DNA of 64,000 nt from Methanosarcina vacuolata Z-761 (GTDB lineage: Archaea > Halobacteriota > Methanosarcinia > Methanosarcinales > Methanosarcinaceae). This document shows, one piece after another, positions 1 to 64,000 of this stretch (positions within the stretch are counted from its first letter, which is position 1; every line of letters begins with the position of its first letter). The position numbers and the translations under genes were made by a program. Where the stretch lies: positions 2,976,001-3,040,000 of the forward strand of contig NZ_CP009520.1 in NCBI RefSeq assembly GCF_000969905.1, written 5' to 3'. The notes under the pieces are model-generated. The model saw only the letters and a program-made list of their open reading frames with translations, did not search any database and was not told where the DNA came from.

Positions 1-289
1 TTCCGAGGACTGTAACCGTTCCCGGCGGAATTTCCGTAAGTCCTGCGTCCTGTATAAGAGCAGTAGGTAGCCCTTCCCGTCTTGCTTTTTCCTTAAGTTC
101 ATACAGGTCATTAAGGGTAGGGACTTTAAGGACAATTTTTTTCTGTCCGCCTTCTTTCCATTTTTCAAGGTCACTTTTGCTTGCCCATTCTGAAGCAGAA
201 ATGGCAGCATGAGCTACCTGCACTGCAAACTTGCCTTTGGAAAGCTTCAGGTCCTCCCGGGTAACTATACACTGTTTATATTCACTCAT
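1..289 (-). CDS. pth2: Peptidyl-tRNA hydrolase Pth2 (3' end outside window)
   Basis: Releases peptides from peptidyl-tRNA in the cytoplasm, recycling tRNA. The 96 visible residues begin [20 protein letters not shown] and continue with [15 protein letters not shown], the Lys-Gly-Lys plus AQxAHA-type core of the archaeal/eukaryotic Pth2 family, and end in a GTVTVLGIGP-like stretch. The family is about 115 residues, so only the last 20 or so are missing beyond base 1. The ATG at 287-289 opens the conserved N-terminus. Family identity is clear; only the C-terminus is unseen. Confidence 0.93.
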
Positions 290-460
290 TTTTTGCCTCG
301 GGTTTATTGAAGGTCCGTCTGTTTCTTAAATGTTTTCAATGAGGGTATCCGGATCGGCTTTATATCTCGGTTTTGAGACTTATTCTTTGATCCTCTATAT
401 TGTGACCGAGCCGGGCCCGAAGTATTAAATCAAACAATTAAATCAAACAATTTTTAAAAA

Positions 461-504
461 TCTACGAAATTCAAATAGTTGTTCTACGAAATTCAAATAG
501 TTGT
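461..504. repeat. 22-bp direct repeat, two copies
   Basis: The unit tctacgaaattcaaatag plus ttgt occurs back to back at 461-482 and 483-504, between the divergent-side end of pth2 and the 3' end of the ATP-grasp gene. It is part of the same habit of short tandem duplications seen in most gaps of this window. No gene is visible between 290 and 539. Confidence 0.8.
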
Positions 505-539
505 ATTTGATATTATAGGCGGCATCATTTATAATTATT

Positions 540-1529
540 TCATAAAATTTTTTCGATGTATTCTATAATATACTCTGCCGGATTTATCCCCCATGCATCA
601 AAAATACCTTTTCCAGATGGTGTTCCATTGACTTCAAGAATTTTAGGGCCCCCCTCAGTTTGACCGGAATTAATATCAATTTCTTTACTAAGACTATCCT
701 CGGTCATACCTTCTATAATATCAACACCGGCAAAAGTTGTGCTCACTGCCAGGGCAGCCTTTTCAGCAATTTCTTTTTGTTCTTCCGTGAGTGTACACTG
801 GTCTGCACTTCCTCCCTGGCTCAGATTATTAACCCAGGAGCCGGATGCTGCTTTACGGTAAATTGCCCCAATAGCCTTACCGTCAACAACAAAGGCCCTG
901 ATATCTCTTCCCGGATTCTCTATGAACTCCTGTATATACAGCATACCTCTCTCTTGAAGCAGTTGAGTGAGAATTGGTTCCAGGGATGAAGATTCTACTT
1001 TTCTATCCGAAAACCGGACTTCGCCGTTCCTTACTCTTGCAATATCCTTTCCTTTATATCCAAAAACAGGCTTAATAACAGCGTCTCCAAATCTTGATAT
1101 TGCCCTCAGGGCTGCTTCCATATCCTGCACAGCTACGGTTTTTGGTACAGGCAGTCCGGCCTTTGCCAGAAGATAGGAAGCATGATATTTATTTGCAGCA
1201 TTCCGGATAGCTTCAGGGGAATTGACAACAGGGATTCCTTCGTCTCCCAGTTCACGAAGGATATCAAACCTGAAAGACACGCCTTCAAAAGCTCCTGCGC
1301 CCACATCTCTTACAATTATCGCGTCAAGGTCAGAAAGTTTTATATCTCCCACTTTGAAGGCCACAGTTGAGTTTTCAGCTTTCGATTCCCAAGCTGCCGA
1401 ATTCATGCTGACCTTTGCAGTTCTGAGATCCAGAACAAAAGGAGAAAAACCCTTTTTTCTCGCTGCGTCAGTAAGTGCCCTGGCTGTCCAATCTTCCGGG
1501 TCAGTGATGACAATTCCTATTTTTTTCAT
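540..1529 (-). CDS. mptN: RimK-family ATP-grasp ligase, probably tetrahydromethanopterin:glutamate ligase
   Basis: A 329-residue ATP-grasp enzyme of the RimK/CofF/MptN group, which joins glutamate to a carboxylate with ATP. The N-terminus [20 protein letters not shown] is a pre-ATP-grasp domain. The core shows [16 protein letters not shown] (ATP lysine and glycine-rich loop, about residue 150), [35 protein letters not shown] and the metal-binding end [20 protein letters not shown]. In Methanosarcina the expected member adds glutamate to tetrahydromethanopterin to make tetrahydrosarcinapterin. CofF (F420 gamma-glutamyl ligase) is the main alternative and cannot be excluded by eye. ATG start at 1527-1529. 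Confidence 0.75.
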
Positions 1530-1570
1530 AGATCATCATCGGGAGAATCCCAGATCAAGTTTACGATATG

Positions 1571-1762
1571 GAAGTACATGAGGTATGAAATACATGAGAT
1601 CTGAAATGTATGAGATCTGAAATACATGAGGTATGAAATACATGAGGTATGAAATACATGAGGTATGAAATGTATGAGATCTGAAATGTATGAGATCTGA
1701 AATGTATGAGATCTGAAATGTATGAGATCTGAAATGTATGAGATCTGAAATATATGAAATCT
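1571..1762. repeat. Tandem array, 16-bp unit, 12 copies
   Basis: Twelve consecutive 16-bp units of the form gaaatgtatgagatct, with a second variant gaaatacatgaggtat in the left half. The two variants alternate early and then the first takes over, indicating slippage expansion. It sits between the start of the ATP-grasp gene and the stop of iscU. An open frame crosses the array only because the unit lacks stop codons; its periodic peptide is not considered real. Confidence 0.92.
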
Positions 1763-1787
1763 GAACTTGTTTTCTATTTTATTTCTA

Positions 1788-2177
1788 TCAGGTCTGTTCA
1801 GGAAGGGCCTCAAGCCCCTGCTTTTTTCGGTATTCATTTATCGCACTGTGGATTGCTTCTCTGGAAAGAACCGAACACTCCAGCTTGCCCGGAGGCAGGC
1901 CTTCGAGAGCCTCAGCAACGGCCTCGTTTGTAAGCCCCCAGGCTTCTTTGAGGGTTTTGCCTTTAATCAATTCGGTTGCCATGCTGCTGGACGCAATTGC
2001 TGCTGCACACCCGAAAGTCTTAAACTTCGCATCTTCAACTCGGTCGTCCCGAATTTTCAGGAAAATCTTCATGTGGTCCCCATGTGGATTTCCAGCTTCT
2101 CCGATCCCGCCAGCGTCCTCAATTTCCCCTACGTTTCTTGGGTTCATGAAATGGTCCATGACCTTTTTATTGTACAC
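1788..2177 (-). CDS. iscU: IscU/NifU-type Fe-S cluster scaffold with altered first ligand
   Basis: A 129-residue IscU-type scaffold on which Fe-S clusters are assembled from sulfur supplied by IscS. It opens MYNKKVMDHFMNPRNVGE, typical of the family. Of the three conserved cysteines, the second (KTFGCAAAIASSS) and third (KLECSVLSREAI) are present. The first, normally in GNPxCGD, is absent: the sequence reads GNPHGDHM, one residue shorter with His in place. The residue before the third Cys is Glu, not the usual His. GTG start with GGGGGAG just upstream. It lies 39 bp downstream of iscS and is surely co-transcribed. It could be a specialised paralogue rather than the housekeeping scaffold. Confidence 0.92.
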   Translation of the reverse strand: MYNKKVMDHFMNPRNVGEIEDAGGIGEAGNPHGDHMKIFLKIRDDRVEDAKFKTFGCAAAIASSSMATELIKGKTLKEAWGLTNEAVAEALEGLPPGKLECSVLSREAIHSAINEYRKKQGLEALPEQT

Positions 2178-2216
2178 AAAACTCCCCCTGTTTTCATATT
2201 CCTGTACACTTGCGAT

Positions 2217-3407
2217 TTATTTTTTACACGCGTTTTCAGGTTTATAGAATGGAGACATAGCCCTGAGCTTTTCAACGGTCTCAGGCAGGACCTCAAGTAC
2301 ATAATCAATGTCTTCTTCGGAATTATCATCTCCAAGGGACAGGCGAAGGGAACCCTGGGCTATCTCCGGAGGCAGTCCTATTGCTCTGAGCACATGCGAA
2401 GGCTCAGGAGAACCTGAGGAACAGGCACTCCCTGTAGAACTGCAGATCCCCATCTCGTCAAGCATGAGAAGAAGAGATTCGCCTTCGATGTATTCAAAAC
2501 TGAAATTCAGATTGTCCGGAAGACGTTTTTCCGGATGTCCGTTAAGCCTGCAGTCCGAAATATTCAGGACTCCTGCAAGGAGGCGGTCTCTCAGTCTCTT
2601 CATTTTCTCATTATGCTTTTCTATATTTCCTGTTGCAAGTCCTATTGCTTTTCCCAATCCTACAATACCTGATACATTCTCGGTTCCTGCTCGCTTTTTG
2701 CGCTCCTGGCCGCCCCCGTGCATATAGTTGTCGATTTCTGTCCCTTCTCGCAAATAGAGCGCTCCTATTCCTTTGGGCCCATAGAACTTATGAGAAGAAA
2801 GAGAAAGCATGTCAACATTCTTTTCTTTCTTTTCCATCTCAAGGGGAATTTTACCAATTACCTGAACGGCATCAGTATGGAAAGGAATCTCATATTCTCT
2901 TGCGATCTCGCCTATCTTATGAATAGGCTCTATTGTCCCGATTTCATTATTCGCATACATCACCGAGATAAGGATAGTATCATCTCTAATTGCAGCTTCA
3001 ACCTCTGCAGGGTCTACAAGCCCACAACTGTCTACAGGCAGGTAAGTCACATCAAAGCCCTGAGTCTCCAGGTACTTACAGGGATAGAGCACTGCATGAT
3101 GTTCAATTGGTGTGGTAATGATATGTTTTCCTTTCTTTTTCCTGGCAAAAGCCGTTCCCTTGATAGCCCAGTTATCGGACTCGGTTCCTCCGGAGGTGAA
3201 ATATATTTCCTCAGGACTAGCTCCCAGAGCCCTTGCAAGCTGTTCACGGGCGGCCTCTATCGCCTCTCTACCTTCTCTCCCTATTGAATACAGGGAAGAA
3301 GGGTTTCCAAAATGTTCTTTTAAAAAAGGCAGCATAGCTTCAAACACTTCAGGCTTTGTGAAAGTGGTAGCTGCGTGGTCCATGTAGACAAAGCGCTTTT
3401 CTCCCAT
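2217..3407 (-). CDS. iscS: Cysteine desulfurase IscS/NifS
   Basis: A 396-residue PLP enzyme that takes sulfur from cysteine, forming an enzyme persulfide handed to IscU. Visible are MDHAATTFTKPEV, the TSGGTESDN PLP-phosphate region, IEHHAVL, the HTDAVQ aspartate, the PLP-lysine in LSSHKFYGPKGIGALY, and the catalytic loop SSTGSACSSGSPEPSHVL near residue 335. The length is normal. The start ATG is preceded by TAGGGGGGTTCTG, a strong ribosome site. It is the first gene of the iscS-iscU pair; a transcript would start in the 3.4-3.6 kb gap. Confidence 0.96.
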   Translation of the reverse strand: MGEKRFVYMDHAATTFTKPEVFEAMLPFLKEHFGNPSSLYSIGREGREAIEAAREQLARALGASPEEIYFTSGGTESDNWAIKGTAFARKKKGKHIITTPIEHHAVLYPCKYLETQGFDVTYLPVDSCGLVDPAEVEAAIRDDTILISVMYANNEIGTIEPIHKIGEIAREYEIPFHTDAVQVIGKIPLEMEKKEKNVDMLSLSSHKFYGPKGIGALYLREGTEIDNYMHGGGQERKKRAGTENVSGIVGLGKAIGLATGNIEKHNEKMKRLRDRLLAGVLNISDCRLNGHPEKRLPDNLNFSFEYIEGESLLLMLDEMGICSSTGSACSSGSPEPSHVLRAIGLPPEIAQGSLRLSLGDDNSEEDIDYVLEVLPETVEKLRAMSPFYKPENACKK

Positions 3408-4107
3408 CAGAACCCCCCTATGAAAATAGGGGTTTACGCAATATGAATTTATTGCATATTCCTCTTTCTGGAATTTTTTGCCAGATTAACGCAAGTATAC
3501 TTCACCCATAATGTCGAGATTGATATAATTACTATAACTTAGCTGCTGCCTGTTAAACTGAGTCCATTAATTGACATCCAACATAAGCTAACTGATAGAG
3601 TTAAACTGAAATATCTATTTAACAGCGTCTAATAGCGTCTAATAGTTGTCTAATATCTGCCGTGAGTGCCTATCAGATAAGACCTGCTGCTGCTTTCGAA
3701 TTTACTTTGATTTTCATTTTACAGTATACCTTTGAGGAAGTACGACCTCAACAAAAGGCAGCCTTTTACCCCTTAATCATATAAAAAATAATTCATTTTG
3801 AGCCAAAACTTATATCCTATCAGGAATAATATATTTGGTAGCTTGTTGTAGTATTTTGCAGCGAGGTCGGACAGGTATGATTTTTAAGCAATACAATCTT
3901 TTAGCTTAAAACGCCTTTATCTGAGGTCCTGTTCGGGGGAATTGATACGTTGTCAGTTAAAGGTCAAAAACGGCTTTTAAATGGAACTCAAGGTTGGGAT
4001 CAGTAAGTTTTTCTGTACTGCTGGATATTCTTTCAGGTTCTTTGTGTACTGTCAGAATATCTTTTCGATTCCAGGGCTTTTGACCGCCTGATCTTGCAGT
4101 TTTAAAA
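3408..4107. other. Intergenic gap, promoter side of iscS and of the zinc-ribbon pair
   Basis: No convincing gene. The gap is AT-rich with a run of near-repeats (gcgtctaatag, about 3625-3650). A GGGGGAATTGATACG ribosome-like site at about 3935-3950 leads only into frames of 12-18 codons. The gap separates divergent transcription units, so it should hold the promoters of iscS (minus) and the zinc-ribbon pair (plus). Confidence 0.5.
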
Positions 4108-4272
4108 ATGGAAATCCAAGGGGGATTAGTTACGAATCGGCTAAAAATATGTCCAAAGTGCCATGCCAGATTAAAAGTGAGCTCAGATGGAAAGATAGAA
4201 TACTGTAGTGTTTGTAAGTACTGGACAAAAGTGGGTACCGCAAGGCTCGATTCTATCATGATTTACGGGTGA
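4108..4272 (+). CDS. Zinc-ribbon microprotein A1
   Basis: A 54-residue protein with two CxxC knuckles: KICPKCHARLKV and, 14 residues on, IEYCSVCKYWTK, followed by TARLDSIMIYG. Four cysteines at this spacing predict one zinc ribbon. It is clearly paralogous to the 46-residue protein at 62313-62453 (shared CPxCH, YCxVCxYWT, TARL). Start is uncertain: the ATG at 4108 has no ribosome site, whereas AAGGGGG lies 7 bases before an in-frame ACG at 4132 that aligns with the Met of the paralogue. The next gene begins 9 bases after the stop, so the two are an operon. Function unknown; small zinc ribbons often bind nucleic acid or partner proteins. Confidence 0.75.
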   Translation: MEIQGGLVTNRLKICPKCHARLKVSSDGKIEYCSVCKYWTKVGTARLDSIMIYG

Positions 4273-4281
4273 GGACCCTGC

Positions 4282-4512
4282 ATGAAAAATGAAGATATTT
4301 CTATGTTTTGCAGCGTATGCCAGACAATGTTAAAACGTCAAGTCCTGGGTCCTAATGTCTTCTATTATTGTCGAAACTGTGGAAGTATGATTTCGGAAGC
4401 ATACTTATCAGGGGGAGTAAATATCTTCCACACTCAAAAACCGACATCTATAGACCCGACATCTTCGCCTTCAAACCCCATGAAGACGCCTGAAACTGTA
4501 ATAGAGACTTAA
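4282..4512 (+). CDS. Zinc-ribbon microprotein B1
   Basis: A 76-residue protein with a single zinc ribbon, MFCSVCQTMLKRQVLGPNV then FYYCRNCGSMISE, and a Pro/Ser/Thr-rich tail of about 35 residues that looks disordered. It matches the 54-residue protein at 62461-62625 over the ribbon (QVxGxNVFYYCxxCG). The second gene of a two-gene operon with the A1 ribbon upstream. Function unknown. The repeated pairing at two loci suggests that A and B act together. Confidence 0.78.
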   Translation: MKNEDISMFCSVCQTMLKRQVLGPNVFYYCRNCGSMISEAYLSGGVNIFHTQKPTSIDPTSSPSNPMKTPETVIET

Positions 4513-4554
4513 ATTGAAAAAAGGAGTTTAGTTTTTGTAAAACTGGAAAAATTA

Positions 4555-4605
4555 GCTTCTTAGGAGCTTTAATAGCTCTCAAGTTCTCTTTTCTAATTTT
4601 TAGTT
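4555..4605 (+). terminator. Possible terminator after zinc-ribbon pair 1
   Basis: A short hairpin, GAGCT (4564-4568) and AGCTC (4574-4578) with a TTAAT loop, is followed by pyrimidine-rich DNA and a run of T. It lies about 50 bases after the stop of B1. The stem is short, so this is tentative. Confidence 0.4.
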
Positions 4606-4798
4606 ATTATTAAGAATTTTTATCAGATCAAAAATTTTTCATTTCTTTTTATATTGATTATTGGTTTTTGAACAGCTTTACACATTTTATTCTGAAAAAA
4701 ATCATCAATCTTCCTTGACTGAAAATTTCATATGTATCTGTTTTCAGCACTTCTTACCAGAACAAACGATTATAGAAATAAAAAAAAGTTAAGTTAAG

Positions 4799-4932
4799 AT
4801 GCACATTTCAAACCCTGGCACTCTTGTGCCACTATGCTATACTAAAATGTTATTTTGTTGATATAAGGTCAATAAAATATCCAATAATCAAACATTATTT
4901 TCCTATATTGGCAGGGGTTCGAAATGTGCATT
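4799..4932. repeat. Inverted-repeat element with inner hairpin (MITE or structured RNA)
   Basis: Left arm atgcacatttcaaaccctgg (4799-4818) pairs with right arm ggcaggggttcgaaatgtgc plus at (4910-4931), 19 of about 21 positions. The arms enclose about 90 bp that contain a perfect small hairpin TGGCAC-TCTT-GTGCCA. The arms are flanked by a direct TAAG on both sides, as a 4-bp target duplication would be. It lies between two convergent genes, so an element, an RNA or a bidirectional terminator are all possible. Confidence 0.6.
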
Positions 4933-4988
4933 AAGAAGATTGTTTAAGGAGATTAATTCCGATAAAACCAGTTCTAAAGCGGCTTTTT

Positions 4989-6038
4989 TCAATGTCCTGC
5001 TTTGAGCAGTTTGCAAACGTTTTCTACTTCGGACCTGAACTCGTCCTGAGATATTCCATAAAGGCCTGCAAGATACATTGCTCCACCAGCCCCTGCGCCC
5101 TCCTTGATCGTACCAGTCTCATACCTGTGAAGCCCTTTGAGTTCGGATTTTCCAAAACCAGGGTCTGCAACGTAGACTGCGGGTACACCAAGGACTCTGG
5201 TAAGTTCAGTAAAGTTTGCGGATTTATCTTCCACAACATACCGGGTAGTGGCAATTGCCAGCTTTTCCGTATTGAAACCCAGGTGTTTTATCAGTGCATA
5301 TACTGCTACCATCTGAGTACCTCCGGCAAGCACAACACTCACGTCAGTGCCCTGGAAACCTGCAACCAGACCTATAACAGCCGGCATCATCGGGTCTCCC
5401 ATGCAGGAAATAGCTTTCATGGGATCGTCTTTCAGGCAGCCAAAAGTCAGACCTGATGCTTTCAAGCCTTCTTCAATGACCTGTTTCTTCAGGTCAAGGG
5501 GATTTTCATCAGCACTGCTGCTGACATTCCCGTTGTATCCCAGCGCCATTAAAACCCCCATTGCAGTTGTTGTGCCGCCTGGAATGCTTTCTCCAATAAC
5601 TACATGGTCCACCTGGTTTCTGAGTCTTCTGCCCAGGAACTTTGCCCGCTCATAGATCCCCTGTACATCGTTGACTGCAACTGGTTCCCGGATATCTTCT
5701 CCGGGCTTTGCCTTGAGGTCAATGCATGGGACTTCCGGGGTTACAATAAGGCCGGAATTAATGAAATGGTAGGGAGCGTCCGTAAGTTTCAACGCCGAAC
5801 GGGTCATAATTGCAGGAGTCGGAGTGTCATAAGGAGGAGTCATAGGGAGAACAGGTACACTGATAATATTTCCTGTTTCCATGAGTTCCGCATCCCCTGC
5901 AGGTGTATAGTCTGTAAGTTCAGCCGTTTTTCCTGCAGCTGAAAGCTTGGGAATATGTGCAGTTTTGGTATTGGAAAGCACACATAAAAACATCGGTCTT
6001 CTGGGTTTTCTGGTCACTTCCGGTTCGATCCAGGCCAT
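4989..6038 (-). CDS. cobT: Archaeal CobT, nicotinate-nucleotide:lower-ligand phosphoribosyltransferase
   Basis: A 349-residue member of the archaeal CobT family (formerly UPF0284), which activates the lower-ligand base of cobamides (corrinoids) by forming the alpha-ribotide. Seen are [20 protein letters not shown] near the start, [61 protein letters not shown] and [13 protein letters not shown]. The family typically has about 350 residues. Corrinoids are needed by methyltransferases of methanogenesis, so it is a core gene. It is monocistronic here, with repeats upstream. Confidence 0.9.
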
Positions 6039-6092
6039 ATCATATCTCCTTTATGAATAGAATCAACTTACTCACTCACAAACTGTTGACCC

Positions 6093-6420
6093 GCAACCGT
6101 TGCGCCGGTTGATCACGCCGGATAGGGTTTGGGGATAAGGTTCTCAAACTCAAACTTTTTCCGGGTTTTCGGTCAAGCCTTTTTTGAAAAGGGTTGTGCC
6201 ACAACCGTTGCGCCGGTTGATCACGCCGGATAGGGTTTGGGGATAAGGTTCTCAAACTCAAATGGTCAGGGTTTTTGGTCAAGCCTTTTCAAAAAACTGC
6301 TTTCCCGAAATCGTTGCGCCGGTTGATCATGCCGATAGGGTTTGGGGATAAGTTCATCAAATTCGAACTTTGCTTCGTTTTTGGGGTTTTCGCACAAACT
6401 TTTTTTGAAAAGGCTTGCGG
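6093..6420. repeat. 109-bp repeat family, array A (three copies)
   Basis: Three head-to-tail copies begin near 6093, 6202 and 6311. Each contains CAACCGTTGCGCCGGTTGAT, then cacgccggatagggtttggg, gataaggttctcaaactc, and a poly-T/poly-A inverted stretch (ggtcaagccttttttgaaaa). The first motif can fold as CAACCG/CGGTTG. The same family is found in inverse orientation at 32705-33066. The third copy is the most diverged. It lies upstream of cobT. Confidence 0.9.
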
Positions 6421-6730
6421 AGGAACAGCTTTTAAGAAAGGTTGATTCTTTCTGAAATCCAATGAGAATTCTTCAACTTACTATTTAATATTTATCTATA
6501 AGCAAATATAATTTAATATTACTCAAGTTAAGTTTACTTTATTTCTCGCTCTTTTCGGGCTCAGCCGCTCAATATTAACTGAGCGTTTGTTAAAAATCAG
6601 TTGAGTACGTTTTTATATATAACTATTCCTGATAGTTTGTTTTCAGGTTCAGGTTGTAAAGACTCAACTAATAACATGCATAAAATAAAAAGAAAAAGAT
6701 GAAAGCCGGAGCAGATACTTAATAATTGGC

Positions 6731-6838
6731 TTTCCAATTGTGCTACGCCGGCTTTTCAATTGTGCCAGATCGACTTTTCAATTGTGCCAGTCGACTTTTC
6801 AATTGTGCCAGATCGACTGTTCAATTGTACCAGAGCAG
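6731..6838. repeat. Tandem array, 21-22-bp unit, five copies
   Basis: Five copies of ttttcaattgtgccagatcg plus ac, ending 10 bp before the stop codon of proS, so it lies in the 3' flank of that gene. Each unit carries the palindrome CAATTG. No gene is seen between 6430 and 6848. Confidence 0.88.
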
Positions 6839-6848
6839 TTTTCTTGTT

Positions 6849-8291
6849 TTAATATGTTCTTGCCACGTAAACACGGGTTTCGGTTTCTTCTCCGCATATA
6901 GGGCACTTTTCTTTTTTGTCTCTTTTTTGCTCCAGAGGGATTCCAAGAATTCCTGCACCGATTACGTCTTCCATAGCAAGTCCGCATTCTCTCTTTCCGC
7001 ACCAGGGAATTGTGGCAACACCAATCTGGATTTTTTCTTTTACTTCTTCAAGTTCGGCGCAGTCAAATATGCGGTTTTCAAGTTCGACTTTCGCTTTTTG
7101 ATACAGACTTTCGTGGATTGCCTCAAACTTTGAACTCACGCCAGCTTCGATTTCAGAGAGCGGGATCTGTTCTTTTTCTCCGGAATCTCTTCTTACAGCT
7201 ACAGCGACATTATTCTGAAGGTCTCTGGGACCGATTTCGAGCCTGAGAGGTACGCCTTTCATTTCCCACTTGTAGTACTTTGCTCCGGGACGAAGGTCAC
7301 TTGCATCGATTTCGACTCTGACCCCGGCTTTAGTCAGGCGTTCCTTTACATCCTTGCAGGCTGCAAGTACCTCTTCAGCTCCCTTCTTGAAGATAATAGG
7401 GATAATTACAACCTGTACAGGCGCGATCTCAGGGGGCAAAACCAGCCCTTTGTCATCTCCGTGGATGGAAATCGTAGCTGCAATCGACCTTTCGGAAATC
7501 CCGTAACAGGTCTGATAGGCATAACGCTGTTCGCCATCAGGAGCTTCGTACTTAATATCAAAGGTCTTTGCAAAGTTATCTCCCAAATGGTGGACTGTAC
7601 CAATCTGAAGGGTCTTTCCGTCAGGCATAACTGCATCAAGAGCATCGGTGTAATCTGCGCCCGGAAATTTATCCCAATCAGGTCTCCTTGAGCGAAGCAC
7701 AGGAACTCCAAGCCTGCGGTATATTTCAGTATAGAGCCCAATAGCTTCCTTAACCTGAGCTTCTGCATCTTCCCAGGTAGCATGGACTGTATGAGCCTCT
7801 TTAAAGGAAGTAATCTCTCTAAGCCTTATCAAGGGACGTGTATGTTTTGTCTCATAGCGGAAAGTATTGACTATCTGATAAATTTTAACAGGGAAATCAG
7901 CATGTGACCTGACCCACATTTTGTACATTGGATAAATGGCAGTCTCACTTGTTGGGCGAAGGGCCAGAGGGATATCAAGGGGATCTCTTCCGCCGTGGGT
8001 TACCCAGTATACCTCGTCTTCAAAACCTTTAATATGTTCGGCTTCCTTCATGAACTCATTTTCAGGGATAAGTAGAGGGAAGAGAGCTTCCTGGTGTCCA
8101 CTGTTGTCAAGAATTTCTCTGATGATATTATAGGTATTTCTTCGGATTGCAAAGCCGAAAGGGTACCAGACATATAATCCTTTTACAGGATAGCGGACAT
8201 CCATTATTTCGGCCATCCAAAGGAGTTCGTTATACCATTCGCTGAATTCCTCTTTTGGAGGGAGTGCTGCTTCTTTTTCACTTTCTGCCAT
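6849..8291 (-). CDS. proS: Prolyl-tRNA synthetase, archaeal/eukaryotic type
   Basis: A 480-residue class II synthetase that charges tRNA-Pro. Motif 1 lies in [17 protein letters not shown]; the motif 2 region includes [18 protein letters not shown] and [20 protein letters not shown]; motif 3 includes [21 protein letters not shown]. The anticodon-binding domain starts at [13 protein letters not shown]. The C-terminal zinc-binding domain has WCGKRECG and [18 protein letters not shown], ending in Tyr as in archaeal ProRS. ATG start; length normal. A 22-bp repeat array follows the stop codon. Confidence 0.97.
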
Positions 8292-8401
8292 ACCTTCACC
8301 GTATTATAGCAATCTGAAATAACTCTTAAATTCTTAAATTCATTGAACAAACTTTCAAATTGACCAACCTGGTTACTAAACTAATTTGGCAAGTGTTTAA
8401 A

Positions 8402-8655
8402 TTGACCAGGTAGATATTAATTTGATCAATAGATGTAAATCGATCAAATAAATTGCTAAATTGACCAAATAGACGTTAATTTGATCAATACAGGTAAATC
8501 GATCAAATAAATTGTTAAATTGACCAAATAGGCGTTAATTTGATCAATAGATGTAAATCGATCAAATAAATTGTTAAATTGACCAAATAGACGTTAATTT
8601 GATCAATAGATGTAAATCGATCAAATAAATTGTTAAATTGACCAAATAAATTTTT
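8402..8655. repeat. Tandem array, 59-bp unit, about 4.3 copies
   Basis: Copies begin at 8402, 8461, 8520, 8579 and a partial at 8638. Each unit reads ttgaccaaatagacgttaat, ttgatcaatagatgtaaatc, gatcaaataaattgttaaa. TTGATCAA and TCGATCAA lie inside each unit and can pair. It sits directly upstream of proS, between it and the ZPR1 operon, so it could be within the proS leader or promoter. No gene is visible from 8656 to 9021. Confidence 0.92.
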
Positions 8656-9021
8656 AGGTAGTGGGTTTGAATCATTGAAAACCGAAAGCGCAAGAATCTC
8701 TCAATATATTCATTAAATACGTGAGATGTACTCGCTTTTTCGGAATTGATCAATAACTCAGGGACACGACCAATTTTTAAACTTGTCTGGTTTTCTTTCC
8801 CTCCGGAAATTCTAAAGGAAGATCTCTGGGCAGCCACCTTTTGAGTGGGTGACATTTTGAGAGATGGAACCTTGAGACTGTGGCATCCTGAGGTGAAATT
8901 ACATTCATAACCATCAGTATGCCTGCCTTTATGAAATAGAAGTTAATAACTATATTGGAAGTATGCCCTTTGGAAGTATGCCCTCGGAACTTGTCAGGCT
9001 GTGAAAAACCGGAAAAAAGAA

Positions 9022-9663
9022 TTAATCTCCGAGGAGCTGAACATTGTCTGAGACATCGTTTACGAGCTCGGATTTGTTAACATCGAAAACGACCATGCCG
9101 GTGTTTAGCGTCTCGGCTTCTTCTTCGGAGAGTCTGGTAGCCTTTACCTTCTTTGAAATGATCGCACTGTTTCCGAGAGGATCTTCGACTATGACTGTGA
9201 TTTTTCTCTTGCCCTCGATCACATCTTCAAGCATACACAGGAGCTCCTCGCTGCGTAAGGATTTCTCTTTGTCTCCCTTTACCCACCTGCTCGCAGTCAG
9301 AAGAACATCCCGGACTCGTTGCAGTACGCCTTCAATATTCGTTACATATGACTCCGAAACTGATCCAGGTTCGATGGTAACTCCCATTTCCGGGATGCGG
9401 ATTGTACCTGAGGTTGAACGGATGACCCTTGCATTCAGGTCTTCACTGGTTTCAACTGGCATCTCATAGCGCATGGGCTCCTTAATCGAGAGAATCATGG
9501 TATCTGCAAAACGGAAACTGCACTTGCATCTTGCACTTATATGCATGATCTCCCCGAAATAGGGAATGTTATCTCTCTGCCAGTTCATCACCAGATCTGT
9601 ATGGCATAGAGGGCAGCATATTTTTGTTTCAAACCTTTCCTGTTTTAAGAAATCTTGATTCAA
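9022..9663 (-). CDS. ZPR1-type zinc finger protein
   Basis: A 213-residue archaeal ZPR1-related protein. The zinc finger is ICCPLCHTDLVM followed about 30 residues later by ARCKCSFRFADT; the ZPR1 domain continues with PMRYEMPVETSEDLNARVIRS, SGTIRIPEMGVTIEPG and NIEGVLQRVRDVL. Eukaryotic ZPR1 is a chaperone for elongation factor eEF1A; the archaeal role is unproven. The start ATG overlaps the stop of the SepF gene by 4 bases (ATGA type), indicating translational coupling. Confidence 0.85.
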   Translation of the reverse strand: MNQDFLKQERFETKICCPLCHTDLVMNWQRDNIPYFGEIMHISARCKCSFRFADTMILSIKEPMRYEMPVETSEDLNARVIRSTSGTIRIPEMGVTIEPGSVSESYVTNIEGVLQRVRDVLLTASRWVKGDKEKSLRSEELLCMLEDVIEGKRKITVIVEDPLGNSAIISKKVKATRLSEEEAETLNTGMVVFDVNKSELVNDVSDNVQLLGD

Positions 9664-10043
9664 TATTTTCCACCAGAAATCTTGGATCTGTCAATTTTAA
9701 TGCCTGTAGGGGTTACAATTACGGTATTTCCTTTGACCCCTGCGATATCCCCATGAACATCGATAACAACGTCTTTCAGCTCTTTTAAAACTCTATCTCT
9801 GAGCAGGTCATCGCCTCTGATGTTTGAAATATCTACAATCAAGATATTTCCGTTATAAATTTCCTGCTTGAGCTGGGATACCTGGTTGATATTCGAGATC
9901 TCTGCGATCTTTACATAAGTTTCTGCAGGTTCGTCCTCGAGAACTTCTTCATATTTGCTGAGATCAATCTCAGTGTAATCCTCGGGACTTGTTGGACTTT
10001 TTACATTGCTGCTGCCAAGGAGCTTGTCGATGAGTTTTGCCAT
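9660..10043 (-). CDS. sepF: SepF-like cell division protein
   Basis: A 127-residue archaeal SepF. The N-terminus MAKLIDKLLGS is the amphipathic membrane-targeting helix; an acidic linker to about residue 40 follows, then the SepF core with YVKIAEISNINQVSQLKQEI, NGNILIVDISNI and LKELKDVVIDVHGDIAGVKG. In archaea SepF anchors FtsZ to the membrane at the division site. First gene of a two-gene operon with the ZPR1 gene, whose start overlaps its stop. Confidence 0.9.
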   Translation of the reverse strand: MAKLIDKLLGSSNVKSPTSPEDYTEIDLSKYEEVLEDEPAETYVKIAEISNINQVSQLKQEIYNGNILIVDISNIRGDDLLRDRVLKELKDVVIDVHGDIAGVKGNTVIVTPTGIKIDRSKISGGKY

Positions 10044-10213
10044 TTATGCGCACCTATTATATTTTTTTAAAATTCGAATCGCACTGTCCTATATTGAAAT
10101 CTATATTAATTAATTTTGCTATTATAAAGCTGATCCGGATTTTCATTCAATTTAAGGGAGTTCACGTCCCCTGTCCACAGGTTTCATTCAATGAAATGTA
10201 TTTTAGGGGACTT

Positions 10214-10699
10214 TCAGAATTCCGTGTTCCAGAGTTTGTCTCCTACATGGGTTATAGACTTTATAGCTTTACCTGAAGTAGCTTCTACCATTTCTGGCCC
10301 TCCCATAATAGCTTTTCCAATTGCAAGAGGTTTTTGATGAGTCTCTTCCACTATGATTACGAGGTCTCCTTCTTTTATTTCGGGGTCAGCCGCCACAACT
10401 CCAGGAGCCATAATATCCGCGCCGTTTGAAACAAAACGGATAGCTCCTTTATCCACGGTTACAACACGTTTTTTAAGTCCCATTTCAAGAGCTCCGCGGA
10501 CGGTAGGAAAAAGATGTCCTTCTATTTCAAAAAGCAAAGGCTTGCCGTCCACCAGAATAACGGAGTATTCCTCAAGGGTAATTTTTTCCAGGGTTTTGTC
10601 TTCCAGATATGACAGCTCTTCGCCGAAAGTGGATAAAAGGTCTTTCAACATTTTGTTCTTGATATTCTTCCTTAGCTGGACTCTTGACTTTACTTTCAA
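10214..10699 (-). CDS. PUA-domain RNA-binding protein (archaeal MCT-1-like)
   Basis: A 161-residue protein with a basic N-terminal domain (MKVKSRVQLRKNIKNKMLKD) and a C-terminal PUA domain: PTVRGALEMGLKKRVVTVDKGAIRF, VSNGADIMAPGVV, EIKEGDLVIIVEET and KPLAIGKAIM. This order is that of archaeal relatives of eukaryotic MCT-1, which act at ribosomes; PUA binds tRNA or rRNA. The chosen start is TTG at 10697-10699, with CCGGTGA 6 bases upstream; an internal ATG (Met17) has no such site and would cut the N-terminal domain. Confidence 0.82.
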   Translation of the reverse strand: MKVKSRVQLRKNIKNKMLKDLLSTFGEELSYLEDKTLEKITLEEYSVILVDGKPLLFEIEGHLFPTVRGALEMGLKKRVVTVDKGAIRFVSNGADIMAPGVVAADPEIKEGDLVIIVEETHQKPLAIGKAIMGGPEMVEATSGKAIKSITHVGDKLWNTEF

Positions 10700-10854
10700 T
10701 TAATCACCGGATTTTCAAATGTTATGTTTTGTTTATAGCATAGGGTTTTTGTGCCTTTTAAAACTTATGTGGAGCTCTGGAGTTCTCTGAAATAGATTCC
10801 TGTCATATTTTTGTATTTATACTCAGAGTATTTGTTCAGGAATTTTAGGTATTT

Positions 10855-12009
10855 TTACTCAAGTTTTACAAAGAACACTGAAAGCAGCGTAATGGCACTT
10901 CCGAGAAATAGGGTCTCATAACCTAAAGTCCCAAGGAAGAAGCTCCCAAGGACCGGGCCCAGCCCGAGCCCTGCATAAATGCCGGTATTGAAAAGCCCCA
11001 TTGCAAAGCCGCTTGAGTTAATTCTGGAAACTGCCGTAATAAGCCCTACGACTGCGGCTCCTCCTCCTGCTCCAATCAGGAAGAAAGCCAGTAAAGGCAG
11101 TTTCACCGAGAGAAAGATACCTGCTGCTGCAAGGATTATTCCTGTCCTGACTATATTTTTATAATTAAAATCTGCCCTGCCTGCAATCAGGGAACTGAGC
11201 ATTGCAGCCAGATAAGAAACTGAAATTGCCAGCCCGAGCTCGGGTTTTGTCAGAAAGCTAGCGCTGTAATCCGCATAGTTCGCATTTAACAGACCTGTGG
11301 TTCCATAAAGAAGTACCGAAATTCCCCAGATCTTTCCCAACTCGGTTTGAAACATGGTTTTCCTGGACTTTACCAGGTAACTTTTTAATTCGGGAAGCAA
11401 AGAGGTATCCTGCTGACTTTTTACAGGACTTTTGCTTTCTGAGCGCGTAAATTCTTTTCCGTATCCGTTTGGAGAAAGCAAATCTCCGGCTTTTGAGAGA
11501 AGGAGGATGCAGGAAAGCCCTGAAAGAAAAGTGAAGCTAGCTATTGCGGTTTTAATTCCAAATCCGGCAAGCACTCCTGAGAAGAAAACACCTGCAGCTA
11601 GCCCAGCATTTAACAGGAAGTTAAACTCCCCAAGGCTTTGCTGGCTGTCTTCCCATTCTGCAAGTATGGAAAAAGCTGCAGGAAAAAAAGCCCCGCACCC
11701 TACTCCTTCCAGGAACCTGAAAATCCCAAGAATCAATGGAATGTCCGAAAATGTAATAACAAAACCTGATAAAGCGGTAAGGAGCATTCCAAATCTGATT
11801 ACCTTCAGGTTCCCGATCCTGTCTGCCAGAATTCCGAGGGGCACAAGAGAAAGAAAAGCCCCCATAAAGTATCCGGAAAAGATAAGGCTTGAAACCGCAA
11901 CACTTCCGCTATCTCCTCCAGCAAGTTCCGGAAGAATAGGGATTACTGCGTTTGATAGTCCCTGGAGCGCAAAAACTGAAGAATAAAGCGTTAGTTTTTT
12001 GAGGTTCAT
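10855..12009 (-). CDS. MFS transporter (paralogue 1)
   Basis: A 384-residue, about 12-helix major facilitator. The signature GILADRIGNLKVIRFGMLLT lies between helices 2 and 3 (MFS motif A), and FLEGVGCGAFFPAAF in helix 4. It opens MNLKKLTLYSSVFALQGLSN. The next gene upstream encodes a close paralogue, and both share the start LSNAVIPILPELA, so the pair arose by duplication. Substrate unknown. The central loop (about 180-200) is poorly conserved between the two. Confidence 0.85.
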   Translation of the reverse strand: MNLKKLTLYSSVFALQGLSNAVIPILPELAGGDSGSVAVSSLIFSGYFMGAFLSLVPLGILADRIGNLKVIRFGMLLTALSGFVITFSDIPLILGIFRFLEGVGCGAFFPAAFSILAEWEDSQQSLGEFNFLLNAGLAAGVFFSGVLAGFGIKTAIASFTFLSGLSCILLLSKAGDLLSPNGYGKEFTRSESKSPVKSQQDTSLLPELKSYLVKSRKTMFQTELGKIWGISVLLYGTTGLLNANYADYSASFLTKPELGLAISVSYLAAMLSSLIAGRADFNYKNIVRTGIILAAAGIFLSVKLPLLAFFLIGAGGGAAVVGLITAVSRINSSGFAMGLFNTGIYAGLGLGPVLGSFFLGTLGYETLFLGSAITLLSVFFVKLE

Positions 12010-12216
12010 AGACTTTCCGATTATATGTACTCAGTCCTATGCTGATATTCGATTCAATGCTTATTATTTCTGTTTTCCAGAATTATTTTTACTTTTAAAA
12101 ATTACTCTTATTTTAATAACTTTTCATGAATATCAGGAAATTCCGCGGAATAAATATCTTACGCAATATCTCTGTTATTCAATCAAAGGAAACTTAGTGA
12201 AATAAAACCTGATTAA

Positions 12217-12345
12217 GCAAATGTTACAAAAATAAGTTAAGCAAATATTACAGAAATAAGTTAAGCAAATGTTACAGAAATAAGTTAAGCAAATATTACA
12301 GAAATAAGTTAAGCAAATATCATAGAAATAAGTTAAGCAAATTTT
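12217..12345. repeat. Tandem array, 24-bp unit, about 5.5 copies
   Basis: Units gcaaatattacagaaataag plus ttaa start at 12217, 12241, 12265, 12289, 12313 and 12337. It lies in the spacer between the two MFS genes, upstream of paralogue 1 and downstream of paralogue 2. Confidence 0.9.
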
Positions 12346-12466
12346 TCACAAAGTTTTTTTTACTTGGTGACGTTGATCTTGAAAATCGATGCACCAACTC
12401 AAGCACTCAAAATTTGTACATAGTTTATTTTGTAACAACTCCTGAATGTCCCTATCAGAGGAATCT

Positions 12467-13585
12467 TCAATTCTTCAACATAATACCAACTGCAAGGATG
12501 CACCCATTTGCTATAAACAGCTTTTCAAAACTCACAAAACCTGTAAAAAGTCCTGCAATTATTGGGGCAAGAGAAAGCCCTGCATAGATAGTCGTATTAA
12601 AAAAACCCATTGCAAGACCTCTGTCAGCATTCATTCTGGCAACAGCGAGGGCAAAACCTACAGTTGCAACTCCTGACCCTCCTCCAAGGCTTGAAAACCC
12701 CAGCAAGGGATATTTTATTGCAGAGAGAGCACCAAGGGCTGAAAAGCCCAGTCCAATTCGTATTAAGGTTTTTTCCTTTACTTTGAAATGACCCCCAAAC
12801 AGAGAGGTAATCATTGCACAGACATAAAGGCTGGAAATCGAGATCCCAAGTTGAGCTTTTGTTATAGTGCCCAGGCTGTAGTCAGGATAGTAGGCTACAA
12901 GCACTCCGATGGCTCCGTTAAGCAGAAAAGAACTGAGCCAGAGCCCAAAATTGCTACGGCTGAGGAGTTTCTTAGTTTCTCTGTAAGGCTTTATGAAAAG
13001 GCCGGAGCTTTTCAATGAACCTGCTTTCTCTGAGCTTTCAAGGCCAGCCAGTCCTCTGTACCTGGAAAACAGGCACGTTGTCAAAATGAAAGTAAGGACT
13101 GTAAAGATCAGGATTGCTCCTTTCAGGTAAGTGTCTGCCAGCAACCCCGAGAGAAATGCCCCTGTCGCCAGGCCAGCATTGAAAAGAAAAGTCAGCTCTC
13201 CTAGATAGCGTCCCGGGTTGTTGAGTTTGGATAATATGGCAAAGGAAGCCGGTAAAAAAGCTCCACAGGCAGAACCTTCTATAAACCTTGCAATTAAAAG
13301 AACCCAGAGGTTTTCGGAAAGTAGAATTGTCAACCCTGAAATTACCGTTAGAATGATACCTAAAGCTATGAATTTAAAATTGCCGAACCTGTCCGCAAGA
13401 ATCCCAAAAGGTAGCATTGTTCCCAGGGCTCCGAGAAAGTAGGCGGAAAATAGCAGGCTTAAGGCGAATCCTCCAGAGGAATTATTACTCAGGCTCGCAA
13501 GCTCTGGAAGGATAGGGATAACAGCATTCGAGAGTCCCATTATGGCAAAAGCTGCTCCGTAAATCAAAAGCCTGTGAAGGTTCAT
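12467..13585 (-). CDS. MFS transporter (paralogue 2)
   Basis: About 372 residues from the ATG at 13583-13585, which aligns with the start of paralogue 1 (MNLHRLLIYGAAFAIMGLSN). The frame is open to 13669 and a longer form with 28 extra basic residues is possible, but those have no counterpart in the paralogue. Motif A is GILADRFGNFKFIALG and helix 4 has FIEGSACGAFLPASF. About 12 membrane helices. Probably an efflux or uptake carrier; substrate unknown. Confidence 0.82.
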   Translation of the reverse strand: MNLHRLLIYGAAFAIMGLSNAVIPILPELASLSNNSSGGFALSLLFSAYFLGALGTMLPFGILADRFGNFKFIALGIILTVISGLTILLSENLWVLLIARFIEGSACGAFLPASFAILSKLNNPGRYLGELTFLFNAGLATGAFLSGLLADTYLKGAILIFTVLTFILTTCLFSRYRGLAGLESSEKAGSLKSSGLFIKPYRETKKLLSRSNFGLWLSSFLLNGAIGVLVAYYPDYSLGTITKAQLGISISSLYVCAMITSLFGGHFKVKEKTLIRIGLGFSALGALSAIKYPLLGFSSLGGGSGVATVGFALAVARMNADRGLAMGFFNTTIYAGLSLAPIIAGLFTGFVSFEKLFIANGCILAVGIMLKN

Positions 13586-13867
13586 AGCACTAAAAACCCT
13601 TAACCAAGTATTATAGTTTCTTGTCCGTAGTTTCTTGTTCGCAGCAGATCTTGAAAAGCGTCCTCTCAAAGGCTAAAATACCCGGAAACGATTTTTTTAA
13701 GGCCTTCTTCAGCCCTTTGCAGGACTTTATCCATTGTATAGAATAATGCGTTAAAAAGATTAAATTTGGTTACTAATCCCTGGTCTAAACATACATCACA
13801 TTATTATTATAATAAACTGAATAGAATGGATAGCTATTTATATAATTAGTTTGAATAGGGGTAATGT

Positions 13868-13950
13868 GTAATGTGAGCGGGAAACTTTTTTCACATACCA
13901 TACCCCCCACTCCCCATATGACCCCCCACTCCCCAACCCGCTCACACTAC
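13868..13950. repeat. Inverted repeat enclosing a doubled CCCCCCACTCCCC motif
   Basis: GTAATGTGAGCGGG (13868-13881) pairs with CCCGCTCACACTAC (13937-13950), 13 of 14 positions, and GAATAG recurs just outside each arm in inverted sense. The loop holds taccccccactccccatatg followed by accccccactcccc, a strongly C-rich direct repeat. Nothing else is recognisable in 13690-14275. It could be a small mobile element or a structured RNA. Confidence 0.6.
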
Positions 13951-14275
13951 TTCTATTCACCAACTTGGTAAATATCAATCTGATCTTTTTTTTGAAGTGT
14001 CAATGAAACTTTGTTCTTAGTTTTTAGCTTCTTAATCCACTGTTTCTTCAGAATTACAGTTAACGTTCATCTCAAAACCACTTTTTGCTCTCAATTACCA
14101 GGATTATTCAGGATCAGGACGTCGCTAAAAATGTATCCTTTATGTGTTTCTCCATTCGTTTACCTCATACACTCCACCACTAATCTAACCTTCAGCTTTC
14201 ATTTCAGCCATTATTCAGTTAGAAGTATAAACATCAAATCTAAACTTGTCCCCATCTACTAACTGAGGATTTCAT

Positions 14276-14482
14276 TTAACAATCGTAAAAGGCTTGCTTA
14301 AGAATTCTTGTAAGAAGATCAGTTCCAATTGTACATTTATATGGATTGTAACTTGTTAAAATAATATCTTCTTTTCTTATAAAAAGATACTTTCCGTCAG
14401 AATAAGGTCCTTCAGATCCCAGTTCCTGCAATCTTTTAACAAAGGTTCGCCAATCGATAGGGACTAGTATATCGATTTTCAA
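14276..14482 (-). CDS. HicA-like toxin, short and probably inactive
   Basis: A 68-residue protein resembling the HicA (YcfA) mRNA-interferase family in PIDWRTFVKRLQELGSEGPY, DGKYLFI, IILTSYNPYKCTIG and DLLTRILKQA. In HicA relatives of this type the GGKH segment carries the catalytic His; here it reads DGKY, a one-base change (CAT to TAT). The usual tail after the RILRQAGIS-like end is also missing. No HicB antitoxin is seen on either side. Most likely a decayed orphan toxin; a non-catalytic role is possible. Confidence 0.6.
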   Translation of the reverse strand: MKIDILVPIDWRTFVKRLQELGSEGPYSDGKYLFIRKEDIILTSYNPYKCTIGTDLLTRILKQAFYDC

Positions 14483-14601
14483 ATATATACATAATGAGAA
14501 AATAAATACATTTTATGACGCAAATATTATTTTAAAGTCACATGGAATTTTGTAACACGGAAAACGCAGCCGGTCGTATAGTGATTCTATCTGGATATTA
14601 C

Positions 14602-14679
14602 AACCACGGAAAACACGGAAAGCACGGAAGAAACACGCCTTTACTACGGATTTCCGTGTCTTCTGTGCTTTCAGTGGTT
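14602..14679. repeat. Imperfect inverted repeat, CACGGAA-rich
   Basis: The left side aaccacggaaaacacggaaa, then gcacggaag, is inverted at cttctgtgctttcagtggtt; the middle contains cggatttccg, itself a palindrome. CACGGAA is repeated several times. A gapped copy of the outer motif (caaccacggaaaa) recurs at 36845. Probably a small dispersed repeat; not a gene. Confidence 0.55.
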
Positions 14680-14934
14680 TTCAAAAAATTCATTTCTGAC
14701 ATACTTTGGAATCGATGCACTGGTATCTAAGCAATTTAGTTATGGTTCATTATAATTAAGAATGAGACTAAGGATGAAATGTTGTCTATGTTACTATTAA
14801 CACATCATAACTAAGTTTCATAACATTAGTGTTGAATAAACAACGAACCAAAAAAGAGAAGAACGATATATTTTAGATAGTGTTTTATCTATCAAATCTG
14901 ACAAACACTTTTTACCTTGTTTGAGAATCATTTT

Positions 14935-15048
14935 TTCAAGAACCTTTCTTGTTCAAGAACCGTTCTGTTTAAGAGCCATTCTTTTCAAGAACCTTTCTTG
15001 TTCAAGAACCATTCTGTTTAAGAGCAATTCTTTTCAAGAACCATTCTT
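14935..15048. repeat. Tandem array with 49-bp higher-order period
   Basis: Subunits of 16-17 bp (ttcaagaacctttcttg, ttcaagaaccgttctg, tttaagagccattctt) form a 49-bp period repeated about 2.3 times. It lies in the 3' flank of the IorA-like gene. Confidence 0.85.
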
Positions 15049-15111
15049 ATGCTTACGGTTTTCAGTTGTTGTCCTGCCTCACAACTTTTTGGATTTTCCT
15101 GCCTCTAAAAA

Positions 15112-16902
15112 TTAACAAAGTACTCCAGAACAATACTTCCTGCACTTTCCTTTTATAAATATTACAGAAAGCCCGGGAAGCGCAAGTTTTGCCAGGATCA
15201 GTTCCGAAAGTTTGGTATTCAAGATCGTCTTTTCGATTTCGTTCCCTGATTCTGTCCCATTACCAGCTTTATCAGTCACTTTTTCTGTTGAAGCTCCATC
15301 CACTGCTTTCTCTTCACTGGCATCGATATCAAAGACTGAAACATCAGGAGTTACTGCTTCAACCACTTTCCTGAGATCGGGAACGGCCTGCCCTCCGGTC
15401 ATGGCTGCAACCTCATTCTGGAGTACAAGCACAAGCACATTGCAACCTGTAGCCGCGGCGCTCAGGAGCCCGAGAATACCCGAATGCGCCAGAGCGAAAT
15501 CTCCGATAACGGCTATGCCTTTTTTCTCAAAGCCACATGCAACCGAGATTGCCGAGCCAAGAGCAAAACTCACATCAACTGCCGCAAGGGGTTCGGGTGC
15601 ACTCCGGACGGAACAGCCCATATCGCCGGCAACCCGCACGTCAAGCGTGCTGAGATAGCGGTAAAGGGGAAGGTACGCACAGTCATTGCAGATCCCAACT
15701 CTGCTTTTCTTTTTCGCTTCGAGAGAAGTAGTATCGGCAGGTTTTAAGATCTCTTCTTCGATATGCTCAAGGGCAAATTCAAGATTTTCAATTTTGACCT
15801 GCCCGTATGGAAGATGTCCTGTCTTTTTCCCATAAACCTTGCCTGTAATCCGGATCTGTTCCTCTATAAAAGGCTCGGACTCTTCTACAACGAGTATCTT
15901 CTGATTGCTATTCAGAAAAGCCTTTATCTTTTCGAGGGGAAGAGGGTTTACAAGGCCGAGGGACAGGTGAGAAATCTCAGGATGAGAAATCTCAGGGTGA
16001 GAAACCTCAGCATGAAACTCGTTCTGCTTTTTCAGTAATTCTTCCACGACCGATGACATGAAACCTGAGGAAATGATCCCCAGATATCTATGCCCAGAAC
16101 CTGATCCTTCTCCTGTATTTTTTGCTGTCCTTTTCCTTATTTCATTTAGGTCAGTGTTTTCAGCTTCCGCTTCCAGCAGAGGGTAGGTTCTGGAGTGAAA
16201 AAGCCTGTGTTTTTCTACCATTCGATTTTTCCAGATTGAACGGTCAAACTCAGGATAAGGAGAGGAAGACTTCTGAAGGCGGTTTATTTTTCCTTTAGTT
16301 CTTTCCAGACCTGCAGTGACCCTCAGAAGAACAGGCGTCCTCGTCTCTTCCGAAAGCTCGTAAGCCCGCCTCAATGCCCTGTATGCCATATCCGGCGAAG
16401 CCGGGTCAAATACTGCTATCTCTGCTATCCGGCCATACCAGCGAGAATCCTGTTCATTCTGAGAACCCTTTGCACCTGGATCATCTCCTGCAATTATGAC
16501 AAGGCCGGCTCCTATGGTGTGGGTGACCGAGGTTATAAGAGGGTCTGAAAGCAGGTTCATCCCCACATGCTTTACAAGCACAAGCGCCCTTCTGCCAGAA
16601 ACTGAAGCTCCTAGAGCGGTTTCAAGGGCAACCTTCTCATTTGTTAGCCATCTGGCACTATAATCCGGTATTTTAGGGGCATATCGCATTGTCTTGAAAG
16701 CTGCTGCCTCCTCAAGATCCAGAGTTTTTTCTTCCGAGGCTTTTAAAAGTTCTTTTTCCGCGGTTTTTCTTAAAAAAAGTTCCATAAGGGAAGTAACAGG
16801 ATACCCGGGGACACCGATTACGAAGCTGACATTACTGTCAAGGGCTGCAAGGTAAAGGGCTTCAAACCCTGTGTATTCTGGTGCTTCTTTTTTTTCTTTC
16901 AA
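15112..16902 (-). CDS. TPP-dependent IorA-like 2-oxoacid oxidoreductase subunit, without ferredoxin domain
   Basis: A 596-residue protein related to the alpha subunit of indolepyruvate:ferredoxin oxidoreductase. N-terminal pyrimidine-binding domain: IGVPGYPVTSLMELF, NEKVALETALGASVSG, LVKHVGMNLLSDPL. The TPP domain has GDMGCSVRSAPEPLAAVDVS, the metal motif VIGDFALAHSGILGLL and VLQNEVAAMTGGQAVP. IorA normally ends in a two-[4Fe-4S] ferredoxin domain; this one stops at GKCRKYCSGVLC. No IorB gene is near. A 15-bp tandem duplication gives HPEISHPEISH near residue 305, and a low-complexity insert lies near residue 550. Substrate unknown; indolepyruvate is not assured. Confidence 0.75.
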   Translation of the reverse strand: MKEKKEAPEYTGFEALYLAALDSNVSFVIGVPGYPVTSLMELFLRKTAEKELLKASEEKTLDLEEAAAFKTMRYAPKIPDYSARWLTNEKVALETALGASVSGRRALVLVKHVGMNLLSDPLITSVTHTIGAGLVIIAGDDPGAKGSQNEQDSRWYGRIAEIAVFDPASPDMAYRALRRAYELSEETRTPVLLRVTAGLERTKGKINRLQKSSSPYPEFDRSIWKNRMVEKHRLFHSRTYPLLEAEAENTDLNEIRKRTAKNTGEGSGSGHRYLGIISSGFMSSVVEELLKKQNEFHAEVSHPEISHPEISHLSLGLVNPLPLEKIKAFLNSNQKILVVEESEPFIEEQIRITGKVYGKKTGHLPYGQVKIENLEFALEHIEEEILKPADTTSLEAKKKSRVGICNDCAYLPLYRYLSTLDVRVAGDMGCSVRSAPEPLAAVDVSFALGSAISVACGFEKKGIAVIGDFALAHSGILGLLSAAATGCNVLVLVLQNEVAAMTGGQAVPDLRKVVEAVTPDVSVFDIDASEEKAVDGASTEKVTDKAGNGTESGNEIEKTILNTKLSELILAKLALPGLSVIFIKGKCRKYCSGVLC

Positions 16903-16971
16903 ACTGATCCCACGCTGCGGAATTCAGAAGACGCCGAATTTAAAGTTTCGTAAAATCCGGGTTGAGACTTG

Positions 16972-17031
16972 AGTTCCATATAAAGTTCCATATAAAGTTC
17001 CATCTAAAATTCCATTTAAAGTTCCATTTAA
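16972..17031. repeat. Tandem array, 12-bp unit, five copies
   Basis: Five copies of agttccatataa with small changes, just upstream of the IorA-like gene and downstream of the mmp11-like gene. If transcribed with them, it lies in the intergenic RNA. Confidence 0.85.
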
Positions 17032-17112
17032 ATTAGTGTTCAAGCAATTTTAATCCGGTTTGAGTTTTCTATTTCGGCATCCTTGGTTTTTTATCCTGTT
17101 TTCTTAGGTTTC

Positions 17113-18048
17113 TTAAACGTTGTTTTTAAGTTTCTCGATGGCAAGAGGCTTGATCTCAGTACCCGGAATTATGGACTCATCAGGCCTTCCGAACCAGGGG
17201 AGAGAGGCAAGTGCACCTATTACTCCGTTGCCGTCAAGCAGAACTTCCACACCGTTTTCTCGGGCGCACTGCAAAGCCTCAGCTTTCAGGATCCTTTCAG
17301 TCCGACAGCGGTTGCTGTATTTATATAATCCTTTTGCATAGAAATCCGAAAGGACGACCAGTCCAGTTTGGGATGAAGCTGTGTATTTCTCAAGCGCTTT
17401 TTTGAAGGTATCTATCAGCCTTGATTTCGCTTTTTCATTCACACAGCCGAATTCGAGCACTGTAGACATGCAGTTCTGGGTTTTTTCCGGAACCGGGAAA
17501 AGCTGGACAAGAGAATGAGAAAGATAAACGGCTTCATGGCAGTCCAGTTTCTTTGCAATATTGTGGGTCAGGGTCCAGGTGGCTCCTACGTCTTTTGAGT
17601 CCGTGTCGTCTATGCCTATTAGGACACGGTCCCTGCGCGGGATTACAATTGTCCCCCTTGCGCATTTTTCGCCTCCTGATTCGGAGATTTTATAACGAAG
17701 AATTCCGTCTGCAAATGCCCTGCAACGGGTTGCGCCAACACCTCCGCCTCCTAACCCGGCATAGGTGATCTCCACCTCATCCCCTTTCACGATCACTGAT
17801 TCGATACCTGCAGCCGCGACGGAAGGTTTGAGTTCCAGGTTTGAAGTTCCGGTTTTCATGAAATAACGGATCATATTTCCAGTCGAACGGGCTTTCAGGA
17901 CAAGGGGCGCTTTTGCATAATGGTAAAGGGACCAGCAGGCCCCACTATAACAATTGGAGTGCTCAATTATCTCTGCATACTCATTTGCTGCGTCACAGAT
18001 AGCATAAATGCCTCTATAAGGCACAGTATAAGGGTCATCCAGGATCAC
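17113..18048 (-). CDS. Methanogenesis marker protein 11 homologue
   Basis: A 311-residue protein. It contains RVLIGIDDTDSKDVGATWTL, the IDDTD motif shared with the tRNA(Ile2) agmatinylcytidine synthetase TiaS, together with LSHSLVQLFPVPEKTQNC and a Gly-rich AGLGGGGVGATRCRAFADG. This combination fits methanogenesis marker 11, a protein restricted to methanogens whose function is unknown. Start taken as GTG at 18046-18048; the frame is open a further 14 codons to a TGA with no ATG. It precedes the IorA-like gene in the same direction by about 210 bp. Confidence 0.72.
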   Translation of the reverse strand: MILDDPYTVPYRGIYAICDAANEYAEIIEHSNCYSGACWSLYHYAKAPLVLKARSTGNMIRYFMKTGTSNLELKPSVAAAGIESVIVKGDEVEITYAGLGGGGVGATRCRAFADGILRYKISESGGEKCARGTIVIPRRDRVLIGIDDTDSKDVGATWTLTHNIAKKLDCHEAVYLSHSLVQLFPVPEKTQNCMSTVLEFGCVNEKAKSRLIDTFKKALEKYTASSQTGLVVLSDFYAKGLYKYSNRCRTERILKAEALQCARENGVEVLLDGNGVIGALASLPWFGRPDESIIPGTEIKPLAIEKLKNNV

Positions 18049-18492
18049 TTCCTCAATATCCCTGCTGTCCAGTGCACAGGCGTTTATATGTTTTGTAATT
18101 CAGAAAACCTCCTTTTTAAGGGAATAAGAAACTGGGAGGGAAATTTGTTTAATCGAAATGCCCGTCTCTTAAGATATATATAGATATCGTAATTTTAGTA
18201 AATTCGATAAGGTGAAATTCGATAGTACCGACTTGGCCGGACGATAAACTGCGTATAAACAACTTAATTCTGATATTTGACTATAGACCCTGATAATAGA
18301 AATCCACAGGTTCTAATTTAATAAATCACTCGCGCTCGATATGAGCTAACCGTTATAAAATAACTATTTATCTTTCTATCGGTAGGTTTACTTGCTATTT
18401 TTGTCCAGGAAATTTAAAGGGGAAATTTAAAGGAGAAATTTAAAGGAGACCTTGAAACCTTATTTTAATCCATTTGACACGCTCAATTACGC
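18049..18492. other. Intergenic gap between mmp11-like and flavoprotein genes
   Basis: No gene. A TATATATAGATATCG stretch at 18172-18188 could be the promoter element of the mmp11-like gene. A 13-bp tandem repeat (ggaaatttaaagg, three copies) lies at about 18412-18450. Confidence 0.45.
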
Positions 18493-19071
18493 TCAACTAT
18501 TATGGATTTTTTTCAATATCCACGCCATATTTTGGCCAAGGTTTTTCATATTGTCAATGCCTTCCTGATCCTGTTCTACTTCTCCAATAGCGTTTCCGTA
18601 AGCCATATTCCAGTAACTCGACCCTACAAGAAACATTTCTTTGCTATATAGAAAATTGTTCAGGGTATCAAAGGCACTTATAGCACCGCCCCTGCGAGCA
18701 GCTACAACTGAGGCTCCTACTTTATGCTTGAGAAGCCCTCGATTTCCTGCAAGTACAATACTCGCTCTGTCTATTAAGGCTTTCATTTGAGAAGTCACAC
18801 CAGCTGAATATACCGGTGACCCTAGAATAATTCCATCTGAAGCAAGCATTTTTGCAAAACACTCGTTAAAAAAATCATCCGTAATGACACATTGCTTATT
18901 TTTGTTTTTATGGCAAGCCCAACAAGCTTTGCATCCTTCTATGTTTTTTCCAGATAGTTGAATGAGTTCGGTTTCAATGCCCTCTTTAGTCAATTCCTCA
19001 AATACGGTTTGAATCAGGATTGCAGTATTGCCATCTTTTCGTGGGCTTCCGTTAATGCCTATAACTTTCAT
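18493..19071 (-). CDS. Iron-sulfur flavoprotein (Isf family)
   Basis: About 192 residues, flavodoxin-like fold with FMN: VIGINGSPRKDGNTAIL phosphate loop, GIILGSPVYSAGVTSQMKAL. The compact motif CKACWACHKNKNKQC is CxxCxxCx7C, the unusual [4Fe-4S] motif of Methanosarcina iron-sulfur flavoproteins, which handle electrons and respond to oxygen or peroxide. Start chosen at ATG 19069-19071 rather than the TTG three codons earlier. A pyrimidine-rich repeated stretch lies just upstream. Confidence 0.85.
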   Translation of the reverse strand: MKVIGINGSPRKDGNTAILIQTVFEELTKEGIETELIQLSGKNIEGCKACWACHKNKNKQCVITDDFFNECFAKMLASDGIILGSPVYSAGVTSQMKALIDRASIVLAGNRGLLKHKVGASVVAARRGGAISAFDTLNNFLYSKEMFLVGSSYWNMAYGNAIGEVEQDQEGIDNMKNLGQNMAWILKKIHNS

Positions 19072-19272
19072 AGTCTTCAACTACTTTTATTCAACTATTT
19101 TTTTCAACTACTTTTTTCAGCTACTTTTCAGCTGTTTTTTCATCTGATTTTTTCAGCTACTTTTACTTCTATATCGAAAGTTTTTGCATTGAGAGTTCCC
19201 TATTGAATTCTCTACATTAAACTCTTCTATATTGAGAGTTTCTACATTCAGAGTTCAGGTCGTTAAGTCGCT

Positions 19273-19962
19273 TCATCTTACAAAGCCTTCATCTTTGAGG
19301 CTTATGTATCTCCCTTCCCCGATAATAATATGATCAAGCACGTCAATTCCAAGGAGTTTTCCTCCTTCTACCATTTTCTCAGTAACCATTATGTCTTCTC
19401 GGCTAGGACTTGGGTCCCCTGAAGGATGATTATGTACCATGATTACCGATGCTGATGATTCCATAAGGGCGGACTTGAAAACTTCACGCGGATGAACAAT
19501 ACTCGCATTCAAGCTGCCGATAGATATGACTTCTTCTTTTAGGATCTGATTTTTTGTATCAAGGCAAAGTGTTATAAATTTTTCTTTTTTTTGTTCGCGC
19601 ATTTTAGGATACATGAGTGTATATACATCCTTTGGCGAGCAAACTTTTCTTTTTGGCTCATCCACAAAAGTCTCAAGCCGGCGGGCAAGTTCGAAAACCG
19701 CAGCTATCTGGGCAGCTTTTGCCTTTCCTACCCCATGAACCTTCATAAGCCTTGAAACATTTGCAAGACTAAGCTGCTTGATGCTGTATTCTGAAAATAT
19801 TCGGCTGGACAGACTGACAACATTCTCTTTATTTGACCCTGTCCTCAGGATAACTCCAAGCAGTTCTGCGTTCGAAAGCGATTCCGGCCCGTTTCGAATA
19901 AGCCTCTCTCTTGGGCGTTCCTCTTCAGGGATATCGTGAATTCTGACCTTATTTATTTCCAT
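19273..19962 (-). CDS. radC: RadC family JAB/MPN-domain protein
   Basis: About 229 residues. An N-terminal helix-hairpin-helix region (MKVHGVGKAKAAQIAAVFEL) is followed by the JAB1/MPN domain with the metal motif VHNHPSGDPSPSREDI (H-x-H...S..D). RadC proteins are metalloprotein homologues with a doubtful link to DNA repair. Length is normal. The ATG at 19960-19962 has GAGGGGG 7 bases upstream, which favours it over the TTG two codons earlier. A 13-bp repeat array lies in its promoter region. Confidence 0.92.
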   Translation of the reverse strand: MEINKVRIHDIPEEERPRERLIRNGPESLSNAELLGVILRTGSNKENVVSLSSRIFSEYSIKQLSLANVSRLMKVHGVGKAKAAQIAAVFELARRLETFVDEPKRKVCSPKDVYTLMYPKMREQKKEKFITLCLDTKNQILKEEVISIGSLNASIVHPREVFKSALMESSASVIMVHNHPSGDPSPSREDIMVTEKMVEGGKLLGIDVLDHIIIGEGRYISLKDEGFVR

Positions 19963-20017
19963 AATCAACCCCCTCTTTTCCCGTTAACGGAAAATTTCTC
20001 TATAAATCCAAAATTTA

Positions 20018-20120
20018 AGTTAGTCAAACAAGTTAGTCAAACAAGTTAGTCAAACAAGTTAGTCAAACAAGTTAGTCAAACAAGTTAGTCAAACAAGTTA
20101 GTCAAACAAGGTAGTCAAAC
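20018..20120. repeat. Tandem array, 13-bp unit, eight copies
   Basis: Eight copies of agttagtcaaaca, nearly perfect, in the divergent spacer between radC (minus) and the mobB-moaE gene (plus). It may sit within or beside either promoter. Confidence 0.93.
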
Positions 20121-20237
20121 TCTTGATAAATAATATCAAAGTTTTAATATTTGAATCTTCACAAAACACTTTCAAAAATTAAAATAAGAATAAAATGCCG
20201 GCCCTTACTTATACCGGAAAGTGCATAACGCTCTTTG

Positions 20238-21095
20238 ATGAAAGTCATTTCAGTTGTCGGGTATAAAAAATCGGGTAAGACATCCGTAGTTTCAGCTCTT
20301 GTCCGGAATCTTTCCGGGTTCGGAACTGTGGGCACGATAAAACATATGGGTGAGCAGAGTCTCAATCCAGCAGAAACTGATACAGGCAGGCACTTTGATG
20401 CCGGGGCTGACACGGTAATAGGAATAACAGGCACAGAAGAAACAGGCACTGAGGTTGTCAGTTTTTCCAGAGACCTGAACCTTGAGGACGCGCTTGACCT
20501 GCTTTGCGACCAGGGGCTTGATTTTGCTGTGGTAGAAGGGTTCAAGGAAAGCAATCTTCCGAAAATTGCAATTGGCGACCTTCAGGGCGTTTCCAACTTA
20601 GTTTTCAGGCTGCCGGCAGAAATCGATATGCACGAAGAACTTACAGCTTCGCTTGTAGGAATAGCACTTGCACAGCCTGACCGGTACACCCTGGAAGCCC
20701 TGATAAAGAAAGCCAGGAAAAATCCTGCTATCCGAAAAGCAGGCGCAATCGGCACATTTACCGGCATTGTCCGCGAGCTGGCCGGAAACGAAAGAACCTC
20801 CAGGCTCGAATTCGAGAAATACGAACCGGAAGCTTCAAAAATCCTTGACCAGATCCGGGAAGAACTCAAACAAAAAGAAGGTATTCTTGAAGTCCTTATC
20901 CACCATAAAGTAGGCGTTATCAAAGCCGGAGAAGACATAGTATACATTGTTGTCGCAGCCGCCCACAGGGGAGAGCTTTTTTCCGCCCTCAGCGAAGCTA
21001 TTGAACGCCTGAAAATTGAAGCTCCTATCTGGAAGAAGGAATTCACGGAAAAAGAAGAATTCTGGGTCCACGACAGAGAACATCCTGAAAATTAA
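20238..21095 (+). CDS. MobB-MoaE fusion (molybdopterin biosynthesis)
   Basis: A 285-residue fusion. Residues 1-140 are MobB, a GTP-binding adaptor: VVGYKKSGKTSVVSALVR (P-loop), GTIKHMG, DTGRHFDAGAD, FAVVEGFKESNLPKI. Residues 150-285 are MoaE, the large subunit of molybdopterin synthase: GAIGTFTGIVRELAGNERTS, LEFEKYEPEA, ILEVLIHHKVGVIKAGEDIV and the end APIWKKEF. Both serve assembly of molybdopterin guanine dinucleotide, the cofactor of formylmethanofuran dehydrogenase. ATG at 20238; a TTG codon directly precedes it. mobA follows 281 bp downstream in the same direction. Confidence 0.92.
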   Translation: MKVISVVGYKKSGKTSVVSALVRNLSGFGTVGTIKHMGEQSLNPAETDTGRHFDAGADTVIGITGTEETGTEVVSFSRDLNLEDALDLLCDQGLDFAVVEGFKESNLPKIAIGDLQGVSNLVFRLPAEIDMHEELTASLVGIALAQPDRYTLEALIKKARKNPAIRKAGAIGTFTGIVRELAGNERTSRLEFEKYEPEASKILDQIREELKQKEGILEVLIHHKVGVIKAGEDIVYIVVAAAHRGELFSALSEAIERLKIEAPIWKKEFTEKEEFWVHDREHPEN

Positions 21096-21115
21096 AGGAA
21101 AAAATAGATCTAACC

Positions 21116-21323
21116 GACCTTCCGCAGATGTCTTGAAAAAAAGAACATTTTTCTGGCTATTGTTTTTGTGCATTTGTTCAATAATTTGCAATTATTATCT
21201 CAACTGAAACTTCCGGAAATAGAGGTTAGAATCTTTCAATGAAATTTGAATAAGCAGGGTAATTTTCAGAAAAAACGATAGCAAGAAAAATTGTGAAAAT
21301 CGAATGGACATCTGCGGAAAGTC
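21116..21323. repeat. Long imperfect inverted repeat (MITE-like) between moaE and mobA
   Basis: GACCTTCCGCAGATGTC (21116-21132) pairs with GACATCTGCGGAAAGTC (21307-21323), 16 of 17 positions. The arms continue inward imperfectly (catttttctggctattgttt on the left against the complement of aaacgatagcaagaaaaatt on the right), giving a fold of more than 50 bp with an AT-rich centre. No coding potential. It could be a non-autonomous element or a structured mRNA leader of mobA. Confidence 0.65.
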
Positions 21324-21376
21324 AGATCTAAGCAGAAAGGAAAATATAAATTATAGAGAAACCCGGAAATGATCCA

Positions 21377-22111
21377 ATGGGCAGAAAAACAGACTTTAAA
21401 GAGACAGAAACCGGAAAAACAGAAGTAATAAGGGCTGAAATTGAAGAAGCCGAGCCCGAAAAAGAACAAACGAAATTCAGAAGTGCCATCGTGCTGGCAG
21501 GCGGCAGGGGCAGGCGGATGGGCACGGTTGAAAAAGCCCTGCTCGAATTTGAAGGAAAAACAATTATTGAGCGCCTGCTGGAAAGCCTTTTTCGGGTTGT
21601 GGACGAGGTTATTATCTCGTTCCGGGACAAAAAGCAGGAAGAAAAGTTCAGGCCGGTGCTTGAAAAATTTTCTGCCCGCGAAATCCGTTTCTGTTTTGAT
21701 ACTCTGGAAGACGCCGGCCCCCTTGAAGGCATCCGGGCGGGGCTGCTTGAATCCAGAGCAGAATATTCTTTTGTCTGCGCGGGGGATATGCCTTTTGTAA
21801 ATTTCAGGGTTGTAGATCTGCTTTTTGAGAAAGCAAGTGGACATGATGCTGCCCTTCCGAAGCGGAAAGATGGAAAATTTGAGCCTCTACATGCGGTTTA
21901 TTCAAAAAAATTGATTCCTGAAATTGAAAAAGCCTTTGAGAACGGAAGGTGTTCGGTACTTACGCCGGTTTTTGAAATGAAGGATGTTGTTTTTGTTGAG
22001 GTTTCGGAAATTCGGGAAATTGATCCTGAATTGAGGACTCTTGCGAATATAAATACTGCTGATGAGATGCAACGTATTATAGAGCTTTCGGGCAAAAAAG
22101 AAAAATCATAA
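21377..22111 (+). CDS. mobA: MobA-like molybdenum cofactor guanylyltransferase
   Basis: A 244-residue NTP-transferase-fold protein that attaches GMP to molybdopterin. The signature is IVLAGGRGRRMGTVEKALLEF (about residue 38), then VVDEVIISFRD, LEDAGPLEGIRAGLLES, FVCAGDMPFVNFRVVDLL and LPKRKDGKFEPLHAVYSK. The first 35 residues are a Lys/Glu-rich extension not typical of MobA. The adjacent MobB-MoaE gene supports the role. Confidence 0.88.
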   Translation: MGRKTDFKETETGKTEVIRAEIEEAEPEKEQTKFRSAIVLAGGRGRRMGTVEKALLEFEGKTIIERLLESLFRVVDEVIISFRDKKQEEKFRPVLEKFSAREIRFCFDTLEDAGPLEGIRAGLLESRAEYSFVCAGDMPFVNFRVVDLLFEKASGHDAALPKRKDGKFEPLHAVYSKKLIPEIEKAFENGRCSVLTPVFEMKDVVFVEVSEIREIDPELRTLANINTADEMQRIIELSGKKEKS

Positions 22112-22350
22112 CAAATTCGATTACACGTTCGGAATAATTTTTGGAACGTTAAATTCACAAAACATCGCTTTCTGTTTTTTACCCCACATTTTTCGGCTAT
22201 TCTACACTATCGATTAAAATCGAAAGTTATTTAGATGACAATTACTTCTATTTTTTGAATCAGTTTTCATTTTATGCATATATTATCAGGAATTGCGGTT
22301 TCAAAGAATTATTGAACTTTTGATTGTTTTTCTTTAGGCAGGGACTTCAG

Positions 22351-25011
22351 ATGGAACTGAATGAAATCAAAGATCTGATTTTAAAAGCTAAAGAAAGTAA
22401 CGCGACTACACTAGACCTTTCATCCAAAAGACTGATTTTGCTGCCTCCGGAAATCGCAGAACTCAAAAATCTTACTACACTTGACATATCAGGAAATCAA
22501 TTGACTTCTATGCCTCCGGAAATCGCAGAACTCAAAAATCTTATTACACTTAACATATTTAGTAATCATTTGACTTCGTTGCCTCCGGAAATCACAGAAC
22601 TCAAAAATCTTATTACACTTAACATATCTTCGAATCGATTAACTTCACTGCCGTCGGAAATTGCAGAGTTGAAAAATCTTACGACACTTAACATATCTAG
22701 TAATGAATTAACTTCACTGCCGTCGGAAATCACAGAACTGAAAAATCTTACTATACTTAACATATCTTCAAATCAATTAACTTCACTGCCACTGGGAATC
22801 GCAGAGTTGAAAAATCTTAATACACTAGATATATCTTGGAATCAATTGATTTCGCTACCTCTTGGAATCGCAGAGTTGAAAAATCTTATCACACTTAACA
22901 TGGCTTGGAATCAATTGACTTCGCTGCCGCCGGGAATCACAAAGTTGAAAAATCTTACTACACTTTACATGTTTTGGAATCAATTGACTTCGTTGCCTCC
23001 GGAAATCACAGAACTGAAAAATCTTATTAAACTTGATATATCTCGTAATGAATTGACTTCGTTGCCTCCGGAAATCACAGAACTGAAAAATCTTACTAGA
23101 CTTGACATATCTCGTAATAAATTGACTTCGTTGCCTCCGGAAATCACAGAACTGAAAAATCTTACTACACTTATCCTCTCTGATAATCAATTGACTTCGC
23201 TGCCGCCAGAAATTTTAGAATTAGGTATAGATATTGAGTGGGAAAGTAATTCGGCAGAAAAAGGAATATTCTTAGAAGGAAATCCTCTTGAAAATCCTCC
23301 AATAGAGATTGTAAAACAGGGTCGTGAAGCAGTTATCAATTATTTCAAGTCATTGGAAGGTGAAAAGAAACCGTTAAATGAAGTTAAAGTTTTGCTTGTA
23401 GGAGATGGAGAGGCAGGAAAAACCTCACTGTTAAAGAGGCTCTTAGGCGAAGGTTTTGATGGAAATGAGCATCAGACTCAAGGAATTAATATCAAAAAAT
23501 GGGGATTTAAAGACAAAAATAAGGAAATAAAAGTTAATTTTTGGGATTTTGGTGGACAGGAAATAATGCATGCTACTCATCAATTTTTCCTTTCCAAAAG
23601 AAGCCTTTATATTCTTGTTCTGGATTCTAGAAGGGATGAAAAAGCCGAGTATTGGCTCAAGCACATAAAGAGTTTTGGAGGAGATTCTCCAGTACTGGTC
23701 GCCTTGAACAAGATTGATGAAAATCCCTCTTTTGAGTTGAATAGGAAGTTTTTGCAGGAGAAATACCCCTCAATAAAAGGTTTCTTCAGAATTTCTTGTA
23801 AAGAAGATAGAGGAATTGAAGGATTTTCCCGTAAATTAAAAAAAGAACTTTTGAAAGTTGAACATATGCAGATAGAATGGGCTAAAAGCTGGTTCGAGGT
23901 GAAGACAAAATTAGAAAAAATGAGTTGCAATTTTATTACTTATGAAGAATATCGAAATATATGTCTGGAAGAAAATGTGAGCGATAAGTCATCTCAAAAC
24001 ACGCTTGTTGATTTTCTTAATAATCTTGGAGTAATTGTACATTTTAAAGACATCTCACTGCTCGATACACATGTGCTTGAGCCGAAGTGGATTACTGAAG
24101 GCGTTTATAAGATCATAAATTCGGAGATTCTAGCTAAGAAGAAGGGAGTTCTTCGATTAAGTATGCTAGATGAAATTTTAGAGCAGAAGAAAGAAGGCGA
24201 CTACTATTATCCTCCTGAACGTTATGGTTACATCATCAATTTGATGAAAAAATTCGAATTATGCTATTCAATTGACGAAGAAACTGTGCTCCTTCCTGAC
24301 CTGTTGGCAGTTCCTGAGCCAAATTTTGACTTTGATTCGAATGAATCCCTGAAGTTTTTTATTGAATATGATTTCCTTCCACGCTCAATTATGCCTCGCT
24401 TTATAGTGAAGATGCACAGGGATATAGAAGATGATTTGCAGTGGAGAACAGGTGTAGTTCTCAAAAACAAACAATTTAATTCCTGTGCTGTGATCAGATC
24501 TGATAATGAAGCAAAGAGAATCTATATTAACGTAAATGGAGGTCAGAAACGAGACTATTTTTCAAGCATACTATTCAATTTGCGGGAAATTAACCGGAGT
24601 TTTGAAAAGTTAAAAGCTATCGAAAAAATTCCCCTTCCTGATGAACCCGAGATAGCTGTAAGTTACGAACACTTAGTTAATCTGGAAGAAATGGGCATTG
24701 ATTTATTTGTACCTGAAGGATCAAAAAAGAAATATCGTGTGAGTGATTTGCTCGGAACAGTCAACAACTTGAGTAAACAAGAGGAATTGTTGGAAGAAAT
24801 TCTGAACATTCTGAAGAAGAATAACGAAGACGAAAAACTTGAGGAAATCTTTAAATTTTTAAAGAAAATAGCTGATGAGTCTGATAATGAGGGAACTTTA
24901 GCTAAGAAACTAAATACAGTTATTATGTTGAAACCCAGTGTTGCAGGATGTGGAGTCGATTTCAACGAGGCAATTAACCTTTTTTTCAAAAGAAAAAGGC
25001 AGAAATCCTAA
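22351..25011 (+). CDS. Roco protein: LRR-Roc-COR GTPase
   Basis: About 886 residues. Residues 20-290 hold eleven full 23-residue leucine-rich repeats (LPPEITELKNLTTLDISSNQ type) encoded by a nearly identical 69-bp DNA repeat. The Roc GTPase follows: VLLVGDGEAGKTSLLKRLLG (P-loop), TQGINIKKW (switch I), VNFWDFGGQEIMHATHQFF (G3, switch II), ALNKID (G4). The COR domain runs from about residue 500 to 770 (LEPKWITEGVYKIIN). A C-terminal coiled segment follows. No kinase domain. Roco proteins are dimeric GTPases related to human LRRK2; archaeal ones are known from Methanosarcina. Start: ATG at 22351 behind GGCAGGGA; an upstream TTG frame is less likely. Stands alone; partners unknown. Confidence 0.93.
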   Translation: MELNEIKDLILKAKESNATTLDLSSKRLILLPPEIAELKNLTTLDISGNQLTSMPPEIAELKNLITLNIFSNHLTSLPPEITELKNLITLNISSNRLTSLPSEIAELKNLTTLNISSNELTSLPSEITELKNLTILNISSNQLTSLPLGIAELKNLNTLDISWNQLISLPLGIAELKNLITLNMAWNQLTSLPPGITKLKNLTTLYMFWNQLTSLPPEITELKNLIKLDISRNELTSLPPEITELKNLTRLDISRNKLTSLPPEITELKNLTTLILSDNQLTSLPPEILELGIDIEWESNSAEKGIFLEGNPLENPPIEIVKQGREAVINYFKSLEGEKKPLNEVKVLLVGDGEAGKTSLLKRLLGEGFDGNEHQTQGINIKKWGFKDKNKEIKVNFWDFGGQEIMHATHQFFLSKRSLYILVLDSRRDEKAEYWLKHIKSFGGDSPVLVALNKIDENPSFELNRKFLQEKYPSIKGFFRISCKEDRGIEGFSRKLKKELLKVEHMQIEWAKSWFEVKTKLEKMSCNFITYEEYRNICLEENVSDKSSQNTLVDFLNNLGVIVHFKDISLLDTHVLEPKWITEGVYKIINSEILAKKKGVLRLSMLDEILEQKKEGDYYYPPERYGYIINLMKKFELCYSIDEETVLLPDLLAVPEPNFDFDSNESLKFFIEYDFLPRSIMPRFIVKMHRDIEDDLQWRTGVVLKNKQFNSCAVIRSDNEAKRIYINVNGGQKRDYFSSILFNLREINRSFEKLKAIEKIPLPDEPEIAVSYEHLVNLEEMGIDLFVPEGSKKKYRVSDLLGTVNNLSKQEELLEEILNILKKNNEDEKLEEIFKFLKKIADESDNEGTLAKKLNTVIMLKPSVAGCGVDFNEAINLFFKRKRQKS

Positions 25012-25236
25012 TCAAAAAAGGAATCCAATCCTCTGTCATATGGAAACTAAAAATCCATTGTGGACACCTGTAAAAACCCATCCACAGAAAGAAACATGAA
25101 GATTCCTTCTTATAACCCTTAAATAAATCAAATAGTTAATCATGAACAGTTAATCAGGAACCAATGATTTTTACCTGATTTCTTTACATTCTGGAATCCT
25201 CAACCTTTCTTTACGTTCTGGCATCCTCGACCTTCT

Positions 25237-25746
25237 TTACCTTCCCGCATCCTCGATCTCAAACTTTACATTCCTCTTCTTAAGCTCTTTTATAATCTCT
25301 TCCATAAACACCCCAGGCCCCGGCGCATGCCTGTGATGAAACTCTTTTACCTTGCCTGGCTCTCCGCCAACGCTGGTTATTTCCACGCCGCAGGATGGAC
25401 TTTTAGGAACGCCGAGGATTTTTATTTTTACGCCGCCGGCTGCAAGGTCTTCGAGCAGGTCTGCAAAATGGGTAAAGATTTCTCTGCAAAAGCGCCTGTA
25501 GGCAGGATGGTCAAGCTGGTCTTTAGTAATTTCCCGGCGCCTCATTCCGAAAAACATAGCTTCCGGGCAGGGGAGCTGGATAACGTTTGCGCCCCGCGTA
25601 TCAATAGGCTGGACTGGTTTCACTCCTTTTACTCTTGCAAGGGGGTTGAGCAGGCAGTGACCTATGACCATGACTTCTTCGGTTTCGCCGCCGGCAGAGG
25701 GTTTTTCAGAAACGTGGGAGCACTCGTAATTTTCCAGCTTTTTCAT
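25237..25746 (-). CDS. TudS/DUF523-related protein, putative desulfidase
   Basis: A 169-residue protein with VIGHCLLNPLARVKGVKP, IQLPCPEAMFFGMRRREITK, and KSPSCGVEITSVGG. These three cysteine sites match the pattern of DUF523/TudS-type proteins that bind a [4Fe-4S] cluster and act as thiouracil desulfidases. The arrangement with HCLLN at the N-terminus marks a distant TudS-related subfamily whose substrate is unknown. Single gene facing the Roco gene; an AT-rich 220-bp spacer lies between. Confidence 0.7.
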   Translation of the reverse strand: MKKLENYECSHVSEKPSAGGETEEVMVIGHCLLNPLARVKGVKPVQPIDTRGANVIQLPCPEAMFFGMRRREITKDQLDHPAYRRFCREIFTHFADLLEDLAAGGVKIKILGVPKSPSCGVEITSVGGEPGKVKEFHHRHAPGPGVFMEEIIKELKKRNVKFEIEDAGR

Positions 25747-25865
25747 ATCCTCACCTGTATTTCGCTTAATAACGTTTTTCTCTCAGTTTCGGGCTCTTTT
25801 ACAGCTTTAAAAATGGTAATCTTAAGGATATATGCTTCTATGCGCTCAAAAATCAATAATAAGAG

Positions 25866-26009
25866 GTGAATATTAATTTAAAATTATTTCTTCACCTCTT
25901 AAGTACTGCTACAGTTTCATCCTCGACCCTGTCACGATTTAATCCTGCCTAGACTCAATCCTGCCTAGACTCAATCCGGTCAAGAGCAACTTTGAAACTC
26001 TCCAGATTA
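25866..26009. other. Short gap with 15-bp duplication
   Basis: Contains tcctgcctagactcaatcctgcctagactcaa in broken form: a 15-bp direct duplication at about 25951-25980. It is the 3' flank of the surface protein gene. Nothing else is seen. Confidence 0.5.
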
Positions 26010-27866
26010 TCACTTTCTTCTAAGCAGGTATACTCCGGTAAGCCCGATTATCCCGTAAATCATTTCGAAGCCCGGAATACCTTTACTTTCTTCTTGTTCA
26101 GAAGTTTGCTCAGCGCCTGTTGTTTCATTTCCGGTATTGTTTCCAGTATTATTACTGAGGTTTTCAGTATTGGGTTCAGCCTGTGTTATATTTACGGCTT
26201 CCTCTGTTGTTGCCTTACCGGTTATTGCAAAGAATGAGAACACCTGGGGTTGTGCCGTGAAATACAGGTATTGGTCGTCTTCTTTTAGCAGGGTTACTGG
26301 CAGTTGTGACCATTTCTTGTCGCTGTAGCTATTGAGCATGATTGAATTCTGGTCGGTCTTCTTATCCTGCAGCCAGGACTTTTCAACCTTGAAACATACT
26401 TCGGGGTTTTCAATGTTCTTTGAGGTCGCAAATCCTGAGTTTCCGATCCAGAGGTTGAAGTACTTATATACCTCACCCGAGTCCAGTTCTGAAACCAGAG
26501 TGGATTTTCCTTTGAGCTGTTCGGCAATAGCTGTAATCTTACCTGCATTCTTCTTTGCATCAAAGCTGACATATACAACACAGGTTGCGTTCTTTTCGAA
26601 ATCAAACATTACAGGCTTTCCGTTTAAAACCTGTGCCTGTGAAAGTTCCTTGACTTCAACGTTAGTTTGAGGTTCAGGGGAGCCACCGCCACCACCGCTA
26701 CTTCCACTGCTGTGGCTGCTTCCACTACTGCCATCTGAACTGTCATCTGAATTATCATCTGAACTGCCATCTGAACTGTTATCTGAACTGTTGTCTGAAA
26801 CGCCATCAGAACTGCTGCTATTATTATCTACAATTTCCTCTGGAGGCTCTGTTACGTTTTCGGAAGGATTGGTTGTTGAGTTATTTGATGCAGGAGGTAG
26901 CTCAGGCGTTGACGAATTCGCCCTTGTAAGAGCTGCATAGTCTATCTCACTATCGCTAAGTTTGACTGTCTCTTCTGCTATACCGTCTCCGTTTTCGTCA
27001 TAATGTGTTTGAGAAAAGCCTGTCCCATTAGGTTTGGCCCAATAGTTTCCTGCAATATAGGGGCCACCTATAATGTTTTTCCCTGTTGATCTGGTAGTAT
27101 TCCAGACGTTAGGGTAACCATAATCGTTATCAAAAATTACATTTACTGTGTTATTGAAATAATTGTTATAGATTTTGCTACTAGCATCTGCTTTATCATA
27201 AATCCCACATTTATTGTTAAAACTTATAGTATTGCCGGCAATATCAGCGCGACCTTCGTACAGCAGGGATATACCCTGATCATTTTCTGTAATTGTGTTA
27301 TTTTCAATTTGTGAATTCCCTGAATCCCCAACAATGACTCCGGTTCCACATTTTGAAATCCTGTTGTTTTTGACAGTGGCACCGTAATAACATTCCCCAA
27401 CAAAAACTCCGGACTCACAATTTGAAATTTCATTATCATTTATAGTAAAAGTAGAGTACAGATTTGTGTCAATGCCTGTATGATAATTCAGGATTTTATT
27501 TTTTTCAATTACGCAGTTAGAGAACTGAGCGAGATTTATTCCATAAGAAGTATCAGTACCTTTTAGGGTAAAACCTTTAATAGTTATCTCCTGTGCATCA
27601 CCTGTGAGGTAAAAACCATCTCCTTGAATTGTCGTGTCTTCAGGATTACCTGACTGGGACATAATTACCATGTCGTATGTACTGAGAGTAACATTCTCAT
27701 AATAAATACCAGGTTCTACAAGTATAGTATCTCCATGCGTTGCATTATCCACAGCTGCCTGTATTGATTCTCCGTTGTGTACTGTTATGTTAGCTGCAGC
27801 ACCTATTCCAGATCCTGTTATAAATATAAAAAGTGATAATAATAATGCAATAAAACGATTTTTCAT
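26010..27866 (-). CDS. Secreted beta-helix surface protein with PGF-CTERM anchor
   Basis: A 618-residue exported protein. Signal peptide MKNRFIALLLSLFIFITGSG; then a right-handed parallel beta-helix (NosD/PbH1-type repeats, residues 30-290: SIQAAVDNATHGDTILVEPG, NKILNYHTGIDTN, NNRISKCGTGVIVGDSGNSQ). A Ser/Asp/Gly-rich linker (about 345-400) leads to a PGF-pre-PGF-type domain (VKELSQAQVLNGKPVMFDFE, CVVYVSFDAKKNAGKITAIA). The end, GIPGFEMIYGIIGLTGVYLL plus RRK, is a PGF-CTERM signal, recognised by an archaeosortase that cleaves it and links the protein to the envelope. Many N-glycosylation sites. Ligand unknown. Confidence 0.9.
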   Translation of the reverse strand: MKNRFIALLLSLFIFITGSGIGAAANITVHNGESIQAAVDNATHGDTILVEPGIYYENVTLSTYDMVIMSQSGNPEDTTIQGDGFYLTGDAQEITIKGFTLKGTDTSYGINLAQFSNCVIEKNKILNYHTGIDTNLYSTFTINDNEISNCESGVFVGECYYGATVKNNRISKCGTGVIVGDSGNSQIENNTITENDQGISLLYEGRADIAGNTISFNNKCGIYDKADASSKIYNNYFNNTVNVIFDNDYGYPNVWNTTRSTGKNIIGGPYIAGNYWAKPNGTGFSQTHYDENGDGIAEETVKLSDSEIDYAALTRANSSTPELPPASNNSTTNPSENVTEPPEEIVDNNSSSSDGVSDNSSDNSSDGSSDDNSDDSSDGSSGSSHSSGSSGGGGGSPEPQTNVEVKELSQAQVLNGKPVMFDFEKNATCVVYVSFDAKKNAGKITAIAEQLKGKSTLVSELDSGEVYKYFNLWIGNSGFATSKNIENPEVCFKVEKSWLQDKKTDQNSIMLNSYSDKKWSQLPVTLLKEDDQYLYFTAQPQVFSFFAITGKATTEEAVNITQAEPNTENLSNNTGNNTGNETTGAEQTSEQEESKGIPGFEMIYGIIGLTGVYLLRRK

Positions 27867-28487
27867 TTCCTACATCTCCAATTTAAGATCATTTTATTAT
27901 TTTTGATATATAAGGTATATTATAACGTACACATTTGAGTTTAATAAATTTATATGTCTCAAAAAATCGCAAAATAAGTGTTTTAATTGGAAAGTCGAAT
28001 ATATTATAAATTACTTAAAAATTATTATCCTGACAAAGAAAAAAAATTAACTAAAAGGAAGTTTAAAAAAATAGAGGTTGACTCACGTAGGATTCCAATT
28101 TGATGATTTAGGAGATTTAGGGTATTCAGGATATTTAGCATGAAAATGTTGCCATCTGCAAGCACTTTCATTGGTGTGCGTGTTATTCGAAGAATATCAT
28201 GTGCATTCAGGAGAACAGACAGATAAACTATAGTATTCAACTGACTTTCACATGGCTTTCACCTAGCTTTCACATGGCTTTCACATGGCCTTCCTCTGGC
28301 CTTCACCTGGCCTTCAACTGCTATCACCTTTGTACCGAAAATAAGAGATTATATATTTATCTTCTGCATATGTATTCAAAAATGGTATATGTGAGCCTGC
28401 ATACCAGCTATACTTTTGCAATCTCTTAGGGTATGTTTGCAAGAGAAATGCAGGAGCACTGCCCTTATAAGTGGAAGGTTACAGCAC
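27867..28487. other. Divergent intergenic region
   Basis: No gene. The proximal part (27890-27960) is very AT-rich with tttgatatataaggtatatt, a likely promoter of the beta-helix gene. At about 28243-28320 a degenerate 11-12-bp repeat (tttcacatggc/cttcacctggc) lies upstream of the membrane protein gene. Confidence 0.5.
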
Positions 28488-29393
28488 ATGTATGAAGATT
28501 TTGGGACAATACTTAACAGAGGATTTTACAGCTGGTTTAGAAATTTAAACATCTGTATTCCATTCATCCTTAATTTTCTGATTAATATGGTTATTTATGT
28601 TCTTTTCTTTGGCTTGATGGGCATTTTGCTCTTTACCTCAAATACAGGAAGTATTATCGATCCTGCAACCCTTTCCAACAAGGAAATTTTTTCAATATTA
28701 TGGAATGGTTTTTCTGAGAACCTCGGTTTGTCCTTGTTTTTGATTTTCGTGTTTTTCTTGTTTGCGTTGCTCGTGCAGTCCTTCTTCACAGCAGGAGCAA
28801 TAGGGATGGCAAAAAAGGCCTCTGAAACAGGTGATACCGGGATCTTTGATATGCTGGCTTCGAGTTCAAAAAACACCTTCAGACTTTTCCTTGCAGTCCT
28901 GTTGATTAACCTGCTTCTGCTTGTAGGAATCATATTTATAGTGCCCGGTGCCTTTGCAATAGGGGACCTGAATACGTTTATTCAAAATCCGGAAGCCTCG
29001 GTAAACGGCATGGTAGCGCTAGGCATAGGATTCATTCTCTGGATAGCTTATATTATATTTCTCAATCTCGTACTTTCCCTCAGCAGCTATGCCCTCGTGA
29101 TTGACGAGCTTGGACCCCTTGAGGCTTTGGGTGAAGGTTTTCGTTTCTTTAAGAGTAATAAGCTGGACGTCTTCCTTATCTGGATAATCACTATCGGACT
29201 AGCTCTAATCGATGGATATGTCAACGAATTTATAGACACGGGAAACATCCTGTTTACAGCAATTACATCTCTGGTTCCAATTGCTATTCTGCAACCTCTC
29301 ACGGCTGTCCTGTGGACACGCCTCTACCTTACCAGAAAAGGAAGAAAGCTCTATGACCCTTCAGATCTGCTCTCCGACCCGGATAGCTTCTGA
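28488..29393 (+). CDS. Polytopic membrane protein of unknown function
   Basis: About 301 residues with roughly six membrane helices (ICIPFILNFLINMVIYVLFF, LFLIFVFFLFALLVQSFF, FLAVLLINLLLLVGIIFIV, and others). The loop ELGPLEALGEGFRFFKSNKLD resembles that in uncharacterised archaeal membrane families with a glycerophosphoryl-like fold. The start is set at ATG 28488 behind GGAAGG; the frame is open earlier but the extra residues look non-coding. No partner gene. A very long tandem array follows the stop. Confidence 0.7.
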   Translation: MYEDFGTILNRGFYSWFRNLNICIPFILNFLINMVIYVLFFGLMGILLFTSNTGSIIDPATLSNKEIFSILWNGFSENLGLSLFLIFVFFLFALLVQSFFTAGAIGMAKKASETGDTGIFDMLASSSKNTFRLFLAVLLINLLLLVGIIFIVPGAFAIGDLNTFIQNPEASVNGMVALGIGFILWIAYIIFLNLVLSLSSYALVIDELGPLEALGEGFRFFKSNKLDVFLIWIITIGLALIDGYVNEFIDTGNILFTAITSLVPIAILQPLTAVLWTRLYLTRKGRKLYDPSDLLSDPDSF

Positions 29394-29394
29394 A

Positions 29395-29568
29395 AATGAG
29401 TTTTTGAAAGGTCTTTTTAAAGGTTAATTTCTTGAAGATATTTCTGAAAGGTCTTTTCTAGAGGTTTGTTTCTTGAAGATCTTTCTGAAAGGTCTTTTCT
29501 AGAGGTTTGTTTCTCGAAGATCTTTCTGAAAAGTATTTTCTAGAGGTTTGTTTCTTGAAGATCTTTCT
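29395..29568. repeat. Tandem array, about 42-bp unit, four copies
   Basis: Repeats of tctgaaaggtcttttctaga followed by ggtttgtttcttgaagatct, running directly from the stop of the membrane protein gene into the 28-bp array. Confidence 0.88.
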
Positions 29569-29960
29569 GAAAGATCAATTTTGAAGGATAATTTCTGAAA
29601 GATCAATTTTGAAAGATAATTTCTGAAAGATCAATTTTGAAAGATAATTTCTGAAAGATCAATTTTGAAAGATAATTTCTGAAAGATCAATTTTGAAAGA
29701 TAATTTCTGAAAGATCAATTTTGAAAGATAATTTCTGAAAGATCAATTTTGAAAGATAATTTCTGAAAGATCAATTTTGAAAGATAATTTCTGAAAGATC
29801 AATTTTGAAAGATAATTTCTGAAAGATCAATTTTGAAAGATAATTTCTGAAAGATCAATTTTGAAAGATAATTTCTGAAAGATCAATTTTGAAAGATAAT
29901 TTCTGAAAGATCAATTTTGAAAGATAATTTCTGAAAGATCAATTTTGAAAGGTTAATTCT
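29569..29960. repeat. Tandem array, 28-bp unit, 14 nearly perfect copies
   Basis: Fourteen copies of gaaagatcaattttgaaaga plus taatttct, starting at 29569 and every 28 bp to 29933. The middle copies are identical, which implies recent expansion. There are no spacers, so it is not a CRISPR array. It fills the convergent gap between the membrane protein and the tRNA-thiolation gene. Confidence 0.96.
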
Positions 29961-30041
29961 GAGAGGCTATTAAAAAGTTAGTTCTGAGAGGCTGTGGCTT
30001 TTATTTTTATTTTTGTCTTTTTCTGCTTTTGTTTTCTATTT

Positions 30042-30950
30042 TTAAGCTCGGCCGAGCAATTTGCAGGCCTGGCATACATCTTCAGTACAGGTCTCCCCAC
30101 AAATCCTGCATTTTCCAATTTTTGCGGGCGGCATTTCCTTAATAAGTGCTCCTACAAGCTTGTCAAAGCCTCTTAACAGGGAATATTTTGTTCCAGGGTG
30201 CTTTGCCTCAAAGTTGTTCAGAAGCTCCCTTATTTCTCCTCGAAGGGCTTCTCCTGCATATGGACATTCGCTGAAGTCCACAGGGAGGGAATTCACAAGG
30301 GCATAAAGTGCCACTTCTTTCTCAGGGATATTCCTCAGGGGTTTTGCCCTCAAGACCAGGCCTTCGATAGCTGCAGGCGGGGCAAGCCTGGCCATGCGCT
30401 CCACATCTCCCCTTAAATGGTTGAGAAGGATCGTCTGGGCTTCATCATCCAGGTTATGCCCTGTGACGAGTTTTGTTGCCCCAATTTCAAGCGCTGTTCT
30501 ATTAAGAATATTCTTCCTGAGGACGCCACAGTAGCTGCATGCACCTTTTTCCCGGTCCATTGCAGCCAGCTCGTCCATAGTTACCCCGTGTACTTCTGTG
30601 AAGGACTTTATGATATGCCTCACCCCGAGCATCTTCGTGAGGTTTTTTGCAACTTCGAGGGAATGGGGGCGGTATCCTTGGATTCCCTCGTCTACTGAAA
30701 TTGCAACGATTTCAATGTCCGGCCTGTTACCCAGAATTTTGTGCATTATATAGAGGGCAACCGAGCTGTCCTTACCCCCGCTTAGAGCAACAGCTATTAC
30801 GTCATTTTTACGGACACTATACTCTTTTCGTATTGTCAGTTTGATTTTCCTTTCAACGTCTTCTACAAAATGTTTCTTGCAAAGGTGCATCCCGGAATAT
30901 TTCTGAAAAATGATGGCTTCATGATTGCATTTTTTACATTTGATTGTCAT
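30042..30950 (-). CDS. tRNA 2-thiolation protein, TtuA/Ncs6 family
   Basis: 302 residues from the ATG at 30948-30950, which follows AAAGGATTCAA. N-terminal zinc finger IKCKKCNHEAII ... MHLCKKHF; PP-loop ATPase VIAVALSGGKDSSVALYIM; cysteines in GACSYCGVLRKNIL and ATKLVTGHNLDDEAQTILLN; C-terminal zinc finger IGKCRICGETCTEDVCQACK. These enzymes adenylate and thiolate U34 (Ncs6) or U54 (TtuA) of tRNA. The frame extends 21 codons further upstream but the added residues are not family-like. Which position it modifies cannot be told by eye. Confidence 0.92.
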   Translation of the reverse strand: MTIKCKKCNHEAIIFQKYSGMHLCKKHFVEDVERKIKLTIRKEYSVRKNDVIAVALSGGKDSSVALYIMHKILGNRPDIEIVAISVDEGIQGYRPHSLEVAKNLTKMLGVRHIIKSFTEVHGVTMDELAAMDREKGACSYCGVLRKNILNRTALEIGATKLVTGHNLDDEAQTILLNHLRGDVERMARLAPPAAIEGLVLRAKPLRNIPEKEVALYALVNSLPVDFSECPYAGEALRGEIRELLNNFEAKHPGTKYSLLRGFDKLVGALIKEMPPAKIGKCRICGETCTEDVCQACKLLGRA

Positions 30951-31190
30951 TTGAATCCTTTTTTCTGCCAATTGTTTGAAAAATACTCTAAATAGCTGAA
31001 ACCTGACTGACAAACAGATATAATTTTATTATTTTTAATTATTCTGTGCCAGAATTCATTTAGGAAAGGAACCGCTCGTATATATTGCTTTTTATGTATT
31101 TTTACGGAAGAGCGTTTTTACAGCTTTTTTGTCTATTTTCGGAATTTTTTCCGCATATTCTCTAATTACTCTCTCTTTTTCGGCTTATTT

Positions 31191-32315
31191 TCATTCTTTT
31201 TTCTGCTCTTCGCTTTCTTTCTTCTTTCCTCTTCTCAAACTTCTTATTCTAGCAACTCCTGGCTGAGAAGGTGGAACAGGCAGTTCACATCCTGATTTCA
31301 GATCACATTCTACTACAATTCCCCGCAGCAGCCGGCCCAGAATATCCGAACCCGTAATAATTCTTTTCTCCTGGTCCCAGTAGAGGATAAGATCCTGATC
31401 GATCACATCGTCTTCAGGGTATTGCGGATACACCTTAAACTGCCTGATTACTTTCTCAAGCCTGGTCTTGGGAGATCTCACCACAACCGGGAAGTGGCAG
31501 TAAGAAAGCGGAATAAATGGGCCTTTCTTGTAGACTGCATCCCTCAGGAAGCCGTCCGCATCAAGAACCATGACAGGCTCGTCCTGAGGGTTGGTAATGA
31601 TTACCCATTTTTTCCCGGAGGCTTCTATCTTTTGCAGAAATGGATCAGCTGGTTCTCTTTTGAAAGGAGGAAATACCGGACGGTTATTTTCAACCGGGAG
31701 CGAGATTATGCTTCTCTGGTCTATTAGCGAGCCCTCATCGGAAATGCTGACATCGTCTATGGAGAGAAAGTTCAGAGCCCCGATTCCCTCAAAAGTGCCA
31801 ATATCAGACTTTCCCGACTCAATATGCTTTTCGAGCATAATCCGCATGGACTGTTCCTTGAAGAGTTCAAGTTTTTCCCTGCCGAGCCACCAGTCAAGAA
31901 TAAGGGCTGTAGGCTTGGCTACCGGATAAAGCAACGTCTGGTAGAACCGGACTACAGGGGTTAGTTTCGCTCCTAGTGACAGAGCATTTCGGGAAAAATA
32001 AGCCTGAGGTACTATCTCTCCGAAACTGGTGATCACGAAAGTAGAGAAGAGAAAAGCTGAAGCTCCTGTCAGCACGGAACCTGTAAGCTGGGCAATGAGG
32101 ACATTCACAGCAATATTTCCCCAGAGCAGTGTCGTAAGCAGGAAGTTTGAGTCCCGCCGGATCTGCAAAATTTTGATAGCTTCTTTGCTGCCTGCTTCGG
32201 CCTCTATCTCAAGCCTGAGTCTACCAAGGCTGAAAAGTCCAATAGTCATTCCTGAAAAAATAGCGGACTGCATCAGGCAGAGTATGATTAGTATCCAGGT
32301 AATAATTTCATTCAT
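31191..32315 (-). CDS. CNNM/DUF21-type membrane transporter
   Basis: 374 residues. Residues 1-140 form the DUF21/CNNM membrane domain: SAIFSGMTIGLFSLGRLRLE, TTLLWGNIAVNVLIAQLTG, TSFGEIVPQAYFSRNALSLG. A linker and a degenerate cytosolic part (about 190-340) follow, with WVIITNPQDEPVMVLDADGF resembling a CBS repeat. The C-terminus is basic and charged. Relatives transport or regulate Mg2+ and other divalent ions. The cytosolic domain is shorter and less typical than in CorC/HlyC proteins. Confidence 0.8.
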   Translation of the reverse strand: MNEIITWILIILCLMQSAIFSGMTIGLFSLGRLRLEIEAEAGSKEAIKILQIRRDSNFLLTTLLWGNIAVNVLIAQLTGSVLTGASAFLFSTFVITSFGEIVPQAYFSRNALSLGAKLTPVVRFYQTLLYPVAKPTALILDWWLGREKLELFKEQSMRIMLEKHIESGKSDIGTFEGIGALNFLSIDDVSISDEGSLIDQRSIISLPVENNRPVFPPFKREPADPFLQKIEASGKKWVIITNPQDEPVMVLDADGFLRDAVYKKGPFIPLSYCHFPVVVRSPKTRLEKVIRQFKVYPQYPEDDVIDQDLILYWDQEKRIITGSDILGRLLRGIVVECDLKSGCELPVPPSQPGVARIRSLRRGKKKESEEQKKE

Positions 32316-32704
32316 TGTGAGTCTATAACCTCTATGATCTTCATATTGGCATAATTTAACATAATTTAAGTTTAATCCATAGGTAAATTATAGGTTAATC
32401 CACCAACGATTTTCGTACAAGCATAGGTTTCGGCTTAACCTGTCAATTTTTATAGATTTAACTGAGTCGCAGCCATCTTCTAAATTTGGCTTTCTGGTTT
32501 TGCATTATCTCGGCTTGTTGTAAATTTAGCCTTAAAATATAAACTTAACCTTAAGATCTTACCTCGCCTAAACCATTAATTTCTTTTAAACCTTATGCGG
32601 TTTTAACAGTACTGAAAGAAAATTTTCGGATAATCTTAATTCTAAGTAGTCTTAATTTAATTATTACTCTATTCTAATAGTTTAATTTGTGTTTTCAAAT
32701 TTAT
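32316..32704. other. AT-rich gap upstream of the CNNM-type gene
   Basis: No open frame with a ribosome site. The DNA is AT-rich with many gttaa/cttaa motifs. It would contain the CNNM gene promoter near 32340-32380. Confidence 0.4.
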
Positions 32705-33066
32705 TGCAACCCATTTTTTTCAAAAGGTTTGATCGAAAATCCCTGGAAACGTTTGGATTTGAAGACCTTATCCCCAAAACCCTATAGGCGTGATCACAAC
32801 TCTTTTTAAAAAAAGCTTGCCCGCAACCCTTTTCAAAAAAGGCTTGACCGAAAACCCCAAGAACCGTTTGAGTCTGATAACCTTATCCCCAAACCCTATC
32901 GGCGTGATCAACCGGCGCAACGGTTGTAGCACAACCCTTTTCAAAAAAAGCTTGCCCGCAACCCTTTTCAAAAAAGGCTTGACCGAAAACCCCAAGAACT
33001 GTTTGAGTCTGATAACCTTATCCCTAAACCCTATCGGCGTGATCAACCGGCGCAACGGTTGCTTCA
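32705..33066. repeat. 109-bp repeat family, array B (about three copies, inverted relative to array A)
   Basis: Copies read ccttatccccaaaccctatc then ggcgtgatcaaccggcgcaa plus cggttg, joined by cttttcaaaaaaggcttgac. This is the complement of array A at 6093-6420. The first copy lacks the CAACCG/CGGTTG hairpin; the second and third keep it. It lies upstream of the MFS pump gene. Confidence 0.9.
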
Positions 33067-33251
33067 AGACTTTGCTTCAGCGTAATGTTTAATACAACAA
33101 ATTGTACTAAATGACCGATTAGTCAGCCATAACGAGGAAAAGTATTAATGAAGAAGAGTATCGTCTCTGAAATAATCTATCCTGAGCATAAATCGATTGC
33201 GATTTTTCTGACACAAGCCTTAGATAACGACCCTTCTGATAAGTGATACAC

Positions 33252-34730
33252 ATGAAAAAAGATACAAATAACGCCGGATCACCTGCCAAAGATCCGGAAA
33301 TCTGCCGTACACCTGATACTCCTGTTGTCGGCACAGGGAAACAGGTCGTGCTTCTTATTGCTATACTGGCGGGATTTATTACCCCTTTTGACGGTTCGGC
33401 AGTAAATATTGCCCTGCCTGCGATTGGGGCCGAATTTCACATGGATGCTATTGCCCTTTCCTGGGTTGCGACTGCTTACCTCCTTTCATCAGCATTGTTT
33501 CTTGTCCCTTTCGGAAAAATCGCAGACATTTATGGGAGGAAAAAGATTTTCCTCTACGGTATTACGATCTTCAGTATTTCGTCTTTAATTATGACTATGG
33601 CTTCCTCAGCGGAAATGCTGATTGGAGTGCGGGTCGTCCAGGGCATTGGAAGTGCAATGATCTTTGGGACAGGTGTTGCTATCGTTACCTCAGTCTTCCC
33701 GCCCGGTGAGCGTGGAAAAGCTCTTGGCACTTACATTACTGCAGTTTACATTGGGCTTTCCGTTGGCCCCTTACTTGGAGGCGCAATGACGCAGTATCTT
33801 GGCTGGAGGAGCATCTTCTTCGTAAATGTTCCAATAGGTATTACGGCAATTCTCCTTATCTTATGGAAGATTAAAGGTGAATGGGCTGAGTGCAGAGGGG
33901 AAAAGTTCGACCTGATAGGGTCAGTCATATATGGTATAGCGGTAGTTTCAGTAATGTACGGTTTTTCAGTTCTCCCGGACTTTAAAGGGGCTGCCCTCTT
34001 AGCTATGGGAACTCTCGGAGTAATTATTTTTGCCCTATATGAAATTAGAACACCTTTTCCTGTCCTTGATATTGGCCTACTGACAAAAAATAGAATTTTT
34101 GCCTTTTCGAACTTATCCGCACTAATCAATTATAGCGCTACTTACGCAGTGACCTTTCTTTTAAGCCTCGATCTCCAGTACACGAAAGGCTTCACTCCAG
34201 AACATGCCGGACTTATCCTGGTAGCGCAGCCGGTCATCATGGCTATGGTTTCGTCAATTGCCGGTCGGCTCTCTGACAGGATTGAACCTCGGATTGTTGC
34301 GTCCGCAGGGATGACATTTACTGCACTTGGGCTCTCCCTTCTAATTTTCCTTACAGAATCAACTCCTCTCTGGCGCCTCATTATTACTCTGATTATTCTT
34401 GGTATAGGTTTTGGGCTTTTCTCGTCTCCAAACACGAATGCAATCATGAGTTCTGTCGATAAAAGGTTCTACGGCGTTGCATCGGGAATAAACGGGACTA
34501 TGCGGCTCCTTGGCCAGATGCTGTCTATGGGTATCGCAATGATGATCTTTGCAATTGTTATCGGTCCCGTAGAGATTACGCCTGAATATTATCCCCAGTT
34601 CATTTTAAGCCTGCATTATGCTTTCACGCTGTTTACGGCTTTCTGCATTATTGGAATATTCGCCTCTCTCGTGAGAGGAAAAAGGAACCCTGTAACTGAC
34701 GCCAGTATCCCAGAAAAAGGCAAAAAATAA
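33252..34730 (+). CDS. MFS multidrug exporter, DHA2 (EmrB/QacA) type
   Basis: About 492 residues with about 14 membrane helices. ITPFDGSAVNIALPAIGAEF is the DHA2 motif in helix 1 (with Asp), LFLVPFGKIADIYGRKKIF is motif A, RVVQGIGSAMIFGTGVAIV motif B, and GPLLGGAMTQYLGWRSIFFV motif C, the proton-antiporter signature. Start ATG 33252 with GTGAT upstream; the GTG three codons before is an alternative. The flavoprotein gene begins 61 bp after the stop and may be co-transcribed. Confidence 0.9.
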   Translation: MKKDTNNAGSPAKDPEICRTPDTPVVGTGKQVVLLIAILAGFITPFDGSAVNIALPAIGAEFHMDAIALSWVATAYLLSSALFLVPFGKIADIYGRKKIFLYGITIFSISSLIMTMASSAEMLIGVRVVQGIGSAMIFGTGVAIVTSVFPPGERGKALGTYITAVYIGLSVGPLLGGAMTQYLGWRSIFFVNVPIGITAILLILWKIKGEWAECRGEKFDLIGSVIYGIAVVSVMYGFSVLPDFKGAALLAMGTLGVIIFALYEIRTPFPVLDIGLLTKNRIFAFSNLSALINYSATYAVTFLLSLDLQYTKGFTPEHAGLILVAQPVIMAMVSSIAGRLSDRIEPRIVASAGMTFTALGLSLLIFLTESTPLWRLIITLIILGIGFGLFSSPNTNAIMSSVDKRFYGVASGINGTMRLLGQMLSMGIAMMIFAIVIGPVEITPEYYPQFILSLHYAFTLFTAFCIIGIFASLVRGKRNPVTDASIPEKGKK

Positions 34731-34791
34731 TACGTTAATCCTGTGTAATTCATGTAATCATTGCGTAACCCATTTAATCTAGGTGGTAATC

Positions 34792-35460
34792 GTGAAAATT
34801 CTTGGAATTAACGCAAGCCCGAAAGGAAATGAAAGCAAGACTCTTCAACTGGTAAAATCCGTGCTCAAAGGCGCGGAGTCAGAAGGTGCCAACGTCGAAC
34901 TGATAGATCTCTACAAACTGCGTATAGAATACTGCACAGGATGCGGAGCCTGTTATGCGACAGGAGAGTGTCCTCAGATCGATGACTTTGAGGAGCTTCT
35001 TGACAGAATTCTGAACACCGATGGAATTGTTTTTGGAGCTCCGAATTATATTAACTCGGTTCCGGCCCCTATGAAAGCTTTTTTTGACCGACTTTCGGAT
35101 GCTATCCATTGCCAGATGCTGACCGGAAAATTCGGGTGCTCAGTGTCCACAGCAGGAGGAGGCAAGGCTGATGTGGTTGTAGACTATATGAACAGCGTGC
35201 TCATGACTCTTGGTGTTACCGTTGTCGGCGGCCTTGGTGTTGCAGTCGGGATGTATCCTTCTGCACTCGAGCAGGCTGCGGAAGACGCCGAAGAGCTTGG
35301 TAAAAAGCTGGCAAAATCGATTCGTGGAGAAATAAAATATCCGGAACAGGATGAAATGCATCGCCAGACAACAGAATATTTCTGCCAGCTTGTAAAATCT
35401 GATAAAGAGCGGTTTGCCCACGATTATGAATGGTATGTCCGGATGGGCTTGATAAAATAA
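34792..35460 (+). CDS. Iron-sulfur flavoprotein (Isf-like)
   Basis: About 222 residues, flavodoxin-like: ILGINASPKGNESKTLQLV, DGIVFGAPNYINSVPAPMKA, STAGGGKADVVVDYM. The motif CTGCGACYATGEC is CxxCxxCx5C, the compact Isf cluster motif, so FMN plus [4Fe-4S] are predicted. The GTG at 34792 is preceded by AGGTGG at good spacing; a GTG three codons earlier overlaps that site. Paralogous in kind to the Isf at 18493-19071 but not close in sequence. Confidence 0.85.
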   Translation: MKILGINASPKGNESKTLQLVKSVLKGAESEGANVELIDLYKLRIEYCTGCGACYATGECPQIDDFEELLDRILNTDGIVFGAPNYINSVPAPMKAFFDRLSDAIHCQMLTGKFGCSVSTAGGGKADVVVDYMNSVLMTLGVTVVGGLGVAVGMYPSALEQAAEDAEELGKKLAKSIRGEIKYPEQDEMHRQTTEYFCQLVKSDKERFAHDYEWYVRMGLIK

Positions 35461-35808
35461 GAATTATTCGTATTCCTTATCCTGTATGCTTGAAGATGTA
35501 GACGAAAACTGGTGTTCAAAAAACTGGTGTTCAAACTTGAAAAGCCGGGCAGATAACAATTTCTTCACACCTTTTTTGGGTTTCAAGGTGAAATTCGATC
35601 CGGCTGAAAATTCTTATTTTACTGGTCTTTTCTATTGGCATGTCTAAACTTATATACTTTAGTTTATATTTTCTTATAAGCAATTTATAATACTTGCAGC
35701 CTGGCAGAGCTTCAATTTGTCTGAAGGCTCAGATAAAAACGCGCTTTCAAGGTAAAGTAACTCATAGGCATACTGCCATAACTTCATCGTAGCCGGGGGT
35801 TTAACAGA
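35461..35808. other. Gap upstream of the redoxin gene
   Basis: No gene. Contains a doubled aaaactggtgttcaaa at 35508-35535 and an AT-rich tatatactttagtttatatt block at about 35648-35670, a plausible promoter for the redoxin-reductase pair. Confidence 0.45.
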
Positions 35809-36120
35809 ATGGATGTATCTACTCTGGATAAAGAAAAAGGAGATCACATTTCCGGAATTGACAAAGGTAAGATTGTAATGTATGGCCTTAGCACCTGCGT
35901 ATGGTGTAAAAGGACAAAGAAACTGCTTACTGATCTTGGTGTAGATTTCGATTTTATATACGTGGATAAGCTTGAAGGAGAAGAAGAAAACCAGGCTGTT
36001 GAGGAAGTAAGACACTTCAACCCTTCAACCTCTTTCCCGACAACTGTTATAAATGGGGAAAAAGCGATTGTGGGTTTTAGAGAAAAAGAAATCCGTGAAG
36101 CCCTTGGATTTCAGGGATAA
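35809..36120 (+). CDS. Glutaredoxin-like protein (NrdH-type redoxin)
   Basis: 103 residues, thioredoxin fold, active site GLSTCVWCKRTKKLL (CxxC near residue 30), later FPTTVINGEKAIVGFREKEI. An 18-residue hydrophilic N-terminal extension is present. In M. barkeri a redoxin of this kind takes electrons from ferredoxin:disulfide reductase and reduces the class III ribonucleotide reductase. The reductase gene is next downstream here. No nrdD is visible in the window. Confidence 0.88.
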   Translation: MDVSTLDKEKGDHISGIDKGKIVMYGLSTCVWCKRTKKLLTDLGVDFDFIYVDKLEGEEENQAVEEVRHFNPSTSFPTTVINGEKAIVGFREKEIREALGFQG

Positions 36121-36271
36121 ATCAGACTGAAGATTTTGTAGGAAATAATTCGTTTTTCATAAAAACTTTTTTTGAAAAAGTTTTCGATAAAACTTTTTCT
36201 CAAAAATTTTTGTTTAAGGGGGAATTGGGCTGAAAGAAGAAGCCGCTGAAGAAGATATAACCGAAGAACTG

Positions 36272-36775
36272 GTGGACAAAGTCTATAAGCGCTTGAACAA
36301 TCAGGTTGAAAAATCGGGATATCACCTTAACCCTGACGTTGAGTTCACAAAGGATCTTGTACGGGGCCTGCTCGAGAATGAACGGCGGTACGGCTACTGG
36401 TCCTGCCCTTGTAGGCTTTCTGCTAATAACCTGGAAGAGGACCTGGATATTGTCTGTCCCTGCTACTATAGAGACCCTGACCTGAATGACTTTGGAGCCT
36501 GTTACTGTGCGCTTTACGTTTCAGACGAGGTTAGCCGGGGAGAAAGAAGCGTAGAATCGATTCCTGAAAGGCGCCCTCCGAAAGAACAAAGGGATGCCGA
36601 AAGGGCCGAAGAAAAGAAAAGATCCGAGATGATGGAAACTATGGAATTTACAGGGAAACTTTCAAAACCGGTGTGGAGATGTAAGGTTTGCGGATATCTC
36701 TGTGCCATGGACGAACCGCCTGGAGTCTGTCCTATCTGTAAAGCGAAAAAGGAAAGATTTGAACGATTTATGTAA
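36272..36775 (+). CDS. Ferredoxin:disulfide reductase with C-terminal rubredoxin domain
   Basis: At least 167 residues. Residues 20-90 are the catalytic subunit of ferredoxin:thioredoxin reductase: [32 protein letters not shown], providing [4Fe-4S] ligands and the active disulfide. Residues 130-165 are a rubredoxin domain: [20 protein letters not shown] plus ICK. It reduces the adjacent redoxin with ferredoxin electrons. Start is uncertain: GTG at 36272 has no clear ribosome site, while AAGGGGG stands 7 bases before an in-frame CTG at 36230, adding 14 acidic residues. Confidence 0.9.
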
Positions 36776-37758
36776 GGTTCAGTAAATTTTTTTCTTTACT
36801 GTTTTTCTTTTTAATGGAATTCTCTTCAAATTTAGTGGAGTTTCAACCACGGAAAAAATGGTAACGTCTTCAAATTTCACAGATAGAAGTTTTATAGATA
36901 GAAGTAAATTTCAGGTGTTTGCTGAAAATTTAAAAATTTAACTCAATTTAAAAACAACTTCAAGCGATGAATTCAATTTTATGACGATATGATAAAATTG
37001 TTGCACATTTTTCAAATTGGAAAATTCTCGATTGAATTTAAAGAGGATACGAGATTTCTTCTGCACAGATCAACACTAAAAATAATTTCAACACTAAAAA
37101 TAATTTCAACACTAAAAATAATTTCAATGCTAAAAATAATTTTAGAGAAGAATTAATCTACCTGGGAGCAGCCAGCACTTCTTTACTTATTTACTGATTT
37201 TATTACTTCGCGAGTCAATTCAATTGCTTCACTTTTAGATTCACTCTTATATACAGAGATACCTTTATACATTTTATAATGCCTTTTACATTTAATTTTC
37301 TACTCAATAATTATTCAATTACTCAACAATTGATCAATAACAATTGAAATTGCCAGTGCAGCACCTAAAAAAGCTAAGAAAGGAATCGGGCGCAAAAAGG
37401 TTATAAAAGAAGAGAGGAAGTAATTAGCCGAAGGGCTTAAAACCGAAAGGAGAACAAAAAGAGCTGGATTTAAAAGATAAGACTTAAAAGAGAATTAAAA
37501 AGGGCTGAAGAGAATAATAAAAATTAAATAAAATTAAGAAAAGGTTACAGAAAATTCAAGGAAAGTTTAAGGGAATTCAAGGAAAGTTTACAGGAAATTC
37601 AAGGAAAGTTTAAGGGAATTCAAGGAAAGTTTAAGGGAATTCAAGGAAAGTTTAAGGGAATTCAAGGAAAGTTTACAGAAAATTCAAGGAAAGTTTAAGG
37701 GAATTCAATTAAAATTAAAGAGAATTAAGGCGCTTCCTGCTTAGATTCGGGTGAAAAT
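36776..37758. other. Long gap with two tandem arrays
   Basis: No gene is supported. An 18-bp array (caacactaaaaataattt, four copies) is at about 37070-37142; a 21-bp array (aattcaaggaaagtttaagg plus g, about seven copies) is at about 37552-37708. The rest is AT-rich. gatE begins shortly after the second array. Confidence 0.6.
37552..37708. repeat. Tandem array, 21-bp unit, about seven copies
   Basis: Units of ggaaagtttaagggaattca plus a, with two copies carrying ttacag in place of ttaagg. It ends about 50 bp before the gatE start, so it may lie in the leader. Confidence 0.9.
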
Positions 37759-39660
37759 ATGGAAAAATATGATTATAGTGAACTTGGGCTGAAAGCCGGA
37801 CTTGAAATTCACCAGCAGCTGGATTCGAAGGAGAAGCTGTTCTGCAGGTGTCCGACCCTTATAAGGGATGTCAAGGACTCAGACTTCGAGTTTTTCAGGT
37901 ATCTCAGGGCTACGGAAAGTGAGATGGGAGAAAAAGACAGGGCTGCGGTGGAGCAGACCAAGATCCGGAGGAAGTATATCTATAAGGCTTATGACACGAC
38001 CTGCCTTATAGAAAATGATGAAGAGCCTCCAAGAGAACTCAATAAGGAAGCCCTGGACATTTCTCTCGGGATTGCAAAACTCTTCAACATGAAGCCTGTC
38101 GACCAGATGCATGTTATGAGAAAGATCGTGGTAGACGGGTCTAACACAAGCGGGTTCCAGAGGACTGCTTTTCTTGCAAGTGATGGATTTATTGAAACCT
38201 CCCAGGGGCATTGCGGAATTGACAGCCTTTGCGTGGAAGAAGAAGCTGCCCAGAAAGTAGAGGAAATCGGAGACTCGATCATTTATTCCCTGGACAGGCT
38301 GGGAATCCCGCTTGTGGAGATCGCAACAGCACCGGATATCAAGTCTCCTCGCCAAGCAAGGGAAGTCGCCGAGCAGATAGGAATGTTCCTCAGGTCTACA
38401 GGGAAAGTAAAGAGAGGACTTGGCACGATCAGGCAGGATGTAAATATCTCAATTGCCGAAGGCGCAAGAGTCGAAATAAAAGGTGTTCAGGCGCTTGACC
38501 TTATAGAAGATATTGTCCGCAGGGAAGTTGAAAGGCAGTTAAATCTTCTTTTTATCAGACAGGAGCTTATGGAGAGAAAAGCTTTCGTCTGCGAGGAAAT
38601 CTACGACATAACAGGGCTTTTTGTAGACACGAAATCCAAGGTCCTACAAAAAGGTGTGAAAAAAGGTGCAGTTCTTGCGGCCCTTCTCAGGAAGTTCGAT
38701 GGGATGGTAGGCAAAGAAGTGCAGCCAGGAAGAAGACTTGGGACCGAATTTTCAGACAGGGCAAAGACTGCGGGCGTTGGAGGGATTTTCCACACCGACG
38801 AACTTCCCAACTATGGGATCACCGAAAAAGAAGTCAAGACCGTCCGGGATGCGATAGGCGCATCTGCAGGGGATGCCGTAATAATGGTTGCGGACGAACC
38901 TGAAAAAGCCAGGCTCGCAATTGAAGCGGTTATTCAAAGAGCAAAAGAAGCAATTGAAGGAATTCCTGAAGAGACTCGAAAAGCTCTTCCCGATGGAAAC
39001 ACCTCCTATATGCGTCCCCTTCCTGGTGCTGCAAGGATGTACCCTGAAACCGATGTGCCTCAAATCGAAATATCGCAGGAATACTTCGATTCAATTGAGG
39101 TTCCCGAACTCCTTACTGAACGAGCGAAACGTTTTGTCTCCGAAAATGGCCTGAATATAGAGCTTGCTGAAAAAATAGCTTATTCAAGGCATCTCCCTCT
39201 CTTTGAGGAACTGATAGAGATTTACAAAAAAGATGAAAATGTAAACTCAACCCTCATTGCCAGAACTCTTGTAGGGATCGTTCCTGAAATACGGAGAAAC
39301 GGGGTAGAGACCGAAAACCTTACGGATGAGCATTTCAAAGGGCTTTTTGCAGCTATTTCAAATCAGGAAATCGCAAAAGAAGCAATCCAGGACCTTTTGG
39401 CCGCTCTTGCAAAAGAGCCTGAACTGAACGCGCCGGAAGCGATCTCAAATCTCGGACTCAGTGCTTTTGACCCCGAAGAAGTCGAAAACTTCATTAAGAA
39501 AACCGTCAGGGAAAGAGGAGACTTTATCAAGGAAAAAGGTCCGGCAGCTCTTGGTCCCCTAATGGGCATTGTCATGAAGGAATACAGAGGCACTGTTGAC
39601 GGAAAAATCCTTAGCCAGATGTTGAAAAAAGAATTGGATAGCTTCATTAATCAGGGATAA
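37759..39660 (+). CDS. gatE: Glutamyl-tRNA(Gln) amidotransferase subunit E
   Basis: 633 residues, GatB/GatE family with an inserted AspRS-like (GAD) domain. N-terminus [20 protein letters not shown]; then [88 protein letters not shown]. The C-terminal YqeY-like tail ends [20 protein letters not shown]. With GatD it makes Gln-tRNA(Gln) from Glu-tRNA(Gln), the archaeal route. gatD is not in the window. Confidence 0.97.
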
Positions 39661-39687
39661 CTCCCTTCTTTTTTCGTTTATCTTTTA

Positions 39688-39882
39688 TCTCTGTTGTTTA
39701 TTCTTCATTTTTATTCTCTGTTATTTATTCTTCATTTTCATTCTCTGTTGTTTATTCTTCATTTTTATTCTCTGTTATTTATTCTTCATTTTTATTCTCT
39801 GTTATTTATTCTTCATTTTTATTCTCTGTTGTTTATTCTTCATTTTTATTCTCTGTTGTTTATTCTTCATTTTTTGTTTTTA
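39688..39882. repeat. Tandem array, 27-bp unit, about seven copies
   Basis: Units of ttattcttcatttttattct plus ctgttgt begin about 30 bp after the gatE stop. The unit is a multiple of three and lacks stops, so a spurious hydrophobic frame runs through it. Confidence 0.95.
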
Positions 39883-40123
39883 TTCATTATTTTCTTGAAA
39901 AACACTTTTTTACGTCTTCCCATACCTTAATTTTTCTTTCAAGCTCCTATTTATGAAGTAAAAAATAACTTTATATAAAAGATAACTTTTTATATTAATT
40001 AAGACATTTATACTAATAGCATTTAGTGGTAGTTGTGGGTGCAATTTTGGTACATAGGAGATGATAAGTGGCGTAATGATCCACAAGAAGGTTGCAAGAT
40101 AATAACCTCAGGAGAAGATCCCC

Positions 40124-40507
40124 GTGAAAATACTGCTTGTAGATGATGACCCTTTGTTTTTGGAGCTATCAAAAACCTTCTTAGAAGTCTTTCATGATAT
40201 ATCCTCGGATACTGTAGACTCTGCAAGGGAAGCCCTTCAGAGGCTGGAGAAAAACTCCTATGATGTGGTAGTCTCAGACTATGATATGCCTTTAATGGAC
40301 GGCATCACGCTCTTGAAAACTATTCGTGACAAAAGGATTGACACTCCTTTCATCCTGTTTACAGGTGTAGGTAGAGACGAACTTATGGACCAGGCAATTG
40401 AGAATGGCGCAAATTCTTTTATTCAGAAAATAGGAGACCCAAAAGCTCAGTATTCCGAGCTATCAAAGAGAATCTGGCAGGCTGTAAGTAGCAACGCAGG
40501 CTACTAA
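40124..40507 (+). CDS. Single-domain response regulator (receiver only)
   Basis: 127 residues, CheY-like receiver: MKILLVDDDPLFLEL (acidic pocket), VVVSDYDMPLMDGITLLKTI with the phospho-acceptor Asp near residue 53, FILFTGVGRDELMDQAIENG and the conserved Lys in SFIQKIG. No output domain. No histidine kinase is adjacent, so it is an orphan. GTG start behind AGGAGAAG. Confidence 0.93.
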   Translation: MKILLVDDDPLFLELSKTFLEVFHDISSDTVDSAREALQRLEKNSYDVVVSDYDMPLMDGITLLKTIRDKRIDTPFILFTGVGRDELMDQAIENGANSFIQKIGDPKAQYSELSKRIWQAVSSNAGY

Positions 40508-40607
40508 GAAGAACAAAGTAAGAGCTTTGAACCCTGCGGTAGTTCTTAACAAAATTTAAAATATTTATATCTGTCAATAGCTGTTGCTGGGTCGGTTTTC
40601 GAATCTT

Positions 40608-41083
40608 TTATCTTGACAGGCTTTTAAAGAGCACGACATATAACATACAATTGAGTCCACAATTTCTGCCCCTTTTGCAGGTGTATCCTTTCCCGGTTCG
40701 TGGGCACTCCCTCAAAACTCCAAAATGTTTCAAAAGAACTTCTTTATAAAGGTTCAACCCATCTGTGACAAAAAAAGGAATTTTATCTGAAAGATATTTA
40801 TTAAGCAACTCAACTAACTTCTCTACAAAATACTGTTTTTTCATATACATTTAAAGCTAAATCAATAGTTTGCTCATCTTTGCGAAGATCATGATAAAAA
40901 GTGCCTGTATGGTCATTGAATACTTTGCCGCAATGTTGGTAAAGATATCTTCTATTTTTTCCCACGACTTATGTAAGTTCCAGTCCCAGTAATATTGCCT
41001 TGACCAGTAAGACCATAGAGCTTGCAGTTTTTGTTCGGACAAGCAACGTCAAAGAATTGTGGCTCTGGACCTCTTTTTCCCAT
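40608..41083 (-). pseudogene. IS1-like transposase pseudogene
   Basis: Read on the minus strand from ATG 41081-41083 the frame gives MGKRGPEPQFFDVACPNKNC, KLYGLTGQGNITGTG and YISRGKK, then a stop. One frame over it resumes RRYLYQHCGKVFNDHTGTF plus YHDLRKDEQTIDLAL, the N-terminal zinc-finger and helix-turn-helix start of archaeal IS1-family transposases. A further shift and an internal deletion lead to FFVTDGLNLYKEVLLKHFG and CPRTGKG, the catalytic-domain end. At least two frameshifts plus lost sequence: non-functional. Terminal repeats were not located. Confidence 0.75.
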
Positions 41084-41247
41084 TACTCATTCGGACTTAG
41101 AGGGTCTATCCTGAAAAGCAGAATCATGAATAGTGCAGTTACGGTCCCTGTCCCCCATAAAAGTGGGTCTCTGGTAAAAGTCAGGAGCACGCCCATTAAC
41201 AGCAGTAAAGTCCCAATAGTCAGTAAAATCTTAAATTTTTTCTCCAA
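41083..41247 (-). CDS. Small two-helix membrane protein
   Basis: A 54-residue protein from TTG at 41245-41247, preceded by GAGGGGGAAAAA, a strong ribosome site. Two membrane helices: ILLTIGTLLLLMGVLLTF and WGTGTVTALFMILLFRI, with charged ends (MEKKFK and DPLSPNE). Its stop codon touches the start of the IS1 remnant. No family recognised. The ribosome site and clean topology argue that it is real. Confidence 0.6.
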   Translation of the reverse strand: MEKKFKILLTIGTLLLLMGVLLTFTRDPLLWGTGTVTALFMILLFRIDPLSPNE

Positions 41248-41285
41248 TTTTTCCCCCTCATTTCCCTTTTGAGTATTAATTTTTA

Positions 41286-41685
41286 AGTCAGTATCAGGCG
41301 CTAAAAAACGTCCAATAATTATTCCTCATAGATAATTGGTTTTCTTTCATTATCTATTTTTTGACATTACTCCTTTGGCTATAAAATCCAGTAAGAATGA
41401 TGGTTAATATAATTAGAAAGAGATACTTAATCCGGAAATAATACGGCGATGAACATTGGGTTGATAAATGGGAAGCTGAGGTAGCACTGTACTACAGGGT
41501 GAAAGAGAAAAATTCAGTTCAAACTTAAAAAAATTCATTTGAATATGAACGGCTTCAAAACCCAGGTAATTTGATGGTTACCGGCTGGTTGGCCAGGGAA
41601 GATAGCGTCAACAAATATGACATACTGAAAATATTTTCCTTATGTTTATATACTTTCATGCCGTGCGGCAAGAATCTATGCCATG
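41286..41685. other. Scarred intergenic DNA with coding-like fragments
   Basis: A stretch at about 41440-41525 reads YGDEHWVDKWEAEVALYYRV in one plus-strand frame and stops; after an A-run the neighbouring frame reads FEYERLQNPGNLMVTGWLAR. This may be a frameshifted gene remnant, of no family that I recognise, into whose 3' part the intron fragment was inserted. Confidence 0.35.
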
Positions 41686-41950
41686 GTGCGACAAGAAGTT
41701 ATAAAACGTATTGCTTAGACGCTATCTCTTCCGCTTGAGATAATCCTACTAAGATATGTGTTGATAGTAGCGTCAATATGTGAAGCTCTTAGGACAACGT
41801 GGAAAGTCTCTAGTCCAAAACCAGACAATCCGCCATACGTGCCATGAAGAATCAAAAATGAACCACCGCATGAGTCGTCAAGCGTACAAGCGAAACTGGA
41901 CTAATACGCTTTTGGGTTAGATGGACGGTACGCAATTATTGAAATATAAA
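41686..41950 (+). mobile_element. 5' fragment of a group II intron (domain I)
   Basis: The sequence GTGCGACAAGAAGTT at 41686 is the classic 5' end of bacterial/archaeal group II introns. It is followed by domain-I-like sequence: gcttagacgctatctcttcc, agtccaaaaccagacaatcc, gccatacgtgcc, aaccaccgcatgagtcgtca, agcgtacaagcgaaactgga, ctaatacgctt. After about 41950 the similarity stops: no reverse transcriptase and no domain V (the conserved AGC-bulge hairpin) is seen. So it is a truncated, immobile remnant. Confidence 0.7.
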
Positions 41951-42482
41951 TTGTTAGATATTTTGGGGATAAGGAATATAAAAGTGTGTAAAAGTTATAA
42001 CGTTTTGAGTTCAATTGAAGTTTTGCCAAAATCAACGAAATGGCATTAAAAGCAAAAAAATTGCTTAAAATAACTTATTTCATCCAAAAATCCAATCAAA
42101 TGCCTTTAAAATAGAATCGCAAAATGTAGATGAATATAGAGAGGAATATAGAGTTCAGTGATTAGAGTTCAGTGATAAAAGCCTGATTAAAGATACCTAT
42201 TGTTAAAAAATTATTTTATGTGATTTTCTTTTACAAATTGAGTGAAAATAAAATAGTAATTACGTGTTGAAAAGTTAACTAGAGAATTTTTCACTATTAC
42301 ACAACTAAAAAGTACCATAATTAAAATTAATGTTAGAATAATTCATTAAATTGAGTTTAAACTGATTTAACCAAATTTTTTAGTAAAATAAATATTATTA
42401 TCTAATATTATTGAAAAATGAGAAATTTAATCGAAAAATAATAGAACCTCAATTGTATCTAAAATTTCAAAGTGAGATAGCT
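41951..42482. other. AT-rich gap
   Basis: Nothing recognisable except a small duplication (agagttcagtgat, twice, at about 42145-42175). It likely holds the promoter of the YIP1-like gene. Confidence 0.4.
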
Positions 42483-43067
42483 ATGAATTATATCAAAACC
42501 TGGAAAGAGGTTATGCTAAGACCTTCTGATTTTTTCAGGAGAATGCAAACAGCTGAAGGATACACTGATCCGCTAATTTTTGCATTAATTAGCATTATCC
42601 TAAACGTGTTTTTCTTTACACTGTTCCGCGACGGTATGTTAAGATTTGGTGTTCAGCCTAGCATATTAACATCAAGCACTATGCAGGATTCGGGATCCAA
42701 CTTTATTATATTTTCGAATATTATTGAACCATTTATTATATGTATCCAATGTGCCTTCATCATGGCTCAGGCATTCAATCTTGCTTCTAAAGCACTTGGA
42801 GGAACAGGAAATTACAATAGTACTGTGAATTTCATGCTTTATACAAATGCTCCAGCGGTACTTGCCTGGATTCCTATTCTCAACTTCATCGCTGGAATTT
42901 ACTATGTATATCTCAACATCGTGGGTGGTATGATTGTACATAATGTAAGCATGAGAAAATCCATAGCGATTCTTCTTCTATCGGTTATACTATTCATTTT
43001 ATTACTTGCCTTATTGGTTATATTTATCTTATGTATCTATTCAGCGTACGAAAAATATGCCTATTGA
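42483..43067 (+). CDS. YIP1-family membrane protein
   Basis: About 194 residues from ATG 42483 (MNYIKTWKEVMLRPSDFFRR), a start typical of prokaryotic YIP1-domain proteins; GTGAG lies upstream. Five hydrophobic helices: FALISIILNVFFFTLFR, FIICIQCAFIMAQAFNLASK, TNAPAVLAWIPILNFIAGIY, IAILLLSVILFILLLALLVI and others. The frame is open 24 codons earlier without a ribosome site. Function unknown. Confidence 0.75.
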   Translation: MNYIKTWKEVMLRPSDFFRRMQTAEGYTDPLIFALISIILNVFFFTLFRDGMLRFGVQPSILTSSTMQDSGSNFIIFSNIIEPFIICIQCAFIMAQAFNLASKALGGTGNYNSTVNFMLYTNAPAVLAWIPILNFIAGIYYVYLNIVGGMIVHNVSMRKSIAILLLSVILFILLLALLVIFILCIYSAYEKYAY

Positions 43068-43325
43068 TATTGATTTTAAGATTTCATTTAGATTTTAAAA
43101 AGCAGAGATTTCAGATATGAAAACAGTTATGGCTCCTCGTCATTATCGTGGGTAAGATGAATTTCAATTCACAGCCGTGTTGGATTTTGTGATGGTTATA
43201 CACAAAAAACAGCGAAGAGCCGATAACAGAAGATTTGGTATTAACTCCCGGAGAGACCAGAAAAAATAGAAATAGTAATACGCTTAAAAAAATAAAGAAT
43301 AAGACTACGAAAAAAGGGAGGACCA

Positions 43326-43532
43326 ATGCAAGTTACTGCCCGTTTTGAAAAAAGATTACATATCCTCGTGATGGTAGGCTCAGTTCTTAATATCGTACTC
43401 ATTGTGAAATTATATACAATTTCAGGAGATTGGATCCAGTTGGGGGCGATTGGTGGGTGGCTAGCAGCGTTGATGTACGCGTATCTAGTTCTAAAAAAAT
43501 GTCCACATTTAGCAGATACAGAAAATTCTTAA
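43326..43532 (+). CDS. Small membrane protein
   Basis: 68 residues, ATG behind AAAAGGGAGGACCA, an excellent ribosome site. Two helices: HILVMVGSVLNIVLIVKLY and LGAIGGWLAALMYAYLVLKK, then a short polar tail. No family recognised. It follows the YIP1-like gene in the same direction by 258 bp. Confidence 0.65.
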   Translation: MQVTARFEKRLHILVMVGSVLNIVLIVKLYTISGDWIQLGAIGGWLAALMYAYLVLKKCPHLADTENS

Positions 43533-43542
43533 GTTTTTGAAT

Positions 43543-43809
43543 GAGCCTATCCCAAAAGTAATGTTATGTTGAAACATCTGCTGAAAATGGGGTACAGGGA
43601 CGCAGGGGCAGAAATCTTTTTGTTGGTCATTTTCACTTTTCCGTTCATCCTATCAGACTATTTTTATTTCCTTTATGTCTCCTTAGCTGAATCACGCCCG
43701 TTCCTTATTTAACGCTGTAAATTCCAGTTGCAACTTCTTAACTTTCTCATACACTCCGAAGAACGAATAAAAGTGCATAAATTAAAATAGTAACAGAAAG
43801 TAAGGGTTT
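43543..43809. other. Gap beginning with an IS-end-like motif
   Basis: gagcctatcccaaaagtaat at 43543 resembles the terminal repeat of IS elements and matches the ends of the element at 48966-49094. No second end is found. The rest is AT-rich without genes. Confidence 0.4.
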
Positions 43810-44238
43810 GTGACTCTTATGGATTCAACGCATGAAATATATCTCATAGCTGGAGGTCTATCTTTTCTTATACTCCTCCTACTGCTTTTGAATTTGTATA
43901 AAAGCAGGCTTATTTCATATTCACTCAGGCTTTGCAGCTGGATCTGCGGGATGGCGATAAGTTCGGACAGTCCCTGGGTTAAGATGCTTGTGCTTCATCT
44001 TGTGTTTTTCATTCGACTTCTCATGTATCTTGCTATTGTTTCTCTCGAGCAGGTCGATAAGCTAACTGCCAGAGGACTTTTGAAGCAGTATATCTCAGGT
44101 ACCAGAATTGTCCTTTCTGAATATACACTCTCTTTCCTTCACTCTTCAAAAGCGATTGAAAGGCATATTCACAGCCTTGAAGCTGAACCCATAAACCGAA
44201 AAAATCGATATTTGAGAAAGAATTCTTTAAGAAAATAA
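43810..44238 (+). CDS. Membrane protein of unknown function
   Basis: 142 residues (or 139 from ATG 43819). Helices YLIAGGLSFLILLLLLLNLY and WVKMLVLHLVFFIRLLMYLA, then a cytosolic basic tail ending RKNRYLRKNSLRK. AAGGG lies 3 bases before the GTG and 12 before the ATG, so neither start is ideal. No family recognised. Confidence 0.55.
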   Translation: MTLMDSTHEIYLIAGGLSFLILLLLLLNLYKSRLISYSLRLCSWICGMAISSDSPWVKMLVLHLVFFIRLLMYLAIVSLEQVDKLTARGLLKQYISGTRIVLSEYTLSFLHSSKAIERHIHSLEAEPINRKNRYLRKNSLRK

Positions 44239-44373
44239 TCTCTAAGAAAACAAGCTCTTTAAGAAGATAATCTCTTTAAATCAGTTTTCATCTGTATTCG
44301 GTTAAGAAATCTGTTAACCATAACATGACTACTTCAATTATCTATTCATTAGGGTTTTCTAAAGGTGTTTTAC

Positions 44374-44496
44374 GTGAAGCAGAATGCCAAATCAGATAAC
44401 CCGTTTACTCTTAATGCTCATGTTCTGGAAAGAGTGAATAAGTGGGAAGCTCTGATTTCAAGGTCAAAAGTAAAAGTGTGTATGTTTTTACTGTAA
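44374..44496 (+). CDS. Possible 40-residue protein or gene remnant
   Basis: GTG at 44374 with AAAGGTG upstream gives MKQNAKSDNPFTLNAHVLER and VNKWEALISRSKVKV, then ends CMFLL. The composition looks coding, but the abrupt end suggests a truncated gene. No family recognised. Confidence 0.35.
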   Translation: MKQNAKSDNPFTLNAHVLERVNKWEALISRSKVKVCMFLL

Positions 44497-44539
44497 AATG
44501 TAAAAGTGTAAACAATTAAACAAAATATACCATCAGAGG

Positions 44540-45598
44540 TTATGGAACAATCTTTTTAAGTAAAGGTACTTTTTGTAAAATCAACACAATAATAAATGAT
44601 AAAACAACCAGCAAAAACGTCACCAACGGAATTGATACGATTGGGCTTAATACCTTTACCGATAACAAACGTATCCCTGACACTCCGTGTACTATAAAAT
44701 GTAATAGCATTGGATGGACAAGGTATATTCCCATAGTTGCTCTACCAATTGCGTTTATTAATTTTCCAGATGCCGACCCTATACCTACTGAAAAGCGACT
44801 GAATATCGCCTTTATCAATATAAACAGACATGGGGAATAAATTACTGATGTTATGGCAAACAAAACATGAACCGAACCGTAAAAATATTCACTTCGACCA
44901 GTAAGATAATAGGTCCCAATGATCGTAACTACTATTGAAACTATAACCAGAAGACTGGATAAGTATACTATTTTCTTAGTTATCCTGGTTTTTTTAATTA
45001 CATAGCCTATGAAAAAAAAACCAAAATCCCAGGTTGCAGCCACTAAGGGTATTCCATTTCTGTATCCGAGTAATCCTAATAAGCTACTTATGGGCACAAA
45101 GAAAAGCCACAATACTAAGTAATAACGTACATCATAAGCACTTGCATGCACCAGGATTCTGCGTAGCAAAGGAGTAATGAGATATAATCCGATGATTACA
45201 TAGAGGAAGTATAAATGAAAATATATTTTGTTAGCAAATAATTGCTGCACAAAATTAACAGTGAATAAGCTAAGCACATTATAATTATTCTTGAATATCC
45301 AATATATCATTGACCATGCCACTAGAGGTATAACGACCTTGCTAAATCGTTTTGAAAAGAATATTTCGTCATCTTCTTGCTTATCCAGCAACAAATAACC
45401 GCTTAAGATGAGGAAAATGGGCACCGGAAACCGTATGAATCCGTTATATATGTTTGATGCCCACCAATCTGTAAGTGGGATTTTATTCCAGTAAAAAATA
45501 AACGAATCTTCTACGTGAATAGCTACGACGGCAATTATTGCAATAATTCGAATTATATCAATCCAAAGAAGCCGATTGTTTTTAGTAATATTATCCAA
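44540..45598 (-). CDS. Acyltransferase 3 family membrane protein
   Basis: 352 residues, about ten membrane helices. The family signature is the early LLWIDIIRIIAIIAVVAIHV with the catalytic His, then PVPIFLILSGYLLL and GIYLVHPMLLHFIVHG. Such enzymes O-acylate sugars of surface polysaccharides or glycans. TTG start, with AGAGGT 6 bases upstream. No sugar-biosynthesis genes lie near it, so the substrate is unknown. Confidence 0.88.
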   Translation of the reverse strand: MDNITKNNRLLWIDIIRIIAIIAVVAIHVEDSFIFYWNKIPLTDWWASNIYNGFIRFPVPIFLILSGYLLLDKQEDDEIFFSKRFSKVVIPLVAWSMIYWIFKNNYNVLSLFTVNFVQQLFANKIYFHLYFLYVIIGLYLITPLLRRILVHASAYDVRYYLVLWLFFVPISSLLGLLGYRNGIPLVAATWDFGFFFIGYVIKKTRITKKIVYLSSLLVIVSIVVTIIGTYYLTGRSEYFYGSVHVLFAITSVIYSPCLFILIKAIFSRFSVGIGSASGKLINAIGRATMGIYLVHPMLLHFIVHGVSGIRLLSVKVLSPIVSIPLVTFLLVVLSFIIVLILQKVPLLKKIVP

Positions 45599-46270
45599 CT
45601 TGTTACCTCTAAAAATTCAAGCCATTTTTATTAATATCCTCTAAAATTTTCTATTACAGACGGCCTCAAAACTCGATTCATTTCTACAATTAGATAATTA
45701 ACTTGACATTGTTGACTTTAAAATCAGACCGGAAGTTACTCTAAAGTTCAGTTATATATCTGCCTTAAAGCAGGATGAATTATCTCAATTGCAGAATTGA
45801 CTGTAGTTTTGAGACAGCTTGATTAGTGAAATTTTGTTAACTTAATTTCATACTTATTTTTAAAAATCTGACCTACAACGTACGTTAAGACATATTTAAG
45901 TTAAACTGAAAATCCGGTGTGCTTTAAATCTTAAACTATATAAAATGAGAGTGTTTTATCCTGAATTTATTTCGTTTTTTGATTTCGTTTTTTGATTTCT
46001 TTTATTACGTAAATATCGTATCCAGATGACCTAATATTTTAATTTAACTTCAATATTTGTTTCTTTTACATAATCGTTCCAAAATACCAAATGAACTGGA
46101 GTTTACTCAGCGTTTAACCTTTTACATCGCTTGTTGTTGTATTGTATATTGAACTTCCAAATGGTTTTGAACTTGCGAAATCATTTCAGGATACAACATC
46201 GATAAACGTTGTTTTTAATCTGAGATAGCAATTAAATAGATTCGCTCTTTATTCTGTTAATGGTGAGTTC
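45599..46270. other. Gap without recognised features
   Basis: AT-rich; a T-rich segment with a doubled ttcgttttttgatt at about 45968-45995. It should contain promoters for the divergent acyltransferase and nitroreductase genes. Confidence 0.4.
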
Positions 46271-46879
46271 TTGACCGACAATAGCATAACTACCGGAGAA
46301 AATATTTCAAATGCAGTGCTAGACAATATTTACCAGCGTCGATCTGTGCGCAACTTTTCTGACAAAGAGGTTTCCGACGAAGTAATCAAAGAGATTATAA
46401 GAGCGGGAACATATGCCCCTACAGCCGTGAATAAGCAGCCATGGCGGTTTGTGGTCATAAAAAATAAGCAGCTCATCGAAGAATATGATAAACGTGCTAA
46501 GAAAGCTTTCCTTGCTGCATACAAAGATACCGAAAACCCAGAGCTGTCAAAATTTGTGCAATTTTTATCGAAACCGGCAACTCGAATCTTCTATGAAGCG
46601 CCTGTTCTCATTTTATTGTTTGCGTCTCCCGATGTTATCAATGAGCATGACTGTTCTCTAGCCGCTGAGAATATGATGCTTGCAGCTCAATCTTTAGGAA
46701 TCGGCAGTTGCTGGATAGGTCTGGCTGAAGGCCTGGGCTACGATATGGAATTCCTGAAGGAGGTAGGAGTGCCAGAGGGTCATAAGCTTATCGCGCCGCT
46801 GATCTTCGGATACCCGGCAAAGCAGAACCTTAAAGCACCTGCTCGTAATGCTGATGTCATATTAAAATGGATAAATTAA
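46271..46879 (+). CDS. Nitroreductase family protein
   Basis: 202 residues, FMN-dependent nitroreductase fold: IYQRRSVRNFSDKEV, RAGTYAPTAVNKQPWRFVV (FMN-binding Arg and Pro-Trp), AAENMMLAAQSLGIGSCWIG, LIFGYPAKQ. Reduces nitro- or quinone-type compounds with NAD(P)H; true substrate unknown. TTG start behind GGTGAG. Confidence 0.9.
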   Translation: MTDNSITTGENISNAVLDNIYQRRSVRNFSDKEVSDEVIKEIIRAGTYAPTAVNKQPWRFVVIKNKQLIEEYDKRAKKAFLAAYKDTENPELSKFVQFLSKPATRIFYEAPVLILLFASPDVINEHDCSLAAENMMLAAQSLGIGSCWIGLAEGLGYDMEFLKEVGVPEGHKLIAPLIFGYPAKQNLKAPARNADVILKWIN

Positions 46880-47140
46880 CCCTCCGAAATAAGGGCATAA
46901 TATAAATTTCCCACTGTTCGGGTTTACAATATATTTAGAGCCTATCCACAGTGTTTTTATTCACTTATCTTTTTTGAAGAATATGAAAAGAGGGTTGATA
47001 GCCGGTGACGATGAGAACCGTTTTTTGGAACGGGGGTGGTGGTGTATATACTTGGGTTGGTTAATACAGTTATGAGAATATGTTCCCGTTCCTGGATATA
47101 ATAAGTAGTAGCATCTACTTAAATAATACTGAGAAAAATA
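46880..47140. other. Gap with IS-end-like motif
   Basis: gagcctatccacagtgtttt at about 46938 again matches the IS-end motif. A minus-strand frame here lacks a ribosome site and is rejected. Confidence 0.35.
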
Positions 47141-47171
47141 ATAGCACTGATACAATAATTGTGTGAATTTT
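47141..47171. repeat. 31-bp direct repeat, copy 1
   Basis: atagcactgatacaataatt followed by gtgtgaatttt is repeated without change at 48928-48958. The two copies flank 1.76 kb that holds gene relics and an RNA candidate. Confidence 0.88.
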
Positions 47172-47184
47172 ACTAATTAATGAA

Positions 47185-47352
47185 TTGGAATCACCTATCT
47201 GTGGCTCAAAGTGTAAATATAGTTCGGTGATAGAAGAAGCAAAAAATACTCGTAATCTGGATGATGAACAGGTTTTTAACCTGCTCGCCGATGTTTGCAG
47301 AAATTCAGATGCTCACTACGAAAGCGCCATTGGATTAGTACTAAAGAGTTAA
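47185..47352 (+). CDS. Possible small protein or gene remnant
   Basis: 55 codons from TTG 47185: MESPICGSKCKYSSVIEEAK, NTRNLDDEQVFNLLADVCRN, SDAHYESAIGLVLKS. The composition is convincing protein, but no ribosome site is seen before the TTG, so the true N-terminus may have been lost. No family recognised. Confidence 0.35.
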   Translation: MESPICGSKCKYSSVIEEAKNTRNLDDEQVFNLLADVCRNSDAHYESAIGLVLKS

Positions 47353-47437
47353 TTTTTTTACTGAGTTTAATCTTAGTGACTTTACTGGTTCTACAAACTT
47401 ATTCTAAAATTCTACTCAAAAAACAAGATATAAGTAA

Positions 47438-47534
47438 GCGGGGAAGAGAAACCCCGCCAACGGGTTTGTGAGGGGCAGGGAAAGAATAAGACCTGCCCCT
47501 TATGATTACAGACCAAACCTAGGAAATAGGTCTG
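47438..47534 (+). ncRNA. Three-hairpin structured RNA candidate
   Basis: Three consecutive perfect stems: GCGGGG (47438-47443) with CCCCGC (47452-47457); AGGGGCAGG (47471-47479) with CCTGCCCCT (47492-47500); CAGACC (47509-47514) with GGTCTG (47529-47534). GC-rich stems in an AT-rich gap without a gene suggest selected RNA structure, either a small RNA or a leader. The strand is not decided by the sequence. A related aataggtttgcatata stretch recurs at about 48559. Confidence 0.5.
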
Positions 47535-47618
47535 CATATGAATATCAGTGTTAAAAATATTTAAGTGTTTTCGTGGTGTTTATTTTAGATTCTCAATGTC
47601 TGTGCATGTCACAGAACC

Positions 47619-47907
47619 TCAGCAATTCCAGTCATTTACCACGTCAGCAAGCATAAATACAATAAACTCTTCAAATTCCTTTGGAATAAGAATGAAGCTG
47701 AGATCACTGAACTGTAATAACTTATTACGCAATTGTTGATTTGCTATTTTGATCTTGTGAGCTGCAGACGAGAGCAATCTGCAGCTCATAAGGAGATCTG
47801 TCTGGAAGTACAAGTGCATCGATTGAGAAAGAGGTTACTCCGAGACGAAGCTTTTTTGTTGAAAATAAGAGTTGTATGGATCCTGGGTATTTTTTGAATC
47901 GAATCAC
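47619..47907 (-). pseudogene. Frameshifted small gene of unknown function
   Basis: GTG at 47905-47907 is preceded by GGAGG-TACAAA, an ideal ribosome site, and a TATA-like tttattatatag lies about 40 bp further up. The first frame gives MIRFKKYPGSIQLLFSTKKL, RLGVTSFSIDALVLPDRSPY, ELQIALVCSS and ends at 47725. A neighbouring frame continues HKIKIANQQLRNKLLQFSDL, SFILIPKEFEEFIVFMLADV to 47619. Together they would make about 98 residues. Either a single frameshift killed the gene or only the 60-residue product is made. No family recognised. Confidence 0.5.
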
Positions 47908-48079
47908 TTTGTACCTCCAAAATATAAATAAACCAAATTTATTATATAGTTTTTGGATATATTCTATATATTTTGAGTTTTGCTATTTAGCTTTATTTTC
48001 TTAGGGGTGATTGGCAAGGGATGAGACGTACCAGCTACCCTAAGCCTTCCTAATAAAATTATGTTTCTCAACCTGTTTT

Positions 48080-48125
48080 TTACTGGCGAGAGAATCTGAG
48101 GAATAGAAGAACAAGTGCCGAAAAT
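48080..48125 (-). pseudogene. Relic of a sarcinarray gene 3' end
   Basis: Read on the minus strand it encodes FSALVLLFLRFSRQ and a stop, almost identical to the end of the intact sarcinarray protein (ISALVLVFLRLSRQ). About 42 of 47 bases match. The rest of the gene is not recognisable upstream. Confidence 0.7.
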
Positions 48126-48927
48126 TTTATTAGAGTTTTCGTCGAGAGTTACCTTAAGCTTGTTACTCCGTAGTCACGGAATAATGAATCAAAAGAAGTG
48201 ATAATTGAGGGGGTAAGGGGGGTTTAGCATACTGCAAGCCAAAATATTTTCCGTGGTTCGTTTACGCCTCTCGAGCGCCCTTTCCTCTTTTTAAAGTTTA
48301 GCTTACATGTGTCTTTTTAGTTGAGAAAAGGGACTTTGCTTCCTCTCTTTGTGAAATTAAAAAACAAAGATTTTTATTCCGTATGAGTGTGGCAATTGTT
48401 TATCTGTTGGATATAAATCCGTTTACTATGAATTGCCAATAGAATACTTTCACTATGAATTGGTTAACTTTATGTGCATCGATACTTATTATACGTTATC
48501 TCTGAAAAGAGAAAGTATTGTCCGAGGATGCATCGTGAGTGCGTTCCTCGAAACAAATAGGTTTGCATATACATTGGAGACTATATGAAATATATACGCA
48601 TAAATTCTAATGGTGTCTTTGGATTTGAAGTTTCTGATCGAACATTGTTTATGGTTTTTTTGTTATTTCTGGAGATCTTTCTTCAGTTTTAATGTTTGTG
48701 GCAGTAGTACTGCTTTTTTCTTCTTTTTATCTGTGTCCCTTTCCTATCCTTTAAGAGTATTCGTGGTAAGAGTCTCATGCCTACAAAAAGCCTTCATGTG
48801 CATAACTTCATACAGGTAATTTACGTCCAAGTCACGTAAATTTCATATACTTCAAAAAGGTGACAGAGTGGGGTTTCATCCTATAAAGAACAAAAATACT
48901 AACACATCTTATTGTAAGAATGTAAAA
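48126..48927. other. Decayed intergenic DNA
   Basis: No credible gene. Small hairpins occur: TCCGT-AGTC-ACGGA (about 48168) and CGAGGA/TCCTCG (about 48521-48549). A plus-strand hydrophobic frame at 48610-48819 lacks a ribosome site. Confidence 0.4.
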
Positions 48928-48958
48928 ATAGCACTGATACAATAATTGTGTGAATTTT
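48928..48958. repeat. 31-bp direct repeat, copy 2
   Basis: Identical to 47141-47171. It lies 7 bp before the left end of the MITE-like element. Confidence 0.88.
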
Positions 48959-48965
48959 GCTCATA

Positions 48966-49094
48966 GAGCCTATCCTGAAACTCAAAATTTGATTTTTGAG
49001 TTTCGTATTTGGAACAGTCAGTTGAATACCTAATCATTAACTGATCCTGAAACCTCATGATGATTTAGAACAAAATCGGTTTTGGGATAGGCTC
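48966..49094. mobile_element. 129-bp MITE-like element
   Basis: Terminal inverted repeats GAGCCTATCC (48966-48975) and GGATAGGCTC (49085-49094) enclose 109 bp with internal partial palindromes (ctcaaaatttgatttttgag). It interrupts a copy of the giant-protein gene exactly where the homology stops, at 49095. The same end motif occurs singly at 43543 and 46938. Too short to encode a transposase. Confidence 0.65.
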
Positions 49095-49500
49095 ATTATT
49101 AAGAACGATTGCATCATCTTTTCTCACATATTTCTGACCTTTGTGACCAAAATAAGGTTCAGGAATCGCTTCATTGTCGTTATCAATGGCCGTAAAAATT
49201 TCATATTCTCCTTTTACTTCATAAGTCCACACATTAACCGTAAAAATCCAGTGTGGCGGCAATACCGGCAACCCATATGGAACAGAGGCCATCGTCCCAT
49301 CCAGTTTTTTTGAAATTTTGTCTCCGATTTCACCGGAATATCTATCAGCAGTTTCATTTGCCAGATTTTTCAGCTCGCTATCAATTTTTCCAAAACCGGC
49401 ATCAATAACTTCGCCTTTGTTTACTGTAAATGCGCAGATCCCATCTGCAACTCCGATTTTGATGTCGGTAACTCCTCTATATAGAATAGCTTCAAGTTCA
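49095..49500 (-). pseudogene. Duplicated 3' fragment of the giant surface-protein gene
   Basis: Encodes 135 residues closely matching the C-terminal part of the protein at 50131-54294: IKIGVADGICAFTVNKGEVI, DRYSGEIGDKISKKLDGTMA, LPVLPPHWIFTVNVWTYEV, EPYFGHKGQKYVRKDDAIVL. It starts abruptly one base after the sarcinarray stop and is cut off by the MITE-like element, so the last 50 or so residues are lost. No start site of its own. Confidence 0.85.
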
Positions 49501-49501
49501 T

Positions 49502-50128
49502 TTACTGTCGAGATAATCTGAGGAATACAAGCACAAGTGCCGAAATCGCAGTTACTAACTTAAAAGCTGGTGCAGATGCTGATGAAGGTGAATTTTCTGA
49601 AGCTGGCTTTTTTGAAGTGGGTTGATTTTCGGACTCAGATTGCTCAGAAGTAGGAGTTTCGCCTTCGTAGTGTCCGTTGGAGATTGTGCAGTAGGCGATG
49701 GTGAATTCTCCTTTTATAGCAGGTTCATCTTCTCCAGGAAGGTTAATCTGATACCAAAAGTTTAATGGAATAGAACCTCCAGCCCATTCATCTGTAGGTA
49801 CAATCGTCCATTCAAAAGTATATTTGCCAGGATCTAAAGACTTAATGTATTTTGTTTTTTCAAATTCTGATGGACCATCCACAACTTCAAAAAAATTTCC
49901 ACCTAAACTGCAAACTTGCACAAACAAAGTACTGGTTTGATTTAATGTCATATCTACTTTTACTTTGAAAGGCTCTCCAATTTTAAGTGTAGGTTTTGCA
50001 ACCTCTTTTCCAGGTAGTATTTTATCATTATAATAAACATCAATCGAGCCATATTGACTACTTGCAGATGCATTTCCCACCAACAGTAATAAAATAAATC
50101 CAAACCATATAACAGATTTTAAATTCAC
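49502..50128 (-). CDS. Sarcinarray-family secreted protein
   Basis: 208 residues. Signal peptide MNLKSVIWFGFILLLLVGNA; mature part SIDVYYNDKILPGKEVAKPT, LKIGEPFKVKVDMTLNQTST, FFEVVDGPSEFEKTKYIKSL, EWTIVPTDEWAGGSIPLNFW; then a Ser/Thr/Glu/Pro-rich spacer (from GHYEGETPTSEQSESENQPT) and a C-terminal hydrophobic segment PAFKLVTAISALVLVFLRLS plus RQ. This matches the sarcinarray family known from Methanosarcina, which occurs in tandem arrays and is surface-attached. It starts 2 bases after the giant gene stops, so the two are co-translated. Function unknown. Confidence 0.82.
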   Translation of the reverse strand: MNLKSVIWFGFILLLLVGNASASSQYGSIDVYYNDKILPGKEVAKPTLKIGEPFKVKVDMTLNQTSTLFVQVCSLGGNFFEVVDGPSEFEKTKYIKSLDPGKYTFEWTIVPTDEWAGGSIPLNFWYQINLPGEDEPAIKGEFTIAYCTISNGHYEGETPTSEQSESENQPTSKKPASENSPSSASAPAFKLVTAISALVLVFLRLSRQ

Positions 50129-50130
50129 AA

Positions 50131-53100
50131 TTAACCACCATTTTCGAGTAATAGAGCTTGATAACCCGTGGACTCTTCTGTCATACCTTTCACTTTGTCT
50201 CCTACACCTTTGGGACCAGGACCAACGATTGTTGAAGCGTAACCGTTGAACCTAAAAGTAATTGGCTTATTTTCACCGAGATAATTTTCGTTAAGAGTAA
50301 TCGATTGCTTTTCTCTAACGTACTTCTGCCCTTTATGCCCAAAATAAGGTTCAGGAATCACTTCATTATCGTTATCAATAACAGTAAATACCTGATATTT
50401 TCCCACAATTTCATAAGTCCACACATTAACCGTAAAAATCCAGTGTGGCGGCAATACCGGCAACCCACATGGAACAGATGCCATCGTCCCATCCAGTTTT
50501 TTTGAAATTTTGTCTCCGATTTCACCGGAATATCTATCAGCAGTTTCATTTGCCAGATTTTTCAGCTCGTTATCGATTTTCCCGAAACCAGTGTCGATAA
50601 CCTCACCTTTGTTTACTGTAACTGCGCAGATCCCATCTGCAACTCCGATTTTAATATCGGTGTCTACTCTGTTCAGAATAGCTTCAAGTTCATCAGGTTC
50701 AACAGGCGGGTTTGAATCTCGAATTTCCGTTTTCATTATAAAAGCAAGTTCAACTGCCAGTTCATCCGTTGTAGATTTTTTGAGAATTTCATTGTCCGAA
50801 AGCCCGTTAAGGTAAGTTGTCGTGACTTCCCTGATTCGACTATCCTCTATGCAGTCGGAAATAACAGGGTTTGAACTAACCTCTTGAACTACATTTTCAA
50901 GAATTTGAGACCTCATTTCCTGCGCATACATGTGTTTCAGGTTATAAACTTCCGTGTCAAGACGAGTTGTATCCAGCGAAATATTCTGCTCGCTGAGGTT
51001 CTGTTCAAGCAGGAAAACTTCTGCGTTCAGGTTGGAAATACTCTGGCTGATCTGCTGTGCCATTTCAGTTTTTACGTACTCATCGCTTGAGGCAATAATA
51101 TCTCCAATTTCCTCGGAAATGCCGGTTGTGAAAACGCAGGTATTCCGGACACCCAGGGGGTAAATCGTTTTTCCGCTCATTGTGTCAGTCCATTCGTATT
51201 CCTTCCTCAGGTCAAAATCAGGGTCATGGTATAGATAGTTCGGTTTCTGGTCAACGATCAGGGTCAGATTTTCTGTCCAGTTGTATTTGCTTTCCGGCTG
51301 GCCGGTGACGGTCATTGTCGAGATTATACCCATGTCCTTCCCCAGAACCGAAGCAGCCTTCTCGATTGCAGGATTATTAAAAAGGGTCATAGGACCTGAG
51401 GTCACGCTGTCAAGCAGACCGGTATCAAGGCCTTTTTTCTCAAGGGCTTTGAGGATATAGGAGTTGAGGTCAGAATCCAGTTTACGGTTTTTCTGGTCGA
51501 TATCCTCAAGCAGCTTGCTGTACGCTTCACTTTTTGCAATGTACCTGGCCGAGTCACTTGAAGCGTACATTGTTCCTGACGGCGTTAGGTACTGTTCTTT
51601 ATTTACGTAAGCGTCCCGGTCTTTTTCCAGTTCCACAACAAGTTTTTCCGCAGTTTCTACCTGAAGGGCTGTTGGGTCCTGGCCGGGAGAATCAAGAAGA
51701 GAATAATTGAAGGATGGATTGTCCTTTTCCACCGAATCCAGCATTGAAAGTACTTCTTCTGCCATAATTCGGTGTAACCATGATGGGATATCGCAATTAA
51801 CAGCATGTTTGGTTAAATATTTTCCATCAGGATAAGCCCAGAACATGCTTTCTATTTCTCTTAAATCCAGATATGCATCTCTGTATTTGTCGGCAGCATC
51901 GGAACAGCATGGGTCAAACCTTTCGGTTTTAGTTGTACCGTTGTCTGTGCTGTTGTCTATGCTATTTTCTATGCTATTTTCTATGTCGTTATTGCCTGTA
52001 CTGTTCAAATAGAGGGTTGTTTCCCGGTATTCCCGCTCGATAGGGTCAGAATAAGTCAACAAACCGGAATAGCCGCCCGCTGGAGGACATTTGTGGTAAA
52101 TTATTGTTAGGTTTTCAGCTTCGGTTTCGGCATGAGAAAGGGATACGATATTGATTTTGCTTGCAGTTTGGGAATCCGAGCCACTTGACGTATCAGAATG
52201 CGTCACAGTTGTGTAGTTTCCATCAGGCAACTGTTCCCTGGTTTTCCATCTGTAGGTATAATCGTAAGCATAGTCTATTTTCCAATTTGTCCTTATTTTG
52301 TAGGATATATCGTACCTTATTCTCCAGTCAAAAACGTGATATTCCCTATCCAGGTAGCCTTCGCTTCGGTTTTCGACCATAAGAGTATCGTTACTTACGT
52401 AGGAGAAATGAGGTTCAATCTTCACATCGGTTATATCAACCGAGTTCAGGCTGACAGATGCCGATGTGACCGACCAGCTGGTTACATCTCCTTCAGGAGG
52501 GTCAATTGAAGGGTTTAAGGATTCGGAGTAAGAAACTTGGATTGGATAATTCCAGGAATAAGACGGCACAAGAGACCCCCTGTGCGTTCCGGATGCATAA
52601 TATCTCGAATACCACCTGACGGTTTGCCCGCTGAACGAAACTGATTCCGGGTCAAAATTTGCAGTGATTAGAGAGCTCATCGGGTCTGGAGAATCAAAGC
52701 CATCTCTCAGGACCTGTCCCTGGACTGATGCGGTATAAACGCTGTCCGTGACCGAATGGATGAGGTCAGGATTTTTCTCTGTCCACACATGATCGTTGAA
52801 GACCCAGCCGTCAAGAACCCCATCAGTATAATCGGATGCTGAAAGTTCGATTTTTGAACTTTTGGAGAGGTCTTCAAAAGAAGTGTTTGTCGCTTTAAGG
52901 GATTCATCTATACTTTTTTCAATATCCAGAGAGAAGGATTTATTCTGGGCAAGCGAATCGTAAGTCGTTGTCAGGTTTACACCTTTATCCATTTCGTAAG
53001 CCGAAACTGAGTTGTTAAGACTGGTAGAGTTCAAGCTGGAATTCAAGCTTAAACCTTTATTCTCTCTTCTGGAATTGAAAATGTCTTCGTAGAGGACTTT

Positions 53101-54294
53101 TCCATTATAGTAGCTTGTGTAGGTAAGAGCCAGAGGGTCAACCGAATCAAAAATTCTCTTCTGGGTATAAAGTGTAGCCCCATTGATTGAACTTGAAAGT
53201 GCAGGATTGGTCAGGATATTCAGAGGGCCGTTTGCATAATGCTGCCAGGGGCCATAGATAAAAGTCCTCAGGTTTGTTGCTCCCAGCACTAAATTTGATG
53301 TCGAGTCAAGCCTCGAAGAGTTTCCAAGCTCGGTTTCGTACTCCCGGACAAGTTCTTCGAGAAGAGGTTCCCTTGACGTGATCAGTGTGGAAAGCTTCAT
53401 ACTACTATTGAAACTTTCTCCGGATTCAAGGTTAACAAGAGTATAGTTCAGGGCAGGAATTTCAAAAACATAATAAATAGTGTAATTTTTGTCAGTAGGT
53501 GAGATTTCACGCTGCAGACTTCCGGTTACTTTTCTTATTCTTATCTGTTCGGGTTCTATATCAGGTTCCACATTAATTGCATATTCCCTGAAAGTGTGGC
53601 TGTTTCCCTGGTAGTTTGTAGAAAGCAGCGTGTTAAAAGCGTCTGCTGTGATATCTTTTACAGGGCTTACTTCAATCACGAACCAGTCAGAGGCTTTGAG
53701 TTCATCCCCGTAATAAAGTTCAATTGAAGCGTATCCCGAGGTTGCGGAATCCGGAATTTTTACGGCTTCCTCAAGTGAGACCTTCTGGAAAAAACCGGTT
53801 GCCTGGCCGTAGTTCACAGTCTTGATTTCGCGGCCTGAAGAGTCGTTGACAATCAGCAGAATATCCCGGTTTTTCCAGAGGGATTCGATCTTGCCCCAGA
53901 TATCGGAAGGCAGATTTATAGAAATCTGAAGTGTATCCTCTCTTTCGAGGTTCTGGTTTTTTGGGATTACCATAAAACCGTCTTCCGAAAGCCTGCTAAC
54001 AGCATCGCCTTCAGGCAGGATTACAGGGTGTTCTCCCTGCCATTCAAGGGCTTCCATTCCTGCATAATTGAGGCAGCGAGCAAGGTCGAACGAGGCGAGG
54101 TTGATGGCATCCTGCCTGGGATCACTATTCTCGGTCGTATAAATGGTTTCAGCTACTTTGCTATCTATTTTTAAAAGATATGTTGAAGTAAAGGTTGCAG
54201 CAAGCAAAATGAAAATTCCAATCACTGCATAGGGTATATAGGCACTGCTATCTTCAATGAAAGATGAAAAATCGTTAGAGGACTTCCCGACCAT
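50131..54294 (-). CDS. Giant membrane-anchored surface protein
   Basis: About 1387 residues. A pilin-like N-terminal helix (YIPYAVIGIFILLAATFTST) follows a short cytoplasmic stretch; the rest is predicted to be outside, with many N-x-S/T sites and Ser/Asn-rich parts, a Tyr-rich beta region (residues 540-690), a helical/coiled region (about 800-960) and a conserved end (LPVLPPHWIFTVNVWTYEIV, EPYFGHKGQKYVREKQSITL, NGYASTIVGPGPKGVGDKVK). No C-terminal anchor. Resembles the uncharacterised large proteins linked to archaeal type IV pilus loci, but no pilus ATPase is near. The start is uncertain: ATG 54294 has GGAG 9 bases upstream; ATG 54303 and TTG 54309 are alternatives. Confidence 0.75.
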   Translation of the reverse strand: MVGKSSNDFSSFIEDSSAYIPYAVIGIFILLAATFTSTYLLKIDSKVAETIYTTENSDPRQDAINLASFDLARCLNYAGMEALEWQGEHPVILPEGDAVSRLSEDGFMVIPKNQNLEREDTLQISINLPSDIWGKIESLWKNRDILLIVNDSSGREIKTVNYGQATGFFQKVSLEEAVKIPDSATSGYASIELYYGDELKASDWFVIEVSPVKDITADAFNTLLSTNYQGNSHTFREYAINVEPDIEPEQIRIRKVTGSLQREISPTDKNYTIYYVFEIPALNYTLVNLESGESFNSSMKLSTLITSREPLLEELVREYETELGNSSRLDSTSNLVLGATNLRTFIYGPWQHYANGPLNILTNPALSSSINGATLYTQKRIFDSVDPLALTYTSYYNGKVLYEDIFNSRRENKGLSLNSSLNSTSLNNSVSAYEMDKGVNLTTTYDSLAQNKSFSLDIEKSIDESLKATNTSFEDLSKSSKIELSASDYTDGVLDGWVFNDHVWTEKNPDLIHSVTDSVYTASVQGQVLRDGFDSPDPMSSLITANFDPESVSFSGQTVRWYSRYYASGTHRGSLVPSYSWNYPIQVSYSESLNPSIDPPEGDVTSWSVTSASVSLNSVDITDVKIEPHFSYVSNDTLMVENRSEGYLDREYHVFDWRIRYDISYKIRTNWKIDYAYDYTYRWKTREQLPDGNYTTVTHSDTSSGSDSQTASKINIVSLSHAETEAENLTIIYHKCPPAGGYSGLLTYSDPIEREYRETTLYLNSTGNNDIENSIENSIDNSTDNGTTKTERFDPCCSDAADKYRDAYLDLREIESMFWAYPDGKYLTKHAVNCDIPSWLHRIMAEEVLSMLDSVEKDNPSFNYSLLDSPGQDPTALQVETAEKLVVELEKDRDAYVNKEQYLTPSGTMYASSDSARYIAKSEAYSKLLEDIDQKNRKLDSDLNSYILKALEKKGLDTGLLDSVTSGPMTLFNNPAIEKAASVLGKDMGIISTMTVTGQPESKYNWTENLTLIVDQKPNYLYHDPDFDLRKEYEWTDTMSGKTIYPLGVRNTCVFTTGISEEIGDIIASSDEYVKTEMAQQISQSISNLNAEVFLLEQNLSEQNISLDTTRLDTEVYNLKHMYAQEMRSQILENVVQEVSSNPVISDCIEDSRIREVTTTYLNGLSDNEILKKSTTDELAVELAFIMKTEIRDSNPPVEPDELEAILNRVDTDIKIGVADGICAVTVNKGEVIDTGFGKIDNELKNLANETADRYSGEIGDKISKKLDGTMASVPCGLPVLPPHWIFTVNVWTYEIVGKYQVFTVIDNDNEVIPEPYFGHKGQKYVREKQSITLNENYLGENKPITFRFNGYASTIVGPGPKGVGDKVKGMTEESTGYQALLLENGG

Positions 54295-54514
54295 CAACCC
54301 CATCTCCAAAAACAGGAATGTAATAATAAATCAATTAATAAGCCAACAAAATCTAAAAAATATTAAAGAGTTTACACAATAAATACTTTACTTCTAAGAG
54401 GAAAACACTTTGTCAAGAACAATAAATTGGGCATAACTAAATATGGAAATATACGTAGGAATAAGTTAAAAATATCATAATGAATAAGTAAAAAATATCA
54501 TAATGAATAAGTAA

Positions 54515-54565
54515 AAACTAAAAGCTTTCCGGGATGTTTTCAAGAAGATCAGGGCAAAATCGTAA
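54515..54565 (+). pseudogene. Relic of a methyltransferase gene 3' end
   Basis: Encodes KLKAFRDVFKKIRAKS and a stop, matching the end of the methyltransferase at 56292-56891 (KLAFKDVFRKIRAKP). Only these 17 codons remain. Upstream is a 24-bp duplication (ataatgaataagtaaaaa). It shows that a second methyltransferase copy once stood left of the DUF2278 gene. Confidence 0.65.
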
Positions 54566-55039
54566 AGGGATTTATTTTCAGGAAGTTGCCAGATAATTGT
54601 CATGCTATTATAATTATTTTCATGTGTATTTAGACAAATGTGTATTTGGATAAATTACTAAGATTTTCGGTCTTGCAGGGTTGATATATAGCTGGATAAC
54701 CAATGATGTATTTTGGATACTTTTTTAAAAATCAATCTGAAACATAATAAATTTAAAATAATTATATAATTTCAGTTAAAGATTTTTATATTGACAACCT
54801 ATTCTCATTAATTTAATTATTAGTTTAACAACTACTGCAAGGACCTGACATATTAAGTAGATTCATTCTTGCTTTACTAGGTTTTGATTGCCAATAGTCG
54901 AATGCTAGCGGAGCCAGTTCTAATTTTTGGCGATTCAGAAGAATAAAAAAGCGTTCAAATCTAGCAAAGCATCCGACCTTCAGTAAGTTATCAAAGTTCC
55001 GGGATGTGCGGGTCTTCAATAGCTTGGAGAGTAGATATT
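54566..55039. other. Gap upstream of the DUF2278 gene
   Basis: AT-rich. A minus-strand frame at 54825-55019 (containing LAPLAFDYWQSKP) begins with TTG and has no ribosome site; it is not accepted as a gene. A likely TATA region is taatttaattattag at about 54810. Confidence 0.4.
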
Positions 55040-56014
55040 ATGCCTTTAAACGGATATGGTGTACTCAAAGGAAAGGCCATAGATACGAGGAATGGCCAGG
55101 GATCAAGCCCTCATTTTCAGGTGAAAGTAAGTAATGATGACCTCTTCAGGATAGCCATTAATGTCAAATCCCAGGTTGAGCCTTCAACTGTGCTCTACTA
55201 TGCAGATGAAGATTTCAGCCATCCTATCCTGAAAGACCTTGTGAATCTACCCTTTGGTTTTAAGGAACTGGAGAGCAAGCCTGATGGAATGGCGCTGGAC
55301 TTCATTCGAGGCAACCTCTTTGATGCCATGCAGATGAAACTGCTGCCTCCAGACCTTCCTGGGCCTGATAACGACCTCAATGAGCTTTTCCATAAATATG
55401 TACAGAAAGCAATTTCCATGGAGAACAGCGAAATCTATGCCTTTGGCCAGCGATGGGGGCCAGAGGAGGATAAGCGTGATAAATACTTCGGTTTCAAGCC
55501 TGGAAATGGTATACACGATATACATATGAACCAGGGAAATAGCTCTGACTGGATGAACGACGATGGAGTATGGCAGGATGGTGGCATAATATTTCACTAT
55601 CCGGACGAAAACCGATGGGTAGCCGTCTTCCTTGCTTTTCAGTCCCAGTCCTTCCACACTGAAGATGCCACAGGTCACGCAATCCCGGAGATTGTCGAAA
55701 AGAGTGTGTCTATAGTTGCTGCCCTGGTGAACCCGGGAGCAGGATTTGAAAGTAGTGTAACCCTCCTTAATGCCACACCTGAGCCTATTATGCTTGCCGG
55801 ATGGAAACTGGTTGACAGGAAGAAGAAAAAGACAGGCCTGACAGGAACCATAGACCCAGGCTCCACCCTGCGATTTCCGATCACACAAGGATATTTCAAA
55901 CTGCCCAAAACCGGAGGCATTATAACCCTTCTGGATGACAAGGGCCTGAAGGTGGACGGAGTTAGCTATACAGAGGAGGATGCCACCAGAGAAGGATGGA
56001 CTATAATTTTCTAA
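55040..56014 (+). CDS. DUF2278 family protein (YukJ-like)
   Basis: 324 residues from ATG 55040 (MPLNGYGVLKGKAIDTRNGQ), with TTGGAGAG upstream. The DUF2278 core has SPHFQVKVSNDDLFRIAINV, GIHDIHMNQGNSSDWMNDDG, WQDGGIIFHYPDENRWVAVF and AFQSQSFHTEDATGHAI. The last 90 residues (VTLLNATPEPIMLAGWKLVD, TGGIITLLDDKGLKVDGVSY) look like a lamin-tail-type beta domain, often at the end of such proteins. Function unknown. Confidence 0.85.
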   Translation: MPLNGYGVLKGKAIDTRNGQGSSPHFQVKVSNDDLFRIAINVKSQVEPSTVLYYADEDFSHPILKDLVNLPFGFKELESKPDGMALDFIRGNLFDAMQMKLLPPDLPGPDNDLNELFHKYVQKAISMENSEIYAFGQRWGPEEDKRDKYFGFKPGNGIHDIHMNQGNSSDWMNDDGVWQDGGIIFHYPDENRWVAVFLAFQSQSFHTEDATGHAIPEIVEKSVSIVAALVNPGAGFESSVTLLNATPEPIMLAGWKLVDRKKKKTGLTGTIDPGSTLRFPITQGYFKLPKTGGIITLLDDKGLKVDGVSYTEEDATREGWTIIF

Positions 56015-56044
56015 GTCCATTCCATTAACTTTTTTGTGTCGTTA

Positions 56045-56161
56045 AGGTTTTACGCTTAGGTTTTATGCTTAGGTTTTATGCTTAGGTTTTATGCTTAGGT
56101 TTTATGCTTAGGTTTTACTCTTAGGTTTTATGCTTAGGTTTTACGTTTAGGTTTTATGCTT
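56045..56161. repeat. Tandem array, 13-bp unit, nine copies
   Basis: Nine copies of aggttttatgctt with minor variants, beginning 30 bp after the DUF2278 stop. Confidence 0.93.
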
Positions 56162-56291
56162 CATATTATAGGGAAAAATTTTGAGATTTATCAAATTATT
56201 TTATCTACATTTGAACATCTTCCCTTCTTATTGATAATTTTCCTTGCATATCCCAAAAAAGCTAATCATGAGAAACGCGTAAATTTGCTTA

Positions 56292-56891
56292 ATGTCCATT
56301 GTTTCAAAGTATAACCGAATTGCACCCATATACGAACTGATAGATTTGCCTCTGGAATATTTCTTTTTCCGTGAATGGAGAAAAGAAGCTCTTTCAAGCC
56401 TGAGCGGAAAAATTCTGGAAATCGGGGTGGGCACCGGAAGAAACCTGGAATTCTATCCGGTAGGCTGTAGGGTAATAGGTATCGACAAAAGCGAAGGCAT
56501 GCTCCAGAGAGCCCAGGAAAAAGCCGAGGGAAGGAAAAACATTACCCTTTATCCTATGGATGCCGAACATCTTGAATTCCCTGATAACAGTTTCGATTAT
56601 GTGGTCACAACTTTTGTTCTATGTACAATTCCTGATCCAGTGAAAGCTCTTAAAGAAATGAAACGAGTCCTGAAACCATCAGGGGAATATATAGCTCTTG
56701 AGCATGTGCACAGTGACTACCCTTTTGTTGACTTCATAGAACATTTAATTAATCCGGTTCTGTTTTTCTTGCTTGGGGATCATGCAACTCGGCATACCGT
56801 GAAGAATATTGAAAAAGCCGGCTTTACAATTAAGGAAGTGAAAAAACTGGCTTTTAAGGACGTTTTCAGGAAGATCAGGGCAAAACCTTAA
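56292..56891 (+). CDS. Class I SAM-dependent methyltransferase
   Basis: 199 residues. MSIVSKYNRIAPIYELIDLP, motif I KILEIGVGTGRNLEFYP, acidic motif II VIGIDKSEGMLQRAQEKA, motif III MDAEHLEFPDNSFDYVVTTF, and LKEMKRVLKPSGEYIALEHV. UbiE/phosphatidylethanolamine-methyltransferase-like. The substrate cannot be inferred. A relic of a second copy lies at 54515-54565. Confidence 0.88.
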   Translation: MSIVSKYNRIAPIYELIDLPLEYFFFREWRKEALSSLSGKILEIGVGTGRNLEFYPVGCRVIGIDKSEGMLQRAQEKAEGRKNITLYPMDAEHLEFPDNSFDYVVTTFVLCTIPDPVKALKEMKRVLKPSGEYIALEHVHSDYPFVDFIEHLINPVLFFLLGDHATRHTVKNIEKAGFTIKEVKKLAFKDVFRKIRAKP

Positions 56892-57273
56892 ATTTTTTAC
56901 TAACGATTCTGTTTATAGATAAACAAAATTTTAAAATTAATAGATAATTATTTTAAAAATAAGAAATATTATGTAGAAATATGTAAAAAGATTAAAACAA
57001 AAAACGGAGACTGATAAAAGTAATTTAATAAGAATAATTATCGGATCTGGAATATTTGGCTCCATTTCGACAATAAAAATGTCCTTTATTATTATTTTTT
57101 GTAGTTTCAGTTAAAAATCAGTGTCACAAGGACTAAATATTTACTTCTATATATTATTTGTCTCTTTTAATATATATTAACAATATTATAATCAACCTTT
57201 AGTAATTTTTAATTTAAATTTAATTCAAAAAGTTCTGAAAAAAACGATATCAATAGAAAGGAAGGACCGAAGA
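56892..57273. other. AT-rich gap
   Basis: No gene. The stretch tttaatatatattaacaata at about 57166 is a plausible TATA region for the short transcript beginning near 57240. Confidence 0.4.
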
Positions 57274-57373
57274 ATGGATACTCATGAAAGAGCATATGCT
57301 GAAGTTAAGGGCAGAATCAAAAGAAGTCGATAGATATCAAAGCTGGGCTGCAGTTAGAGAAGAATTGAAGTGA
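57274..57373 (+). other. Possible micro-ORF transcript ahead of a strong terminator
   Basis: GGAAGGACCGAAGA precedes an ATG at 57274 (MDTHERAYAEVKGRIKRSR, 19 residues). A second frame from ATG 57284 gives MKEHMLKLRAESKEVDRYQS, WAAVREELK, 29 residues, whose stop lies within the terminator stem. A ribosome site, a short helical peptide and a terminator together look like a small gene or small RNA. Confidence 0.45.
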
Positions 57374-57418
57374 GAGGTAAAAATAGTATAGAGAGGGATT
57401 TTCCTCTCACTTCTTTTT
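57367..57418 (+). terminator. Strong hairpin terminator
   Basis: GAAGTGAGAGG (57367-57377) pairs perfectly with CCTCTCACTTC (57403-57413), extended by AAAA/TTTT inside the loop, and is followed by TTTTT. Eleven GC-mixed pairs plus a U-run in a gap with no annotated gene. Confidence 0.7.
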
Positions 57419-57440
57419 GCTTCTTATATACGGAACCGGA

Positions 57441-57584
57441 ATAAGGAATGGCGAACCTCATTTCCGTTTCCCTTGAAACCCCTTCTGAACTAAAGCTGGA
57501 GGAATGGCAAAAAACCTCAATAGCTTCTTCACTCAGGCGGGGTTTCGTATTTGTGGAGGGCAGGGTTGAGGAATGGCGAACCTC
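57441..57584. repeat. Thrice-iterated small hairpin motif
   Basis: aaggaatggcgaacctc (57443), ggaggaatggcaaaaaacct (57498) and gaggaatggcgaacctc (57568) occur at about 60-bp intervals. Each can fold GAGG/CCTC. Spacers between them are unrelated, so this is not a simple tandem array. Confidence 0.55.
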
Positions 57585-58116
57585 TTATACCTTGCTCTGC
57601 ATTTTCGCTAAATGCTACTCATGAACCCCATTCAATATTAGCATTTAGAACTGCATGATATAGAATATCAATCACATATAAAACATAAGTGGAAATGATT
57701 TTTCTTTTTCTTTGATGTAATAAAGAACACTCAAAATTTTCAAGCGGCTTATCTCCTAACTGGGCTAAAATTGCTTAAACAAGCCATAATTTGTTAAGCC
57801 ATTGCACAACATAACCACAAAGAATTTATAGGAGAACTTTGAAAATTATTTAGCTAAATTCTACCGCTTGTTCAAACTAATTTTTACTACATCTTTTTCT
57901 ACTTTCTTTTAAATTTCTTTTATATTTCGTTCTCTGCATGAGCTCATCCAATAACCACTTTTTTTCAGTCGAATACCCCGCTAGCTTGCTGCGGGGTACA
58001 CCAGTGAAACTTTGATTTCTTTACTAACAGTAATTGTCGAACAGCCTGTAAAGGTCGGGATATTCGTGATCCTCTGCGCTCTCTTATAATAAAAACAAGA
58101 TTAAGAAACACAGTGT
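57585..58116. other. Gap with REP-like palindrome
   Basis: No gene. At 57974-57998 a perfect 8-bp palindrome TACCCCGC-tagcttgct-GCGGGGTA resembles REP-type hairpins associated with IS200-like/RAYT transposases. The remainder is AT-rich. Confidence 0.55.
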
Positions 58117-58395
58117 TTACTTATTTTCCCAGAATTTCTCGGCTTCTTCTTCCATTTCTTCCAGTCTATCATAGTAATCTGGAAATTCGTTCAGATGAGC
58201 CAGGGCGATTTTCCCCGTCATTATGGGATCGTCGTTAGTAACATTTGTCAAGGGATCCTGAGTTCCATGTTCGAGCTCAACATCCATGCCTCTGCGGAAC
58301 TGGTCAACATCAAACTCATCCCATTTTATTCCAAGCTGTTCCCCAACTGCTTTTGCCTCTTCAGCAGTAAATTGCTTTTTTGTCAAACTTCTCAC
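58117..58395 (-). CDS. DUF5661 family protein
   Basis: 92 residues, acidic and helical: KKQFTAEEAKAVGEQLGIKW, DQFRRGMDVELEHGTQDPLT, NVTNDDPIMTGKIALAHLNE, FPDYYDRLEEMEEEAEKFWE. The GMDVELEHG...TNVTNDD pattern is diagnostic of this small conserved family of unknown function. ATG start. Confidence 0.82.
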   Translation of the reverse strand: MRSLTKKQFTAEEAKAVGEQLGIKWDEFDVDQFRRGMDVELEHGTQDPLTNVTNDDPIMTGKIALAHLNEFPDYYDRLEEMEEEAEKFWENK

Positions 58396-58548
58396 TCCAA
58401 CTGATTATTTAATCTTTGACAATTGTTTAATAATCATTTGATATTATTGAATAGATCTGTACTTAAGGATTTTCCTGTAAAACCAGGCTATGTATTATAG
58501 TTACTTCGCAAAGAGGAACTGTACTTTTGATAAAAATCTTGAGAAGAA

Positions 58549-59058
58549 GTGAATAAGACCATAAAAGAGTATGAGAGAGCAAAAATGCTAGACAACGATT
58601 CTTTATTTATGAAAAGGGCAATCGAACTTTCACTTGAGAATGTGAAGAAAGGCGGAGGTCCTTTTGGGGCAGTAATCGTCAGAAAAGGGGAAATCCTTGC
58701 AGAGAGCTGCAACATGGTTACTGCACTTAATGATCCTACGGCTCATGCCGAGATAAATGTAATAAGAGAAGCAGCCCGGAAACTTGATACCTTTGATCTC
58801 AGTGGCTGTACTATTTACGCTTCCTGTGAGCCGTGCCCAATGTGCCTTGGGGCGATTTACTGGGCCAGAATTGGTAAAGTTGTTTTTGCCAATACGGCAT
58901 CTGACGCTCAAAAAATTGGCTTTGCAGATTCTCGAATTTATAGTGAGATCTCACGCCCTCCTCAGGAGAGAAATATAGAATTCCGACAGCTCCTAAGAGA
59001 AGAGGCCTTGAAGGCTTTTAAGGCGTGGGAAGAGTCCGAAAATAAAATAGAGTACTGA
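58549..59058 (+). CDS. Nucleoside/guanine deaminase, CDA fold
   Basis: 169 residues (or 157 from ATG 58585). Zinc motif PTAHAEINVIREAARKLDTF (HAE) and ASCEPCPMCLGAIYWARIGK (PCxxC). GGGPFGAVIVRKGEILAE and the C-terminal RNIEFRQLLREEALKAFKAW favour guanine deaminase over tRNA adenosine deaminase. Cytoplasmic, purine salvage. GTG 58549 follows GAGAAGAA; ATG 58585 follows GAGAGAG. Confidence 0.88.
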   Translation: MNKTIKEYERAKMLDNDSLFMKRAIELSLENVKKGGGPFGAVIVRKGEILAESCNMVTALNDPTAHAEINVIREAARKLDTFDLSGCTIYASCEPCPMCLGAIYWARIGKVVFANTASDAQKIGFADSRIYSEISRPPQERNIEFRQLLREEALKAFKAWEESENKIEY

Positions 59059-59430
59059 GAAAACCAGAACCAGTACTCAAATTCAAGAATAAAATCAGTA
59101 ATTTAGATCCGACAGGAAACTATATTTGGTGTAAATTTTTATTAAAAATGTTTTTCTATAAATATTTTTCTAAAGAAAGGATTATTTATTGCTATTTATT
59201 TACTAAAATTTAAGCTTCCTGCCTTTATCTGCAGGTAAGCTCTTTACCAGTTTTTACTTAGCGGGATTCTTATTTATATTATTACAGCATAATTATATTG
59301 AGGGTTAGACTTAATAAAGAGTCCTCTGCTTATATAGTGGAGAGCTTTCCAAACTCTACATGAAGCTTTAAATGTATTGTCGCATATTTTAGATTACAGC
59401 AAATAATTTTAAAAGGGGATTTTCGGGGAG
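59059..59430. other. ppsA upstream region
   Basis: No gene. AT-rich stretches ctatttatttactaaaattt (59190) and ttatttatattattacag (59269) could be promoter elements. AAAAGGGGATTTTCGGGGAG directly precedes the ppsA ATG. Confidence 0.45.
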
Positions 59431-61845
59431 ATGTTTGATAACAAAAGTAAGTACATCCGCTGGTTTGAAGAGACTACGATTGATGATGTCCCAATTGTCG
59501 GCGGGAAGAACGCTTCCCTTGGGGAGATGTACAGGGAGCTTACTTCAAAGGGGGTAAAAATCCCAAATGGTTTCTCAGTTACTGCTGAGGCTTACTGGTA
59601 TGTCCTCAAAGCTGGAGGGATTCTAGAGAAACTTAAAAGCACAATTGAAGGACTCGATACCTCGGATATATCAGAACTTTCAAAAAGGGGAAAAGCTGCA
59701 AGGGACCTGATCCTTGGGGCAGGAATTCCGGATGAACTCTGGGAGGAGATCAAGACCGCGTATGACCGCCTATGTGAGCAGTATGGAGAAAATACTGATG
59801 TAGCCGTGCGAAGTTCGGCAACGGCTGAAGATTTGCCTACAGCTTCTTTTGCGGGTCAGCAGGAAACTTACCTGAATATTCGGGGGTATCCAGGGCTTAG
59901 AGATGCGTGCATACGCTGCTTTGCATCCCTTTTTACTGACAGGGCTATTTCCTACCGCGTGACCAATAAATTTGATCATTTCAAGGTCGCTCTTTCCATA
60001 GGAATCATGAAAATGGTCAGGTCGGACCTTGCTTCCAGCGGGGTTATTTTTACTCTGGATACGGAGACCGGCTTCAGAGACGTAGTTTTTATTACAGGGG
60101 CATATGGACTTGGAGAAAACATTGTTCAGGGACAGGTCAACCCCGATGAATTTTACGTCTTCAAGCCGACTTTCAGGCAGGGTTTTAAGCCGATTATCAA
60201 GAAAAAAGTAGGAAGCAAGGAGATCAAGATGATCTACGGGCGCGGCGATTCAAAAGTGCTCACCAGGAATATAGAGGTTCCTGAAGCTGACAGGCTGCGC
60301 TTCTGTCTCAGTGACGAAGAAGTACTCAAACTTTCCGGGTATGCTATTGCTATAGAAGACCATTACTCCGAGAAGTACGGGGAATCGCGACCCATGGACA
60401 TTGAATGGGCCAAGGACGGCATAACAGGTGAACTTTTCATAGTGCAGGCAAGACCTGAAACGGTTCAGTCCCAGCGGCGTAAAGATATCCTGGAAACCTA
60501 TGTACTTGAAAAAAGGTCCGAAATCCTTGCAAGAGGCAGGAGCGTAGGCGACAAAATTGCATCCGGAAAAGCCCATGTAATCCCTGATATCTCAGACCTT
60601 CCTTCTTTTAAACCTGGAGAAATCCTGATTGCGGATACCACGACTCCGGACTGGGAACCTGTAATGAAAACCGCGGCTGCGATTGTCACGAACAAAGGAG
60701 GCAGGACCTGCCATGCAGCGATTGTCAGCCGTGAGCTGGGGATTCCTGCAGTTGTAGGAGCAGGCAATGCAACCGAAGTGCTTGAAACAGGCAGGGAAAT
60801 TACGGTTAGCTGTGCCGAAGGAGAGAATGGACTTGTGTACGAAGGGATTCTTCCTTTTCATAAAGATACCCTGATCCTGAAAGATATGAAACGCCCGAAA
60901 ACCGAGATTATGATGAACCTTGGAAACCCGGAAGAGGCTTTTGGCCTTTCCATGATCCCAAACGACGGAATAGGGCTTGCAAGGCTGGAGTTTATCATTA
61001 CGAGCTATATCAAGGTGCACCCGATGGCTCTTGTGCACCCTGAAAAGGTTAAAGACCTTAAAATCTTCCGGGAAATCGAGCAGCTTACCCGAGGCTACAG
61101 GAGAGAAGATTATTTTGTCGAACAGCTCGCCCAGGGAGTTAGTACCATTGCTGCGGCTTTCTATCCTAAGCCGGTTGTAGTTCGTATGAGTGACTTCAAG
61201 ACCAATGAGTACGCAAGCCTGCTTGGAGGCAGCTATTTTGAAATGGAGGAAAGCAACCCCATGATAGGGTTCAGGGGAGCTTCCCGCTATTTTGATGAGC
61301 GCTACAGGGAAGGATATGCTCTTGAGTGCAGGGCTATGAAAAAGGTCAGGGACGAAATGGGGCTTACAAACCTTATTCTTATGATTCCCTTCTGCAGAAC
61401 GGTTGAAGAAGCGCGGAAAGTTATTGACGAAATGGAAAAAAACGGGCTCAAAAGGGGAGAAAACGGTCTTCAGGTCTATGTTATGTGCGAGATTCCGAAC
61501 AATGTTCTGCTTATCGATGAATTCAGTAAATTCTTCGACGGTTTCTCAATAGGTTCAAATGACCTAACCCAGTTGACCCTTGGCGTTGACAGAGACTCCG
61601 AACTTCTTGCCGCTGAATTCGATGAGCGGGACCCCGGTGTTATTAAGATTATGGCAATGGCTGTCCAGGGAGCAAAACGGAATGGAAGACATAGCGGGAT
61701 TTGCGGACAGGCTCCAAGCGATTTTCCTGAAATTGCAGAGTTCCTGGTAAAAGAAAAGATAGATTCCATTTCACTTAATCCCGATTCGGTTATGAAAATC
61801 ACCCTCAAGGTTCTGGAGACTGAAAAAGAACTGGAAAGGAGCTGA
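59431..61845 (+). CDS. ppsA: Phosphoenolpyruvate synthase
   Basis: 804 residues. N-terminal ATP-grasp domain (VGGKNASLGEMYREL, TDVAVRSSATAEDLPTASFA, GQQETYLNIRG); central swivelling domain with the phospho-His motif GGRTCHAAIVSRELGIPAVV; C-terminal TIM barrel (VVVRMSDFKTNEYASLLGG, GFRGASRYFDERYREGYALE, DGFSIGSNDLTQLTLGVDRD, HSGICGQAPSDFPEIAEFLV). Makes PEP from pyruvate, ATP and water for gluconeogenesis from acetyl units, essential for an autotrophic or acetate-using methanogen. Length normal. Confidence 0.97.
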   Translation: MFDNKSKYIRWFEETTIDDVPIVGGKNASLGEMYRELTSKGVKIPNGFSVTAEAYWYVLKAGGILEKLKSTIEGLDTSDISELSKRGKAARDLILGAGIPDELWEEIKTAYDRLCEQYGENTDVAVRSSATAEDLPTASFAGQQETYLNIRGYPGLRDACIRCFASLFTDRAISYRVTNKFDHFKVALSIGIMKMVRSDLASSGVIFTLDTETGFRDVVFITGAYGLGENIVQGQVNPDEFYVFKPTFRQGFKPIIKKKVGSKEIKMIYGRGDSKVLTRNIEVPEADRLRFCLSDEEVLKLSGYAIAIEDHYSEKYGESRPMDIEWAKDGITGELFIVQARPETVQSQRRKDILETYVLEKRSEILARGRSVGDKIASGKAHVIPDISDLPSFKPGEILIADTTTPDWEPVMKTAAAIVTNKGGRTCHAAIVSRELGIPAVVGAGNATEVLETGREITVSCAEGENGLVYEGILPFHKDTLILKDMKRPKTEIMMNLGNPEEAFGLSMIPNDGIGLARLEFIITSYIKVHPMALVHPEKVKDLKIFREIEQLTRGYRREDYFVEQLAQGVSTIAAAFYPKPVVVRMSDFKTNEYASLLGGSYFEMEESNPMIGFRGASRYFDERYREGYALECRAMKKVRDEMGLTNLILMIPFCRTVEEARKVIDEMEKNGLKRGENGLQVYVMCEIPNNVLLIDEFSKFFDGFSIGSNDLTQLTLGVDRDSELLAAEFDERDPGVIKIMAMAVQGAKRNGRHSGICGQAPSDFPEIAEFLVKEKIDSISLNPDSVMKITLKVLETEKELERS

Positions 61846-62312
61846 AAAGCCAAAAAATAGCTATTAAGATAATGAAAAACTGAAAAAGAAATTAAAAGAT
61901 AATGAATAGCTGAAAAAAATCGAAAAGACAGTAAATAGTTAAAAAAGGGGGAACATAGGCTATTCGCCATTCTCTATGGATAAAATGATTTTCAATTAAG
62001 ACCGCATTGGTTTTTATGAGAAAATTATGAAGATATCCACACAAAACAACAAAGAGCCGGAACATATTTAGAAAAGCTGGAAGAGTTAGGAAGATGATAA
62101 TAAAAGCTAAAAAAATTAAAAGCTAAAAAGGAATCTTAAAAGCTAAAAAAGATCTTAAAAGCTAAAAAAGATCTTAAAAGCTAAAAAGAGATCTGCAAAG
62201 GAACCTGGAATATAAGAAGTGATCTAAAAAACCAGAATGAAATAATTGAAATAAGTATCGGAATAATAGATTGATTTATATCTAATTAATAATTAAAAGG
62301 GGAGAAATATTA
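61846..62312. other. Gap with short repeats and promoter of zinc-ribbon pair 2
   Basis: Two loose arrays: gaaaaactgaaaaagaa-like purine repeats (61852-61950) and ttaaaagctaaaaaagatc (about five copies, 62099-62190). tttatatctaattaataatt at about 62275 is a TATA candidate. No gene. Confidence 0.5.
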
Positions 62313-62453
62313 ATGCCTTTTTTAAAATATTGTCCTGAGTGCCATTCTAAACTCGAAGATGATCTCTTCGAGAAATTTCAGTATTGTCCTGTATGTGGGT
62401 ACTGGACAAGAAAGGAAACTGCAAGACTTGAGCCATTAATAATCATGGAGTGA
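62313..62453 (+). CDS. Zinc-ribbon microprotein A2
   Basis: 46 residues: MPFLKYCPECHSKLEDDLFE then KFQYCPVCGYWTRKETARLE and PLIIME. Two CxxC knuckles 13 residues apart form one zinc ribbon. AAGGGGAG lies 9 bases before the ATG. It matches A1 at 4108-4272 in CPxCHxxL, YCxVCxYWT and TARL. The B2 gene begins 7 bases after the stop. Function unknown. Confidence 0.82.
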   Translation: MPFLKYCPECHSKLEDDLFEKFQYCPVCGYWTRKETARLEPLIIME

Positions 62454-62460
62454 GACCGAA

Positions 62461-62625
62461 ATGTTTGAATCTTCTGCAAAGTGTGTCCGATGCGGCACAC
62501 CTCTTAGAAAGCAGGTAATCGGTTCAAATGTATTTTATTACTGTAAAAAATGCGGGTGTACATCTTCGGCTATTTCTGCCAGTACATCATCTCAAAGTGC
62601 AATTCAGCCGACAAGTCATTTTTGA
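62461..62625 (+). CDS. Zinc-ribbon microprotein B2
   Basis: 54 residues: CVRCGTPLRKQVIGSNVFYY then CKKCGCTSSAISA, with a Ser/Thr/Gln-rich tail. Matches B1 at 4282-4512 over QVxGxNVFYYCxxCG, but its tail is shorter. GTGAGACCGAA before the ATG spans the A2 stop, consistent with coupling. Function unknown. Confidence 0.82.
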   Translation: MFESSAKCVRCGTPLRKQVIGSNVFYYCKKCGCTSSAISASTSSQSAIQPTSHF

Positions 62626-62679
62626 AGAGACCTGCATCCAGAAATACATCTCAATAACTCTCAAAACCGAAGATTTAAA

Positions 62680-62740
62680 ACAAAACCAGCTCAGGTCAAT
62701 TAACCTTGTATGATCAGGCCGGTTTTGTGTTATATTTTTT
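62680..62740 (+). terminator. Hairpin terminator after zinc-ribbon pair 2
   Basis: ACAAAACC (62680-62687) pairs with GGTTTTGT (62721-62728), followed by ttatattttttc. It lies 55 bp after the B2 stop and would end the two-gene transcript. Confidence 0.55.
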
Positions 62741-62882
62741 CATTTTGCTTTCTTTTTATTGAAAAAAGTAAATCCCAATGCAACCAGTACTGACTGTTTT
62801 AATAATAGAACTCAGAAAAATGATGTAAAAATAGAATGTAAAAAACGATTCTGGAACTTTGTCCCTTTCCTGAATTACTGTC

Positions 62883-63533
62883 TTATTTTGTTAAACTAAA
62901 TATGTTTATTAAACCTGCTGAAGTAAGGTTTACTGCAAGAGCTGCAAGAAGAAGTCCCATGAGCCTTGTAAAGACAAGCATTCCATTGTATCCTATGAAT
63001 TTGTGGATTCTTCTTGAGAAGAGAAAGATGTACAGGCAGAAAATGAAAGTCAATATGATTGATACGAGGATTATTATTTTTTGCTCAATATTTTCTGTGC
63101 TTCCCATCAGGACGATTACCGTACTGATTGCACCTGGACCTGTAAGAAGAGGCAGACCTATAGGAAATACCCAGATATCTTCACGTTCCTGAGACTGCGA
63201 AATCTCTTCTTCAGTAATGCTTTCTCTTGAGATTTTGGCATGCATCATATCAAAAGCAATGCTGAAAAGCAGTATCCCACCTGCAACCCTCAATGAATCT
63301 ACACTAATGCTGAACAATTCAAGTATTATGTTGCCGGTTACTGCAAAAAAAAAGGCAATTAGACAAGCAAGTGTGACTGATTTTTTTGCAATTTGATTTT
63401 TTTCGTCACGAGTCATCTTGCTGGTCAGGGAGATGAAAGTTACTACTCCGCTGATTGGACTGATAACAACAAAGACAGATGTGAATGCGTAGATGAAAAA
63501 CCCGATATTTTCAGTAATTATCTCAGTTATCAT
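62883..63533 (-). CDS. MarC family integral membrane protein
   Basis: 216 residues, six helices: FVVISPISGVVTFISLTSKM (family motif SPxxxxxxF), RVAGGILLFSIAFDMMHA, VFPIGLPLLTGPGAISTVIV (P..TGPGAI, the second-half motif), LVFTRLMGLLLAALAVNLTS. MarC/UPF0056 proteins are of unknown transport function; the old link to multiple antibiotic resistance is not supported. ATG start. Confidence 0.92.
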   Translation of the reverse strand: MITEIITENIGFFIYAFTSVFVVISPISGVVTFISLTSKMTRDEKNQIAKKSVTLACLIAFFFAVTGNIILELFSISVDSLRVAGGILLFSIAFDMMHAKISRESITEEEISQSQEREDIWVFPIGLPLLTGPGAISTVIVLMGSTENIEQKIIILVSIILTFIFCLYIFLFSRRIHKFIGYNGMLVFTRLMGLLLAALAVNLTSAGLINIFSLTK

Positions 63534-63955
63534 CTTTTTACTCCTACCCTTTTAATACTTTATAACTTATACATATAATTTATCTTGTGGGGCATTTACG
63601 TGCTTGGTCCGAGAATCTATATTTGTATATGTTTAAGACTGACAGTGTATTCGTTAACAGGTAAAAATTAAGTATTTTTCGTAGTTTATTTATATATAAA
63701 TTATGAAATATTATGAGCAGAAATTAGATATAAAGATATCCAGGAAGTCAAAGGAGTTTTAAAGTAAAACATAAGTAAGTCGAGTAATACAAGTAAGTCA
63801 ATAATACAAGTAAGTCAATGAATTCTAAGTCAAGCCTTAAGTCAAGTAATACATAGCGAGTTAAGTAATACATCAATGAATTCTAAAGTAAACCATAAAT
63901 GAGTCAAACAAAATATAAATGAATTCAAATCTGGATAAATACAGGCTGTGGTTTT
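63534..63955. other. Gap with aagtaagtca repeats
   Basis: Irregular repeats of aagtaagtcaataatac and aagtcaagtaatac between 63770 and 63900, with atgaattctaa duplicated. tatttatatataaattatga at 63690 is a strong TATA-like stretch. No complete gene. Confidence 0.5.
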
Positions 63956-64000
63956 ATGAACGGGGAAAAAATCGAAAAAAAGCTATTTGAAGAACTCAAT
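63956..64000 (+). CDS. Start of a gene running off the window
   Basis: ATG 63956 opens MNGEKIEKKLFEELN, in frame to the last base. The upstream site (AGGCTGTGGTTTT) is weak. The charged helical start is protein-like, but 15 codons do not allow a family call. Confidence 0.45.
   Translation, partial: MNGEKIEKKLFEELN

Follow-up and report, generated by a model that had tools for sequence, protein, structure and literature searches.

The results of this work suggest that positions 3805-4512 of the window (the whole stretch of 64,000 nucleotides of Methanosarcina vacuolata Z-761 that was analysed) form a translationally controlled microprotein operon, where a structured leader RNA precedes a tiny zinc-ribbon gene (A1) starting at a near-cognate codon, ACG, with a second such gene (B1) coupled behind it. 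We give this reading as a whole a probability of roughly 0.6. By their conservation among relatives, A and B are real microproteins, far beyond what chance would produce. The features concerned are collected in Table 1.

Table 1. Position of the operon, its leader and the second gene pair in the window.
Feature	Position	Strand	Basis
Promoter-like BRE/TATA element AAAACTTATATCC, upstream of leader	3805..3817	+	conserved in orthologue upstream alignment
Conserved structured leader RNA, about 190 nt upstream of ACG	3825..3942	+	covariation
Leader helix P0	3842-3850/3857-3865	+	
Leader helix P1	3868-3875/3928-3935	+	
Leader helix P2	3882-3889/3904-3911	+	
Leader helix P3	3913-3917/3923-3927	+	
Second part of 5′ leader, predicted long-range stem and hairpins	3985..4107	+	RNAalifold consensus, 12 close orthologues
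GGGGG, putative Shine-Dalgarno of A1, 7 nt before ACG	4120..4124	+	first four G invariant in 34/34 aligned orthologues
ACG, inferred A1 start codon	4132..4134	+	comparative
Microprotein A1, 46 aa, CPxCH...CxxC zinc ribbon, conserved TARLDSIMIY tail	4132..4272	+	sequence comparison
A1 stop overlapping B1 Shine-Dalgarno, TGAGG	4270..4274	+	sequence; TGAGG in 67/127 pairs
Microprotein B1, 76 aa, CxxC...YYCxxCG zinc ribbon, variable Ser/Thr-rich tail	4282..4512	+	
Microprotein A2 of pair II (downstream of ppsA), 46 aa, starting at ATG	62313..62453	+	
Microprotein B2, 54 aa, pair II	62461..62625	+	

An earlier, sequence-only reading had described two A-B pairs, at 4108-4512 and 62313-62625. All four open reading frames are there, the motifs CPxCH, YCxVCxYWT and TARL are common to A1 and A2 and QVxGxNVFYYCxxCG to B1 and B2, and the assignment to zinc ribbons is backed by the cysteine pattern and by profile matches. 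That the pair is present twice is true as far as these two go, but the same genome has A seven times and B three times, B always coming directly after an A, with a third pair at 3692066/3692236 (G000:C2) and four A genes lacking a B. The suggestion that the unit was duplicated as a pair has to be given up in its recent sense, as the pairs are old paralogues that kept separate syntenic sites across genera: pair I is convergent with cobT and pair II lies downstream of ppsA. One solo A copy of this genome (L003:1668-1700) retains a remnant of a B start, ATGAAGAATACTGAGATTTTTAAT, and therefore probably derives from an A-B pair through loss of B. Elsewhere in the window, a 108-bp unit containing GC-rich inverted repeats, CAACCGTTGCGCCGGTTG, is repeated in tandem about 2.6 times at positions 6090-6371, just upstream of cobT, and positions 41723-41809 match the Rfam family group-II-D1D4-7 (group II intron) above its gathering score.

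Of the 112 Methanosarcinaceae genomes, A is present in 97 and B in 92, with named contigs from Methanosarcina, Methanococcoides, Methanolobus, Methanohalobium, Methanosalsum and Methanomethylovorans. In profile searches through 238 genomes of the class, B is confined to that family, and A also occurs, always without B, in 16 of 17 genomes of f4, another family of this order, one further match being weak (G183, E 4e-4). The viral contigs searched held no relatives of A or B, hence no sign of a viral gene. The search for adjacent pairs in relatives, which the sequence-only reading had proposed, found A immediately upstream on the same strand for 123 of the best 150 B matches in the class (98 from coordinate lists, 24 from fetched loci and one, G054, in L121). 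Of the 27 unpaired B genes, 23 belong to a single solo-B group whose tail reads ...CV, preceded in the loci read by a different protein of about 55 aa; in Methanolobus-type loci (L176-L180, L211) this neighbour is conserved and carries an FMIGG motif near its C-terminus. Counted from the other side, B follows in 127 of 200 distinct A loci and is absent from 73, and there are cases where B has decayed behind an intact A (L032, L244) or is missing altogether (L039). The pair is thus a real arrangement, yet A can persist alone. Extra tandem A-like copies lie upstream of the intact A in some Methanolobus loci (L104:548-984; also L088, L107, L116); in most of them the third cysteine is changed (QHREIC) and the tail is broken, as in decaying or specialised duplicates.

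These counts bear on an explanation that is compatible with translational control, namely that A and B are the two obligate subunits of one zinc protein and that their pairing is the main point. The dominance of A-B order among the best B matches and the coupled TGAGG junctions, where the Shine-Dalgarno of B often overlaps the stop codon of A, are what such a protein would lead one to expect, whilst the solo A and solo B groups and the decay of B next to a retained A are not. Nor does AlphaFold2 place an interface between them: for an A-B read-through (TGA taken as W), it returns a pair of ribbons that make no contact and an A tail that is disordered (pTM 0.34); an alignment that included B-only rows was set aside, since these rows fell onto A. 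B is modelled as a beta-hairpin ribbon. We therefore see the two-subunit protein as possible, with odds clearly below even; the idea of a two-part unit survives as a frequent gene arrangement and probably loses its obligate character. The profiles of A and B can be aligned with one another at a probability of 90%, so both may stem from one ancestral ribbon.

As to their kind, each protein has four invariant cysteines, with glycine after only some of the C(P)XC pairs, and both would be generic four-cysteine zinc ribbons akin to the ones in TFS/RPB9 and Fpg; all scores are low, and no membership is claimed. The best PDB match of the A profile is RpoM-2/TFS4 (7oqy_Y, E 0.0017), its best value against Pfam RPB9 is 2.7e-4, the match in P0001 staying below the cut-off, and RPB9/TFS chains are weak matches (E 0.008-0.04) to a model of A and B in tandem. 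At these low scores A comes nearest to the N-terminal ribbon of TFS/RPB9; unlike TFS, both A and B are without the C-terminal TFIIS ribbon with its acidic pair, and an ordinary TFS with the DE pair is encoded elsewhere in the genome. B2 alone of the two B proteins in the window exceeds the Pfam cut-off for zf-FPG_IleRS (PF06827; 23.6 against 21.3 bits), a domain matched at E <= 0.01 by 4 of 16 B members, though B differs from proteins of that sort in standing alone at 54-76 aa. Searches of Pfam and NCBIfam returned no specific family for A or B, and a DNA-ligase match of A2, lying exactly at the cut-off, was judged spurious.

Another close comparison is with the C(P)XCG zinc finger micro-proteins of Haloferax volcanii (e.g., HVO_2753 and HVO_0758), which are single-domain, of about 70 aa or less and without annotated function (PMC6562870). 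A and B are likewise small, single-domain, built on two paired-cysteine motifs and without annotated function, and A (44-47 aa) and B2 are within the 70-aa limit, which B1 exceeds. They differ in that A has CPxC[HKN] rather than CPxCG, and in the A-B pairing, the ACG start and the leader; no family-level sequence match between these micro-proteins and A or B was found. M. mazei sORF_06, a stand-alone product with four clustered cysteines (PMC11456600), is a possible lead to a solo A protein. MtrR, a 49-aa oligomer, was set aside as a relative, being described as membrane-located and as binding the Mtr complex; the part of the source available mentions no zinc finger of its own (PMC13370731).

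Alignment of the 330 nt before the ACG in orthologues revealed the promoter-like element, whose role is suggested by the archaeal promoter consensus and would put the transcription start at about 3835-3842, as well as conserved inverted repeats. The latter belong to a leader whose helices P1-P3 form a three-way junction. In an alignment of 28 sequences made without regard to structure, 88.7% of cells in the helices are paired, against 34-52% when the partner is slid, a lead that is expected in part because the structure was drawn from the window sequence. Both sides have changed in 8 pairs and 23 cells, where shuffles gave 5.5 and 7.6, and variants of the outer helix are G-U 25 times and A-C 6 times, an excess that fits an RNA of the plus strand. 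Searched with a covariance model, 32 of the 112 genomes yield a single strong copy each (28 of them from genus g1, four from g5), nearly all of the matches belonging to the set that built the model. In 31 of the 32 the copy lies ahead of an ACG-start A, in nearly all of them about 290-310 nt upstream of the codon; the exception is G094, where the leader is present but no A was found past it, on a short contig that ends soon after. The leader matches no Rfam family, and an upstream open reading frame within it was rejected, as its ATG is not conserved. Taken together, covariation and placement make it very probable that the leader is functional. The predicted fold of the second part is less well supported than the leader core, and this part is deleted in L029, so it is not always needed.

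Conservation of such a leader is relevant to another possibility, in which ACG and leader only fix a low dose of A and B, with neither feedback nor sensing. Near-cognate starts generally reduce initiation, TTG and GTG starts recur among other A genes, and orthologues in other genera are without a detected leader, all of which a fixed dose accommodates. What it does not call for is a conserved, covarying, single-copy leader before this gene alone: across the 112 genomes the covariance search found no copy ahead of pair II or of any solo A gene. We consider a merely fixed dose rather unlikely. Pairs II and III and the pairs of other genera have ATG or TTG starts and no detected leader, so that the control proposed here is not general to the family.

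The start codon is the other pillar of the translational-control reading. The sequence-only reading had let A1 begin at ATG 4108; the conserved position for the start is ACG 4132-4134, which gives a protein of 46 residues, like A2. In solo A genes the start is an ATG placed six codons ahead of the first cysteine, exactly where pair I has ACG, and most other A members have ATG or TTG at this site. ACG occupies it in 41 of the 200 distinct A loci, in 37 of which GGGGG lies ahead (the site AAGGGGGNTTANTNACG occurs once in the window, with 0.01 expected). Among these 37 genes ACG is invariant, whereas only 2 of their 107 later Thr codons are ACG; since the genomes are related, these are not 37 independent events. 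Eleven of the 37 lack an in-frame ATG, GTG or TTG anywhere from the preceding stop codon to the first cysteine, as is also the case for two solo A genes with GGAGG before ACG. At the syntenic site convergent with cobT the codon is ACG in 30 loci; the four from Methanosalsum and Methanohalobium show ATG there, and L245, a Methanosarcina-like contig, shows GTG. Exchange of ACG with ATG or GTG at one site is the behaviour expected of a start codon. Downstream of ACG, a pN/pS of 0.21 among 34 orthologues indicates clear purifying selection on the protein. Comparative evidence of this kind makes initiation at ACG highly probable. Among the orthologues of one solo A gene, GGAGGTTTATTT lies ahead of ACG in L251 and L257 and of ATA in L254, where L004 has ATG; the first three are possible further near-cognate starts.

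The in-frame ATG eight codons upstream, shared by the window and many close relatives, would allow ACG to be merely Thr 9 of a longer protein. The comparison leaves this very little room: L016, L028-L035, L185 and others lack that ATG or have it in another frame, the supposed extension suffers frame-breaking indels among relatives, ACG shows no synonymous change when other Thr codons do, and syntenic orthologues have GTG or ATG in its place, so that the reading appears close to refuted. Editing of C to U in the mRNA, which turns ACG into AUG in plant organelles and would account for a conserved ACG precisely at the start site, is hardly credible here, as we know of no such mRNA editing in archaea.

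If these elements work together, the promoter would drive a transcript, from its predicted start, with a 5′ leader of about 290 nt and a conserved folded core; ribosomes would bind GGGGG and initiate A at the near-cognate ACG, and B would start at its ATG from its own Shine-Dalgarno on the stop codon of A, an overlap that probably makes translation of B depend on that of A. The simplest reading of a structured leader together with a poor start codon is translational control, by which output would be kept low and adjustable. By their predicted fold, A and B are of a kind that may dock on RNA polymerase, ribosomes or nucleic acid, and feedback through A, B or the process they serve would be the likeliest logic of the control. 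It is also the weakest step of the scheme, and is put forward tentatively, by analogy. In bacteria, infC, the gene of initiation factor IF3, starts at AUU and ribosomal-protein genes have feedback leaders; here, too, a small gene sits behind a conserved near-cognate start and a structured leader. The differences are that this operon is archaeal and would use ACG, that its products are not known to act in translation, and that the feedback is a guess.

Non-canonical translation in archaea had, according to a 2021 review, been demonstrated only at elongation and termination, with no programmed initiation event (PMC8211752), and aIF1 discriminates against non-AUG starts (PMC6237735). A search limited to one literature collection found no description of an ACG start codon in archaea. 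The unannotated small open reading frames reported by a Ribo-seq study of M. mazei have ATG, TTG, GTG and CTG starts only (PMC11456600), hence genes starting at ACG may be missed generally. In its boldest and still doubtful form, the proposal is that an ACG start fixed across Methanosarcina and two sister genera is read under a new leader RNA, with the zinc-ribbon pair regulating its own translation through start-codon stringency; if true, archaea would thereby have their first known case of non-canonical initiation that is programmed. Having a conserved ACG start, such a gene would be a natural reporter of archaeal start-codon selection, and the leader is a candidate cis-regulatory RNA, structured and new, in a methanogen that is amenable to genetics. 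Together, ACG start and leader, if real, would represent a new mode of translation control in the archaea.

Follow-up and report, generated by a model that had tools for sequence, protein, structure and literature searches.

Archaeal self/non-self recognition and surface variation are poorly known. In Dictyostelium, allorecognition involves TgrB1/TgrC1, two adjacent, highly polymorphic surface-protein genes with matching alleles. In the T6SS arrays of Vibrio cholerae, an expression-site pair, made up of a gene with a variable C-terminal part and a matching downstream gene, is followed by orphan downstream genes, some of them with the 3′ end of an old effector, and alleles from a single genome do not group with one another (Kirchberger et al. 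2017, PMC5361080). Antigenic variation at Borrelia vlsE/vls uses one expression site and an array of partial cassettes for a variable centre. The nearest archaeal case in the literature we searched is VARTIG, reported as confined to Thermococcales: a large surface protein has a C-terminus that is hypervariable via recombination between species, smaller downstream genes are related to that C-terminus, the organisation is PTS-like and the function unknown (Makarova et al. 2021, PMC8416519). That study also looked for counterparts in other archaea and reports none that is close (PMC8416519).

Here we analyse a 64,000-nucleotide stretch of the Methanosarcina vacuolata Z-761 genome (the window) and the related loci of Methanosarcinaceae. 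We find that the C-terminal tip of a giant DUF7286 protein and the ectodomain of the adjacently encoded sarcinarray protein are one allele block of ~0.6 kb, which comes in discrete, paired classes. No published description of such a DUF7286/sarcinarray allele system was found in the literature searched, which included few subscription journals and preprints: sarcinarray appeared in one paper, as a table row, and DUF7286 in none, and searches on sarcinarray, DUF7286, archaeal silent cassettes and surface recombination in M. mazei returned nothing on this locus.

Results

The locus in the window consists of an intact gene pair followed, in the same direction, by the remains of an extra unit. Its features are:

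50131..54294, minus strand: full-length gene of the DUF7286 giant surface protein (ATG at 54294; 1387 aa)
50314..50697, minus strand: 5′ homology arm within the giant gene, from profile position ~1161 up to GHKGQ.YVR
50134..50313, minus strand: variable tip (allele EKQSITLNENYLGENKPITF...), made up of the giant's 60 C-terminal residues and forming the exchangeable block's 5′ part
49502..50128, minus strand: sarcinarray gene (GTG start at 50128, 2 bp past the stop of the giant)
49688..50053, minus strand: sarcinarray ectodomain, forming the exchangeable block's 3′ part
49505..49687, minus strand: sarcinarray linker and C-terminal anchor, a lineage-specific tail that acts as 3′ homology arm
49095..49505, minus strand: 5′-truncated DUF7286 C-terminus of the decayed extra unit (arm and first 10 tip codons, KDDAIVLNNE allele)
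48966..49094, no strand assigned: MITE (129 bp, 16-bp terminal inverted repeats), interrupting the tip of the extra unit
48079..48123, minus strand: end of a second sarcinarray gene (its final 14 codons plus stop), which is the 3′ arm in the decayed extra unit

The giant protein has an N-terminal membrane segment, a long ectodomain, a helical segment and the C-terminal tip; its C-terminal 380 residues (1004-1383) match DUF7286 (Pfam PF23957, E 1.3e-27) with 97.1 bits against a gathering cut-off of 27. The sarcinarray protein, with signal peptide, beta-sandwich, linker and C-terminal membrane helix, matches TIGR04209 over its full length (E 8.6e-59; 197.6 bits against a curated cut-off of 45) and TIGR04204 (MAST domain, E 1.6e-83). 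In its predicted structure a signal helix is followed by a ~10-strand beta-sandwich, which a disordered linker joins to a C-terminal helix, and a fold search with this model returned only generic Ig-like beta-sandwiches at low TM-scores. The model of the DUF7286 C-terminus is helical before the tip, where pLDDT is mostly below 45.

The first-pass annotation had described this intact pair, a shortened copy of the giant's C-terminal part downstream of it, a MITE-like element and the end of a second sarcinarray gene, and all four are real and lie at the coordinates it gave. The shortened copy is a direct repeat of the giant's end (49099-49398 and 50291-50590; 300 nt, 87% identity), and its profile match, 49101-49505, corresponds to DUF7286 positions 1161-1295. 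The MITE, of which several partial copies lie elsewhere in the genome, cuts the fragment at 49095, so that the last codons of the fragment's open reading frame are MITE sequence. The remnant of the second sarcinarray gene repeats the end of the intact one (48079-48123 and 49501-49545; 45 nt, 91%), and a matching stretch ends array members in relatives. No other DUF7286 or sarcinarray loci were found in the genome of the window, and no Rfam families at 46900-50200. A 41-nt repeat (47137-47177 and 48924-48964, 93%) adjoins the MITE and is matched in relatives, and for the ~790 bp between this repeat and the sarcinarray remnant no relative was detected in the loci searched. Just 5′ of the giant gene lie three 23-bp tandem repeats, 74% alike (54447-54515). 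Further away, at 22324-25011, the window encodes a protein of 895 residues that looks, by eye, like a Roco protein, having leucine-rich repeats and a GTPase-like segment.

We examined 111 Methanosarcinaceae genomes, one per species, so exchange within a population lies outside direct view, and mapped 60 DNA stretches with profiles from 43 full-length giants and their sarcinarrays. A sarcinarray gene lies directly behind the full-length DUF7286 gene in 43/43 aligned cases, with gaps, where measured, of about -7 to +18 bp. Both families occur in 64 of the 111 genomes, sarcinarray alone in seven and DUF7286 alone in two. The latter two are partial matches, at a contig edge in G068 and N-terminal only in G054; a full-length DUF7286 gene without a sarcinarray was never seen in the family genomes examined. 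The proposal that the two genes form a unit thus holds across the family. Sarcinarray was not found in viral contigs or plasmids. In genus g10 (L188-L193; G034, G032, G035, G036, G037 and G031) a single sarcinarray gene occupies a conserved site with no detectable DUF7286, and in one of the six genomes it is split by a stop codon. Another arrangement is seen in G105 (L122:7537-9237, contig C2), where a ~560-residue protein is headed by a sarcinarray ectodomain and goes on with what by eye is fibronectin-, cohesin- and dockerin-like sequence; a short DUF7286-tip-like match precedes it, and a similar long frame lies at G107:C161:1631-2056.

Outside the family, Thermoplasmata contigs (L175-L183) carry a shorter DUF7286 protein with a sarcinarray-like surface protein encoded directly behind it (E 1e-12 to 1e-17), in one case with a PGF-CTERM motif. 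There the pair belongs to a four-gene cluster, in which the DUF7286 gene is preceded by genes for two pilin-like proteins, one of them matching DUF7284 weakly. Its presence in Thermoplasmata indicates that the pair is old; at base it probably serves a structural function on the cell surface.

Many loci of the family hold one full-length DUF7286 gene with its sarcinarray, followed by units of a truncated DUF7286 end plus sarcinarray or by lone sarcinarrays, with up to nine sarcinarrays in G079. The point of truncation is constant per lineage: profile position ~838 in G005, ~855 in G092, ~895 in G007 and G009, ~1060 in G082 and G084, ~1087 in G081, G083 and G099, and ~1161-1168 in G078, G079, G086 and the window. 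The stretch that forms the 5′ arm of the window's giant gene is conserved and recurs in the extra units of its clade. Such lineage-fixed truncation points identify the window fragment, which starts at position 1161 directly behind the sarcinarray stop, as one of these units and not the relic of a duplicated gene pair. We also considered the fragment as a plain copy of the window's intact unit and rejected this, as its tip is of another allele class: its first tip residues, KDDAIVLNNE, are identical to those of a unit in G102, and the intact gene has EKQSITLNEN. At the DNA level, the match between the fragment and the G102 unit (90% over 188 nt) extends as far as the edge of the MITE. The extra units are modules of DUF7286 arm, tip and sarcinarray with different alleles. 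Of the earlier suggestion that the whole unit was duplicated and then half lost, the second part stands, in that fragment and remnant make up one decayed extra unit; duplication of the whole unit is not supported.

Aligned DUF7286 C-termini are alike up to DNDNEVIP.PYFGHKGQ.YVR, and the last ~60 residues then split into discrete classes. All classes are homologous to one another, and the GY..TIVGPGPKGVGDK motif is retained in each of them. A tip class that one species has at its expression site can turn up within an extra unit of a different species, even of a different genus. The KDDSILHNGK...YIGDN type, for instance, occupies the expression site of G076 and G077, as its variant KDDSIVHNGK does that of G006, and is carried by extra units of G078, G079 and G086. 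The classes span both genes. Over 44 units, distances of tip and ectodomain were strongly correlated (Mantel r 0.75, p<0.001, and also beyond every within-genome permutation), as were those of arm and tail (r 0.70); values for arm and tip (0.04), tip and tail (0.07) and ectodomain and tail (0.09) were close to zero. Pairs of units with the same tip class had the same ectodomain class in 47 of 49 cases, against 33 of 1226 for pairs with different tip classes. The nearest neighbour came from the same genome in 16/36 cases for the tail, and in 0/36 for tip and ectodomain. None of the 49 same-class tip pairs lay within a genome. Avoidance of ectodomain classes within genomes was considered and found no support (6 same-class pairs, 6.9 expected); only the tips show no repeats. 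The decoupling of the block from the rest of the gene is also seen in genus g11, whose genomes are mostly array-free (tip-ectodomain r 0.78, body-tip r -0.06), and several Methanolobus-type genomes are polymorphic without any array.

Comparison of close relatives reveals how the block is replaced. Between the window and G077 or G079, DNA identity was 0.90-0.97 over the giant gene; it fell to 0.59-0.61 for the tip and 0.52-0.76 for the signal and ectodomain of the sarcinarray, and was 0.81-0.93 in the tail; G078 gave the same pattern of drop in the block. G081a and G081b, two loci of a single genome, agree at 98-100% of positions along most of the giant gene and at about 56-69% in the tip and the ectodomain. 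Identity at fourfold sites fell likewise, from 0.99 to 0.62 and 0.50 in the block for G081a/b, and from 0.86 to 0.54 and 0.48 for the window and G079, with 0.94 again in the tail, which shows replacement of whole alleles and not selection on amino acids. The reverse pattern, with the block more alike than its flanks, was observed for G083 and G081a. AU tests on the block rejected the body clades (window clade, p 5e-75; G081a+b, p 5e-47; genus g5, p 8e-7). A linked pair that diversifies by selection alone, with no recombination, was rejected as an explanation, because synonymous sites diverge in the block too and the AU tests reject the clades. In G079, the expression site and the array end carry near-identical sarcinarrays whose flanks are unrelated, the array-end copy having no tip. 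For the sarcinarray ectodomain of the window, the closest allele is that of a sarcinarray in the G079 array (96% aa, dS 0.06). We conclude, with high confidence, that the block undergoes allele exchange.

The two parts of the extra units are preserved to different degrees: 33/36 array sarcinarrays were intact, against 17/29 DUF7286 ends (Fisher p 0.003). Most of the truncated DUF7286 parts have neither an early start codon nor a signal or membrane segment. Within-class dN/dS was ~0.09 for sarcinarrays, at expression sites and in arrays alike, and 0.11-0.16 for tips. The constraint on array sarcinarrays would likewise follow from a mere role as recombination donors. In the spacers of L066 and L067, short stretches past many array sarcinarray stops match the arm of DUF7286 at both its ends, which looks as though most units had lost the inner part of the arm.

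Discussion

We propose that the locus encodes a polymorphic two-protein surface module that swaps alleles, and that the match between the two proteins is read in recognition. We regard this statement as a whole as rather probable, and put forward the recognition part by itself as a tentative suggestion. A giant membrane-anchored DUF7286 protein would bear a C-terminal tip of ~60 residues, and the adjacent gene would supply a membrane-anchored sarcinarray whose ectodomain matches that tip. Homologous recombination in the DUF7286 arm upstream and in the sarcinarray linker and anchor downstream swaps the block as a unit, among species as well as inside single genomes. Alleles that arrive or are displaced may then pile up downstream as units of truncated DUF7286 end plus sarcinarray, and the window would hold one such unit, cut by the MITE and by further deletion. 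Tip and sarcinarray presumably touch at the cell surface, where the allele match may be what the system reads, as self/non-self or kin contact. Partner genes that outlive their tips could widen the set of tolerated alleles, as orphan immunity genes do. The polymorphism of several array-free Methanolobus-type genomes counts against this reading. Extended to Methanosarcinaceae as allorecognition, with a matching surface pair, two-gene alleles drawn on family-wide and arrays of spare partners that extend tolerance, the proposal is more speculative still.

The alternative that survives best is antigenic (phase) variation, in which silent downstream donors would be gene-converted into the single full-length expression site, as at vlsE/vls or pilE/pilS, so that a lineage alters its surface, most likely to escape viruses. 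The layout of one full-length gene per locus with 5′-truncated copies, mostly without early start, signal or membrane segment, is what this would produce, as are the conserved arms on both sides of the block, the alleles common to expression sites and arrays, the near-identical sarcinarrays of G079 and the tip classes that never repeat within a genome. A donor library should, however, keep both halves of the block, and in the arrays sarcinarrays stay complete while DUF7286 parts decay; the G079 array copy has no tip; and many genomes vary without an array, so donors are unnecessary. We therefore consider pure phase variation unlikely, though not negligible. Recognition is preferred because partner genes stay intact while tips decay, because sarcinarray can stand alone and full-length DUF7286 is never seen without one, and because array-free lineages vary just as much.

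It is less probable again that the locus is a polymorphic toxin/immunity system, with the tip as a contact toxin acting on neighbours, sarcinarray as surface immunity and the arrays as orphan immunity genes. Such a system would account for the strict allele pairing, for the partner staying when the effector part is lost and for an architecture like that of T6SS/Rhs orphan immunity arrays. However, the tip has only ~60 residues, matched no toxin family in Pfam and TIGR profile searches, and sits in a C-terminal part of DUF7286 whose conservation extends to Thermoplasmata, where a sarcinarray-like gene again follows and two pilin-like genes come before. Since the tips are all homologous and share a motif, nothing points to toxic activity, and a toxin role is possible but unsupported. 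Simple tandem duplication of the two-gene unit with later loss of half, suggested in the first-pass annotation by the order of the parts and compatible with the 87% arm identity, is extremely improbable, as many extra units share one lineage-specific 5′ breakpoint, the tip of the fragment is of a different class, and the examined loci of relatives, which do include intact extra units, never have two full-length units in tandem.

If recognition is indeed what the pair serves, the locus possibly lets archaea change or check their surface identity. The analysis defines a family-wide allele pool with exact boundaries, cognate partners and stored alleles, in a family that includes the genetically tractable Methanosarcina, and offers a hypothesis on the role of two named, unstudied families, DUF7286 and sarcinarray.

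TgrB1/TgrC1 of Dictyostelium serve as a lead only, being from a eukaryote, with unrelated proteins and no arrays of extra alleles. With Borrelia vlsE/vls the locus has in common one expression site and an array of partial copies; it differs in its two-gene block, its complete array partner genes and its alleles widely common between species. With CDI, Rhs and T6SS systems it has in common a constant N-terminus, a variable C-terminus and a cognate downstream gene, as well as orphan downstream modules with truncated effector ends, and, as in the T6SS arrays, alleles that do not group by genome; unlike in T6SS arrays, no toxin or T6SS is known here, the tips are all homologous and both proteins appear to be membrane-anchored. 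The locus resembles VARTIG as an archaeal locus for a large surface protein with a C-terminus hypervariable by recombination between species, and also in its smaller genes downstream and its PTS-like organisation. VARTIG, however, is an Ig-domain protein (arCOG07710) of Thermococcales, whereas the giant is a DUF7286 protein of Methanosarcinaceae with no significant match to a Pfam Ig family; and, unlike in VARTIG, the partner here varies in step with the tip, the arms of the block are defined and the extra units hold the same gene pair.
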